Positions 1-43,806 of a stretch of DNA of 43,806 nucleotides are shown piece by piece. Below the pieces are notes generated by a model. It was not told the origin of the DNA and did not search any database. It was given only the letters and a program-made list of their open reading frames with translations. The DNA is from Clostridia bacterium (lineage in GTDB: Bacteria > Bacillota_A > Clostridia > Oscillospirales > CAG-272). Both the position numbers and the translations under genes were made by a program. Location of the stretch: contig JAFTRQ010000079.1 of the NCBI GenBank assembly GCA_017462125.1, positions 1 to 43,806 of the forward strand, written 5' to 3'. The stretch's first letter is position 1. Each line of letters starts with the position of its first letter.

Positions 1-42
1 CGGAGATTTTTGCACCATTTCTCGCTATAAAAAGTGCAAAAT

Positions 43-80
43 TTGCACCTTCGTCTTGAGATGAAGGTGCAAGTTTTTTT
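43..80 (+). terminator. intrinsic terminator of an upstream plus-strand unit
   Basis: A 10-bp perfect stem (TTGCACCTTC / GAAGGTGCAA) is followed at once by G and seven T on the plus strand. The gene it serves lies left of the window. Read on the minus strand the hairpin is followed by a looser T-rich stretch, so it could also stop the minus-strand unit that starts at 1139. Confidence 0.8.
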
Positions 81-164
81 ATTGTTGAATATCAATGCTT
101 AGGAGTTTCGCCGAATTCGAATCTAGCTTCTCTAGCCTTTTTGGCCGCTTCTATTACTGTATCA

Positions 165-377
165 TCACTTACATCTGGTAGGCGCTCGTCCGCTCTCGTC
201 GAGAAAGGCGATGATGCGCTTACGCACGCCAATCATATTCGCCGCCATGCCGACACAGCTTTCCTTGTGCGCCATCAGCGTGTCAAGCAAGTCCTGTGCG
301 ACCTGCAAATCTTCTTTCGTTGCGATCTCCGACTTCCCTGCAAGGAAGATGGGATCGTGCATCAGTTCTTTTACCAT
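165..377 (-). pseudogene. N-terminal remnant of a peptide deformylase
   Basis: The start ATG at 377 follows GGGAG with normal spacing. The 70-residue product begins MVKELMHDPIFL and contains the segment VGMAANMIGV, the deformylase equivalent of the GLAANQIG motif that lines the active site. Intact members of this short Clostridia deformylase family are about 135 residues and carry an EGCLS cysteine motif and a HEIDH zinc motif; both are missing because the frame ends soon after IAFLDE. From about position 188 the homology stops and another frame reads on to a stop at 92-94 with an unrelated tail (ending FEFGETPKH), so the gene looks recombined, not merely frameshifted. It is the last gene after the Nudix and TipAS genes and begins one base after the TipAS stop. 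It is probably inactive as a deformylase. Confidence 0.7.
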
Positions 378-378
378 A

Positions 379-753
379 TCACTTCTCCCGACAGAATAAC
401 ACAATTGCTTTAGAAGTAAATTCGGCAGTTCCGTCGCCATACTTGTCGATGTTCTTCTTGAATCGCTCGTCGGCAACATACATCTTGCCAAGTCCTGCAA
501 GAATCTCGTCTGTGCAGGTGTAGTAGTTGTCAGTGATGTACGCCTGAAGCTTGGCTACAAGCACCTGCGCCTCGTCTGAATCGGCACTCGCACCGCTGTC
601 CTTGCACACGGCAAACTCGGCAAAGATAGCCATTAAGCCTTCGTTTGCTTCCGCCCACTTTTCTTTTGTGTAATTCTTCGTTTTCTGTTCGTGCTCGCGG
701 TAGGCGGCAGTTTCGCGCCAACGTTCGCAGGCTTCGGTTTCGTAGTTTTTCAT
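379..753 (-). CDS. stand-alone TipAS antibiotic-recognition domain protein
   Basis: The 124-residue product matches the TipAS domain, normally the C-terminal ligand-binding half of MerR-type regulators such as TipAL, where it traps thiopeptide-like drugs. Recognisable landmarks are the charged N-terminal helix (WRETAAYREHEQKTKNY), the segment EKWAEANEGLMAIFAEF and the highly conserved DNYYTCTDEILAGLG..MYVADERFKKNIDKYG..GTAEF in the C-terminal half. No helix-turn-helix is present, so it cannot act as a DNA-binding activator by itself; it may sequester a drug or be a remnant of a larger regulator. Its ATG overlaps the stop of the Nudix gene by four bases (ATGA), which indicates translational coupling. 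The truncated deformylase follows directly. Confidence 0.8.
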   Translation of the reverse strand: MKNYETEACERWRETAAYREHEQKTKNYTKEKWAEANEGLMAIFAEFAVCKDSGASADSDEAQVLVAKLQAYITDNYYTCTDEILAGLGKMYVADERFKKNIDKYGDGTAEFTSKAIVLFCREK

Positions 754-1139
754 TTACATACCTCGCAAATTCTTGCAAGTATTTCTTCATCTGCCGGGCA
801 GAAGTCGTAGTTTGGGATCTCGCTGGGCGTGATCCACCTAATATCGTTATGCTCCAGCTTCTGCGGTTCTCCCTTGGCAATAGTGTCATTGAACAGCGTC
901 AGATGCACCGTCAAATCGGGATATTCGTGTACGACATCCATGAATACGTCACCAACCGACAGCGTCACGGAAAGCTCTTCTTTGCACTCACGAACGAGAG
1001 CCTGCTCTTTTGTTTCTCCCGGTTCAACCTTGCCGCCAACGAACTCCCACAAAAGCCCTCTCGCTTTATGCGCCGGGCGTTGGCAGATCATGAATTTATC
1101 GCCCTGCCATATAAGGGCGGCTACTACTTCAGTTATCAT
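750..1139 (-). CDS. Nudix hydrolase, MutT-like
   Basis: The 129-residue protein is a typical small Nudix enzyme that would hydrolyse a nucleoside diphosphate-X substrate, possibly oxidised dNTPs in the cytoplasm. The Nudix box spans about residues 36-58: Gly36, Glu42, then Arg50-Glu51 and Glu54-Glu55 are present, while the usual late glycine of the box is serine (EELSV). The N-terminal TEVVAALIWQGDKFMICQR strand pattern and WEFVGGKVEPGE are MutT-like. The start overlaps the stop of a tiny upstream frame (ATGA), and its own stop overlaps the TipAS start. Exact substrate cannot be read from sequence. Confidence 0.9.
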   Translation of the reverse strand: MITEVVAALIWQGDKFMICQRPAHKARGLLWEFVGGKVEPGETKEQALVRECKEELSVTLSVGDVFMDVVHEYPDLTVHLTLFNDTIAKGEPQKLEHNDIRWITPSEIPNYDFCPADEEILARICEVCK

Positions 1140-1204
1140 ATTTCCTCAACGTCAATCTTCTTCAAATATTCATAAGTTCCATCGTAGAACTTACATCCTC
1201 TCAT
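1136..1204 (-). CDS. 22-codon frame upstream of the Nudix gene, remnant or leader peptide
   Basis: A 22-residue frame (starts MRGCKFYDG, ends KKIDVEEI) ends in a TGA that overlaps the Nudix ATG in an ATGA. I do not recognise it. The tight overlap suggests either a coupled leader peptide or the C-terminal scrap of a longer gene lost when this region was rearranged; there is no clear ribosome binding site before its ATG. Confidence 0.3.
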   Translation of the reverse strand: MRGCKFYDGTYEYLKKIDVEEI

Positions 1205-1273
1205 ATTTTCCTATTTTTTCTTGGAGATACGTGTTTTCAAGCTTGCTTTTATAGTATTCAAGGTGTTAAGCTT

Positions 1274-1434
1274 TCATGTCACAGACACTACGATCAACAT
1301 CATATCGTCAATAAAGCTCATATCCTCATCGGATATGGGGGATTCATCGACTTTTTTCTGTAAATAATACAGTTTTTATCAGGGTACTCAAAAATATCAT
1401 CGGATATACACTCATAATATACCGCAAAGCTCAT
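1274..1434 (-). CDS. small fourth gene of the RyR-CARF operon, joined by a candidate -1 frameshift
   Basis: Its ATG (1434-1432) overlaps the TGA of the CARF nuclease gene by four bases, so it is translationally coupled and co-transcribed. The zero frame gives 38 residues (MSFAVYYECISDDIFEYPDK...) ending at 1318. At codons 26-28 the mRNA reads AGA AAA AAG, which contains the classic slippery heptamer A AAA AAG (1351-1357). A -1 slip there continues as VDESPISDEDMSFIDDMML... to a stop at 1274-1276 and gives a 53-residue acidic protein with a hydrophobic C-terminal end. A 7-bp hairpin (CATATCC / GGATATG) lies 13 bases downstream. I recognise no family. A sequencing or assembly error in the A6 run would produce the same picture and is the main alternative. 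Confidence 0.5.
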
Positions 1435-2669
1435 TTATCTTTCCACAAAGAGGACAGAGCTTGCCCCAAATCATGATCGGATATTCGGTAAATGTTATCA
1501 ATATGGATGATCCCCATCTCCTGCATCCGCGCTTTCAGATGAGACACGTTGCTGTTTGACTCCAAAAGGCTCGAGGTTACCAATACCCGCTTTGCATACT
1601 TACCGCCAAAACGTTTTGCCACTGTATTGAGCTTATAGAGCTCGTCCACCTCCACAAATCCGTTCTTGCAGGATATAAACACGGGTATCGCCCCTTTCAT
1701 TGCCATAACGTCTATCTCATTGATGACGTTGACAGGTTTTTTATTGTCCTCGTCATCCCATCGGATAAAAACTCCTACTTGCACGTCATGGTACATCGGT
1801 CTTTGATCTTCATCCAACAAGCCGCAAATTCTGGAAGCAATAAACCGTTCCAGCACCTGCCCCGCTACGGTGAGGCAACGCTTTACCCTCTCGTTTTTGA
1901 ATTTTACCGATACGGTCTCCCCGTTCTTACGGTAGCGTATCAAGCCGTATGAATGCAGATCCTGCAGCAGCTCTTCTCTTATCCAATACCAATCCTTTCC
2001 CTTGCCAAACGCTTTATTGACATACTGCGAATCATAAGATACGGACAAAGAATCCTGTTTGCCGAATGCATCGCACACCCTTCCGATAATGCCGACCTGT
2101 GTGTTCCAAGCACCGGGATCCTGCTTGCAAACGCTCCACAATTTTTCAATGTCATCTAAAAATTCGTCGTCAAACTCCCAATTGTCGGAATGGTCCTGCG
2201 CTCTCGAATCTGTACCCGAGCTGCCTCCGTAAATTGCGATATTATCTTCAATGGATATGTCAAAGCTCTTGACCGAAGCTATCTTGCCGTCTGCATCGCA
2301 ATCGCTGACCGTATCGTTGACGAAATTGAAGCGATGACACTGTACTTTTTCTCCGTGCCGCTCCTTAAGCATACCAACAGCCACCAAGTAAAGCTCGTCT
2401 CCACCCGTCAGATCAAAGATACAGTCTCCCATCTGCGCAATGACTCTTTCAAGCCCCTCCACTATATTCGAAAGATTGGTTTTGTTGATCACGGAATAGA
2501 AAAGCTTTGTGTTGATCCCGTTCGCTCTGAGCACGTCTTGGTATGTATCACAGCTCTTTATCATCTTTTCCCTGTTGTCTCCCACCAAAACGACTCGATC
2601 GGGCTGACACATCATAGCACCCGCAATATTCTCTATTGCGTTTTTATCATAAAATTCAATAATCGTCAT
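1431..2669 (-). CDS. CARF-domain PD-(D/E)XK nuclease, Card1/Can2-like (DUF1887)
   Basis: The 412-residue protein has the Card1/Can2 layout. The N-terminal half is a Rossmann-like CARF domain with VVLVGDN at about 26-32 and the signature CIFDLTGGDELYLVAVG at about 83-99, which in the family contacts a cyclic oligoadenylate. A winged-helix-like linker (about 170-265) follows. The C-terminal nuclease has ERF (274), NEID (Asp320) and ISCK (Lys335), that is, the Asp...(S)xK core of a PD-(D/E)XK site, then KRFGGKYAKRVLV. Characterised relatives are metal-dependent nucleases switched on by cA4 in type III CRISPR systems. Here no cas gene is in view; the gene follows the RyR membrane protein by 15 bases. 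I chose ATG 2669, which AGAGGA precedes at good spacing, over the TTG one codon upstream. Activation by a cyclic nucleotide is inference from the family. Confidence 0.85.
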   Translation of the reverse strand: MTIIEFYDKNAIENIAGAMMCQPDRVVLVGDNREKMIKSCDTYQDVLRANGINTKLFYSVINKTNLSNIVEGLERVIAQMGDCIFDLTGGDELYLVAVGMLKERHGEKVQCHRFNFVNDTVSDCDADGKIASVKSFDISIEDNIAIYGGSSGTDSRAQDHSDNWEFDDEFLDDIEKLWSVCKQDPGAWNTQVGIIGRVCDAFGKQDSLSVSYDSQYVNKAFGKGKDWYWIREELLQDLHSYGLIRYRKNGETVSVKFKNERVKRCLTVAGQVLERFIASRICGLLDEDQRPMYHDVQVGVFIRWDDEDNKKPVNVINEIDVMAMKGAIPVFISCKNGFVEVDELYKLNTVAKRFGGKYAKRVLVTSSLLESNSNVSHLKARMQEMGIIHIDNIYRISDHDLGQALSSLWKDK

Positions 2670-2684
2670 CAAAGGATCCTCTTA

Positions 2685-4985
2685 TCAAATATCATTTATT
2701 ATCTTCGAATCCGGCAGCTGTTCAACCGACACAAGATCCGAATGCATTTTATTTTTACGGTCCGGGCTTTCACAGAAGATCCAACCCTCGGTTCTCATAT
2801 AAGCATTCCAACGGATATGCTCTATTTCCGCAATGGCACGAAGCTCGCTGACAAACACAGCATCATTTTTATAATTTTCGGTGCAAAGCTTGTCTTCGAT
2901 CTCCCTTGCGTATTCTTTCGCCGCTTTTATCGTTGACGTTCTCTCGAAAATTTGCCTGTATCGTTCATCAAGCGCCAAGGAATGATCTTGCACACGAAGT
3001 CTTCTGTGGATCGCCTTGGAAATAGAGGAATAGAAATTATAGGCATTAAAGTTGAACGTGTTTTCAGAGCATCTCTTAAGCAGCTCCGTTTCATTGCTGA
3101 TCGGCATCTCTTCGTAATCGGCCCTATCACTCTTTCGGATTTTATTCCACTCTGTTTTAAGCCAAGAGAAATGCTCCTCAAAGCCCGATTTTATGAGTGA
3201 ATTGTCTGCGGAAAACGTGTTTACGGAATAGTAGCTCTTATGGTCACCAATCACCTTGACGTCCCTGCTCTCAATCAGCTTCTTCGTCTCAATGTTGCGG
3301 ATGATCGCCGTTATTCCCGTTTTCAATCCAAGTCTTCCGCGCGCACGCTCAACAACACTGCAGGTGCTTGCATTTAACGTGTCGTCCCCGAGGCAAATAA
3401 AGAAATGTCTCTTATTTTCCGCCTCCTTGGTAATTTCCTTTACAAACTCATTCGTTCCCACAAGAATGCGCTTGAAGGTTATACGGTATCTCATATCATC
3501 CGAATTATTACAGGAGCAGTCGGTCCGAAGCGCAGGGTATGCTGCCTTGAATCTCGACTCCGCAGTTTCATCCTGGTCTATAACGGTAAGGTCTATCTTA
3601 TATCCCGGGAGCTGGCAGTACCACAAGAGCGCTTTCATAAATTCTTCTCCATGCTTACCGTAACCGATGACCGTTGCGTATACGGTTTTCAAGGCTCCGT
3701 CATCGTTGGCATCGGCAAACAGCTCTATCCCTTGCTCATAAAGATACTGATACACAAGAAACCGGATTTCATTGATATGGATGCCCGTTATCTTCAAGCC
3801 TTTTGTTCTGATAGCATCCAATCTGCACCTTTTAGCCTTTTCAAGACATTCTTTTGCCTTATCAACCTGTGAAGAGGCCAAAAGCCTTTGCACATCGCCA
3901 AGATACTGACGCATTTTAGCATTATACTTATCGGTTTTACGCTCATCCTTGCGGCTCAGAAAGCCTGCGCCTGCAGACAAAACGGTGTCCTCTTCCCCAT
4001 CCTTCGGTGCAGACAGTATTTTTTTAAAATACTTTTTCCTTTTTTTCGTTTCTTCTGCTTTTTCAGAGCCCTCTTTACCCTCGTCCGCACTTCCGTCAAA
4101 ATACTCCATACGGAAATACTTTTCCGCACAAATCGTCTCATCGCTGAAGACTTTAGACACATCGGAATACCGCTTCATAAAGAGCTCACATTCAAAAGAA
4201 TCCGAAAAGAGGAAAAGCTTCGTGTGATCGTCGTCATAATTTTCTATTACGTACTTTGCGTGGCGCAGCTTCTCGCTGTCATCCTCGGAAATAAGATAGA
4301 AATTTATTTTTCTTTTGATAAGCCCTCTGAATTTTATAGAGGTCAAATCCTTTTTGAAAAGGATGGCATGCAGCTCCTTTGCGCTTTGTACCAAGTCAAT
4401 ATGCGCCTCTTCGTTTTTATCAATAATGTCCGCAAAGATGATCAGAGGCTTTCTGATTCTCACTCCGGTCTCTCTGCGCCTGTTATACCTTTCAACTATA
4501 CTTGTTGCCAAGGCAAGCGTTCTCTCATTCAGCTCCGAGAATGCGTGTGTTTCTCTCCATTTAAGCACCCAATTCTTAAAGTAATACCATATTCTGACAA
4601 AAACAGACAGTATGGCTGTAAAGGTGGTGAGAGGCGCAACTATAAAGAGAAAGACCATCCATACACGGTAAAAGCCTTCCGGAATAAATTGAAAGGTTAT
4701 GACATTATTTCCGCTCTCGGTTTTGAAAATATCAAAGCCGTCATCCACCACGAACAGCCTTATGGAATGCTGTATGGAGCGCAGTATGGCTGTGACAGCA
4801 TTATTTTCCGTCTTCAAATAAACCGGCAAAAGGGCAACGAACGAGGCAACCGCGATGCCTACGATCGCCCAGATAATGGGAGTAAACAGCCTGTCCCTTT
4901 TCGGCTTCAGTATGACGATACTCCATATGATGACGGTCACTAAAAAAATAACAATTGAAATCAAAAACGCATAATCGTTGCCCAT
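2685..4985 (-). CDS. membrane protein with Rossmann/TrkA-like domains and C-terminal RyR domain
   Basis: The 766-residue protein starts with two membrane helices (about 6-26 and 34-57), a short extracytoplasmic stretch and a third helix (about 106-132). Cytoplasmic parts follow: a first alpha/beta domain (about 178-280; KPLIIFADI, INFYLISEDD, TKLFLFSDS), a charged low-complexity linker (295-350), a helical hairpin, then a clear Rossmann domain with VIGYGKHG (439-446, GxGxxG type) and an acidic end of strand 2 (LTVIDQD). The C-terminal 50 residues are an RyR domain (IAEIEHIRWNAYMRTEGW... HSDLV). The layout resembles TrkA/RCK and CASTOR/POLLUX-type channel regulators. It may therefore gate ion flow or act as a membrane sensor or effector for a nucleotide ligand; that is inference. 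GGGGGAG precedes the ATG. It sits between the small RyR gene and the CARF nuclease, with 14-15 base gaps. Confidence 0.75.
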   Translation of the reverse strand: MGNDYAFLISIVIFLVTVIIWSIVILKPKRDRLFTPIIWAIVGIAVASFVALLPVYLKTENNAVTAILRSIQHSIRLFVVDDGFDIFKTESGNNVITFQFIPEGFYRVWMVFLFIVAPLTTFTAILSVFVRIWYYFKNWVLKWRETHAFSELNERTLALATSIVERYNRRRETGVRIRKPLIIFADIIDKNEEAHIDLVQSAKELHAILFKKDLTSIKFRGLIKRKINFYLISEDDSEKLRHAKYVIENYDDDHTKLFLFSDSFECELFMKRYSDVSKVFSDETICAEKYFRMEYFDGSADEGKEGSEKAEETKKRKKYFKKILSAPKDGEEDTVLSAGAGFLSRKDERKTDKYNAKMRQYLGDVQRLLASSQVDKAKECLEKAKRCRLDAIRTKGLKITGIHINEIRFLVYQYLYEQGIELFADANDDGALKTVYATVIGYGKHGEEFMKALLWYCQLPGYKIDLTVIDQDETAESRFKAAYPALRTDCSCNNSDDMRYRITFKRILVGTNEFVKEITKEAENKRHFFICLGDDTLNASTCSVVERARGRLGLKTGITAIIRNIETKKLIESRDVKVIGDHKSYYSVNTFSADNSLIKSGFEEHFSWLKTEWNKIRKSDRADYEEMPISNETELLKRCSENTFNFNAYNFYSSISKAIHRRLRVQDHSLALDERYRQIFERTSTIKAAKEYAREIEDKLCTENYKNDAVFVSELRAIAEIEHIRWNAYMRTEGWIFCESPDRKNKMHSDLVSVEQLPDSKIINDI

Positions 4986-4999
4986 TGCTCTCCCCCACC

Positions 5000-5281
5000 T
5001 TAAGCCTTGGTGATTTTATATCCAAGCTTGATTATAAGCTTCAACGTTCCCAAAGAGGTATCCCTGTCATACTGTTTCTCTCCTTCTGACAATTCCTCAT
5101 ATGGCACCAAGCAGGGATGACACTTTTTATCATCGTCGCGTTTTTCACCGTAAACCCATCCCTCTGCCATGCGTCCTTCAGACCATACCTCGTGAGTATT
5201 CTTGGCGATCTCCTCACTGAGCTCAAGAATCTCCTCGGGCAAAATTACGTCGTCTGTATTGATCGGTTTTGGAATATACAT
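5000..5281 (-). CDS. small RyR-domain protein
   Basis: Almost the whole 93-residue protein is one RyR domain (the ryanodine-receptor repeat, PF02026 type): NTHEVWSEGRMAEGWVYG at about 28-45, then a charged turn, HPCLVPYEELSEGEKQYDRDT and a closing amphipathic helix TLKLIIKLGYKI. It has no membrane segment or second domain, so it is probably a soluble cytoplasmic partner or decoy of the RyR domain on the next gene's product. It is the first gene of the operon, with AAGGAGG five bases before ATG and a strong promoter at 5329-5357. Comparative genomics has tied bacterial RyR domains to nucleotide-sensing conflict systems; the ligand is not known to me. Confidence 0.85.
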   Translation of the reverse strand: MYIPKPINTDDVILPEEILELSEEIAKNTHEVWSEGRMAEGWVYGEKRDDDKKCHPCLVPYEELSEGEKQYDRDTSLGTLKLIIKLGYKITKA

Positions 5282-5328
5282 AATTACCTCCTTAAATATA
5301 CCTTTCTCGACATATTTTGTTTGTTTTC

Positions 5329-5357
5329 ATTATAGCATATAACCGCGCATATTTCAA
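5329..5357 (-). promoter_or_regulatory. sigma-A promoter of the RyR-CARF operon
   Basis: On the minus strand TTGAAA (5357-5352) and a perfect TATAAT (5334-5329) are separated by 17 bases. Predicted start near 5322 leaves a leader of about 40 bases to the AAGGAGG and ATG of the first RyR gene. No operator-like repeat is obvious, so basal expression is likely. Confidence 0.75.
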
Positions 5358-5522
5358 GCCCGTAAAAAATAACATTTCAAATTTTAACACTATCAAAGCA
5401 TACCGGAAGCAGAACTGTGGGGCAGCTTGATTTATTGAGCCGCTTCAGGTGTAAACAAATTGTAAATACAGTCATCGCGCTCAAATATTTACAAAAACAT
5501 ACAAGTATTTTGGCCGTCTATC

Positions 5523-5531
5523 TGTTATAAT
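5523..5531 (+). promoter_or_regulatory. extended -10 promoter of the GH99-like gene
   Basis: TGTTATAAT is an extended -10 (TGnTATAAT); no good -35 hexamer sits 17 bases upstream, which suggests activator help. The rest of the 5358-5520 gap shows no gene, riboswitch or repeat that I can recognise. Confidence 0.55.
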
Positions 5532-5582
5532 ATTGGTATTCTTACAGACTTTTCAATTCAAATCATGAAAGGAAACAGGAAT

Positions 5583-8500
5583 ATGAAAACATATCAAAAG
5601 CTTTTATCCCTTATATTAGCTCTTGTGATGCTGGTTTCTACCGTATCATCCTGCGGTGGGCATGCGACCGAGGAAGGCTCTGATAACGCTTCGACAAGCA
5701 CGGAAAGCGAAGAAGCCTCCACTTCTCCCACAGATGAGCCTGTTGAGGAGCCCTCGCTTGATGCATATTACATCATCGAGGCTGTCGCACAGAACGGACG
5801 AAACGGTCTTGCAAACGGCTGGAACTACGACAACCGCTTTGACCTGACCAATGCTACCGGTCTTGACAGCAGCACCGTTTATGACAATTCCGACGAAAAG
5901 TTTTACCGCTTGATCCGTGATTTTGATGCTGAGAACGACGGTGTTCTCAAGCTTGAAATGATCATAAACGCGCAGAGCAGCGATGAAGGCATTTACATCG
6001 CGATGTGCGACGGCGATGACAATAAGCTGTTCTATCTGACCGTCAAAGGCGGCAAATGGGTATTCATCGGCGACGGTGAGATCGCAACACCCGTATCGGT
6101 GGTCAATGGCGGACAGACCGAAAAGTTCGGCATTGAAATGAATATCGATCTGAATCAGAATACCGCCAACGTAACGATCAACAACGTCTATTGCGGCGAG
6201 ATCAATATCCCCGACAAGGCGATCTCCCGTCTGATCCTCGGAACCAATAAAAAGGGCACGGGCACCATCGGCTTCGAATACGTCCGTTTGATGAAAAACT
6301 ATCCCATAGTGGACAGGTTCATTCTCGGTGACGTTGCGGATTATGAGGGACAAGCCCCTGCCAATTGGGAGATCACGGGAGATTTCGTGCTTGACCGCAT
6401 CAAATCCATGCGACTTTACGATATGTACAGCGTAAAGGCGGATTCCAAGGCAGGTACAGCCTCCACCGCAACAAAGCATTTTTACGAGGTCAGCGGTAAG
6501 CTGGCATTTGAGGCAATGATCCTGCTGCCTGAAAAGGTTGACGGCGCCACCGTTTCCCTGCTCTCGGGTGACGCGGCTGTGATCACGTTTGAAACACGAG
6601 ACGGTAAGATCTACGTAGGCGACGAGATGGTAAACAACTATATTGCCAACGTCTGGCAGACGCTTCACGTTGAAGCCGACACCGAGACGGGCAAGGCGGA
6701 TATCTACGTCAACGGCAAGAACCGCGCTACAGTTGATTTTGACGCATCCTTCTTGGACGGTGTGAAGATCGGCTTCTCCCCCAAGGAAGATGCCGTAATG
6801 TGGTTTGACGACGTAGAGGTCTATCCCGTAATCGAATACGAGGATTATCCCGAAGCACCTCAGGTTGCCGAATCCACCGATTACAACATCGGTATGAACG
6901 TTTGCTGGCTCTGGCGCGATCAGCAATCGGGCGAGGGTTGGGATGCAACAAGCCCCTTCTCCGAGTTTGACCCATATCTCGGCTTTTATGACGAAGGTCT
7001 CCGCGAGACCGCCGATTGGGAGCTGAAGTGGATGGCAGAGCATGGCATCGACTTCATTCATGCCTGCTGGTACTGCCCTTCTGGTGACATTCAAGCCCCC
7101 ATCAAGGAAATGCGCCACTCCTACGCCGCGCTTCACGACGGCTATATGATGGCGAAATACAGCGATTACGTTGATTTCTGCATTATGTGGGAAAACAACG
7201 GCCAGGATTGCACCTCCTTTGAGCAGTTCAGAGAATACATCTGGAATTATTGGATGGAGTATTACTTCTCCGACGAAAGATACGCCCGTCTTGACAACAA
7301 GGCTGTGCTTACCGTTTGGAATCGCTCCAACTTCGAAAAAGCGTTCGGCGGTGCGGCAGGAGCGAAAAAGGCCGTTGAGTTTATGAACAAAGAGCTCCAA
7401 AAGATCGGCTACGACGGCATTATTATCCTCGCCTCCACCCAAGGAGCGAATCCCACCGCAACCTATACACAGCTTGCAAACCTGGGCTATGACGCTACCT
7501 ACGGCTACCATTGGAATGCCAACGGCAAGGATGCCGATTATCAGATCAACTGCAACAATGCCAATATGGAAGCCTCCAAGGACATCCTGCACCACATCCC
7601 CACGGTTTCCATCGGATTTAACGACGTGGGCAGAAACGAGACCCGCGATCCTATCATCTCGGTCGAGGGACATTTGAAGGTCTGTCAGGACATCAAAAGC
7701 ATCCTTGCGGGGCTGAACACGGGAACGTGGAAGGACAACACCCTCTTTATCTCCACCTGGAACGAGTACAGCGAGGGCACCTATCTCTTCCCCACCGAAT
7801 CCACGGGCTTTGATTATCTCGAAAACATCAGAAAGACCTTCACAAACGACACAAGCGACCACTCGTCGCTCGACGTCCGCCCCACCGAGGCGCAGATCGA
7901 CAGAGTGACACACCTCTATCCCGATAACCACTCCCCCATCCGCTGGCATCAGTTTGAGAAGGCTGACACCGCCGTCTCCGAGTACAAAATCAAGGTCAAC
8001 GGCAACATCCTGGGCTTTACCTTCAATCCTCAAAAGGCTGATGACGGCGATCTGATCGTCGTTGGTGAAGCCAAGGGAAAGGGCTTTTACAGCGCATTGC
8101 GTCTCTATCACGAGTGGGACAGATTCACGGGAGACGGCGTGCTGACGCTCTACACCTATAATGAAAGCAAGCTCGTCTTCACCGTCGGAAGCAACAAGGT
8201 CATCATCGACGGCAAGGAGCAGGATCTTGGCTACACCTTCACGCTCCGTGACGGTCTGCCGCAGTTCCATCTGAAAAAGCTATGCGCGCTTCTCGGATAC
8301 AAGCTGACCGAGGACAGCACCATGATATCGATTCAAGCGGCAACCGACGAGGAATACAAGGAGCTGGGCAGTAAGATAGACAATCAATGGGAATTCAACA
8401 TCATCGGTGAATTGGAGGGCTGGAAGACACAGCAAGGCACGTCCGCGGTCAACACAGAGGGTGTTCTTACCGTTACCCCCTCGGGCTCCGATATCGCGGT

Positions 8501-9827
8501 GATTCACGACGTCAGCTTCAATGCAAGCAAATATAACGTGATCCGCGTTGGTGTCAAGTATAATCCTACCGTCACGTCCCAGACCGCTTCCCTCTTCTTT
8601 AAAACAAAGGCTTCTACCTCCTACAGTGCTGACAAGTGCATCAACGCAAAATACAACACCGCAGGCAAGGGTGAGGGCGACACGGTTGAGGTGGTATTTA
8701 TCCTCAGCGACAACGTCAACTTTAACGGCACCATCACAGGCATCCGCATCGACCCCTATACGGGAACCGTTCCCTTTGATATCGACTACATCCGCTGTGA
8801 ATATGACGAAAAGCTGTCTGCCGAAAACGGTATCATTGAAGTAGACGACGAAAACCAATGGTATTTTGATACCGACGGAAGCAAGGAAGGCTGGACCATC
8901 AGCAACGCAAAGTTCAAGGGCGTCTCTGACGGTGTCTATATCGGACGGGCAAGCAACTCCGACCCTGCCATCTATCACAAGGTAAGCTTCCCCGCAAGCA
9001 ACTATCAGATACTGATCGTTGGTATGAAGTACAATGCAGCCACCGCAAATCAGTCAACGCAGCTGTATTTCCGCACCTCCACAGACTCCGCGTGGAACGA
9101 AGCCAAGGGCCTTAAGGGTAGCTCAAGAATTCCCGATGACGTCAAGGAGGGCGACACCTATCAGGTCGTATTCGATCTGACAAGCTGCAGTACCTGGACG
9201 GGCACCATTACCGAGATCCGTATCGACCCCTTCAATATGATCGAGGAGTTCCAAATCGACTACATTCGCTTCTACAAAAAGGCGGGGGATACAACCGACC
9301 CCAATGCCGCAAAGCCTACCAAGCCCACCGAGGCTGTGATCACTGACCCCAAAAAGCTTCCCGAGGGCATCACCGTCAGCAGTGAAAGCTCGGGTACGGT
9401 GACGGTCGTTGCAGACCCCACAGAGCCCACCAAGAACGTTTTCAAGGTCACCTGCACCGATTCCTCAAGCGAAAAATACACCTATCTCAACGTCTTTATG
9501 CAATTTGAGGCAGGCAAGACCTACACCGTCACCTACAAGCTGATGCCCCTTACCGATATGAACGGAGATAAATTCTCCGGCACGATCATCGGAGGCAACT
9601 TCATATACGGAACGACGGCAAACGCCTCCCTTTCCAATCACACCTTTGACGCAGGCGCAGACAAATCCAGCAGTGACAGCTGGATCACCGTCACGCAAAC
9701 CGTTACCGTGCCTGCAAACTACAGCGCCAACGAAAAGGACAGATTCCAGATCTGGGGCAAGTTCTCGCCCACAAGCAAGCTTGGAATCGACTTCCTTGTA
9801 AAGGACATCAGCATTACGGTCAACTGA
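5583..9827 (+). CDS. giant lipoprotein with GH99/WbsX-like catalytic domain and repeated binding modules
   Basis: The 1414-residue product starts at ATG 5583 (AAAGGA nine bases before) and not at 5565, because the signal peptide MKTYQKLLSLILALVMLVS with lipobox-like VSSC starts there. After a Ser/Thr/Glu-rich linker come two concanavalin-like beta domains (about 40-260 and 265-430). The GH99/WbsX-type domain spans about 435-765: DPYLGFYDEG, WMAEHGIDFI, CIMWENNG and STWNEYSEGTYLFPTE, the conserved acidic residues of that group. A copper-amine-oxidase-N1-like module (about 800-920), two tandem ~145-residue repeats (about 935-1080, 1092-1236, both start NQW.F and end with a IDPxx..PFxIDYIR-like strand) and a C-terminal CBM-like domain (about 1256-1414) follow. 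It is probably a surface glycosidase on alpha-mannan-like or other polysaccharide; the substrate is unproven. Confidence 0.8.
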   Translation: MKTYQKLLSLILALVMLVSTVSSCGGHATEEGSDNASTSTESEEASTSPTDEPVEEPSLDAYYIIEAVAQNGRNGLANGWNYDNRFDLTNATGLDSSTVYDNSDEKFYRLIRDFDAENDGVLKLEMIINAQSSDEGIYIAMCDGDDNKLFYLTVKGGKWVFIGDGEIATPVSVVNGGQTEKFGIEMNIDLNQNTANVTINNVYCGEINIPDKAISRLILGTNKKGTGTIGFEYVRLMKNYPIVDRFILGDVADYEGQAPANWEITGDFVLDRIKSMRLYDMYSVKADSKAGTASTATKHFYEVSGKLAFEAMILLPEKVDGATVSLLSGDAAVITFETRDGKIYVGDEMVNNYIANVWQTLHVEADTETGKADIYVNGKNRATVDFDASFLDGVKIGFSPKEDAVMWFDDVEVYPVIEYEDYPEAPQVAESTDYNIGMNVCWLWRDQQSGEGWDATSPFSEFDPYLGFYDEGLRETADWELKWMAEHGIDFIHACWYCPSGDIQAPIKEMRHSYAALHDGYMMAKYSDYVDFCIMWENNGQDCTSFEQFREYIWNYWMEYYFSDERYARLDNKAVLTVWNRSNFEKAFGGAAGAKKAVEFMNKELQKIGYDGIIILASTQGANPTATYTQLANLGYDATYGYHWNANGKDADYQINCNNANMEASKDILHHIPTVSIGFNDVGRNETRDPIISVEGHLKVCQDIKSILAGLNTGTWKDNTLFISTWNEYSEGTYLFPTESTGFDYLENIRKTFTNDTSDHSSLDVRPTEAQIDRVTHLYPDNHSPIRWHQFEKADTAVSEYKIKVNGNILGFTFNPQKADDGDLIVVGEAKGKGFYSALRLYHEWDRFTGDGVLTLYTYNESKLVFTVGSNKVIIDGKEQDLGYTFTLRDGLPQFHLKKLCALLGYKLTEDSTMISIQAATDEEYKELGSKIDNQWEFNIIGELEGWKTQQGTSAVNTEGVLTVTPSGSDIAVIHDVSFNASKYNVIRVGVKYNPTVTSQTASLFFKTKASTSYSADKCINAKYNTAGKGEGDTVEVVFILSDNVNFNGTITGIRIDPYTGTVPFDIDYIRCEYDEKLSAENGIIEVDDENQWYFDTDGSKEGWTISNAKFKGVSDGVYIGRASNSDPAIYHKVSFPASNYQILIVGMKYNAATANQSTQLYFRTSTDSAWNEAKGLKGSSRIPDDVKEGDTYQVVFDLTSCSTWTGTITEIRIDPFNMIEEFQIDYIRFYKKAGDTTDPNAAKPTKPTEAVITDPKKLPEGITVSSESSGTVTVVADPTEPTKNVFKVTCTDSSSEKYTYLNVFMQFEAGKTYTVTYKLMPLTDMNGDKFSGTIIGGNFIYGTTANASLSNHTFDAGADKSSSDSWITVTQTVTVPANYSANEKDRFQIWGKFSPTSKLGIDFLVKDISITVN

Positions 9828-9930
9828 TCCGAAAGATCCGAACCGAAAATTATATCGCCGCAAAACGGCAGACAGGAACATAGCGTGAAAGTTACTTCTC
9901 ACTTGTAGGTAATTTAACTGCTTCACGCGC

Positions 9931-10030
9931 GAATTTTGCCTTGCCGGCAAAATTCATCGATTACTATTTGTGCCGCCGCGGGGTTCCCCGAAGCGAACGA
10001 AGTGAGTTTTGGGGGTTCCCGCATGGCGGC
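9931..10030 (+). repeat. two hairpins between the GH99-like gene and the esterase gene
   Basis: A perfect 10-bp hairpin (GAATTTTGCC / GGCAAAATTC, 9931-9955) without T-run is followed by a GC-rich imperfect stem (GCCGCC...GCGGG at 9972-9982 with CCCGC..GGCGGC at 10018-10030) whose loop holds AGCGAACGAAGTGAG. The second stem ends four bases before the esterase ribosome binding site. Such elements can stabilise transcript ends or tune translation. Confidence 0.5.
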
Positions 10031-10045
10031 GGAATGGAGATTAAA

Positions 10046-10885
10046 ATGAAAAAAGCAAACATCATTATTCTGGCAGGTCAGTCCAACGCAGTTGGCGTAG
10101 GCTTCACAAAATATCTGCCCAAAACCTTCAACAGCGACGTCATCACGAAGATCCGCGCGGGATACGATAAGATCCTCATCAGCTATATGTCACACGACAT
10201 TGTCAGCGACGGATTCGTAAAGACAAGCGTCAATTGCACCGAGAGAAGCAAGGATACCTTAGGTCCTGAGGTGGGAATCGCAAAGGCGCTTGATGAAAAG
10301 TATCCCAACGAGGAGTTTTTCATCATCAAATGTGCCTACGGCGGCACCAATATGTGCAACGATTGGCGCTCTCCCTCAAGCGGTGTTCCCTTTTGCGAGG
10401 AGCTGACGGCCGAGCCCGCAAAGGCAATTGCATCTCCCGAATTCCGTTTTCCGGGTTGGTGCTACAACACCTTCATTAAGCTGCTTCGAAGCAGTCTGGA
10501 TGAGCTTTGTCAGAAGGGCTATGAGCCCCGCGTGATCGGCTTTTGCTGGATGCAGGGAGAGAGCGACGCCTGCTCTATCGAAACCCTTGAGCCCTATATC
10601 TTCCGCTATGACTGTATGCTCAAGGACCTTCGCGCGGCATTCCCGAATCTGTTTGATGAATGCACCTACGTAGACGCGGGTGTCTCAACGATCTGGGCGC
10701 ATTATGAAAAAATGAACGAATACAAAAAGGAGTATGCTCTGGCGCAGGGTTATCGATACCTTGATACCGTCGGCGCAGGTCTCGACACACTGACCGAGCC
10801 CGAGGAAGCCCCCGACACCTATCATTACGATTGCGCAAGCACCGTCAAGCTCGGCGAGCTGTTCGCTGAAAATATCACGCTGTAA
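10046..10885 (+). CDS. SGNH hydrolase, sialate-O-acetylesterase (SASA) type carbohydrate esterase
   Basis: The 279-residue protein carries the SASA/CE6-type SGNH motifs: IIILAGQSNAVG at the start (nucleophile Ser), a central CAYGGTNM block, GFCWMQGESDA with the conserved QGE, and DTYHYD near the C-terminus providing the Asp/His pair. It would remove acetyl or similar groups from sugars. No signal peptide is seen, so it acts inside the cell on imported oligosaccharides. ATG 10046 is preceded by TGGAG at seven bases; the longer frame from 9941 runs through the hairpin repeat and is unlikely to be translated. It follows the GH99-like gene by about 220 bases. Confidence 0.85.
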   Translation: MKKANIIILAGQSNAVGVGFTKYLPKTFNSDVITKIRAGYDKILISYMSHDIVSDGFVKTSVNCTERSKDTLGPEVGIAKALDEKYPNEEFFIIKCAYGGTNMCNDWRSPSSGVPFCEELTAEPAKAIASPEFRFPGWCYNTFIKLLRSSLDELCQKGYEPRVIGFCWMQGESDACSIETLEPYIFRYDCMLKDLRAAFPNLFDECTYVDAGVSTIWAHYEKMNEYKKEYALAQGYRYLDTVGAGLDTLTEPEEAPDTYHYDCASTVKLGELFAENITL

Positions 10886-10888
10886 TAA

Positions 10889-10921
10889 TAATTTAATTGC
10901 GACAATGCCGCAATTAAATTA
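10889..10921. repeat. perfect 12-bp hairpin after the esterase gene
   Basis: TAATTTAATTGC and GCAATTAAATTA flank a 9-base loop immediately after the stop codon. It precedes the real terminator and may protect the transcript end. Confidence 0.6.
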
Positions 10922-10925
10922 ACAA

Positions 10926-10963
10926 AAAAGAATCCGTTTCGCAAAGGCGAAACGGATTCTTTT
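10926..10963. terminator. bidirectional terminator between convergent genes
   Basis: A perfect 17-bp stem (AAAAGAATCCGTTTCGC and its complement) with loop AAAG has A-runs on the left and T-runs on the right, so it ends both the plus-strand esterase unit and the minus-strand rhamnosidase unit. Confidence 0.9.
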
Positions 10964-10969
10964 CTGATA

Positions 10970-12937
10970 TCAAAGTTCGACGGTAAACGCTTCTCCCACG
11001 GGAATGGCGTACTCCTTACCCTTCAAAATCAGCGTGCCGCCTGCGCGATTGGTGGTAACCGTGCAGGAATGAGCGTCCATCTTAACCGTTACCTCACCGC
11101 CCTCGGGCAGAGGCACCTTACCGTCGATATGCTTATACATACCGCGGTTCGGCTCAACGGCAAAGGTCTCATATCCTACCGAGGTGGGATATACGCCAAG
11201 ACAATAGCGTCCAAGCAGGTAGATCGGTCCGCCGCCCCAAGCGTGGCAAAGCGAGCAACCGTATTTCATACCATACATGCTGTAATGCTCTGCCCCTGTT
11301 TTCTCGGGAATATACTCCTCCCAGATGGTAGTGGCGCCCAGCTTGAGCATACCGCCCCAATAAGACTCGATCTTCTTTTGCGCAAAGGACAGCTTGCCCA
11401 TCTTACAAAGCGCGCAGAGCTCAAAGAATTCAAAATAAGGCGTTGTGATATGCGTGATGGCATCGTTTTCAAGCACCATACGCGTGATCTTGCGCGCTCT
11501 TGCGGGGGAAACAAAATCATACATAATTGCAAAAATATTTGCATGGCGGGTCACGTTTTCCTTGCCCGAGGTATAGCAATCGATAAATGCTCCCCTCTCT
11601 TCACGCCAGAAGTCGCGCATAATATTGCGCTTCAGCCTGTCAGCCGCCTTGCGATAACCGTTGCCGTCAAGGCCAACAAGCTCCGAAAGCTGTGCCATCG
11701 CGTTACGGCACTGCCAGAGAAGGATCTGCTCGGCGCAAAGGTCTCCGCTCTTGTCCATCTCCGACCAATCGATAAAGATCCAATCTCCGGGCTGCCGACA
11801 TACGTAGCCCAAATCGTTCAAGCGAGATTCGATGAAATCGTAAAGTGCCTTCAAGCGAGGATAGTATATCTCTATGAATTTCTTGTCGCCCGTTGCAAAA
11901 TAATACTCATACGCACCGATGATCAGGTACATCGAATAATCGTTGATCGTGTTGACGTGCTGCCAATAAGGAGGCTTGCCAAGAAGCGCAATAATCGTTC
12001 GCTTTGTGATCTCGGGATCAAAATACAGATAGTTATTCGCCTTATAGGACTGATATGCGTCGCCCGACCAACACCAGCGGTCACGCTTGATACCGTCAAG
12101 GAAGAATTCACGGGAGTTCAGATGCAGGGTGTAGGCACACACGTCCCAGATCTTCTTTACGTTGCGGCGGTTGCAAGAGAAATATGCTTTGTCCTCAAGA
12201 GGCAGATATTCATAGTCTGCGGACACCGTGAGCCTTGCACCTCCCTCTGTCCTGACGCATACGTAACGGAACGCACGGGGGACAAGATCATAATGCGACT
12301 GTCCGCTGACGGTCTCTGTAATGATCGCAAGCTTTGGATCGGTAGCCTCCTCAGCCGATTCGCCGTAAACGATACGGACGGCTTGCGCAGGATCGGCACC
12401 GTCGACATGGATGATACCGAACATCTCCTGCCCGAAATCGTAAAGCCTGCCCTCCTCCGTTTCCGTGACCTTCACGGGCTTGCGGCCGTCATAAGCAAAC
12501 GGGAAGATCGCGGGATCATCCTCGGGCGCACTGTAAGCATCCCAAGTGCCGACGGGCAAAGCGGGCGGAGCCAGATTGTCCGCCGTCCAGCTTGCATCCG
12601 TAACAAGATACTTGGAATTTATGTAGATTGCGGGAAAAGCCTCGATCGCCAACGCAACCACACGCACAACGTGATCTCCCGCAGGCACCTCAATGTCCGC
12701 ATTGGCGGGGCAACGCTTTCCGTCGATCAGAATGTAGGCTTTATGACGGCTGACAAGACGGATCGTGTCGGGCTCGTCCGAATGATAGGATTTATTGAAG
12801 CCCACCGTGGGGTAAGGCGCGGACAGCGACCAGAAGCAGGGATACTCACAGCCGTATTCCTCGCGGCGGGAATGCAGCTTCATGCTGTGATACAGCTCAA
12901 AATCACCGTTATACCATATCCATTGTGCTTTTGACAT
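10970..12937 (-). CDS. alpha-L-rhamnosidase, GH78 family, cytoplasmic
   Basis: The 655-residue protein has N-terminal beta domains (about 1-245) and an (alpha/alpha)6 barrel. The GH78 hallmark FLDGIKRDRWCWSGD is at about 279-293, with conserved Asp281, Arg285, Asp286 and Asp293, and the second acidic motif GATTIWEEY at about 534-542 supplies the base Glu540. A C-terminal beta-sandwich closes the protein (about 590-655). No signal peptide is visible, so it should release rhamnose from imported rhamnosides. It has its own promoter (12984-13012) and GAGG before ATG. A second GH78 lies at 37384-39588 and is only distantly similar. Confidence 0.9.
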   Translation of the reverse strand: MSKAQWIWYNGDFELYHSMKLHSRREEYGCEYPCFWSLSAPYPTVGFNKSYHSDEPDTIRLVSRHKAYILIDGKRCPANADIEVPAGDHVVRVVALAIEAFPAIYINSKYLVTDASWTADNLAPPALPVGTWDAYSAPEDDPAIFPFAYDGRKPVKVTETEEGRLYDFGQEMFGIIHVDGADPAQAVRIVYGESAEEATDPKLAIITETVSGQSHYDLVPRAFRYVCVRTEGGARLTVSADYEYLPLEDKAYFSCNRRNVKKIWDVCAYTLHLNSREFFLDGIKRDRWCWSGDAYQSYKANNYLYFDPEITKRTIIALLGKPPYWQHVNTINDYSMYLIIGAYEYYFATGDKKFIEIYYPRLKALYDFIESRLNDLGYVCRQPGDWIFIDWSEMDKSGDLCAEQILLWQCRNAMAQLSELVGLDGNGYRKAADRLKRNIMRDFWREERGAFIDCYTSGKENVTRHANIFAIMYDFVSPARARKITRMVLENDAITHITTPYFEFFELCALCKMGKLSFAQKKIESYWGGMLKLGATTIWEEYIPEKTGAEHYSMYGMKYGCSLCHAWGGGPIYLLGRYCLGVYPTSVGYETFAVEPNRGMYKHIDGKVPLPEGGEVTVKMDAHSCTVTTNRAGGTLILKGKEYAIPVGEAFTVEL

Positions 12938-12983
12938 ATCTTTTTCCTCTTTTCATTTAGGTTTCGGTGCATTGCACGAATTC

Positions 12984-13012
12984 ATTATAGCACACCGAAA
13001 ACCAATTTACAA
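12984..13012 (-). promoter_or_regulatory. promoter of the GH78 gene
   Basis: TTGTAA and a perfect TATAAT on the minus strand are spaced by 17 bases; the predicted start is about 40 bases before the coding start. Confidence 0.7.
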
Positions 13013-13036
13013 TAGTTATCCGAATTTTTTGCAACA

Positions 13037-13070
13037 AAAAGGAGTATGGGACAACGCTCATACTCCTTTT
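13037..13070 (-). terminator. terminator of the sialidase-fold gene
   Basis: A perfect 12-bp stem (AAAAGGAGTATG / CATACTCCTTTT) with a 10-base loop is followed on the minus strand by TTTTTGTT. It isolates the sialidase-like gene from the rhamnosidase promoter. Confidence 0.85.
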
Positions 13071-13083
13071 GTATTATACTGTA

Positions 13084-14802
13084 TTACTGCAAGCCTGCGC
13101 GATAGTCTCCAATGGCATCAGCCGTCAGGATCGTATTCGGAATCAGGCGCACGTCGCTGACATTCTCACCAAAGCTGACCTTATTTACAGCGTTGATAAA
13201 GCTCAACTGACGCGGGATATGGCACCAGCCGCACTCGGACAGATCGCCGCCGTTATCAAAGATGCCGTCGATCACAAGATAGCTGATACAAGCGGAGGTG
13301 TCCATAATCCAGGCAATATGATGCTTTTTGCCGTCACAGACGTTTATAGAGCTCTCGACCGTAAAGTTGCAGGCTTCTCCCGCGGCATAACAGCAAAGCG
13401 TGCCGTCCTCGGTCACTTCAACCTTAAATCCGCCTCTGCGTCTGTCGTATGCGGTAAGCACCTTGTCTCCGGGATGGAAGCTTCCTTCAACAAGCCATGT
13501 GGTTCCCGCATTTTCAAGGATCTCCTTCCACTCGGCTCTGTCGTTGTGGTTCACCTTGGAATAGGTCTGCTTGGGCATTCCCTCGCTCTTCAAGGTCTCC
13601 ATAGAGATACCCTCAAGGCGGCTGCTGACCGTATCCTGATTCAAAAGCGCATTCTGAAGTCGCTCGTCAACCGTGTGAATTCTCGCGATAAACTTCTGCG
13701 TTTCGGTAATCAGAAGCTTACCCTCATGCTCGATAAGATCGGGATAGCTGATGGAAAGACGGTCGCCTGTGTGATAGAAAAGGATCTCGGGCTGACCGTA
13801 AACGAGCTCCTTACCGTTTTCGGTATCCACCTCAAAGGCGGGAGCGCACCAAGCGGGATTGCGGAAATCGTAGCCCATATTGCCAACGTTGTGGAACCAA
13901 TAGAGGTATTTGCCGCTCTTCAGCTTCCAGAGGAAGTTCGCGGCTCTCGGCTGCTTCACGGGCAATCCGCCCACGTGCTTCGGAATAAAGCCGTCGGTGA
14001 AGGTCTTGCCGTCGTCGTGACTGACGAAAACGAGAGGATAGCCCTTTTCGGTTCTTGACGTGCAGAAAAGCGTGCCATCCGACAGCTTGACGCAGCAATG
14101 CTCCTCGGTGATTCTGTCACCGGGACGGGGCAAAAGCTCCTTTGCGCCCTCGGGAAGCGTGACGAAGGGGGTGTGAGGATCCTTGACGATGCCTCTCGCT
14201 ACAAGAAGAACTCCGCGCGAGGTCTCAAAGTTATACTGACCCTTTACACCAAGGAAGGGCTTGCCCACCATTACGTAAAGATCGTCACCGTCGATAAAGG
14301 GACGCGCCACGTTCCACATAAAGCGGTACTGCTTGCCGCCACCCGCCTTGGGATAGAAGGGATATCTGGTATCAAGATCGGTGACACCAACGTCCACAAT
14401 AATTCTCTCCGACCAGGAAAGTCCCTTGTCGTCGCTGTATTTCAGACAGTAAGTGCCGCCCATATCGAATCTGTGGGATTCAAACTCACCCTTCTTGTAG
14501 TGGTCGAGGTTGTAGTTGTACAGGCAATAGATCCTGTCAAATCTGTCGGTTACAAGCACGGCATAAGCGGACTCCCATTCGGTGTCCTCCACAAGCGTTC
14601 CCTCGCTCCAGGTCACACCGCCGTCAAGCGAGCGCATGACGGAGACGAACTGACCTGCGGCTCCCTCTTCGCCCTTGCCCGTAGTTGTGGCGCAGACAAA
14701 GGTGCCATCGGATAAAACCACGATGCTGGGCTGATCGGCATAGCCTCCCGCTGTAGGGATCTCTATTCCGTTGTCTATAAATCTTGAATCATTGGTGATC
14801 AT
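13084..14802 (-). CDS. sialidase-fold (BNR/Asp-box) glycosidase-like protein
   Basis: The 572-residue protein is a six-bladed propeller of sialidase type: Asp boxes SLDGGVTW (about 58-65), SDDKGLSW (about 123-130) and SHDDGKTF (about 265-272) are visible, with ADQPSIVVLSDGTFVC opening the first blade. The C-terminal ~150 residues form a LamG-like beta domain (W.VEGSFHPGDK..., DGKKHHIAWIMD). Without a signal peptide it should be intracellular. True exo-sialidases need an arginine triad and a Tyr/Glu pair that I cannot assign safely, and many relatives act on other acidic or rhamnose-rich glycans, so the substrate is open. CGGAGG precedes ATG and it has its own promoter. Confidence 0.7.
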   Translation of the reverse strand: MITNDSRFIDNGIEIPTAGGYADQPSIVVLSDGTFVCATTTGKGEEGAAGQFVSVMRSLDGGVTWSEGTLVEDTEWESAYAVLVTDRFDRIYCLYNYNLDHYKKGEFESHRFDMGGTYCLKYSDDKGLSWSERIIVDVGVTDLDTRYPFYPKAGGGKQYRFMWNVARPFIDGDDLYVMVGKPFLGVKGQYNFETSRGVLLVARGIVKDPHTPFVTLPEGAKELLPRPGDRITEEHCCVKLSDGTLFCTSRTEKGYPLVFVSHDDGKTFTDGFIPKHVGGLPVKQPRAANFLWKLKSGKYLYWFHNVGNMGYDFRNPAWCAPAFEVDTENGKELVYGQPEILFYHTGDRLSISYPDLIEHEGKLLITETQKFIARIHTVDERLQNALLNQDTVSSRLEGISMETLKSEGMPKQTYSKVNHNDRAEWKEILENAGTTWLVEGSFHPGDKVLTAYDRRRGGFKVEVTEDGTLCCYAAGEACNFTVESSINVCDGKKHHIAWIMDTSACISYLVIDGIFDNGGDLSECGWCHIPRQLSFINAVNKVSFGENVSDVRLIPNTILTADAIGDYRAGLQ

Positions 14803-14838
14803 AAATGCCTCCGAGAACAGTTGAATTGTAATAAATTA

Positions 14839-14867
14839 ATTATACCTTTTTTGCGTTGGAAAATCAA
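14839..14867 (-). promoter_or_regulatory. promoter of the sialidase-fold gene
   Basis: TTGATT and TATAAT on the minus strand with a 17-base spacer, about 30 bases before the start codon. Confidence 0.7.
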
Positions 14868-14923
14868 TACTATGTCCGGATTTTATCATTTGGATTTTTT
14901 TGTCGGTTACAATTTCAAAGAGA

Positions 14924-15199
14924 CTTTCCCTTCGGGAAAGATCGGCTTCGCCGATAAGGCAATCGGTTTTATTAAGATCAAGGCTACAATGTGTGCGGTG
15001 ACAGAAAGATTTACCTCTGTGAGTATTACAAGCCCTCGGTGTCGGCGAATGCCGACAGGTGAGGGGGATTCATTAAGGGTGGAGAGGATGTCGCAACGGG
15101 TAAAAATGCGGCTTGTCTGCTTTTTTACTCGTCAGACCCTCTCCCACTTATGCGGCGTTTCTTTGGTTCGTTTCTTTTCGACGGAGAAAAGAAATGAAC
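14924..15199. repeat. intergenic region with stacked small palindromes
   Basis: No gene is credible here. Two hairpins with TTC loops stand side by side (CTTTCCC/GGGAAAG, 14924-14940; ATCGGC/GCCGAT, 14941-14955). At 15166-15199 a 14-base inverted repeat (GTTCGTTTCTTTTC with one mismatch) surrounds the segment before the dehydrogenase gene end. Between them are purine-rich stretches with frequent stops. These look like dispersed intergenic repeats common in gut Clostridia. Confidence 0.5.
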
Positions 15200-15226
15200 A
15201 TAAAAACACCGCTAAAACCCAATATA

Positions 15227-16249
15227 TCAATCCGCCACCTTAAACAGCACCTTCATAGTATTGGTCTTACCGCTGATGATCTCCCGGAAGACCTCCTGAC
15301 CCTCTTCAAGGGGCTTTACGTGAGAAATCACGGGAGCAAGCTTTTCGCCATACTGCTTCAGATAATCGATAGCATCCTTATAATCAAGGGCGGTATAAAC
15401 TCTGGTACCGATGATCTGTTGCTCGGCAAAATTGACGGCACGAAGGTCAAGGGCGGTAGGCTCCTTGAATACGCTGAGCAGAAGGATCTCGCCGCGCACA
15501 CCCGTAAGATCTGTCATCATCTTTGCCGCAGAGGGATGTCCGCTTGCTTCAACAAGCACGTCAACGCCCTCGTCGTCATTGTTGGCGTAAATATACTCCT
15601 TAACGTCACATTCCTTGGGATTTACAACGTCAAGTCCCAAGGACCTTGCCATTTCAATTCTTGCGGGCTGGGTCTCAACGCAGAAAAGTCTGCTGACACC
15701 GCTGTCCTTGAGCATCAGAGCGCTGAGAAGTCCCATAGGGCCAAGGCCGACAACAGCCGCCGAGCCGTGGAACATCTTCTTGATCATACGGAGACCGTGT
15801 ACCACAACCGCCGCAGGCTCGATAATGGTCGCAAGCTTGAAATCAAGCTCCTCGGGGAGCTTCAGAAGGCACTTGTCGGGAATTGCGGCATATTCTGCCA
15901 TACCGCCGTCAACGTCGATACCGTAGAAGCGGAGAGTCTTGCAAACGTGTGTGTTGCCCGCAAGGCAAGCGCGGCATTTTCCACAGTAGTAAAGAGGGTT
16001 GATAACGACCTTGTCACCAACCTGAAGGTCTGTGTCGGCACCTGCGCCGATAGCCTCAACGGTACCTGTAAACTCGTGTCCCATAATCAGAGGTGTCTTT
16101 GCGCGGGGGTGCTTGCCGCAGTAAATACCCACGTCCGAGCCGCAGATACCTGCATAAGCTACCTTAATAAGAAGCTTGCCATCATAATTGGGAATAGGAC
16201 GCTCCTCGATCACTACTCTTTCTTTTTCTGTCCAAACTAATGCTTTCAT
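15227..16249 (-). CDS. zinc-dependent medium-chain sugar/polyol dehydrogenase
   Basis: The 340-residue enzyme is an MDR alcohol dehydrogenase of the threonine/sorbitol/idonate group. Catalytic zinc ligands Cys36 (GICGSDVG) and His58-Glu59 (GHEF), the structural zinc cysteines 89, 92, 95 and 103, and the NAD-binding VVGLGPMGLL (about 166-175) are all present. It would oxidise a sugar acid or polyol hydroxyl with NAD(P)+. It follows the SDR gene by 19 bases with AGGAGA before ATG, as in L-idonate/5-ketogluconate pairs (IdnD-IdnO-like), so the two probably interconvert a sugar acid through a keto intermediate. The exact substrate is inference. Confidence 0.88.
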   Translation of the reverse strand: MKALVWTEKERVVIEERPIPNYDGKLLIKVAYAGICGSDVGIYCGKHPRAKTPLIMGHEFTGTVEAIGAGADTDLQVGDKVVINPLYYCGKCRACLAGNTHVCKTLRFYGIDVDGGMAEYAAIPDKCLLKLPEELDFKLATIIEPAAVVVHGLRMIKKMFHGSAAVVGLGPMGLLSALMLKDSGVSRLFCVETQPARIEMARSLGLDVVNPKECDVKEYIYANNDDEGVDVLVEASGHPSAAKMMTDLTGVRGEILLLSVFKEPTALDLRAVNFAEQQIIGTRVYTALDYKDAIDYLKQYGEKLAPVISHVKPLEEGQEVFREIISGKTNTMKVLFKVAD

Positions 16250-16268
16250 AACGAATATCTCCTCTCAA

Positions 16269-17015
16269 TTACTTAACCATATAACCGCCGTCGACGGGAA
16301 TGATAGCACCGCAGACGTAATCACTTGCGGGAGATGCCAAAAATACGGTCAAACCCTTCATATCGTCGGCCTTGCCCCATCTGCCTGCGGGAATACGCGC
16401 GCTGATGGTCGTAAATCTATCCTTATTTGCGATGAGCGCGGCATTGAGATCGGTCTCCATATAACCGGGAGCGATCGCGTTTACGTTGATTCCCTTGCCT
16501 GCCCACTCGTTGGTCAGCGCCTTGGTAAGCTGCATAACTGCGCCCTTGGAAGCCGCATACGCGGGAACGGTCTGTCCGCCGAAGAAGGAAAGCATGCTCG
16601 CTACGTTGATGATCTTTCCGCTGCCCTTGGGGAGCATCACCTTACCCGCCTCCTGACAGAGAATGAATACCGAATTGAGATTGACGTCAAGAACGTGCTC
16701 CCAATCCTCATAGGGGAACTGCTCTGCGGGATGGCGATGGATAACGCCTGCGCAGTTGACCAGAATATCAAGGTTACCGCCAAGCATCGCAAGGCTCTCG
16801 CTAAAGGCGCGGTAGTTCTCTTCCTTTACGCCAAGATCTGCCTGAACTGCCTTGCAATTCAGCTTTTTTGCGGACTCGTGAACTCTGTCGGAGGAGCCGA
16901 TGATAACAACGTCACAGCCCGCCTCACAAAGCGCCTCTGCCATGCTGTAGCCCAGACCGCGAGTACCGCCCGTTACGATTGCTTTTTTTCCGGAAATGTC
17001 AAACATATTGTTCAT
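16269..17015 (-). CDS. short-chain dehydrogenase, KduD / gluconate 5-dehydrogenase-like
   Basis: The 248-residue classical SDR has TGGTRGLG (15-22) for cofactor, NCAG (87-90), and the catalytic Ser140, Tyr153 and Lys157 (YAASK), ending with the PVDGGYMVK tail typical of KduD and IdnO relatives. It would reduce or oxidise a keto-sugar acid such as 2,5-diketo-3-deoxygluconate or 5-ketogluconate. It is the first gene of a two-gene unit with the zinc dehydrogenase, has its own promoter, and is divergent from an AraC regulator 130 bases away that probably controls it. Confidence 0.85.
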   Translation of the reverse strand: MNNMFDISGKKAIVTGGTRGLGYSMAEALCEAGCDVVIIGSSDRVHESAKKLNCKAVQADLGVKEENYRAFSESLAMLGGNLDILVNCAGVIHRHPAEQFPYEDWEHVLDVNLNSVFILCQEAGKVMLPKGSGKIINVASMLSFFGGQTVPAYAASKGAVMQLTKALTNEWAGKGINVNAIAPGYMETDLNAALIANKDRFTTISARIPAGRWGKADDMKGLTVFLASPASDYVCGAIIPVDGGYMVK

Positions 17016-17048
17016 ATTAATCTCCCTTTCAAGATATGATTTTTCTTT

Positions 17049-17077
17049 ATTGTATCATATTAAAAAACCAATGTAAA
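17049..17077 (-). promoter_or_regulatory. promoter of the SDR-MDR unit
   Basis: TTTACA and TACAAT on the minus strand, 17 bases apart, about 34 bases before the SDR start. It does not overlap the divergent AraC promoter, which leaves about 20 bases for a regulator site between the two -35 boxes. Confidence 0.6.
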
Positions 17078-17098
17078 TTGATAATATGACAAAATATA

Positions 17099-17127
17099 TT
17101 GACAAAACGGTAGAATTCCTATATAAT
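17099..17127 (+). promoter_or_regulatory. consensus promoter of the first AraC gene
   Basis: A perfect TTGACA - 17 bases - TATAAT. The predicted start is about 14 bases before ATG, leaving just room for the G-rich ribosome binding site. Confidence 0.85.
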
Positions 17128-17147
17128 GTCGGTAAGGGGGGATCATC

Positions 17148-17948
17148 ATGCAAGATAAATTTTCCAAATACGTATACGATGACAGGTGCACGTATAAGCA
17201 CGCCAAGGGAACGAGCGCGGATCCGGCCAGAGAATTTCATAACTATCACGAAATATTGCTGTTCGTTGGCGGTAAGACCACCTTTCTTTCCGAGGAGAAG
17301 CGCATCCCGCTCTCTCCTTATCAAACCGTGATTATTCCAAAAGAAACCTATCATCAGTTTATCAACGTGACCGACGAGGAGTATCACAGATGCGTATTCA
17401 GCTTCGACGACATTCCCGAATTTGAGGATCTGATAAAAAGGTGTATGCACAGCACCCACGTGATCGAGGCAAGTCCTGAGCAAAGGATATGGTTTCGTAA
17501 AATGAACGAAACTGTGGATTCGGATTGCTCGGAGAAGGAGAAGCAGGTCTTGATGCACGCGTTATTGGCGCTTGTATTAAGCGAGGTTTCCCGTGAGCAT
17601 CAGGACGTCAAGGAAGGCAGTAAGCCCTCTGAGATCACCTCAAAAAGCATTGAGCTGATCAATGAGAATCTTTGCAATCGGATCTCGATTCCCGAGCTTT
17701 CAAGGCGGCTCAACGTATCGGTATCTACTCTGACGCAAACCTTTAAGAGAGATATGAATATTTCGGTCTACCAATACATATTAAGGAAAAAGCTGATTAT
17801 GGCCCAGCAAAAGATACAGGATGGCGAAAGTGCCACCACGGCGGCGATGCTCTGCGGCTTCAACGATTATTCAAGCTTCTATAAGCAATACAAAAAAATG
17901 TTTGGCACCCTGCCCTCAGAGAGAACCACCAGATTTGACGGGCAGTAA
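17148..17948 (+). CDS. AraC-family regulator, cupin sensor, likely controls the SDR-MDR unit
   Basis: The 266-residue protein has a cupin-type N-terminal sensor (HNYHEILLFVGGKTTF at about 31-46, IIPKETYHQFINV at about 64-76) and a C-terminal AraC domain with two helix-turn-helix units: IPELSRRLNVSVSTLTQTFKR near 181-201 and a second at ESATTAAMLCGFNDYSSFYKQYKKMFG. The sensor histidines suggest sugar or small-molecule binding. G-rich AAGGGGGG precedes the ATG. It is divergent from the dehydrogenase pair, the usual place of a local activator. Confidence 0.9.
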   Translation: MQDKFSKYVYDDRCTYKHAKGTSADPAREFHNYHEILLFVGGKTTFLSEEKRIPLSPYQTVIIPKETYHQFINVTDEEYHRCVFSFDDIPEFEDLIKRCMHSTHVIEASPEQRIWFRKMNETVDSDCSEKEKQVLMHALLALVLSEVSREHQDVKEGSKPSEITSKSIELINENLCNRISIPELSRRLNVSVSTLTQTFKRDMNISVYQYILRKKLIMAQQKIQDGESATTAAMLCGFNDYSSFYKQYKKMFGTLPSERTTRFDGQ

Positions 17949-18011
17949 TTCTTTCCGTGGCAAAAGCATTTACAGCAAAAACAGTTGAGAGCGCGCATAA
18001 AATTTCAACGA

Positions 18012-18048
18012 AAAAATCCGTACAGCCTGCAAGCAGTACGGACTTTTT
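18012..18048. terminator. bidirectional terminator between AraC and EamA genes
   Basis: TCCGTAC / GTACGGA with flanking A6 and T5 runs and a nested TGC-AA-GCA mini-stem in the loop. It serves the plus-strand AraC gene and the convergent EamA gene. Confidence 0.8.
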
Positions 18049-18088
18049 ATCTGTATATAAGGGATACCGAGAGGGCTCTGTGCACTCA

Positions 18089-18982
18089 TCAAGTCGGCAG
18101 GCACAGGAACAGCACCGACAGCACGCCAAAGCCCACGCCGATCCATTGCTTCAGCGTCAGCTTTTCTCTGAACGCGACAACCGCGGTCAGCGTGATCAGC
18201 ACAAGCCCTCCTCCGTTGACGATTGGGAAAAAGACCGCGCTGTCCATAATACCCGAGAGATAGAGATTCAGCTTATGGTTTGCCGCCACAAGCACACCGC
18301 TGACAAGCATAACCGATACAAGAAACCAATTTACTCTTCCCTGCGCAGTTCTCTCGAAGATCGGTTGCCCTTCACGCGCTCTGTATACCAGCATCAAGGC
18401 GGCAGAGATCAGAAACGACGCGATGAACGCAAAAACCAAGAATGCATTGATCTCGGCTCTGCAGGGCAGATTTTGATGCACCTTCTGCATAATGCCGATG
18501 CCACCCGTCATGAAAAAGGCAAGAATACTGAAGATCAGCCACTTCAAGGATGCCTTTTTCTCATCAGCCTTCTTTTCAACGGCAAAGGCAAAGCTGAACA
18601 GCATCAGCACAATGCCAACGATCTGCCAAAGACCAATGCTTTCATGAAAGAACAGCACACCCGAGACGGCAGAGATCACCGTGGAGCAATTCACGATAAC
18701 CATCGTATAGGACATAGGCCCGATCTGCAAGGCCTTCATAACCGTCAGACTTTGAAGGGAGATCAGCAAGCCGAACAGAATACCGAGGAGCACGGTGAGA
18801 AGTGAAAGGCTCTCGATCCCACCCCAAAGCAGAAGCACGATCGCAGAAACGATACAGCCCCAGGCATTATAGGAATGAAGGCTTGTCATACTCCCCACAG
18901 AACGGTCGGTATAGAGCTTTTTTGCCACGTCGGCAAAAAGGCAAGCCGCCATGGAAACGATTAAAATGATCACGGTATTCAT
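18089..18982 (-). CDS. EamA-family (DMT) transporter
   Basis: The 297-residue protein has about ten hydrophobic segments in two similar halves, as in EamA/RhaT-type drug-metabolite transporters. Landmarks are the small-residue-rich second helices and the GVLFFHESIGLWQIVGIVLMLFS and AVVAFREKLTLKQWIGVG pair, the paired helix 4-5 signature of each EamA repeat. I start at ATG 18982, which overlaps the alpha-galactosidase TGA by four bases, not at the ATG ten codons upstream inside that gene. Coupling to a glycosidase suggests sugar or metabolite transport; direction and substrate are unknown. Confidence 0.85.
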   Translation of the reverse strand: MNTVIILIVSMAACLFADVAKKLYTDRSVGSMTSLHSYNAWGCIVSAIVLLLWGGIESLSLLTVLLGILFGLLISLQSLTVMKALQIGPMSYTMVIVNCSTVISAVSGVLFFHESIGLWQIVGIVLMLFSFAFAVEKKADEKKASLKWLIFSILAFFMTGGIGIMQKVHQNLPCRAEINAFLVFAFIASFLISAALMLVYRAREGQPIFERTAQGRVNWFLVSVMLVSGVLVAANHKLNLYLSGIMDSAVFFPIVNGGGLVLITLTAVVAFREKLTLKQWIGVGFGVLSVLFLCLPT

Positions 18983-20997
18983 ACGCGTTCGATCCACAGC
19001 AAGCGTGCGCAACGGGGATGCGGCAGAATGAGCGTTGCCCGTCCTTTCACAACCGTCTCTTCTCCGCTGTCGGCATCGGTCAGCTTATACGCCGCGCCGT
19101 CCTTCGCAAACGGGAGCGCTACCTTCAGCGTATCCCTGCCGCAATTTTCCTGACGGAATGCAAGCAAGGCTCCCTTTTCTTCTTCACCGTCATAGTAACA
19201 AAAGGCGGTGAAATCGAATTTATCCTGCTCGGAATGCCAAGGGGTCAAAGGATAAAACTCCTTGAGCAGATAGGGGGAAATCTCCTTCCACTCCTTCAAG
19301 CCGAAGCGAAGCATATCAAAGTTTTGCTCCGCGTCCTGAACGAACTGCGAATCCACGTTGAGCGCGGGAAGATAGGACGCGCGCCAAACGTAAGGATCGC
19401 TTTGTCCCGTAGGAGCGAGCTGAGAAAGCTTTTCCTTCGTGTTCGCACCGCAGAACGGGATCCAACGGTTAAAGCCCCACGTCATGGAAAGACGCAGAGA
19501 GGTGCTCGTTCTGTCGCTGTCACTTCGCAAAAGCGGAATACCGCGGCGCATCGATTCAAGGTCGTTTCTTCCGCCTCCCGACGCGCAGGAATCCACAAAT
19601 CCGCAACCGCCGTAGGACAGCGTGCAGGCAATGATACGGTCCCACATCTCGTAATGTCCCGCAATGAATTTGCATTCCGTAATGCCCTGTCTGCCCTCGC
19701 CCTCTTTTCCGTCAAGGTGCTTCCACAGCGCCGCGGCATTGCAGTTGTTGTCCTCACGGTACATTTCCACCTTGTTTTCACGGAGCATTTTACAGATTCT
19801 TTCCACCGTCCAATCAAGGCAGGCGGGATCGCCAATGTTATTGGAGATCGTGCGCTCGCCCTCGATTCGGATCGCCCAATCAAGGTTATATCCGAAATTT
19901 TTAGCGAGGTTTTCGGGGTCTGTCACGCGCTCCGGCTCAAACCACACCAGCGTTTTCATACCGTTCGCACGCGCAAAATCCGTTGATTCAAGGAAGGTTT
20001 TTTCAGGCCACTTTTCGGGGTCAAGCTCCCACGTGCCCACGGAATCCCACCAATCGTAGCCTGCCACGTAAGGCTGTGCGCTTGTCAGATCGGGGCGGAT
20101 ATACCAGCCGGCATCAAACCAGCGGAAATCCACCTTCGCATCCTCCTCGATCATCTTTTCAAGAGAAGGCCTCCAGGTTGTGTAACGCTCGGAGATACTG
20201 CCGTCGGAATTGGGCAAGCCCGTGTCGCTGCAAAGGCAGCAGGTGGAAAACGGTGTCAAAGCGGTACCGTTCTTGTCTGCGGCAGGCAGGTTGTGACAAA
20301 CGAACCAGCTGCGCCAGAAGTTGGTAGCATAATGCTCGTTGCGCTCGGTATAAGGCGCGATGACGAAAAGTGCCGTACGGATCCTTTCGCCCTTTTTCAA
20401 ATAGGTTTTCAAGCCGTTCACCGAGCCTGCGGTATAAGTAGTTTTGTCTCCGTCCGATTCAAAACGGGCATTCCACGTTCCCGCCCAACCGATGGCAAGC
20501 ATCACTCCGCCATCTCCGCATTCCAGATTGAAATACGGGAAATTAATATGTGTGGCTCTTCCGCTGTCCGAGGAAAATTCCGCCGCGCTCTTAGTCAGCT
20601 CATAGCTGTAGGGGCGGTACTGATTGACGTGATCGCCCAAAATTCCTCTCAGCACGGGATGCTTTCCTGCAAAGGTCAGTTCTGTCTTGATGTCCTCAAT
20701 CACGCCGCTATCCCCGTCCGAGCTGTTTTCAAACCAGACCGTCCATTCGGTAACACCGTGGGAATAATAGTGTGTCAAGATCAAAGTAACGGTCAGACAA
20801 TCAAAGCCGAAAAGAAAGGTTTGCGTTTCCTTGCCCTCTGTGCGCTCGGCACGTCTCTCCTTCAGATCAAAATACGCGGGAGAGAAGCCGCTGTATTTTT
20901 TGCCCGCATAGGTAAATGAAAGCGGCAACGTGCCAAGATTCTCGCAAAGGCTCTCATAAGCACGGTCCGCTTCGGGATTTTGATATTGATTTATCAT
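18979..20997 (-). CDS. alpha-galactosidase-like glycosidase, GH36 family
   Basis: The 672-residue protein has an N-terminal beta supersandwich, a TIM barrel and a C-terminal beta domain. GH36 motifs are clear: FRWFDAGWY, LVWFEPERV (about 351-358), YREDNN with nucleophile Asp416, and the acid/base motif DSCASGGGRNDLE with Asp479. It lacks a signal peptide and should cleave alpha-galactosides (raffinose, galactomannan side chains) in the cytoplasm. I use ATG 20997, which follows GGAGGTG, and not an upstream in-frame start at 21021. An AraC gene is divergent, with overlapping promoters; the EamA gene is co-translated behind it. Confidence 0.9.
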   Translation of the reverse strand: MINQYQNPEADRAYESLCENLGTLPLSFTYAGKKYSGFSPAYFDLKERRAERTEGKETQTFLFGFDCLTVTLILTHYYSHGVTEWTVWFENSSDGDSGVIEDIKTELTFAGKHPVLRGILGDHVNQYRPYSYELTKSAAEFSSDSGRATHINFPYFNLECGDGGVMLAIGWAGTWNARFESDGDKTTYTAGSVNGLKTYLKKGERIRTALFVIAPYTERNEHYATNFWRSWFVCHNLPAADKNGTALTPFSTCCLCSDTGLPNSDGSISERYTTWRPSLEKMIEEDAKVDFRWFDAGWYIRPDLTSAQPYVAGYDWWDSVGTWELDPEKWPEKTFLESTDFARANGMKTLVWFEPERVTDPENLAKNFGYNLDWAIRIEGERTISNNIGDPACLDWTVERICKMLRENKVEMYREDNNCNAAALWKHLDGKEGEGRQGITECKFIAGHYEMWDRIIACTLSYGGCGFVDSCASGGGRNDLESMRRGIPLLRSDSDRTSTSLRLSMTWGFNRWIPFCGANTKEKLSQLAPTGQSDPYVWRASYLPALNVDSQFVQDAEQNFDMLRFGLKEWKEISPYLLKEFYPLTPWHSEQDKFDFTAFCYYDGEEEKGALLAFRQENCGRDTLKVALPFAKDGAAYKLTDADSGEETVVKGRATLILPHPRCARLLWIERV

Positions 20998-21014
20998 AAA
21001 ATTCACCTCCACAC

Positions 21015-21043
21015 TTGACAATCAAGGTTTTATACATTATAAT
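21015..21043 (+). promoter_or_regulatory. consensus promoter of the second AraC gene
   Basis: TTGACA - 17 bases - TATAAT, a perfect sigma-A promoter, directed at the AraC gene at 21123 with a leader of about 70 bases. Its -10 overlaps the -10 of the opposing alpha-galactosidase promoter. Confidence 0.8.
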
Positions 21044-21064
21044 GATACCACATATTTTTTAACA
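21036..21064 (-). promoter_or_regulatory. promoter of the alpha-galactosidase-EamA unit
   Basis: On the minus strand TATAAT (21041-21036) has a poor -35 (TGTTAA) at 17 bases. It shares the palindromic ATTATAAT core with the opposing AraC promoter, so polymerase cannot occupy both at once. The weak -35 fits activator-dependent expression. Confidence 0.55.
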
Positions 21065-21122
21065 TTTCTATCATTTTTACATCAAAAAATATAATATTAC
21101 CGTCACGGAAACGAGGTTTTTT

Positions 21123-21959
21123 ATGTACGAGCCAACCTACCCTCCCCAGCTGTCGCAAAAAAGCGAATTGATCCCGAATCTTCACTTCAGCCTCCGATAT
21201 TATAACGAGTTCGTCACACTCGGAGACGAGAGTATTGAGCCTGCTCATATTCACGACTGCTTTGAGATCTTTTTTAATCTTGGAAACGACGTGTCGTTCC
21301 TTGTAAACAACAAGCTTTATCCCGTCGGTCGCGGCGACGCTGTGATATCAAAGATCAACGACATACACGTTTGCATCTATCAAAAATCCTGTCTGCACAC
21401 CTATTTCTGTCTTTGGATCGACGCGGAGGACACAGCGCCCATTAAAAATATACTGAACAAAATAGCAATCGAGCCTCTTCTGACCTTTGACGACGAGACA
21501 AAGGAGCTGATCCGCAACGTTCTCTTTTCCTTGGACGCCTCCTGCAAGGACGATGAGCTTGAATTGATGAAAAACGCACTGCTTTTACAGCTGCTAACGC
21601 TTTTTGACAAGAGGCAGAATGCGATATCCGATTTCGCATATATTCCCGAGCCCTTGCAGAGGATCCTTGATGACATCAACGACAATTTTGCGGAGATCCG
21701 ACACGTCAACGACATTTTAGACCACCATTTCGTCAGCTCGGCAACCTTAAACCGATGGTTCAGGCGGTATATTCATCTCTCCCCTCGCGAGTTTTTGGAA
21801 TCCAAAAAGCTTTCCCACGCGGCAAGCCTGCTTGCCTCGGGAAAGAGCGTCACCGAGGCGTGTATGCGCTCGGGCTTTTCGGAGTGCTCTTATTTTATCG
21901 GACGCTTCAAAAAGAAATTTGGTGAAACGCCGCTGAAATACAAGCAGAGATTTGTTTGA
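21123..21959 (+). CDS. AraC-family regulator of the alpha-galactosidase unit
   Basis: The 278-residue protein starts with a cupin-like sensor (IEPAHIHDCFEIFFNL at about 38-53, with metal-type His residues) and ends with a two-part AraC DNA-binding domain: HVNDILDHHFVSSATLNRWFRRYI near 198-221 and KSVTEACMRSGFSECSYFIGRFKKKFG before PLKYKQRFV. It is divergent from and immediately next to the GH36 gene, so local activation by galactoside is the simplest model. GAGG lies upstream of ATG. Confidence 0.9.
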   Translation: MYEPTYPPQLSQKSELIPNLHFSLRYYNEFVTLGDESIEPAHIHDCFEIFFNLGNDVSFLVNNKLYPVGRGDAVISKINDIHVCIYQKSCLHTYFCLWIDAEDTAPIKNILNKIAIEPLLTFDDETKELIRNVLFSLDASCKDDELELMKNALLLQLLTLFDKRQNAISDFAYIPEPLQRILDDINDNFAEIRHVNDILDHHFVSSATLNRWFRRYIHLSPREFLESKKLSHAASLLASGKSVTEACMRSGFSECSYFIGRFKKKFGETPLKYKQRFV

Positions 21960-22059
21960 GACGGCAGAAGACACACAAATGCGTACCGCAGAGAGGTGTA
22001 ATTGAGGTATCTGATTTCAAATTTTGATTTATGGGTGGGATGTACGATGGAGAAAACCT

Positions 22060-22134
22060 TAGGGCGAGGGCTTGCTCCCGTCGCCTACGATGGTTTTAAT
22101 TTGTTCGTCACGGCGGGAGCAAGCCCCCGCCCTA
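22060..22134. repeat. 75-base inverted-repeat element
   Basis: Two 24-base arms (22060-22083 and 22111-22134) are complementary with two mismatches (core AGGGCGAGGGCTTGCTCCCG) and flank 27 bases. It is a miniature palindromic element with no coding capacity; a mobile origin is possible but no target duplication is clear. Confidence 0.6.
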
Positions 22135-22183
22135 CGACAACGTTTACCTGCATCTCCACCAAATCGCAATTTATCCGCCAATC

Positions 22184-22283
22184 CCGAGGACATCGAGTCC
22201 TCGGAAAAAATCGGGGTCTGAACCCTTGCACACGCTTCGCGTGGCGAAGGGTCTCGACCCATTGATCACCGGCACCAAAAAAG
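22184..22283 (+). repeat. tRNA-tail repeat, copy 1
   Basis: A 100-base unit with an imperfect 47-base hairpin (GGGTCTGAACCCTT... to ...AAGGGTCTCGACCC) and, at its right end, GATCACCGGCACCAAAAAAG, the exact 3' end and downstream bases of the nearby tRNA-Leu but in the opposite orientation. It is 98% identical to copy 2, 145 bases away. Confidence 0.75.
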
Positions 22284-22328
22284 AGAGAGGAGCGAGCTCC
22301 TCTCTTGTTGGTGAAAAGATTATTTTTC

Positions 22329-22428
22329 CCGAGGACATCGAGCCCTCGGAAAAAATCGGGGTCTGAACCCTTGCACACGCTTCGCGTGGCGAAGGGTCTC
22401 GACCCATTGATCACCGACACCAAAAAAG
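22329..22428 (+). repeat. tRNA-tail repeat, copy 2
   Basis: Same 100-base unit as copy 1 with two substitutions. Its right end merges into the tRNA-Leu terminator, so that the tRNA tail and this inverted copy form a 31-bp-arm palindrome (22409-22472). Confidence 0.75.
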
Positions 22429-22459
22429 CAGGTAGGCACAAGTGCCTACCTGCTTTTTT
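22422..22459 (-). terminator. terminator of tRNA-Leu
   Basis: A perfect 18-bp stem (AAAAAAGCAGGTAGGCAC and its complement) with an AA loop follows the tRNA on the minus strand and starts with a T-run. The pairing extends a further 13 bases on each side into the tRNA acceptor strand with one mismatch. Confidence 0.75.
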
Positions 22460-22461
22460 GG

Positions 22462-22545
22462 TGCCGGTGATCGGGGTCGAACCGATACGGTATCGCTACC
22501 ACTGGATTTTGAGTCCAGCACGTCTGCCAATTCCATCACACCGGC
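22462..22545 (-). tRNA. tRNA-Leu, anticodon CAA
   Basis: The 84-base minus-strand gene folds as a class II tRNA: acceptor GCCGGTG / CACCGGC with discriminator A, a D-arm with GGCAGACG, anticodon stem TGGA/TCCA with loop CTCAAAA (anticodon CAA at 22511-22509), a long variable arm and T-arm CGGTTCGACCCCG. CCA is not encoded completely (next bases are CC). It reads UUG leucine codons. It has a good promoter at 22567-22595. Confidence 0.95.
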
Positions 22546-22566
22546 ATATTTTATTGCACAACAGAT

Positions 22567-22595
22567 ATTTTACCACAAAATTGTTGTTTCGTCAA
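22567..22595 (-). promoter_or_regulatory. tRNA-Leu promoter
   Basis: TTGACG - 17 bases - TAAAAT on the minus strand, about 20 bases before the first tRNA base. Confidence 0.75.
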
Positions 22596-22692
22596 GCCCT
22601 TTTTCAAAATAATTTTTGCTTTTTTGAATATTGTAGCCAATCATAGGCAAAAACTCATTTTGCAATCAAAATTCAAAAAAGCGAGGTAAATT

Positions 22693-22869
22693 ATGTCACC
22701 GAAAGAACTGCTTTATATTGAAGATGCGCTGGGTCACGAGCAGCAGATCAAGTGCTTATGCACGGATGCCGCCAATCAGGTACAGGATCCCGAGCTGAAA
22801 AACCTGATTTCAAGCATCACACAGCGTCACACCGAAGGCTTCAACCGTTTCTACGGACTTCTCAATTAA
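22693..22869 (+). CDS. small CotF-like spore coat protein
   Basis: The 58-residue helical protein (MSPKELLYIEDALGHEQQIK...) resembles the first half of CotF/ferritin-like coat proteins: EDALGHEQQ, then CTDAANQVQDPELKNLI and a HxxGFNRFYGLL end. It lies 13 bases before a second CotF-like gene and is preceded by GAGG, so the pair is one unit, presumably expressed in the mother cell during sporulation. The upstream region does not show an obvious sporulation sigma promoter. Confidence 0.75.
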   Translation: MSPKELLYIEDALGHEQQIKCLCTDAANQVQDPELKNLISSITQRHTEGFNRFYGLLN

Positions 22870-22882
22870 AAGGAGGATATCA

Positions 22883-23131
22883 ATGAACGACAAGGAAATT
22901 ATGGAAAATCTGCTCTTGAATCTCAAGGGAGAATGCGATCTGATGATGCACGGAGCGATAGAATCCTCCACGGCAAATGTTCACAGCGCCTTTACGCAGA
23001 CGTTCAACGAGACCTTGGCAATGCAAAACGAGGTCTATGCCAAGATGGCGCAGAAGGGCTGGTATCCCGCGCAGAATGCACAGCAACAGCAGATCGATGC
23101 CGTCAAGCAGAAATACACCAACGCAAACTGA
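22883..23131 (+). CDS. CotF-family spore coat protein
   Basis: The 82-residue protein (MNDKEIMENLLLNLKGECD...) is a typical clostridial CotF-like coat protein: two helices, a TFNETLAMQNEVYAKMAQKGWYP block and a polar tail rich in Gln with QQQQIDAVKQKY. It would be placed in the inner coat layer in the mother cell. AAAGGAGG stands before ATG and a strong terminator follows its stop. Confidence 0.88.
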   Translation: MNDKEIMENLLLNLKGECDLMMHGAIESSTANVHSAFTQTFNETLAMQNEVYAKMAQKGWYPAQNAQQQQIDAVKQKYTNAN

Positions 23132-23145
23132 TCTATCTGCCAATC

Positions 23146-23186
23146 GATCGGATATGCAAGCAAAAGCTTGCATATCCGATCTTTTT
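23146..23186 (+). terminator. terminator of the CotF-like pair
   Basis: A 16-bp perfect stem with AAAA loop (GATCGGATATGCAAGC and complement) followed by five T. Its right arm also supplies the -35 box of the next promoter. Confidence 0.9.
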
Positions 23187-23196
23187 ATACTATAAT
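23168..23196 (+). promoter_or_regulatory. promoter of the small membrane protein cluster
   Basis: TTGCAT - 17 bases - TATAAT. The -35 lies inside the preceding terminator stem, so termination and initiation are packed into 50 bases. Confidence 0.65.
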
Positions 23197-23266
23197 GAAA
23201 CAGAAGAATGTAACCTTTTTCCAAAAACGTCGACTTATATAGTACAAGGATCAACAAAGAAAGGCT

Positions 23267-23413
23267 ATGAAAAGATGGGTCAAGACTATGCTGATATGCG
23301 CAATTGTTTTCTCGTGTATGGCATTATTGAATTTTTTGTTATGTTACGACTTCACCGTTGACGTTGTAACGTCCGTGGGCTCGATTATTATGTTTGTCCT
23401 TATATGCGTGTAA
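23267..23413 (+). CDS. 48-residue membrane peptide
   Basis: A short frame (MKRWVKTMLICAIVFSCMAL...) encodes two hydrophobic helices (about 5-25 and 30-48) joined by a polar DFTVD turn, with a positive N-terminus. GAAAGG precedes ATG and a promoter is well placed 70 bases upstream. I recognise no family; it opens a run of three small membrane protein genes. Confidence 0.55.
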   Translation: MKRWVKTMLICAIVFSCMALLNFLLCYDFTVDVVTSVGSIIMFVLICV

Positions 23414-23438
23414 AAATCAAATTTTCGGGAGGTAGCTT

Positions 23439-23825
23439 ATGATTATGAATATCCTGATCCGAATCAGCTATTATCTTGTGATCTTTCTTTTGATCGTTTC
23501 TCTGATCGTGTATATTCCCTGCGCGGCGACGGTGGGTGAGCTGCTGATAGACGACGTATTTCCCCTATCACAGCACCTCAGCGAGGAGGAGATGAAAGAC
23601 CCCTTCGTAATGGTGGGTATGATGCTGGTGAGCTTCGGGGCGGGAATAGCGATGGAATTTGCCCATCTCTCCCTGATCGCGATCGGGGTATCGATCCTCT
23701 TGATGATGCCCGCCGCGGCAAGCCGCAAGCCCGAGCTTTCCTCCACGGCGATGATTTTGATGGGCGTTGGCGTCGTCGCCTCTACCGCCTTCCCCACCCT
23801 GCTTCTCATTTCCACGATTTTTTAA
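23439..23825 (+). CDS. small membrane protein of unknown function
   Basis: The 128-residue protein has four predicted membrane helices (about 7-28, 55-75, 78-92 and 102-126) with one polar stretch, LIDDVFPLSQHLSEEEMKDP, between the first two. CGGGAGG lies seven bases before ATG. No family recognised. It resembles the next gene only in general layout, and both could be sporulation or envelope genes given the coat-gene neighbours. Confidence 0.7.
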   Translation: MIMNILIRISYYLVIFLLIVSLIVYIPCAATVGELLIDDVFPLSQHLSEEEMKDPFVMVGMMLVSFGAGIAMEFAHLSLIAIGVSILLMMPAAASRKPELSSTAMILMGVGVVASTAFPTLLLISTIF

Positions 23826-23843
23826 TGAAAAGGAGTAATACAT

Positions 23844-24194
23844 ATGAAAAAGCTTCATATTTTCGCCTTTTGTCTGGCATTGATCTTATTGATCCCGATC
23901 TGCTATTACACGGTATACTATGCCTCAAGCTTGCTGACTCCCCCGCCGCCCCCCACCGAGGGCGAGGATACGGGCGACTACACCGCCATAATTGCCCCCG
24001 TTGTTTTGGCATTTAACACGATGATGTCGGAAATCCTTGCCATTCTCACCTTTATCTTCGCCATCTTCTGTATGTTACTTTTGTATCCCGTAATACAGGT
24101 GGCAAGCAACAGAATTATGAAAACCGCCTCGATATCTCTGTTCGTCGTCAGCGTCATCGTCTGCCTTGCGCTCCTCATCTGCTTTCCGCTATAA
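23844..24194 (+). CDS. small membrane protein of unknown function
   Basis: The 116-residue protein begins with a helix (KLHIFAFCLALILLIPIC), then an unusual proline run (LTPPPPPTEGEDTGD at about 31-45) on one side of the membrane, then two or three further helices (about 46-75 and 92-116). AAAAGGAG precedes ATG. It follows the previous gene by 18 bases and closes the unit before a terminator. No family recognised. Confidence 0.7.
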   Translation: MKKLHIFAFCLALILLIPICYYTVYYASSLLTPPPPPTEGEDTGDYTAIIAPVVLAFNTMMSEILAILTFIFAIFCMLLLYPVIQVASNRIMKTASISLFVVSVIVCLALLICFPL

Positions 24195-24245
24195 GTAACC
24201 TATAAAAAATCCTTGTGCCATATGCCTTGGGTTCTGAAGGACAGT

Positions 24246-24285
24246 AAAAAAACCGATATGGATTTATTTCCGTATCGGCTTTTTT
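24246..24285 (+). terminator. terminator of the membrane protein cluster
   Basis: CCGATATGG / CCGTATCGG stem (one G-U pair) flanked by A7 and T6 runs. Confidence 0.8.
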
Positions 24286-24340
24286 CTATTGCACCGTCGC
24301 ATTCGGTGGTGAGTAAGTGCGCATTTCCTGATAGTTTTTT

Positions 24341-24507
24341 GTGATATGCTGTCTTTGACAGCGTGATATTTTTGCTGTCGCAAAAGTGATATTTCAAGGC
24401 GTTGCCTTGAAGTGATATTCTATTCGCCCGACAACTCGCGTAGCGAATACCACTCGGCTCAAGCCGAATATCACTACGAAGTAATATCACTCGCCGAAGG
24501 CGAATAG
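24341..24507. repeat. palindromic GTGATAT repeat element
   Basis: Four direct GTGATAT units (24341, 24363, 24386, 24412) are each followed by a short hairpin (GCTGTC/GACAGC, TTTTGC/GCAAAA, TTCAAGGC/GCCTTGAA, ...). The right half has two inverted units ATATCAC (24468, 24484) around TACGAAGTA and further hairpins, and the outer CTATTCGCC (24420) pairs with GGCGAATAG (24499). It has no coding sense. A sister element with GTGATGT units is at 34746-34877. Confidence 0.7.
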
Positions 24508-24562
24508 AGTTGGCGTTGTGTCCTCAAGAACACAACGCCTAAAGCACAAGGATTTTATTATT

Positions 24563-25075
24563 TTATTGATTCTCAACCGAGCATATTCTCTCTGTAATGA
24601 AACCCTCCACCTCTGCGAGCGGGATATCCAAAGACGACGACAGCTCTCCGTATAGGCAGAATTTTGCCTTTCTCTCATACTCCGTATCCGATTCGGGCAG
24701 GCGCTTTTTCTGCTTGATAAACTCCTCACGGCGCTGATACACCGTTTTAATAATGCTCACGTATTGGGCACCGCGAGCGTCGTGCATCGTTTCGCGGTAT
24801 TTCTCGCGCCTGTTCTTCTCGCGATCCACCTCGATTATGCCAACGTCGGGAATCTGCTCGATAAAAGCAAGCGCTTCCTCCCTCGTCATGATCGGGCGCA
24901 TAACGACCCTTTCATTATCCACGGGAGTGTAAATAACGTTTCCTTCGGGACCGTGAGCAGGCTTTAAAATATAGAACTGTCTTTTATCATTTTTATCGAT
25001 CGGTGAGCACGCGTACTCCGAAACAACGTAGACACCTTCCGAACCGTAAACGATCTTATCTCCGATGGCAAACAT
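24563..25075 (-). CDS. CarD/CdnL-family transcription regulator
   Basis: The 170-residue protein begins with the CarD/CdnL/TRCF Tudor-like domain (MFAIGDKIVYGSEGVYVV..., IYTPVDNERVVMRPIMTREEA to about residue 75) that binds the RNA polymerase beta subunit, followed by a helical C-terminal part (about 85-165) that contacts promoter DNA. It should modulate open complex stability, often for rRNA or stress promoters. I use ATG 25075, at nine bases from AAGGA; a GTG and a TTG lie just upstream in frame. It faces away from the cotJ operon. Confidence 0.9.
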   Translation of the reverse strand: MFAIGDKIVYGSEGVYVVSEYACSPIDKNDKRQFYILKPAHGPEGNVIYTPVDNERVVMRPIMTREEALAFIEQIPDVGIIEVDREKNRREKYRETMHDARGAQYVSIIKTVYQRREEFIKQKKRLPESDTEYERKAKFCLYGELSSSLDIPLAEVEGFITERICSVENQ

Positions 25076-25114
25076 CAACACACTTCCTTCCCGAATAAAT
25101 TCTTATTATGTTTT

Positions 25115-25143
25115 ATTGTACCATATTTTTCAAAAAAATGTAA
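25115..25143 (-). promoter_or_regulatory. likely promoter of the CarD-family gene
   Basis: TTACAT - 17 bases - TACAAT on the minus strand, about 35 bases from the start. Moderate match. Confidence 0.45.
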
Positions 25144-25220
25144 TAGGCAAAATACACAAATTTTTTTGCCGACAAAAAACTCCGACAGCTCCCTTTTTGT
25201 GACATTTCCCGACTTCTTCA

Positions 25221-25257
25221 CATATGCTGATACTGATAACGCAATGCGTTTATCAGT
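25221..25257 (+). promoter_or_regulatory. candidate sporulation (sigma-E/K type) -10 and leader hairpin of cotJ
   Basis: CATATGCT at 25221-25228 fits the CATAnnnT -10 of the mother-cell sigma factors, as expected for a coat operon. Just after the predicted start an 11-base inverted repeat (CTGATAACGC / GCGTTTATCAG with one bulge, about 25234-25257) could form a leader hairpin ahead of the AAAGGAA ribosome site. Confidence 0.45.
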
Positions 25258-25280
25258 TCACGAAAGAAAGGAACACGGCA

Positions 25281-25616
25281 ATGTATAACGAAAACAACGT
25301 TTATTCTGAACGCAGACGCGCGATGCAACGGCAATGCATTTCCAACGTACAGTCCTCAGACAGCGGAGTAAAGGTTCCCCGCGTTGAGGACAATGCCGGC
25401 GGCAGACGCTGTGACGGCACGATGCCCGATGCACGTTCGGATAAAAACGGCAATCAGACAGGATGGGGGCTTTATGAATACCCCCTCGCAATGGTTTATT
25501 CACCTTATCAGATCTTTCGGGAGATCTACACACCCGACGTCGCACTCTCCAGGGGCACGCTTTTTTCCGAGCTCGATCTGCCCTTTGAGGGCTATAAGGG
25601 GAAAGGAGGCTGCTGA
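25281..25616 (+). CDS. cotJA: spore coat-associated protein CotJA
   Basis: The 111-residue protein ends with the CotJA motif: LAMVYSPYQIFREIYTPDVALS followed by RGTLFSELDLPFEG (about 69-104). The N-terminal 65 residues are polar and poorly conserved, longer than in Bacillus CotJA (about 80 residues in all). ATG 25281 follows AAAGGAA at nine bases; the longer frame from 25224 lacks a ribosome site. First gene of cotJA-cotJB-cotJC; in Bacillus these three form a complex in the inner coat around the manganese-catalase-like CotJC. Confidence 0.9.
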   Translation: MYNENNVYSERRRAMQRQCISNVQSSDSGVKVPRVEDNAGGRRCDGTMPDARSDKNGNQTGWGLYEYPLAMVYSPYQIFREIYTPDVALSRGTLFSELDLPFEGYKGKGGC

Positions 25617-25619
25617 TAT

Positions 25620-25943
25620 ATGGACAGAATGACACGAAGCTCTTCATACAATTACGGTGAGTCTGTGGGAAACAGGCAAGGCGCCTCCTGCGCATGTCAC
25701 AGCAGTGGCAACAGTGACCTGCTGCAAAGGTTGCGCGAGATCGATTTTGCAATTTACGAGACCGCGTTGTATCTGGATTCCTATCCTCATTCCGCCGAGG
25801 CGCTGGCGCATTATCACTCCCTACTGCAAATGCATAAGGCATTGACGGAGGAATATCAATCCAAAACAGGGCCTCTCACGATCTTTGGGAATAAGAGCAC
25901 CGATTCCTGGGATTGGACCAACACCCCTTGGCCTTGGGAATAA
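25620..25943 (+). CDS. cotJB: spore coat protein CotJB
   Basis: The 107-residue protein has the CotJB core: LLQRLREIDFAIYETALYLDSYP at about 34-56, EALAHYHSL, EEYQSKTGPLTIFG and the closing aromatic WDWTNTPWPWE that is diagnostic of the family. A serine-rich N-terminus precedes it. It starts three bases after the cotJA stop, so translation is coupled. Confidence 0.92.
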   Translation: MDRMTRSSSYNYGESVGNRQGASCACHSSGNSDLLQRLREIDFAIYETALYLDSYPHSAEALAHYHSLLQMHKALTEEYQSKTGPLTIFGNKSTDSWDWTNTPWPWE

Positions 25944-26006
25944 GCGCATCCCGATACAGCGCATAATTCCCGCAAATAAAATACTCACAAATTGGAGAAT
26001 CGTACT

Positions 26007-26633
26007 ATGTGGATATATGAAAAGAAATTACAGTTTCCGGTAAAAATAAAAAACCCCGATCCGAAAGCAGCCGCAATGATCGTCAGCCAGCTTGGCGGAC
26101 CTGACGGCGAGCTGGCAGCATCTATGCGCTATCTGAATCAGCGTTACAGTATGCCTGACCGAAAAATCGTCGGAATCTTAACGGACGTGGGCACAGAAGA
26201 GCTCGCGCACTTGGAAATGGTGGGCAGCATCCTCTATCAGCTTACCCGCAATCTCTCCGTCGAGGAGATTGAAAAATCCCCTATGGCGCAGTATTTCACC
26301 GATCATACCACCGGAGTCTACCCCGTCAGCGCCGCAGGTGTTCCCACCGATATGAAATACGTCGGCGTCAAGGGCGACGTGCTTGCCGATCTTAACGAAG
26401 ACCTGGCTGCAGAACAGAAAGCCCGCGTTACCTATGACAATCTGATCCGTATGATCGATGACCCCGACGTCCGCGAGCCTCTCAAATTTCTCCGCGAAAG
26501 AGAGCTCGTGCATTATCAGAGATTCGGCGAACGAGTACAATCAAGGTGGAATGAATGCGGAGTTGCTGACAAAAAAGCAAAATTAAGGGGTCTGGGCACA
26601 GTTTCAAATCCGTCTGCAACCCGCACAAAATGA
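26007..26633 (+). CDS. cotJC: CotJC, manganese-catalase-family spore coat protein
   Basis: The 208-residue ferritin-like four-helix protein belongs to the manganese catalase family: MWIYEKKLQFPV opening, GELAASMRYLNQRYSMPD, then the metal-binding GTEELAHLEMVG (Glu-x-x-His) at about 63-74, AAEQKARVTYDNLIR and REREL-VHYQRFGE helices with a second ExxxH. Family members dismutate hydrogen peroxide; CotJC is found in the spore coat. ATG 26007 follows GGAG at ten bases. It closes the cotJ operon, with a terminator 5 bases after the stop. Confidence 0.93.
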   Translation: MWIYEKKLQFPVKIKNPDPKAAAMIVSQLGGPDGELAASMRYLNQRYSMPDRKIVGILTDVGTEELAHLEMVGSILYQLTRNLSVEEIEKSPMAQYFTDHTTGVYPVSAAGVPTDMKYVGVKGDVLADLNEDLAAEQKARVTYDNLIRMIDDPDVREPLKFLRERELVHYQRFGERVQSRWNECGVADKKAKLRGLGTVSNPSATRTK

Positions 26634-26637
26634 TGAT

Positions 26638-26678
26638 AAAAGCCAAGGGCAAACAAAGTGTTTTACCCTTGGCTTTTT
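26638..26678 (+). terminator. terminator of the cotJ operon
   Basis: 12-bp perfect stem (AAAAGCCAAGGG / CCCTTGGCTTTT) followed by TTTTTATTTTTT; may also face the convergent operon. Confidence 0.85.
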
Positions 26679-26750
26679 ATTTTTTATATTAATGTTGAAA
26701 AGTATATATCTCTCATTTAACATTAAAATCTGATCCTGATATATAACAAA

Positions 26751-28733
26751 TTATTTCAAGCTCCCCTCAATATGGGTAAGTCCTTCGTCGAAGAAGCTCA
26801 GGTCCTTGTGCCAACGCAGGTTTTCAAGCCTGAAGGCGCAGGGCCAAGCCGCAAGCCATTGGGTAGGACAGAAGGCGGGGGTGGAATTGCGACGCCAACG
26901 GGTGTGAGCGATCGCCTCGTCCTGACTTCCCGCAGGGCGGAGTCTGCCGTTTATCACCAAGGTGCCGTCCGACACGCCTTGTGTAGCGTTGCACCAGAAT
27001 GCAAGGGCGCGTTCTCTCCACTGTCCGTATCCCGTCAACTCATAAAGCTTAAGGAAGGACAGGATGTCGCGCAGCGCGTACTGGTCGCAGGCATTGTGAG
27101 GAGTAGAAACACTGGTCGAGCCAAAGGTGTCGTAATTAAGCTCCTTGATGACGCAACCGTCGGGATATTCCACGGTGAAGTGCATCATCCAGGTGCAAAG
27201 ATACCAAGCGATCTTCTCGGCTTTGGTAACGTAAGCACGATTTTCAGTCACATCATAAAGAGACAGAGCGTCACGGAGCAAGGGAGACGCAGATTCCTTG
27301 TCGATACTGTAGGTATCAAGCGCGCCCGCGGTGGTAAAGCCCTCGCGCTCAAGCTCCTCGTAATAGAAATCAAAGGCGCGAATTGCGCTGTCAAGATATT
27401 TTTTATCCTTCGTTCTCTTATAAGCGTTTACAAGAGGCAGGATCAAAAAGCAACCGATAGTTCCCTTCTTGGAGATCACGTTGCCCTCCTTATCCCAGGA
27501 TTTGGCAAACGCGCCGCTTTCATCCTGACTCTCCAATGCAAAATTGCAGGTGTCAAGGGCGGCTTTCAGATATTCGGGCTTGTCAATACCCACCTGACGG
27601 AGCAGATCATATGCCTCGAAATAGCCTTCAGCACCCGTGCCGAGATTGCAGGCGTCGTGAGCTATGGCAACCTTCTTTTCGGTCTTTGGCTTGCCGACCT
27701 TGTCAAGTATACCTTCCAGCTGAGCCTCACCGATATTCCATGTGTCTACCTCTTCCCTCGTCATAGTCTCCCAAGGCTGACGGAGCGCCGCGTTATCCGA
27801 GGGGTAATTGATCCTTGCCGGCAAAAATCCCTTTTCGCTATTAAAATGCTCAAGCCATGAATCAAGAACTGCCATACCGATCTTCAAGTTCTTTTCGTGT
27901 CCGTTGACTATGCCGTCATGAATAAACGCCGCAGAAAGTGAAGCGCATTGACCGACCCAGCCGATCTCATAATTGTGTTGAAGCTTCTGATAAGAATTTA
28001 ATCCGGGTATCCATTGCGCGCCGTTGGTAAATCCGATAAAACCGTCCCTCTCCTTCTGCAAAAGGAAGTGACCGTAAGCCACGGAAAGCTTGTAAAGCTC
28101 ATCCGCAGGTCTCGGAGGCTTTATTGGATGTCCGTAATACCTCCAAGCGAAATCCAGCAGATGCTTATATCTGTGGCGGCTACCGTCAGTTGGCTTTGCG
28201 AATATAATGCCGACGAAATCAGTAGCAGGCTCCATACTGCCCTGAAACGGTCCGTCCCAAAAATGGCGGTGAAGTGTTTTGGGCTTTTCCTCCTCGGGGA
28301 AGATCAGCACGTGCTTCTCGCCCTCGGGGTCTCTGTAAAGCGAGCAGGCGGAATTGCTGTTTGGCTCTGCCATAAGAGCGATGCTGATATATTCATTTTC
28401 GCTGTAAGTACAAGCGGGAATGGTTACTCTGTGGGATGCAAAGCTCCAAGTAGTGCCGTCCTCCGCTCTGTCGCCCACGTACTCGGGAGTATCTCCCCAG
28501 CCGTTGCCGTTGTAGCTGACGGCAGGGATCATAGTGAAGTCAGGCTCGCCAAGAAGTATCATTTCCATTCTCATATTATCGACGGGCTTGTCAGTATGGC
28601 GGTGCCATTTCCACGCGCCTTCCTCTATTCTATCAAAGCTGTCGGTAGCACCTTCCACCGAAAGAATTGTCGCATAGGGATTTCCGTCGATAGCGATAAT
28701 ATGTTCGTCATCTTTTTTAATAATTTCAGTCAT
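26751..28733 (-). CDS. six-hairpin (alpha/alpha)6-barrel glycosidase-like protein
   Basis: The 660-residue protein has an N-terminal beta region (about 1-200) and a long helical repeat region with aromatic- and Asp/Glu-rich loops, typical of six-hairpin glycosidases (e.g. WVGQCASLSAAFIHDG, GAEGYFEAYDLLRQ, ESQDESGAFAKSWD, TPHNACDQYALRDILSF). I cannot place it in a numbered GH or PL family. It has no signal peptide, so it should act on imported oligosaccharides. It is the last gene of the five-gene operon that begins at 32766; GAGG precedes ATG, 19 bases after the preceding stop. Confidence 0.6.
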   Translation of the reverse strand: MTEIIKKDDEHIIAIDGNPYATILSVEGATDSFDRIEEGAWKWHRHTDKPVDNMRMEMILLGEPDFTMIPAVSYNGNGWGDTPEYVGDRAEDGTTWSFASHRVTIPACTYSENEYISIALMAEPNSNSACSLYRDPEGEKHVLIFPEEEKPKTLHRHFWDGPFQGSMEPATDFVGIIFAKPTDGSRHRYKHLLDFAWRYYGHPIKPPRPADELYKLSVAYGHFLLQKERDGFIGFTNGAQWIPGLNSYQKLQHNYEIGWVGQCASLSAAFIHDGIVNGHEKNLKIGMAVLDSWLEHFNSEKGFLPARINYPSDNAALRQPWETMTREEVDTWNIGEAQLEGILDKVGKPKTEKKVAIAHDACNLGTGAEGYFEAYDLLRQVGIDKPEYLKAALDTCNFALESQDESGAFAKSWDKEGNVISKKGTIGCFLILPLVNAYKRTKDKKYLDSAIRAFDFYYEELEREGFTTAGALDTYSIDKESASPLLRDALSLYDVTENRAYVTKAEKIAWYLCTWMMHFTVEYPDGCVIKELNYDTFGSTSVSTPHNACDQYALRDILSFLKLYELTGYGQWRERALAFWCNATQGVSDGTLVINGRLRPAGSQDEAIAHTRWRRNSTPAFCPTQWLAAWPCAFRLENLRWHKDLSFFDEGLTHIEGSLK

Positions 28734-28751
28734 TTAGATTACCTCTAAAAA

Positions 28752-29690
28752 TCAGTTTTCAAAATCCTCTATCTTGAACCTCCATTCCTCGCGTTTGCGG
28801 AAAGGAGTTTTGAAGCTCTTTGTCAGCACGCCCTTTTCTTCAAGGTGAACATAGCAGCTCATATCGCAGGCTCTGCCGCAGATCGAGCACTGATATGCGT
28901 GTTGCGCGGGGGGATAGAAGTAAATGTTGCGAAGTATTTTTCTTGCGGTCTCGGGAGTGACCTTCGCTTCACCGCTGATAATTGCGACTCTGTCCTCAAA
29001 ATCCTTAAAGGCATCGGGGGGCATAAAGGGATTCTTTAGTCCGTTAGCGCCGTTATAATAAACCGCGCACTGCCAGGGGTCGACCTTGCCGTCCTCAGCT
29101 ATCGCCTTACCGGGACAGCCCTTAACGCACTCGCCGCACTTGTCGCAAAGGTGAGGCTGCTTTACGGGAGTCGCTTCGATCTCCGCATCGGTAAGCACAA
29201 AGCACACTCTGACAAACGGTCCGAACTCGTCGGTAAGCAGCGCTCCGTGGAAGCCTATCTCACCAAGTCCGCAAAGAACCGCCGCCTCGTTAAAATCCAT
29301 CTGTGTCTCCTGAGGACGGTTTCTGTAGACCGCGTCAAATGCGACCTCGGGATTTGTGGAGTTCTCCTCTGCCATTATCTGCTGATGACGGCGCTGAGGG
29401 AGAGCGGAATAGCCTTCTTCTTCAAGCATCATCGAAAGACGGACAGACACCATAGGCATAACCGTCTCTTCCATATTTTCAACACCCATAGTAGTGTACT
29501 GATAATATGTACTTCCCTCCTCTATTCCTCTGTAAGCACCGCGGAGGACTCTAAATCCGAGACCGATCACGGTCTTTGCCTCGGGCATAAGCTTATGCAC
29601 CGCAGAATCGGGAGAAAAACGCGAGATAGGTGCAAATCCCACAAGATCAGCGCCCCATTTTTTGCAAAGCTCAACTATTCTTTCTCTCAT
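28752..29690 (-). CDS. QueG/reductive-dehalogenase-like Fe-S protein, paralogue C
   Basis: The 312-residue protein resembles epoxyqueuosine reductase and reductive dehalogenases: an N-terminal cobalamin-type fold with VIGLGFRVLRGAYRGIEEG and CGLGEIGFHGALLTDEFGPFVRVCFVLTD, then a ferredoxin motif CDKCGECVKGCPGKAI and a second cysteine set CSICGRACDMSCY for two [4Fe-4S] clusters. QueG needs cobalamin; true QueG is involved in tRNA modification, but three tandem copies in a sugar operon point to a different reductive reaction on a small molecule. Its start overlaps the stop of paralogue B by four bases. Function is inference. Confidence 0.75.
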   Translation of the reverse strand: MRERIVELCKKWGADLVGFAPISRFSPDSAVHKLMPEAKTVIGLGFRVLRGAYRGIEEGSTYYQYTTMGVENMEETVMPMVSVRLSMMLEEEGYSALPQRRHQQIMAEENSTNPEVAFDAVYRNRPQETQMDFNEAAVLCGLGEIGFHGALLTDEFGPFVRVCFVLTDAEIEATPVKQPHLCDKCGECVKGCPGKAIAEDGKVDPWQCAVYYNGANGLKNPFMPPDAFKDFEDRVAIISGEAKVTPETARKILRNIYFYPPAQHAYQCSICGRACDMSCYVHLEEKGVLTKSFKTPFRKREEWRFKIEDFEN

Positions 29691-30589
29691 TTTTTCTCAC
29701 CTCCGATCAAGTGATTGTAGCAGGCATAATCGCAAGCTCTTCCGCAAAGGCAAGCCGAGTAGCCCCATTGAGTATTGGGCAGGAAATTCATTTTGGGATA
29801 AAGCTCTCTTGCGCTGACCGCGTCAAAACGGTATTCACCGTTGATAATAGCCTCGCGGTCAGCGTCACCCTTCAAAAAGTCCTCTGTCATAAAGGGATTG
29901 GACTTGTGTGCACCCTTATAATACACCGAGCACTGCCAGGTGTCAAGTCCTTTTTCGTCGATTGCTTTACCCGGACAAGCCTTCATACATTCACCGCAAC
30001 CGTCGCAAATAGGCGCGCTTATTGGCTCGTCACATTCAAGCGGTGCGTCGGTAATTATGAAGCAATAACGGATATAAGGACCGTATTTGGGGCTCAGTAT
30101 CTTTCCGCTCAGTCCTCTCTCACCGATACCGCAAGCCTTTGCCGCCTTGCCGAAGTCGATTATTACGTCGGGAACCGGCTTTCCGGGAGCAACCGCCGTA
30201 GCGTGGATAAGCTCGTATGTATCCATTACCTCGGGGTTAGTGGTCTTATCTCCCTTTACACGAAGGTTGGGAACAGACTTCTGCAAGCAAGCGTCGTATC
30301 CCTCGTCCTCGATCATTCCGCCGATCTTGAGCAAAAAGATCTCCGCCAATTCCTCGTCGGGATATTTTACACCCAAGGTGGTATACGTATAATACTGAAC
30401 GTCTTTGTTCATTACGTTGAAAAGTGTTTTTGGCACTACAAAGCCAAAGCCTATAATGCACTTAGCATTGGGTAGTATCTGTCTGGGGTCACGCTGAGGG
30501 TCTGCCTCGTCGTAAACTCTGCCTATTCCGCAAACACTTGCGCCAAGCTCGCGCGCTTTAGCTTTTATCATCTCGCTTGTAAGCATCAA
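29687..30589 (-). CDS. QueG/reductive-dehalogenase-like Fe-S protein, paralogue B
   Basis: The 300-residue paralogue has the same layout: IIGFGFVVPKTLFNVM, CGIGERGLSGKILSPKYGPYIRYCFIITD, cluster 1 CDGCGECMKACPGKAI and cluster 2 CLCGRACDYACYNHL. It is about as distant from paralogue C as from A, so the copies are not recent duplicates. It follows paralogue A by 23 bases and overlaps C by four. The three may form a complex or handle successive steps. Confidence 0.75.
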   Translation of the reverse strand: MMLTSEMIKAKARELGASVCGIGRVYDEADPQRDPRQILPNAKCIIGFGFVVPKTLFNVMNKDVQYYTYTTLGVKYPDEELAEIFLLKIGGMIEDEGYDACLQKSVPNLRVKGDKTTNPEVMDTYELIHATAVAPGKPVPDVIIDFGKAAKACGIGERGLSGKILSPKYGPYIRYCFIITDAPLECDEPISAPICDGCGECMKACPGKAIDEKGLDTWQCSVYYKGAHKSNPFMTEDFLKGDADREAIINGEYRFDAVSARELYPKMNFLPNTQWGYSACLCGRACDYACYNHLIGGEKK

Positions 30590-30612
30590 TTATTCTCCTT
30601 TTCATCAAAATA

Positions 30613-31692
30613 TCATCTGTCCAGCTTCCATGGCTTGCCCTTTCTCAGCGGCTCCTTGAAGCGGTCTTCCATACAGCCGCCCTTCTTTTCAAGCATAGAC
30701 ACACAACCGCGAATACAACCGCCGCACTTTGCCATATTGTAGCCCACCCAGCTTGGAAAATACTTTTGAAGCGCTCCGTAGACCTTCATTATCTCCTTTT
30801 CGTCGGCAATATCGGTCTTTCCTTCAAGCAGATCAAGGTCTCCGTTTTCGTTTGCGTCAAATACTTCCTTGGGAACGAAGGGATTATAATATCTGCCCGC
30901 GTGGGTATAGAATGCATAGCAACGCCACATATCGATGTCGCCCCACTCGCATATCTTGCCGTCGAGGTCAACTCTGACAGTTTTGCCCGAATTGATTGCG
31001 GGAATACAGCCGCCGGGACACTCGCGCACACAAGCGCCGCACTTACGGCAAAGGGGCTCGCCACTATACATTTCGTCATATTCAAGCTCCGCGTCGGTAA
31101 AGAGGAATGCAACTCTCTGCAAAGGACCAAACTCGGGAGTCAAAAGCATTTTACTCCAGCCGATCTCACCAAGACCGCAGGCAACCGCAACAAGACGGAA
31201 CTGGAACTGCAGGTCGGGAGCTACGTTGTCATCTCTCGTCGCACGGGTGAACTGAACGCTTCTGTGGTGTGCCGTCGAGGTCTTTGCGTTTTCGTTGATC
31301 TCTATCTGCTCCTCGGGAGACAAGGTGTTTCCGGGGCTTCCGTCCATGTCGGAAACGCTTCCGCGAGCACCGGTGTTACGGTAAACGAATGCCTCATAGC
31401 CCTCGTCCTCGATAAGCTTACCAACGTGGTAAAGCACCGCGGGTGCGAAAATTTCATTGATTCCACCGTAAGCCATTGACGGATACTGATAGAACTGGGT
31501 TCCTTCCTCAATACCCCTCTGAACACCGCGAGGAATACGAAAAACAAATCCGATCACACTCTTGGCTTCGGGAAACAGGAATTTAGGATTCATATCATCG
31601 GGCGCGCCCGCAAGACGGGAGATCGGCGCAATACCGCAAGCGTCCGCGCCTGCTTCAAGAGCGACTTTTTTGATCATTTCACTTGTCAACAT
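30613..31692 (-). CDS. QueG/reductive-dehalogenase-like Fe-S protein, paralogue A
   Basis: The 359-residue paralogue is the longest: VIGFVFRIPRGVQRGIEEGTQFYQYPSMAYGGINE, an insertion around 110-150, CGLGEIGWSKMLLTPEFGPLQRVAFLFTD, cluster 1 CRKCGACVRECPGGCI and a degenerate second set CGGCIRGC. The insert (PCRKCG... to DIMWRCYAFYTHAGRYYNPF) has extra residues between clusters. It is the first of the three paralogues and follows the U32-like gene by 36 bases. Confidence 0.75.
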   Translation of the reverse strand: MLTSEMIKKVALEAGADACGIAPISRLAGAPDDMNPKFLFPEAKSVIGFVFRIPRGVQRGIEEGTQFYQYPSMAYGGINEIFAPAVLYHVGKLIEDEGYEAFVYRNTGARGSVSDMDGSPGNTLSPEEQIEINENAKTSTAHHRSVQFTRATRDDNVAPDLQFQFRLVAVACGLGEIGWSKMLLTPEFGPLQRVAFLFTDAELEYDEMYSGEPLCRKCGACVRECPGGCIPAINSGKTVRVDLDGKICEWGDIDMWRCYAFYTHAGRYYNPFVPKEVFDANENGDLDLLEGKTDIADEKEIMKVYGALQKYFPSWVGYNMAKCGGCIRGCVSMLEKKGGCMEDRFKEPLRKGKPWKLDR

Positions 31693-31728
31693 TTATCTCT
31701 ACTCCTTATACAAAGTTGTTTTTCAAGT

Positions 31729-32766
31729 TTATACCTTTGCCGAAGGGTCATCGGCAAGCTTTACACAAGCGCGCCTCATTACGTCAGCGCAATACGAGCA
31801 TTTCTCGCAATTTTTATTACAATTCATAACGTGAGACGCAAAGCCTTCGTCAAAATTCGCGTTTTCTATGTAATTCGGATAAAATATTCCACTGTGGTTT
31901 GGCTCAAGCAGCTCCATAACGCTACCTCGGTATTTTTTGCCTACGTATGCCTCCAGCACGCGGGCGGGCGCGGAATTTACGCGAGTAGCAAGCTTCACAG
32001 CAGGAACAATATCTTCATAAAGCTCTATATCCTCAGCTCTTATAAAGTTTGTTCTTTGCAGCCATTTATCAAAATTATTTTTATTAGACAGGAAATCCCA
32101 GCAAACTCCGTTGAACTGGTATCCATTATCCATAGCGGATATCTCCGCTTCGTGTGCAACAAGGTTGTCGTGGAAGATGTGCGCAGAGCAATTATTCAGA
32201 CAACCGCTGTTTGCAAGCAAGTACATCTGCCTGCCGTTTTCGTCACACCACCCGCGAAGTCGGGTAAGCGCGGGAAGATTTCTGTTAAGCTCACGTTTTA
32301 CGTAAAAGCTGTCAAAAAAATCCGATACGTAAGACATTCCTTCAATCGAACCAATCTCCATATTGACAGACGCTCGCACATCGATATCCTCAAAATTGGC
32401 TTTTATGAACTTAGCGATCAAGATTGACGAGGTCGTAACAGAGTAAAGCCCGTATTCTCTGCTGATATAATCTATAAGATTGCCGACCTTGTAGAAAAAG
32501 GCTCTTGACTGACTGTCCTTTCCGTAGCAGTTGGCATTGAAAAGCATATTAAGCTTGATTCCTTCGGAGGAAAGCCGTTTCAGATCCTCCGACTGTCTCT
32601 GCTGTATCTCAAACGGAGTCAGCGTACCGTCTATCGACAAGGCACTCCTGCCGTTGGGAATATCGCCCCAAGAAAAATACACCTCGGAAATGCTGTCTTT
32701 GTTTTGAATGACAGTGTTTAAAAAAGACTGATTTTCCTTTATGGGATATCCGACGATATACTTCAT
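31729..32766 (-). CDS. U32-family (UbiU/UbiV-like) Fe-S protein
   Basis: The 345-residue TIM-barrel protein resembles the peptidase-U32 group, whose best known members UbiU/UbiV carry a [4Fe-4S] cluster for oxygen-independent hydroxylation. Visible landmarks are DVRASVNMEIGS (about 129-140), MYLLANSGCLNNCSAHIFHD (Cys189, Cys193) and Cys222, with a separate C-terminal cysteine cluster CNKNCEKCSYC (Cys316-Cys326). I start at ATG 32766, which AGGGAG precedes, not 13 codons upstream. It opens the five-gene operon and has the minus half of the symmetric promoter. Its reaction is unknown; protease activity is unlikely. Confidence 0.65.
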   Translation of the reverse strand: MKYIVGYPIKENQSFLNTVIQNKDSISEVYFSWGDIPNGRSALSIDGTLTPFEIQQRQSEDLKRLSSEGIKLNMLFNANCYGKDSQSRAFFYKVGNLIDYISREYGLYSVTTSSILIAKFIKANFEDIDVRASVNMEIGSIEGMSYVSDFFDSFYVKRELNRNLPALTRLRGWCDENGRQMYLLANSGCLNNCSAHIFHDNLVAHEAEISAMDNGYQFNGVCWDFLSNKNNFDKWLQRTNFIRAEDIELYEDIVPAVKLATRVNSAPARVLEAYVGKKYRGSVMELLEPNHSGIFYPNYIENANFDEGFASHVMNCNKNCEKCSYCADVMRRACVKLADDPSAKV

Positions 32767-32831
32767 AAGCTCTCCCTTCTTTTGTTGCAACAAACAAACC
32801 AACATAAAATTATAAAAATTCGGTTTATATC

Positions 32832-32863
32832 TTGATTATACATCTTTTATATGCTATAATCAA
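32832..32863. promoter_or_regulatory. symmetric bidirectional promoter
   Basis: The segment is a 9-base inverted repeat TTGATTATA ... TATAATCAA with 14 bases between. On each strand it reads TTGATT - 17 bases - TATAAT, so the -35 of one promoter overlaps the -10 of the other. The plus strand also has TGC before TATAAT (extended -10). It drives the AraC gene to the right and the U32/QueG-like operon to the left. Confidence 0.85.
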
Positions 32864-32914
32864 TGCATAAAACAAACGTAATAGTTCCAAAAACAAACCA
32901 TCATGGAGGACAAA

Positions 32915-33745
32915 ATGAAGCTTTGCGATATAAATCCCTTTCTCAGATACGCTGAATTACAACCGTCGGTCTTGTCCTGCCCGCCGCTGAGCTGCTCCTA
33001 CGACTACCGAATATTTTATATATTGGAAGGCGAAGCCGATCTGGTCTTCGCCGAAAGAACTGTTTCCGTCCGAGAGGGCATGCTGATCTATTTCCGTCCC
33101 GAAACGCCCTATTATTTTGACGGGAACGTTAAGGTCATCGTTCTCAATTTCGATATGACACGCTTGCAATCAAACAAAAAAACACCCCTCGCCCCCTCGA
33201 AAACGCTTTTAGATTTCGATAGGTCTCAGGTGTTTGAAAACGATCCTCCCGAGGAGCTCTCGGGTGTTATAATTATCGAAAAAGCCTTTGACATCGAGGA
33301 AAAGCTGAAGAATTGTCTGCTTCATTACAACTACCCTTCCGCTTTTTCCGACGGATTCACCTCGGCAATTTTAAAGGACATTCTCTGTTTTATTGCGCAA
33401 AAGCACAATGTCAAGTCCCCCGAATTGCCGCCTTTGGTTCAAAAAACAATGCTCTACATCCAGCAAAACTACGACAAGGACATCGACAATTCCCGCATTT
33501 CAGGAGAGCTTGGTTATCACTCCTATTATCTCAACAGAATGTTCAAAAAACACACGGGGATCACTATGCATCAGGCACTTATCAAGGAAAGAATGCGTGT
33601 TTCAGCTCAGCTGCTCACCGCCACGGATCTGTCGATAAGCTCGGTGGCTCTCGCCGTGGGATATGCCGATCACACAAGATTCTGTACCGCCTTTAAAGCT
33701 TATACGGGAACGACTCCTTTGAAACACAGGAAAAACAGGCAATAA
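32915..33745 (+). CDS. AraC-family regulator of the U32/QueG-like operon
   Basis: The 276-residue protein has a cupin sensor (SYDYRIFYILEGEADLVF at about 28-45, GMLIYFRPETPYYFDG) and an AraC domain: DNSRISGELGYHSYYLNRMFKK and LSISSVALAVGYADHTRFCTAFKAYTG, ending with the usual PLKHR. I choose ATG 32915 because the GGAGG of the in-frame ATGGAGG 12 bases upstream is its ribosome site. It shares a symmetric promoter with the divergent five-gene operon, so it is the likely regulator of that operon and of itself. Confidence 0.9.
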   Translation: MKLCDINPFLRYAELQPSVLSCPPLSCSYDYRIFYILEGEADLVFAERTVSVREGMLIYFRPETPYYFDGNVKVIVLNFDMTRLQSNKKTPLAPSKTLLDFDRSQVFENDPPEELSGVIIIEKAFDIEEKLKNCLLHYNYPSAFSDGFTSAILKDILCFIAQKHNVKSPELPPLVQKTMLYIQQNYDKDIDNSRISGELGYHSYYLNRMFKKHTGITMHQALIKERMRVSAQLLTATDLSISSVALAVGYADHTRFCTAFKAYTGTTPLKHRKNRQ

Positions 33746-33791
33746 TATCCGCAGCGATTATCCGTTTGTGATGAAAATAATGATATTTCTG

Positions 33792-33820
33792 TTGACACAC
33801 ACGCTTTTTTCATATATAAT
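33792..33820 (+). promoter_or_regulatory. consensus promoter of the leaderless AraC gene
   Basis: Perfect TTGACA - 17 bases - TATAAT, whose -10 ends ten bases before the ATG at 33830. Confidence 0.85.
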
Positions 33821-33829
33821 GAATTTGTT

Positions 33830-34588
33830 ATGATAATCAAACAATTATTACTTGCATCCGAATCATATACCCATAAGAATTGGGAATTTCACAACGTAAA
33901 CGTCCGTTTTTCAAGATTGTATTACATAATTGACGGTGAGGCCTACTATAAGGAGAACGGCCGTACAGTGAGATTCAAAAAGGGTCATCTTTATCTCACG
34001 CCCGTCAATACCCCCTTCGATCTTTACGAAAATGCCGACGACAAGCTCTTGCACACCTACGTTCATATAATCACTCTGCCCGAGGTAACTCAATTCACCG
34101 AGATCGAGGTAAAGGACGACACTCCCCTATCTGACGCAGTCTCTCTTTGGCGAAAATACGCGAGGAGCGAGGATCATGAGCTGATCTCCAATATAATCGC
34201 TTTTCTGCTTTCGCAAATATCGGACAGATTTTTATCGGACAATACCATAGCCGAGCGAATAAAGCAATACCTAGACAATCTTGAAGGCAACGAGCTGAAC
34301 ACCAAGGCTATGAGCCACGCGCTGGGATACAGCCGCGAGCATATCACAAGAGCCTTTTCCTCGATGTATAAGGTAACGCCAACGCGCTATTTTAATGCCC
34401 GACGAATGAACGCGGCAGTTGAAAAGCTACATAGGGGAGAAACGGTACAATCGGTTGCCGAGCAGTTGAATTATGCCACGGCGGCGGCATTCAGTAAGGC
34501 ATTTAAAAATCATTTTGGCTCGTCCCCTGTCAGATACGTTAACGCACTGAAAAGAAACGCGCCCGCGGTCGTCATACCACCAAAATGA
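33830..34588 (+). CDS. AraC-family regulator, apparently leaderless
   Basis: The 252-residue protein has the N-terminal cupin sensor (RLYYIIDGEAYYKENGRTV at about 29-47, LYLTPVNTPFDLYEN) and a C-terminal AraC domain (NTKAMSHALGYSREHITRAFSSMY and ETVQSVAEQLNYATAAAFSKAFKNHFG). The sensor start LLLASESYTHKNWEF is usual for this group, so ATG 33830 is probably right; yet no ribosome site precedes it and the promoter would begin transcription about three bases upstream. It is not divergent from another unit; it may act on the GH78 operon that ends at 34949 or elsewhere. Confidence 0.88.
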   Translation: MIIKQLLLASESYTHKNWEFHNVNVRFSRLYYIIDGEAYYKENGRTVRFKKGHLYLTPVNTPFDLYENADDKLLHTYVHIITLPEVTQFTEIEVKDDTPLSDAVSLWRKYARSEDHELISNIIAFLLSQISDRFLSDNTIAERIKQYLDNLEGNELNTKAMSHALGYSREHITRAFSSMYKVTPTRYFNARRMNAAVEKLHRGETVQSVAEQLNYATAAAFSKAFKNHFGSSPVRYVNALKRNAPAVVIPPK

Positions 34589-34653
34589 CGGTGGTTCCAA
34601 AAAACAACTATACTATTGTGCTATCTACTATAAATTTGTTTCATATCAAATTC

Positions 34654-34683
34654 AAAACGGACGAGATTTTTCTCGTCCGTTTT
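34654..34683 (+). terminator. terminator of the leaderless AraC gene
   Basis: Perfect 13-bp stem AAAACGGACGAGA / TCTCGTCCGTTTT with TTTT loop. It is symmetric enough to serve the converging isomerase operon as well. Confidence 0.85.
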
Positions 34684-34745
34684 GCGCATTCCTTGCCTCC
34701 ACGTTATAATGTGCTTTACCGTATTTGCTTTCGGATGGTAAAAAA

Positions 34746-34877
34746 GTGATGTTATTCGCTTCGCTAATAATGATGTTGTGCTTACGCGCAGTGATGTATT
34801 GCGCTTCTGGCGCAAAGTGATGTGATGTTTGCCCACTACGCCTTCAGGCGTAACATCATTTACGAAGTAAACATCAT
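34746..34877. repeat. palindromic GTGATGT repeat element
   Basis: GTGATGT or ATGATGT units at 34746, 34770, 34791, 34817 and 34822 are followed by small hairpins (TTAGCGAAGCGAA-type, TTGCGC/GCGCAA). The right half carries two inverted units ACATCAT (34853, 34871) flanking TTACGAAGTAA. This is the same plan as the element at 24341-24507, including the shared TACGAAGTA core. No coding sense. Confidence 0.7.
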
Positions 34878-34948
34878 TGTCGCAGGCTTCATCTCTTGCC
34901 CGCAAGGGCAAGCATCGTTCGGCTGACCTGCAATATAGCAGGTCGCCG

Positions 34949-35521
34949 TTACTCCGGCTTCTTCTCAAGCTTCAAGGGATAATCTCCCAGATGCTCGACC
35001 TTGAAGCCGTTTTTCTTGTATTCTGCATAGTCGAATGCGTCGAGCTCGTCCATAGCAAGTTTGTGGAACTCATAGAAATTGTGCCACCATTCATATCCCG
35101 AGCCAAGAGACGCGCCGAGATATGCGTCGGCAATATCACAGCCCATAGCGGGGGCTACGTAGAATGCGCCCATAGCGAGAACGTTAACACCGTTGCCCGT
35201 GATAGCTCTGAGCGCGGCGGGAACGCTTTCAACCACGCCTGCGTGAACTCGGGGACATTTACTTGCGGCAATATGTATTCCCATACCGGTGCCGCAGAAC
35301 AGAAGCGCTCTTTCAAAGTTGCCCTCGGAGATCTGAGCTCCAACTCTTAGTCCCACTCTGTGAAACATATTCTCGGTGTCGTCAGGGTCGCTGTCGGCTA
35401 CCACGCCAAGATCGGTGATCTTCCAGCCCTTCTCACGAAGGTGAGCAACAACCGCCTCTTTAAGAGGATATCCCGCGAAATCCGCGCCTACTACCAAATA
35501 TTTGTCCTTGATCGTTTTCAT
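34949..35521 (-). CDS. RpiB/LacAB-family sugar-phosphate isomerase
   Basis: The 190-residue protein matches the RpiB fold: GADFAGYPLKEAVVAHL at about 12-28, FCGTGMGIHIAASK (75-88, with the phosphate-binding GTGxG and active-site Cys76), ITGNGVNVLAMGA (108-120). It is longer than RpiB (about 150) because of a C-terminal aromatic tail (GYEWWHNFYEFHKLAMDELD), as in LacA/B-like subgroups acting on 6-phospho sugars. It would isomerise an aldose/ketose phosphate released by the operon's glycosidases. AAGGAG precedes ATG, 26 bases after the metallo-beta-lactamase gene. Confidence 0.85.
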   Translation of the reverse strand: MKTIKDKYLVVGADFAGYPLKEAVVAHLREKGWKITDLGVVADSDPDDTENMFHRVGLRVGAQISEGNFERALLFCGTGMGIHIAASKCPRVHAGVVESVPAALRAITGNGVNVLAMGAFYVAPAMGCDIADAYLGASLGSGYEWWHNFYEFHKLAMDELDAFDYAEYKKNGFKVEHLGDYPLKLEKKPE

Positions 35522-35547
35522 TTTTTACTCCTTGTATATATTTTTAT

Positions 35548-36360
35548 TTAAAACTCAATGATCGCATCACCGTCTTTTGTGACGATATGCTCTTGTTGTC
35601 CGATCTCCGCCATCCAACGGCGAGTTACCGAAACGCTATGACCGCCGTTCAGGTATCTGACCCCCTCGTGCTCCTGCCAGAGCCAGGACGCCGCGCACCA
35701 GATGCAAACCTTGGGATCGATCGCCTCGTAAACGTCCTTGTTCACACCGATGTGACCGTGATGCGCCATCTGAACCACGTCGGATTTCAGATAATCGCCG
35801 TGTGTTGCCAAAAGCTCCTCGCCCGCGTCGGGGCCCATATCGCCGAGGAACAGAACGTTTCTCTCCTTGCCCGTTACACGGAAAGCAAGAGAGGCTTCGT
35901 TTGAATAATTCTTGACGTATTTTTCGTTCTTCGAGAAAAGTATCTCGAACCCAAGACCGTCTATCTCAAATCTGTCGCCCGCCATGAGTCGAATAAATTT
36001 CTTATTATTCTCGACAATATAAGAATCGTAAAGCTCCACAAATTTCGCATGAGGCTCGCCGCCCAGCGATAGGAAGAACTCCGCCGTATGGAAATTGGAA
36101 TAAAAGCACTCGACTCTATCCAAAATCGGGTCTTTTGATAAAATAAGGTCCTTGAGACAACCAACGTGGTCTCCGTCGGTGTGTGTAAGTATCCACGCGG
36201 CGATCTCTCTGTCGCCTACGTGAGCTTTGACGTTATGCGCCTCGGTATAGGTGCCGCCGTCAATGATTATCGCCCTATTCTCGGGCGTTATGATAACGAA
36301 TCCCATAGCAAAGGGACAGAATTCGGTAAGTATATGCAGCTCTGCTTTTCCTTTTGCCAT
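35548..36360 (-). CDS. metallo-beta-lactamase-fold hydrolase, ComEC-type
   Basis: The 270-residue protein has the MBL zinc motif as HTDGDHVG (60-67, HxDxDH-like), FAMGFVIITPENRAIIIDGG strands before it, VLFLGDMGPD with its metal Asp (about 180-189) and AHHGHIGVN (about 208-216). The plan follows the ComEC/late-competence type. With GH78, esterase and isomerase around it, lactonase or phosphodiester activity on a sugar derivative is possible but unproven. I use ATG 36360 after AAGGAGGG; the preceding gene stops one base before. Confidence 0.75.
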   Translation of the reverse strand: MAKGKAELHILTEFCPFAMGFVIITPENRAIIIDGGTYTEAHNVKAHVGDREIAAWILTHTDGDHVGCLKDLILSKDPILDRVECFYSNFHTAEFFLSLGGEPHAKFVELYDSYIVENNKKFIRLMAGDRFEIDGLGFEILFSKNEKYVKNYSNEASLAFRVTGKERNVLFLGDMGPDAGEELLATHGDYLKSDVVQMAHHGHIGVNKDVYEAIDPKVCIWCAASWLWQEHEGVRYLNGGHSVSVTRRWMAEIGQQEHIVTKDGDAIIEF

Positions 36361-36361
36361 C

Positions 36362-37387
36362 TTATTTCCCTCCTTCAATGAATTTCAGATCGTTTATTAG
36401 TCTTTCAATCGGTGCGTCATCGAGACAAAATTCGTGCTTTCCGTCAAAGAGGATAAGGTCGCACCAATCCGTGCCAACGTCCTTGCAATAGGACTTTATT
36501 CTCTCAAAGGACTCCTCGGAATACTCGCTTTTGAAAAGCTCGTCTCGCGTACCCATTTCAAGGCAGAGCCTACGGGGATAAACAAGACAGGCGACCTCCG
36601 CATCATCAAACCTGTTTGCAGAGTCCTGCCATACCCAATCGTTCCAGCCGTACGCATCTCTTGAAGCGAAGAAGGAGCAGGAGATTGCAGACTTGATCCT
36701 TGTATCAAGCGCCGTCGCGTACAGCGTGTAGAAGCCACCGTAGGAAAGTCCTACCATTCCAAAAGCTGAAACATAGTCCTCGCCCTCAAAATAGTCAATA
36801 ATTCTGCTGATTCCGTAAAGTTCCAATGCCGCGACAGATCCGCCCACCCTTTTGAGCTCTCCGTCGATGGCTTTTCTGTCGTAGGGAACGCCGTATTGCT
36901 GAACGTTCCAAAGCAGGAGCTGAGGCGCGAAAACGTGGACGTTATGCTTAGCCACGCGCATCAGCATATCGTTGTAATTTGCGGTGCCGCCGTATACGCC
37001 CGAAATGATCTCGGGAGAGCCGCTTCCGCCGTGCTGAACTATTACAAGAGGCTTTTTATCGTCGCCCTTCATTTTGAAGAAAAGTCCCGTCAGACATAAT
37101 CCCTCAAGAATTTCCACCTCCGCGCGAAAAAGCTCATATCCTTCCTCATCGGAAAGCTTATGTAGAGTGACATTAGGTTTTTCCGTATCGGTATGCCCCA
37201 CCAAGGGCCAGCCAAGCATTTTTCGAAGCTCTCTGCGGTATCTCTCCTGATCGGTGAAAACGTTTTTAAAATACTCTGTGCGGCTCTCCTCCGCTTCCTT
37301 TTGTCTCTGTTTAATGACCGCTCTTATTCCCTCAAGGTAGGTCTTTTTGTTTTGTTCTGTTTGCTTTATTTCTTCACGGTAGATCAT
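36362..37387 (-). CDS. alpha/beta hydrolase, acetylxylan-esterase-like
   Basis: The 341-residue protein carries KKPLVIVQHGGSGSP (oxyanion strand), VGLSYGGFYTLYA with nucleophile Ser in GxSxGG, LCLEMGTRDELF with a possible catalytic Asp, and DGKHEFCLDD holding the catalytic His. An N-terminal helical cap of about 90 residues precedes the fold. Relatives deacetylate xylan or other sugars. It overlaps the GH78 gene by four bases (ATGA) and so probably processes the same substrate. Confidence 0.8.
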   Translation of the reverse strand: MIYREEIKQTEQNKKTYLEGIRAVIKQRQKEAEESRTEYFKNVFTDQERYRRELRKMLGWPLVGHTDTEKPNVTLHKLSDEEGYELFRAEVEILEGLCLTGLFFKMKGDDKKPLVIVQHGGSGSPEIISGVYGGTANYNDMLMRVAKHNVHVFAPQLLLWNVQQYGVPYDRKAIDGELKRVGGSVAALELYGISRIIDYFEGEDYVSAFGMVGLSYGGFYTLYATALDTRIKSAISCSFFASRDAYGWNDWVWQDSANRFDDAEVACLVYPRRLCLEMGTRDELFKSEYSEESFERIKSYCKDVGTDWCDLILFDGKHEFCLDDAPIERLINDLKFIEGGK

Positions 37388-39588
37388 TTTGCTTCACTTC
37401 CTTCGCAAATGTAAAAAACGTTTCTGCCCGTCTTCAGCTCTTGGCTTCCAAAGCGCGCGCGGACCCCTTCGGGCAGATCAACGGTGTAGATAAATCTGCC
37501 GCCTTCATATTGCCACTCAGCTCGTATCTCTCCCTTGACAGTCTCCATACTTCCCTTGACGAAGCCAAGCTCCTTGATGAATGTCGGCTTAAGCTCGATT
37601 TCATCAAAGGCAGGATGCTTAATATCGGGCGCGATTCCCAAAAGCGACTTATAAAACCAAGCGATAACACCCGAAAACATATGGTGATTGTGGGAGCCGG
37701 TGTCCTTGCCGTCCCACTTTTCCCAAAGGGTAGTGGCGCCATTTTCAAACCATGATCTGTACCCGGGAGAGGTCTCGGTGATCAGCCTGTAGGCAATATC
37801 TCCCCTGCCGCACTCCGTCAGCGCGTCATAAATATACTGAATCCCTACCATGCCGCAGGTTAGCTTATATTCATCGCTCTCAACGATCTCGATAAGCTGA
37901 TCGCAAAGCGCCTGCTTGTCGTAGTACAGCCCGGCCATGATCATCATCGAAATCGCGCACTGAGATGCGATATTGCACCGCCCCGACCCGTCAAGGTATT
38001 TCTCCTTGAAATCACGCGTGTGTTTTTCAAGCTTTTCTTGCCAGACCGCGTTTTCCTTGCCTGCTAAATTCTGCGCAAAAACGGTAACGGTGAGTGCCTT
38101 AATAAGATAAAAATCACCAACAAATTCCTTTGGAGTAAGCTCCGAGCTCTTATATCCCAACCAATCTCCCAGGATAAAAGAATAATTCTCAAGACACTTT
38201 CTTTCAAGGAAAAAAGCATAATTTTCCATAACGTCGATAGCCGACGTGAGCATAATGGTATTTCCCGTGTAAAGGTAGACCTTATAGGGCAGCTCGTAAA
38301 GCATGCAGTCGCAGACAGGACCGCAACCGTGACCCCAAGGCCAATCGGTGGAGGGGATGGTTCCGTGAAGCGAGCCGTCGGGGAAAATGCTTGCCTTTAT
38401 ATCCTCAAACCATTTTTCGTAAAGAGGTAGGATGTCAAAATTGATCAAGGTCTGCTCCACGCTGGCTTGCGCGTCGTTCATCCAGCCAAGCTTTTCCCTC
38501 GTGGGGCAATCGGTGAGACACCAGAACATATTGGAATAGGTTGACCTGATACCTGCATCATAAATGAAGTTTATTATTTCATTTTCCGAAGTAAAGCTTG
38601 ACCGTCTCGCCACATCCTGATGGGTGAAATAAGCGGTAAAAGCCGACATGTCGGGCATCTCACTCAAGCCCTCCAAAGCCACGTACCTGAAGCCGTGATA
38701 GCTGAACAGAGGCTTGAAAATATCCTCACCGCCCGAGGCGATCATTTTGTTGACCATAAAAGGCGACTCGGGATAAAAGTTCTTCGCGTCCATTCCGTTG
38801 TGCTTTGGAAAACCCTTTTCGTCAACCTCCTCGGCGTAGCGGAAGATTATCTCTTTTCCCCTCTCCTCGCATATTCTCGTTTCTATATATCCCGACATAT
38901 TCACACCGAAATCCACAAGATATCCGTTCTCTGTTTTTGTGACGCTGACGGGAGCTATTTTTTCAATCTCTCTGATGGGCTGGCACTCTGTGGGACGGAA
39001 TTTGGCTGTAAGCGGCTTATTTTTCTCGATGGCATACTGCCAATGAGAGTCGTCAAAGCCCACCTGCATCCATTCATCACTCTTTTTTCTCATATCGTGA
39101 TATTCGCCGCTTCGCAGATGGTTATATATGATATGAGAGCCTTCTCTGTCGCATTTCCAGCTTCCGTCACTGACTAGCGCGGTCTCGCAGTCAATTTCAA
39201 TTCTCAGGCAAAACTGCGGCGCGTCACGCCAGGGCGCATCGGGATAAAACCACGCGCTCTTAAAGGATTCGTTTAAAAATCCGTTGCCGCAGATGACCGA
39301 GATAACGTTTTTGCCCTCGCAAAGCAAGCGAGTCACCTCATATTCGTTATACCAAAGTATCTTATCATAGTCACTCACGGCAGATATAAAAAGATCGTCG
39401 GTTATATCCTGACCGTTGATATAATATTTCGCAAAGCCGGGGCTTTGGACAAATATTCTTGCATTTTCGCAATGTCTTATAGTGAATTCCTTGCGAAAGC
39501 GCGGAGCGGGGTCATACAAGGAAAATGCCGACGCGCACTTCTCCGCTTTTATATATTTTGCGTTTTCAAAAACCGACGTTTTTTCCAT
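37384..39588 (-). CDS. alpha-L-rhamnosidase, GH78 family, full length
   Basis: The 734-residue protein has N-terminal beta domains (FAKYYINGQDITDDLF... NVISVICGNGFLNE, about 20-330), the (alpha/alpha)6 barrel with the GH78 motif TDCPTREKLGWMNDAQ (359-374; Asp360, Arg364, Glu365, Asp372) and GATTLWEKWDG near 627-637 that holds the base Glu, then a C-terminal beta-sandwich. No signal peptide. It is the first gene of the operon with esterase, MBL and isomerase. GAGGATG stands before ATG and an extended -10 promoter is 40 bases upstream. Confidence 0.92.
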   Translation of the reverse strand: MEKTSVFENAKYIKAEKCASAFSLYDPAPRFRKEFTIRHCENARIFVQSPGFAKYYINGQDITDDLFISAVSDYDKILWYNEYEVTRLLCEGKNVISVICGNGFLNESFKSAWFYPDAPWRDAPQFCLRIEIDCETALVSDGSWKCDREGSHIIYNHLRSGEYHDMRKKSDEWMQVGFDDSHWQYAIEKNKPLTAKFRPTECQPIREIEKIAPVSVTKTENGYLVDFGVNMSGYIETRICEERGKEIIFRYAEEVDEKGFPKHNGMDAKNFYPESPFMVNKMIASGGEDIFKPLFSYHGFRYVALEGLSEMPDMSAFTAYFTHQDVARRSSFTSENEIINFIYDAGIRSTYSNMFWCLTDCPTREKLGWMNDAQASVEQTLINFDILPLYEKWFEDIKASIFPDGSLHGTIPSTDWPWGHGCGPVCDCMLYELPYKVYLYTGNTIMLTSAIDVMENYAFFLERKCLENYSFILGDWLGYKSSELTPKEFVGDFYLIKALTVTVFAQNLAGKENAVWQEKLEKHTRDFKEKYLDGSGRCNIASQCAISMMIMAGLYYDKQALCDQLIEIVESDEYKLTCGMVGIQYIYDALTECGRGDIAYRLITETSPGYRSWFENGATTLWEKWDGKDTGSHNHHMFSGVIAWFYKSLLGIAPDIKHPAFDEIELKPTFIKELGFVKGSMETVKGEIRAEWQYEGGRFIYTVDLPEGVRARFGSQELKTGRNVFYICEGSEAK

Positions 39589-39627
39589 AGCTCATCCTCA
39601 AAACACATAACATTATCGATCGTATTC

Positions 39628-39636
39628 ATTATAACA
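39628..39636 (-). promoter_or_regulatory. extended -10 promoter of the second GH78 operon
   Basis: TGTTATAAT on the minus strand, without a good -35. The predicted start is about 35 bases before the coding start. Confidence 0.55.
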
Positions 39637-39764
39637 AAATATTGTCTCAAATAAAATATCTGTAATTGACGAGTTTTTGTCCGTTTGTGATGTGTTTTTG
39701 GAATTATTTGTATTAAATCTATGTTTTGCCTTGCCATACTAAAGGATAATGTTTAGTACCCTCT

Positions 39765-39845
39765 ATGGATCTTGAGGTTCTTGCGTATGAGATGAGAGGT
39801 AACGTTCAGATCAGCGCAAAAGCAACAGGTATCAGCTTGGCGTAA
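39765..39845 (+). CDS. 26-codon frame left of the mobile element
   Basis: A short frame (MDLEVLAYEMRGNVQISAK...) without a good ribosome site, preceded by a 7-bp palindrome TACTAAA/TTTAGTA (39737-39758) with GATAAT in its loop. It might be a leader peptide or a relic; I recognise no family. Confidence 0.2.
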   Translation: MDLEVLAYEMRGNVQISAKATGISLA

Positions 39846-39882
39846 GATAAGCTTTTGAGGCTCGCGGTGTCTGCGCGCTGAC

Positions 39883-39941
39883 GGGGAGATCAAAATTTTC
39901 CCTAAAAGAAAATTTCTCCCCGGCGGCAGCGCAGCGCCGCC
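39883..39941. repeat. two hairpins left of the replication origin
   Basis: GGGGAGA...AAATTTTC / GAAAATTT...TCTCCCC (39883-39921) is followed directly by GGCGGC / GCCGCC (39922-39941) and then by the origin stem. The three form a continuous row of hairpins. Confidence 0.7.
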
Positions 39942-39993
39942 CTACCATAAGAGGTTAGTATTACCTCTTATGGTAGCACATGTAGCAGTAGCA
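39942..39993 (+). other. candidate rolling-circle origin with TAGTATTAC and iterons
   Basis: A perfect 13-bp stem (CTACCATAAGAGG / CCTCTTATGGTAG) presents the loop TTAGTATTA, so TAGTATTAC (39956-39964) is displayed at the apex. This is the nonanucleotide of nanoviruses and alphasatellites and one base from geminivirus TAATATTAC. HUH Reps of that class nick between T7 and A8, here 39962/39963. Three GTAGCA hexamers (39973, 39982, 39988) beside the stem look like iterons. The Rep gene starts 28 bases later. Confidence 0.85.
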
Positions 39994-40021
39994 ATTAAAA
40001 TTTGATAAGGAGGTAACTATT

Positions 40022-40963
40022 ATGGCTACAAACACACAATCCCGCAAATGGATGCTCACCATCAACAATCCGCAAACCTGCGAGCTTGATCATGAACGCA
40101 TCCGAGAGATTTTAAGTCTGTTTTCCCCGGATTATTTTTGTATGGCAGATGAAATTGCCACAACGGGAACCTACCATACACATATATTCCTATATTCCGC
40201 ATCCCCCATCCGCTTCAACACCGTTAAAAACCGTTTTCCCACGGCGCATATCGAGAAGGCTCTCGGTACGGCCCAGGAAAACAAGGAGTACATACAGAAA
40301 AGCGGAAAGTGGGAGGAAACCGAGAAAGCAGAAACGTCGGTAGAAGGTACGTTTTACGAATTTGGAGTGATGCCAAGTGAGTCTGAGGAACGAGATCCGA
40401 AGATGCACAAGCTGCTCCAAAAGGTAAAGGATGGGATGACCACTACCGAGATCATTGAAGAAACCCCATCCTTCGCGTTCAAGTCAAGGGACATTGACAC
40501 GCTTCGAGAGAAGCTTCTGTATGAGCGATATCAATCCGAGAACCGAAATGTTAAAGTAACGTACCTGTTCGGTGCATCGGGAACGGGCAAGACAAGCGGC
40601 ATCTATCAGAAGCACCCTGCAACCGACATCTGCCGTATCACCGATTACGGCGGCAGAAACGGAATCCGCTTTGATTCCTATCACGGACATGACGTGCTGG
40701 TGTTGGAGGAATTTAATTCGCAGATTCCCATTGAATCGCTGCTGAACATTCTTGACCAATATCCGCTGATACTCCCCGCGAGATACAATGACAGAGTAGC
40801 GTGCTTTACGCACGTATACATTACGTCCAACCTCTCGCTCGGTGAACAGTATCGCGCAGAGCAAGAGTCCCGTCCCGAAACATGGAACGCGCTTTTAAGA
40901 CGCATTGACAAAGTATATGCCTATCACGCCGACGGTACGGTGGATGAGGTCGATTTCAAGTAA
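40022..40963 (+). CDS. CRESS-type replication initiator (HUH endonuclease plus SF3 helicase)
   Basis: The 313-residue protein has the three HUH motifs of eukaryotic CRESS-DNA-virus-like Reps: MLTINNP (11-17), THIF with HTH (52-54) and YIQK with catalytic Tyr90 and Lys93. An SF3 helicase follows: Walker A GASGTGKT (184-191), Walker B VLVLEE (225-230) and motif C ITSN (267-270). It would nick the adjacent TAGTATTAC loop and unwind the element. Such Reps are known from Firmicutes pCRESS plasmids and integrated relatives. AAGGAGG lies before ATG. Confidence 0.92.
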   Translation: MATNTQSRKWMLTINNPQTCELDHERIREILSLFSPDYFCMADEIATTGTYHTHIFLYSASPIRFNTVKNRFPTAHIEKALGTAQENKEYIQKSGKWEETEKAETSVEGTFYEFGVMPSESEERDPKMHKLLQKVKDGMTTTEIIEETPSFAFKSRDIDTLREKLLYERYQSENRNVKVTYLFGASGTGKTSGIYQKHPATDICRITDYGGRNGIRFDSYHGHDVLVLEEFNSQIPIESLLNILDQYPLILPARYNDRVACFTHVYITSNLSLGEQYRAEQESRPETWNALLRRIDKVYAYHADGTVDEVDFK

Positions 40964-40976
40964 GGAGGGATAAGCT

Positions 40977-42290
40977 GTGAGATACGAGGACAAGGAACGG
41001 CTGAACCGGCAAACACAAAAGAAATACCTATGGCTACGGATGGTAAACGGATGTAAATCACTTGTTCAGAAGAAAGAGCGCATTTTCGTTTTGTGGTTTT
41101 TCTATCCACTCTCCATACTCATTTGGTATTTGTTCAAATCCAATCTCGGTCTGGAGGATGTTCCTCTGATTTCTCCCGTTCTTATTGTCCTCGTTGATCT
41201 GATGCTCCCGGCACTACTTATCGGCGGCACGTTCTTCATACTCATTCTGTTTGGGACACCACGCGGCTTTGATAAAACAGCCAACGAGTTTCAGCGAATC
41301 GGTATGACGAACTCTGCCGGTGAGGTGCCGATGCTTCTGACACGAACACAGGACAAAAGACACAGTAACGTGGAGATATTAGAGTTTGATGCGGTTGGCA
41401 TCCCATTGACAGAGTGGGAGAAAGAGCGAGGATACATTGAAGCTGCACTGAACGTCAATATCGTCAAGATAATAGAGGGCAGAAACAAACGCAGGATTTT
41501 GCTCCACGTCGTTCCGGCAGACAACGGCTTGCCAGATTTTATTGAATGGGGCGATAGGTATTTAACTGATGACGATTCTACACTTGTTTTAGGAAGAAGC
41601 CAACTCGGTTTGGAGAGCGTGGATTTATCAAAGATCCCCCATGTCCTACTCGGAGGCTCTACCGGAAGTGGCAAAAGCATACTTCTGAAAGTCCTGCTCG
41701 TGCAGTCCTTAAAGAAAAATGCCATTGTCAGCATAGCCGACTTCAAGGGCGGTGTGGACTTTCCGAGAATATGGCACGACAAATGCAAAATGTGCTTTGA
41801 TGAGGACACGTTGCTCACACTTCTCACGGAGCTTACCGACGAGCTGGAACGCCGAAAAACGCTGTTCAGGGACACCGGATGCGCCAACATAGGTGATTAC
41901 AACAAGCAAAGCGCAGTCCCCTTACAACGCCATATTTTCGCCTGTGACGAGGTGGCAGAGGTGCTTGACAAAACCGGTTTGACAAAAGAGCAAAAAGAAA
42001 AAATCGGTCTGATAGAAAACCGACTCTCGATTATCGCACGTCAAGGACGTGCCTTTGGCGTCCACCTCATACTCGCCACGCAACGCCCCGATGCAAACAT
42101 TCTGTCAGGACAGATCCGCAACAACATCGACTGCCGTGTGTGCGGCAGAGCCGATACCATACTATCCCAAATCATCCTGGATAACACAACCGCCGCAGAA
42201 CAGATCCCGAAGGACAAGGCGGGCAGATTTATTCTCCACGACGGTACAGTGTTTCAAGGATTTTGGATTGACGAAACAAATTGCTTTTAA
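40977..42290 (+). CDS. FtsK/SpoIIIE-like DNA translocase of the element
   Basis: The 437-residue protein has two N-terminal membrane helices (about 36-53 and 64-93) and a cytoplasmic RecA-like ATPase with Walker A GGSTGSGKS (226-234), IADFKGGVDF, Walker B HIFACDE (319-325) and the FtsK-type LILATQRPDANILSGQIRNNI. This is the TcpA/FtsK type found in Tn916-like and small integrative elements, used as coupling protein or DNA pump. It starts with GTG after AAGGAGGG, 13 bases behind the Rep stop. Confidence 0.9.
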   Translation: MRYEDKERLNRQTQKKYLWLRMVNGCKSLVQKKERIFVLWFFYPLSILIWYLFKSNLGLEDVPLISPVLIVLVDLMLPALLIGGTFFILILFGTPRGFDKTANEFQRIGMTNSAGEVPMLLTRTQDKRHSNVEILEFDAVGIPLTEWEKERGYIEAALNVNIVKIIEGRNKRRILLHVVPADNGLPDFIEWGDRYLTDDDSTLVLGRSQLGLESVDLSKIPHVLLGGSTGSGKSILLKVLLVQSLKKNAIVSIADFKGGVDFPRIWHDKCKMCFDEDTLLTLLTELTDELERRKTLFRDTGCANIGDYNKQSAVPLQRHIFACDEVAEVLDKTGLTKEQKEKIGLIENRLSIIARQGRAFGVHLILATQRPDANILSGQIRNNIDCRVCGRADTILSQIILDNTTAAEQIPKDKAGRFILHDGTVFQGFWIDETNCF

Positions 42291-42305
42291 GAAAGGAGGC
42301 AGAAT

Positions 42306-42506
42306 ATAGAAAACAACAAAGTACCGATACACCTTAAAGTTGCGCTAACGATCAAAGAAGCAGCAGAGTATAGCAATATTGGAATCAATAAAATTGACAG
42401 TCTGTTGCGAAAGCCAAATTGTCCATTCGTGCTATTCGTTGGCACAAAGAAGCTCGTGAAGCGCAAGGAGTTTGAGGAATACATCAGCGAAAAGCTCACA
42501 ATATAA
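42306..42506 (+). CDS. xis: excisionase (Tn916 Xis-like) with AUA as its only start
   Basis: The 66-residue frame reads (I/M)ENNKVPIHLKVALTIKEAAEYSN... with a winged-helix excisionase fold: LTIKEAAEYSNIG, a KIDSLLRKPNCPFVLFVG strand and KKLVKRKEFEEYISEKL. AAAGGAGG stands at the right distance before ATA (42306-42308), and an in-frame TAA follows closely upstream, so no AUG, GUG or UUG can start it. Relatives start MENN or MNNK at this spot. Either AUA is used or the gene is a start-loss mutant. The protein would bend DNA for integrase during excision. It was found by reading the gap between FtsK and Int. Confidence 0.75.
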   Translation: MENNKVPIHLKVALTIKEAAEYSNIGINKIDSLLRKPNCPFVLFVGTKKLVKRKEFEEYISEKLTI

Positions 42507-42557
42507 GAAAACGCTTAAAAATTTACAAAATATTCTAAGGAATTTTTGCACAACCGC

Positions 42558-42586
42558 TTGAGAAAAAGAGTATTATGTGCTATAAT
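42558..42586 (+). promoter_or_regulatory. integrase promoter inside an inverted repeat
   Basis: TTGAGA - 17 bases - TATAAT, with TGC forming an extended -10. Arms GAGAAAAAGAG (42560-42570) and CTCTTTTTCTC (42605-42615) bracket the -10 and the start site, a layout that suits a repressor or Xis/Int site. Confidence 0.7.
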
Positions 42587-42637
42587 TTATTATGTAGCAA
42601 TGTGCTCTTTTTCTCTCTGCGAGAAAGGAGTTCAATA

Positions 42638-43806
42638 TTGGGAAAAAATCTCAAAGGCAAAGACTGCGGTAAGGGTATCTATCAAAGAAAGGACGGGTTA
42701 TACAGTGCGCGGTTTGTCGATAAAACAGGCAAACGGCACGAAAGGTATTTCCAGACGATTCCCGAGGCAAAGAACTGGATAGAAGAAGCAAAATATGCGG
42801 ACAAGCACGATGATGTTTTTGTCGCAACCGACACAACTGTAGATGAGTGGTTCAACTTTTGGATTGAAAATATCGTTGGGGATTTAGCTCCCAATACTCT
42901 CCGAAATTACCGAGAGCGATATTTCCATAACATACAGCCTGTGATGGGAAAGATGATGATAGCGAACGTAAAACCGATGCATTGTAAAAAGGTGTTCATT
43001 CAGATGGATGCCGACTATGCAGGCTCTACGATCCGTCAAGCATATATCACGATGGGTACGATGTTTAAGGCGGCTAAAATGAACGACCTTATAGCAAAGC
43101 ACCCAATGGATGGAGTACGGTTCACAAAGCCCGTTCGTGCAACGGACGATATTAAGTTTCTCACCCGTGAAGATCAGCGCAAATTTCTTGAAACGGCACG
43201 TCGCTCTCATAACTATAACCAATATGCATTGATCCTGGAAACCGGATTGCGTACAGGAGAAATGATCGGTCTAACGTGGGATGCGATAGATTTTGAGAAA
43301 CGCACGCTGACGGTGAATAAGACGTTAGAGTTCCGTCATGCTCAACATTTTTGGAGAGCAGGACCGCCCAAGACACAGCAAAGTTATCGTACCATTCCTC
43401 TGACGGATCGTGCATACGAAATCCTCAAAGGGATATGGGATAACCGAGCAGGGCGAAAGGAATCTCCTATACTGTCTGAAACGCTGGAGTATATCGATAG
43501 GCGAACAGGAGTCACATCCAAGCTCGTGATGCGAGATCTTGTGTTTATCAACTATCGCACCGGCGCACCCGCCAAAAACAGCTCTTATGATACCCACCTC
43601 TACAAGCTCTGCGACGAAGCAGGGATCGAACGCTTTTGTATGCACGCTTTACGCCATACATACGCCACGCGGGCAATCGAAAGCGGAATGCAGCCAAAGG
43701 TGCTGCAAAAACTACTGGGACACGCCAGTATCAAAACAACTATGGATAGGTACGTTCACGTAACGACCGATTCTTTAGATCAAGCTGTAAGACAATTTCA
43801 GCAAAA
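42638..43806 (+). CDS. int: tyrosine recombinase (Tn916-like integrase), open at window end
   Basis: Translation from TTG 42638 (AAAGGAG eight bases before) gives 389 residues without a stop before the window ends. An N-terminal AP2-like arm-binding part ([17 protein letters not shown]) precedes a core-binding domain ([11 protein letters not shown]...) and the catalytic domain: Arg205 (ETGLRTGEM), His336/Arg339 (HALRHT), His near 361 (LLGHAS) and nucleophile Tyr372 (MDRYVHV). The catalytic set is complete; only a few C-terminal residues should be missing. No ATG start in frame is as well placed. It would mediate integration and, with Xis, excision of the element. Confidence 0.93.

Follow-up and report, generated by a model that had tools for sequence, protein, structure and literature searches.

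In the window, by which we mean the whole stretch of 43,806 nucleotides that was analyzed, a single minus-strand operon encodes a soluble RyR-domain protein (93 aa), a membrane protein that we call TMR (766 aa), and a CARF-PDDEXK nuclease. Our working hypothesis, to which we assign a probability of about 0.5, is that this operon serves nucleotide-based immunity of bacteria, or a close form of stress signaling, as an effector module that is independent of CRISPR and would respond to NAD-derived nucleotides through a channel-like arm and a nuclease arm. We infer the ligand, the gating, and the role in defense from the observed anatomy of the operon and from the association of its genes in other genomes. 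The original prediction, made from the DNA alone, pictured a stand-alone circuit driven by a nucleotide signal, in which RyR parts serve as sensors and the membrane protein and the nuclease as two arms; this picture fits our comparative data, including those that disfavor cyclic oligoadenylates, except that it included a fourth gene, and its defensive role is presumptive.

The three genes are real and belong to one operon, with gaps of 14 bp between RyR and TMR and, between TMR and the nuclease, of 12 bp to a TTG or 15 bp to an ATG start codon. The single promoter proposed at 5329..5357 (minus strand) is present as a sigma-70-like TTGAAA-17-TATAAT with an extended -10 (TG before the -10); it agrees with 11 of 12 consensus positions and, as a consensus match, is among the two best of 22 matches in 600-5700, compared with 9.6 ± 3.0 in shuffled sequences. 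In contrast to these three genes of the four announced, the coupled small protein is unsupported, since the corresponding ORF (1318..1434, minus strand) spans 38 codons, overlaps the stop codon of the nuclease, and then hits a stop, and no ORF of at least 50 aa is located at that place on the minus strand. Pfam detected no defense gene among nine other ORFs of the window, and RyR and TMR are without a match among the PADLOC models. The contig of the operon also carries sugar-metabolism genes. The same gene order as in the window was found at one related locus, L005.

The nuclease (1431..2672, minus strand; 412 aa from the ATG at 2669 or 413 aa from the TTG at 2672) is matched by the PADLOC model CARF4--CARF_PDDEXK (4.8e-30) and, above the cut-off, by PF09002, Card1_endonuc (2.6e-7). 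Its PDDEXK domain (about aa 260-412; 1434..1892, minus strand) contains E274, E318, D320, S333, and K335, which occur in all 83 aligned nucleases including that of the window, and E343, which occurs in 82 of them. The profile matches and the invariance of Asp320 and Lys335 bear out the proposal of a Card1/Can2-type CARF nuclease in which both residues are intact. The Glu of the ExK motif is replaced by Ser (S333) in 83/83 sequences, and E343 may take its place. In the same alignment, the CARF domain (about aa 1-150; 2220..2669, minus strand) displays an acidic predicted ligand site composed of D8, D31, and TGG-D91-E92, position 92 being acidic in 81/83 proteins, whereas Asp is found at position 8 in 80/83 and at position 31 in 43/83. 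The residues S19, T42, and K99 with which Can2 contacts cA4 correspond to D8, D31, and E92, such that three of the four contact positions are acidic here, in an aligned block that is weak (13.2 bits), with D8 one residue outside it and the fourth contact, Y118, outside the alignment. The nuclease has the CARF plus PDDEXK fold of Can2/Card1 (DUF1887) but differs from Can2, Card1, and VC1899 by its acidic cA4 site, by the Ser in place of the ExK Glu, and by the near-invariant Glu343. It also differs from Can2/Card1 in its setting, as no CRISPR locus was seen in the window, and its closest fold match is VC1899, an orphan that is not accompanied by type III CRISPR.

A simple script that searched for exact 22-mers repeated at 50-94 bp in at least three copies found no CRISPR repeats, and the statement that no CRISPR was in sight therefore holds within the window. 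Among 30 genomes of relatives, two contain a Cas10 above the NCBIfam cut-off. PF22335, which is not specific to Cas10 since it also matches in the E. coli control, was found in five of the 30, namely, as two Cas10/Cmr2 proteins above the cut-off, one weak Csm1 below it, one GGDEF protein, and a fifth match below the Pfam cut-off; the other 25 genomes, which are incomplete MAGs, have no match at E 0.001. A nearby type III CRISPR locus as the source of the signal was rejected, given the lack of repeats in the window and the few Cas10 genes among relatives. Because the cA4 site is acidic and Cas10 exceeds the cut-off in only 2/30 genomes, a cyclic-oligoadenylate signal appears disfavored for the nuclease of the window, and the signal of this CARF nuclease family is probably not a cyclic oligoadenylate, judging from sequence. 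It could still be argued that the nuclease is a displaced type III effector that answers cA4 from a distant Cas10, with RyR and TMR being incidental, as it belongs to the family of Can2/Card1 and has their fold and as two genomes with such nucleases have Cas10, with a weak match in a third. We regard this as very improbable in view of the 25 genomes without a PF22335 match, of the three acidic cA4-contact positions, and of the report that VC1899 is not regulated by cA4.

The association of the three genes was evaluated at 80 related nuclease loci, 20 of which have TMR and 10 RyR in the operon, with both in 8; one locus (L002) was left out of the TMR count, its TMR label having come only from the RyR gene, and L025 and L026, which are contigs from a single genome and carry identical sets of genes, were both kept. 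Of the four families for which conserved synteny was to be sought, these three show it, the fourth gene being unsupported. For 19 pairs, CARF distances correlate with TMR distances (Mantel r 0.39; as high in 1/5000 permutations; L026 and the TMR fragment L038 left out), a correlation that can reflect shared ancestry. In a broad sample, a CARF- or Card1-type nuclease adjoins 3 of 12 full-length soluble RyR genes (G001, G265, and G142); in the latter two, Pfam matches Card1 only below the cut-off, and G001 is the center of the sample, picked because the operon is present. Hence, most RyR genes of this sample lack an adjoining CARF gene, an outcome that the original prediction had equated with chance neighbors. 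Nevertheless, the association is not due to chance, because 10/80 nuclease loci hold RyR, 8 of them with TMR, and because a fusion exists at locus L119, where one chain unites a kinase, a TMR-profile stretch, and a Card1-type nuclease end and is followed by RyR and then by TIR. That the genes are mere neighbors with no functional link could be argued from the 60/80 nuclease loci without TMR in the fetched stretch, but this view is hardly credible and already contradicted by the conserved synteny, i.e., by the 20/80 and 10/80 operons, the 12-15 bp gaps, the gene order of L005, and the fusion.

In the fetched stretches, some of which end at contig ends, TMR is absent from 60 and RyR from 70 of the 80 nuclease loci, which suggests that elsewhere the nuclease functions without these partners. 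This distribution bears on a guard or toxin-antitoxin mechanism, in which RyR and TMR would keep the nuclease inactive by contact and would release it when phage factors remove an ADPR signal or bind RyR. The L119 chain, the acidic CARF site, which favors control by a protein over control by cyclic oligoadenylates, and the RyR stretches present in 184 phage records are in line with such a mechanism; yet most nuclease genes have neither RyR nor TMR in the fetched stretch, so that no obligate antitoxin is visible, and we consider it improbable. Some CARF operons hold YbjN genes and also genes that look sigma-like by eye.

The soluble RyR gene was confirmed at 5000..5281 (minus strand) by PF02026 (E 2.9e-34; 117.6 bits versus a curated cut-off of 27.4). 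Its tetrad H30/W33/H55/D72 shares the 3/22/17 spacing of H723/W726/H748/D765 at the end of TMR and of H75/W78/H100/D117 in RyDEP, a phage RyR-domain protein that cleaves 2'/3'cADPR (PMC13232231). Among 24 distinct soluble RyR proteins including that of the window, H30, W33, and D72 are invariant, whereas His55 is conserved in 9 and replaced by Thr or Ser in 15. The conserved tetrad is no proof of catalysis, since six of eight phage RyR homologs bind 2'/3'cADPR and none of the eight cleaves these signals (PMC13232231). Although PF02026 and the His-Trp-His-Asp tetrad are common to RyDEP, the soluble RyR, and the TMR end, RyDEP is a phage evasion gene, whereas the genes described here sit in a bacterial operon that also encodes a membrane protein and a nuclease, and one of the two RyR copies is truncated and fused to the membrane protein; a glycosidase or sponge role of the operon copies is putative. 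The RyR domain of the window also aligns with residues 851-939 of animal RyR1 (69.6 bits for that repeat), within the Repeat12 domain, which is reported to bind adenine nucleotides (PMC12627627). TMR differs from animal ryanodine receptors in that the model gives it an RCK-like membrane part, unlike theirs.

TMR (2685..4985, minus strand) is modeled as a three-helix membrane part followed by tandem RCK domains and ends in a truncated RyR. The membrane part (aa 1-140; 4566..4985, minus strand) comprises modeled helices at 2-26, 36-59, and 103-140, in agreement with hydrophobic segments at 1-30, 32-59, and 107-133, and an additional helix at 63-79 with an RLFxxD motif, of which F78 is found in 48 and D81 in 47 of 56 aligned sequences. 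The first RCK-like domain occupies about aa 145-295 (4101..4553, minus strand; VIA alignments to KtrA, TrkA, and DMI1 start at aa 144-148) and the second, RCK/TrkA-N-like, aa 432-595 (3201..3692, minus strand), with GYGKHG at 441-446. RCK domains bind NAD(H), ATP, ADP, or Ca2+, as is also visible in PDB titles. The assignment of TMR to this class derives from VIA alignments of Foldseek candidates, Foldseek by itself giving no match at E 0.001 (best, GsuK at 0.041), and the TrkA_N sequence match in the window protein is below the Pfam cut-off. The C-terminal half RyR (aa 716-766; 2688..2840, minus strand) ends one residue past D765. Its tetrad is complete in 52/56 aligned sequences, 35 of which terminate 0-2 residues past the Asp, and three of the remaining four are gapped at one or more tetrad positions. 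For the window protein alone, this end scores 14.8 bits in Pfam, below the cut-off of 27.4, while the family profile matches a PDB RyR chimera with an E of 5.2e-11. The membrane protein foreseen with a GxGxxG Rossmann domain and a RyR end is thus recovered, with three hydrophobic segments, the glycine motif, and a RyR end that is weak alone and clear by family profile, but a single Rossmann domain understated a protein in which the model shows two RCK domains joined to a membrane part. One relative passes the Pfam cut-offs for both TrkA_N (1e-14) and RyR (4.1e-18) and adjoins a gene of the DUF4062 family, reported as TIR-like NADases (PMC13174449).

In having two modeled RCK-type domains after membrane helices, TMR resembles RCK-gated transporters and channels such as KtrA, GsuK, MthK, and CASTOR/DMI1, from which it differs by its C-terminal RyR domain and by the lack of a canonical K+ filter (TxGYG) between its membrane helices, where helix 63-79 runs into RLFVVDDGF. 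Because of this lack and of the Foldseek result, to call TMR a channel is only a model-based guess. The best structural matches of TMR by VIA alignments are the gating rings of K+ transport, which raises the prospect that TMR is an RCK-regulated ion transporter or energy sensor for homeostasis, with RyR and the nuclease as stress parts and with no involvement in immunity. Distant TMR-like loci without TIR or CARF and the YbjN and sigma-like genes of some CARF operons point in the same direction. We nonetheless deem homeostasis rather unlikely, since TIR adjoins RyR in 8/12 loci and shares a run with TMR in 4/17 stretches, since the RyR residues agree with those of the immune-signal enzyme RyDEP, and since a nuclease partner and a fusion would be odd for ion homeostasis. 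In the stretches fetched for nine distant TMR-like loci (L112-L118, L120, and L122), CARF and TIR are both absent, and at five of them (L112, L114, L116, L120, and L122) the neighbors are of like size, about 450, 442, and 320 aa, a likeness of size only.

RyR is a shared module, most often paired with TIR in our sample. A TIR domain, counted by Pfam TIR_2, lies about 40-1150 bp from 8 of the 12 soluble RyR genes (G303, G265, G353, G149, G217, G719, G223, and G142), or from 8 of 11 when G001 is set aside. With 27 TIR domains in total in those 12 genomes, uniform placement would yield 0.06 neighbors within 2.5 kb, an expectation that is too small, as it ignores the clustering of defense genes. 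A TIR gene shares the run at 4/17 TMR stretches (L109, TMR-RyR-TIR; L110, TMR-TIR; L119; L121), and locus L041 has the order CARF-TMR-TIR. Pfam confirmed TIR in five genes of nuclease loci and at L110, L119, L121, L186, and L188, while the calls at L213, L225, L226, and L227 combine a seven-sequence profile with Pfam TIR_2 places; the former replaced a one-sequence profile that recovered only its source and missed Pfam-confirmed TIR genes. Since RyR-gene relatives often adjoin TIR immune genes, the operon probably acts as an antiviral or stress circuit that is driven by a signal. The seven-sequence profile found no TIR in the window, and no cyclase is present among the ORFs tested, so the source of the signal is unseen. 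The operon is reminiscent of Thoeris and other TIR systems in its effector-plus-signal logic and in that members of its RyR and TMR families adjoin TIR genes, but it differs from Thoeris in having no TIR gene in the window. TIR signaling systems also use caspase-type effectors. The effectors of the window are unlike these and unlike the SIR2-SLOG effector (PMC11204291).

Under our working hypothesis, both RyR domains would bind a nucleotide of the ADP-ribose type that a TIR or TIR-like enzyme encoded outside the window produces from NAD+. Binding at the RyR end of TMR, relayed via the RCK domains, would open or reshape the membrane part and disturb the membrane. The soluble RyR might pair or compete with the truncated RyR of TMR, or remove the signal and thus act as an off-switch. 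The CARF nuclease would be a second arm that cuts nucleic acid, with a ligand other than cA4, or its partner protein, as the trigger. We put forward, as a tentative version, an immune channel gated by its RyR domain: cyclic or derivatized ADP-ribose made by TIR would be sensed behind the RCK domains and the membrane would open, the free RyR would complete or quench the site, and the CARF nuclease with its changed pocket, possibly for a NAD-derived ligand, would act in parallel.

A 2026 preprint reports that RyR proteins of phages destroy or sequester ADPR immune signals, and we find the same domain as part of a bacterial operon. Because this domain is part of a bacterial operon, lies within 1.2 kb of TIR in 8/12 broadly sampled loci, and is built into the channel-like TMR, it becomes possible to test directly in bacteria whether ADPR-type ligands gate a membrane protein that carries RyR. 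If true, a RyR-gated immune channel would mirror in bacteria the disputed link between cADPR and ryanodine receptors in animals. Our results also point to a CARF nuclease family with a signal that is probably not a cyclic oligoadenylate and to a candidate CRISPR-free defense module in gut Clostridia. Apart from the phage RyR preprint, no publication that links RyR of bacteria to CARF, to RCK, or to a TIR operon of bacteria appeared among the matches listed, of which only the RyR and CARF search was exhaustive, and we make no claim that the link is unpublished.

As to mobile elements, TMR had no match in plasmids at 1e-5. Relatives of the nuclease appeared in viral contigs as one putative stretch, and one TMR-like match with 27% identity was found in an unannotated fecal "phage" record.

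Three minus-strand genes stand in a row behind a single promoter-like site (5357-5329) that heads all three: a soluble ryanodine-receptor-type (RyR) gene (5281-5000), unequivocally a PF02026 domain (E 2.9e-34), the gene of a 766-aa membrane protein (4985-2685), here TMR, with modelled tandem RCK domains and a truncated C-terminal RyR domain, and a CARF-PDDEXK nuclease gene (2672-1431; PADLOC CARF4--CARF_PDDEXK, 4.8e-30; Pfam Card1_endonuc, 2.6e-7). The intergenic gaps measure 14 bp between RyR and TMR and 12 bp (TTG start) or 15 bp (ATG start) between TMR and the nuclease. The coupled small protein of the original prediction, its fourth gene, comes down to a 38-codon ORF at that place. NUDIX (750-1139; 3.7e-23) and TipAS antibiotic-recognition domain (379-753; 1e-38) genes lie downstream of the operon on the minus strand. 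At the window end, a Viral_Rep-domain replication protein (40022-40960, plus strand; PF02407, 6.6e-10) and a phage-type integrase (42575-43804, plus strand; 2.9e-30) look like parts of an integrated mobile element.

The RyR/TMR/nuclease set is a recurrent unit. Protein searches returned at least 38 TMR proteins, the window's own included (scoring restricted to the 7995 best word matches), and 893 nuclease proteins. Of 136 stretches confirmed by scanning genomes with the nuclease profile, the best 80 were taken as loci for counting; all 80 records are named as Clostridia, Bacilli or families inside them, mostly gut or rumen MAGs. With operons defined as contiguous same-strand runs round the nuclease gene (gaps ≤300 bp; gene calls from a basic ORF script), TMR occurs in 20/80 and a full RyR gene in 10/80, eight of them also with TMR, and locus L005 repeats the window's order RyR-TMR-nuclease. 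Other operon members are a YbjN-like gene (8/80), a Pfam-confirmed TIR gene (4/80) and a gene matching an FtsH-like double-AAA M41 family (18/80, 12 with TMR). Proteins of that family, some 1150 aa long, carry a pair of AAA domains and a peptidase domain of the FtsH-like M41 type; the matches to it, with profile E values reaching 1e-50, fall at L006, L013, L014, L016-L018, L025, L026, L034-L036, L042, L043, L045, L050, L063, L066 and L079. By eye, the nuclease operons of L035, L045, L052 and L054 also hold together a ∼272-aa sigma-factor-like and a ∼85-aa zinc-finger anti-sigma-like gene, the L045 pair having no Pfam match over the cut-off. The class of G001, the sample centre chosen for carrying the operon, was sampled with 391 genomes: TMR was detected in 17 of them, a PF02026 domain in 27 and a match to the nuclease profile in 47. 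Eleven encode a full-length soluble RyR, and seven of these, G001 included, also have the nuclease, against 1.3 expected.

A scan of the window for CRISPR-like repeats turned up none, in line with the original prediction. Among relatives, PF22335 was present in 5/30 genomes (incomplete MAGs, given for 30 of the 80 loci), four times over the cut-off: two Cas10/Cmr2 proteins above the NCBIfam cut-off, one weak Csm1 match (26.4 bits versus a cut-off of 170) and one GGDEF protein.

The neighborhoods of RyR genes point to TIR proteins. PF02026 matches above 100 bits in two overlapping samples, 391 genomes of the class and 398 of the phylum, gave 12 distinct soluble RyR genes, eight of which have a Pfam TIR_2 domain ∼40-1150 bp away (G303, G265, G353, G149, G217, G719, G142 and, divergently, G223). 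The 12 genomes total 27 TIR domains, and the adjoining TIR is the only one found in G303, G353, G149, G217, G719 and G223. The four genes lacking a nearby TIR are that of G001, in its window-like operon, that of G283, where no TIR was found and a protein of 1060 aa that matches the TMR profile lies nearby, and those of G155 (L187) and G167 (L184), where a MatE transporter gene precedes RyR in place of TMR or TIR. A CARF- or Card1-type nuclease adjoins RyR in three of the 12: G001, G265 (a fusion; 45.6 bits to the nuclease profile, but for Card1_endonuc 20 bits, short of the cut-off of 26.4) and G142 (a 1507-aa protein; Card1_endonuc 21.8 bits, below the cut-off). Another 26 RyR loci encode RyR proteins that are longer or match less strongly; at seven of them the fetched stretch holds a TIR gene, the control being 5/80 nuclease loci.

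The coupling was also looked at from TMR. Four of 17 TMR stretches carry TIR within the run: L109 (TMR-RyR-TIR), L110 (TMR-TIR, ends overlapping), L121 (TMR reading frame split in two) and L119. In L119, from G265, a single 1359-aa chain (6780-10856) joins a kinase (1.2e-19), a TMR-like region (80.8 bits over positions 301-641 of the 653-position TMR profile) and, at its end, a Card1-type nuclease part; the genes for RyR and TIR come next. Further runs read nuclease-TMR-TIR (L041), cyclase-RyR-TIR (L205) and RyR-ended protein-RyR-TIR-LRR (L189, L190; RyR ends of 26.9 and 25.5 bits, just below the cut-off, in proteins with no match to the TMR profile). L206 has as neighbor a DUF4062 gene, a family reported as a TIR-like NADase (PMC13174449).

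The RyR domains themselves retain the residues that form the ligand contacts and catalytic dyad of RyDEP, a phage RyR-domain enzyme that degrades 2'/3'cADPR (H75, W78, H100 and D117; PMC13232231). The equivalent residues are H30, W33, H55 and D72 in the window RyR and H723, W726, H748 and D765 in TMR, with the spacing 3/22/17 common to all three. Of 24 different soluble RyR sequences, counting the window's, every one has H30, W33 and D72; at position 55 nine have His, 14 have Thr and one has Ser. The TMR tetrad is complete in 52/56 aligned sequences, again with the window's, the exceptions being P0005 and P0028 (gapped at all four positions), P0014 (gapped at the last) and L079 (SWHN). Because the TMR chain ends 0-2 residues past the tetrad Asp in 35 of these 52, it lacks the remainder of the fourth helix, which in RyDEP contributes to the dimer interface (PMC13232231). 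A separate full-length RyR from the neighboring gene may complete the truncated TMR site or compete for it. In animals, the R12 cleft holds adenine nucleotides (PMC12627627).

The TIR coupling, the conserved ADPR-contacting tetrad and the DUF4062 neighbor point to an NAD-derived ligand. Our working hypothesis, to which we give a probability of about one half, is that the module would respond to an NAD-derived nucleotide, with the channel-like TMR and the nuclease as two output arms and the soluble RyR as partner or off-switch. The main rival is a role in homeostasis. Against the signaling hypothesis stand the absence of TMR from 60/80 and of RyR from 70/80 nuclease loci in the fetched stretches, some of which are cut by contig ends, the lack of both CARF and TIR in the stretches fetched for nine distant TMR-like loci, and the result in the RyDEP paper of signal cleavage by 0/8 phage homologues (PMC13232231).

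Among the matches listed, a literature search gave nothing on a bacterial RyR in an operon with CARF, RCK or TIR, save the phage RyR preprint (PMC13232231). The excerpts of that paper cover phage RyR proteins and their R12 homology, and mention a bacterial PF02026 clade with no bacterial RyR operon described (PMC13232231). On the Priestia aryabhattai plasmid NZ_CP128553.1 (L191), a RyR gene (50.5% identity) immediately follows one with an adenylate/guanylate cyclase annotation; an annotated Pycsar effector gene is upstream and a TIR gene is on the other strand. RyR-like stretches that resemble the window's soluble RyR also occur in 184 phage-collection records (Salmonella 67, Pseudomonas 39, Arthrobacter 25) and are candidates for RyDEP-like evasion proteins.
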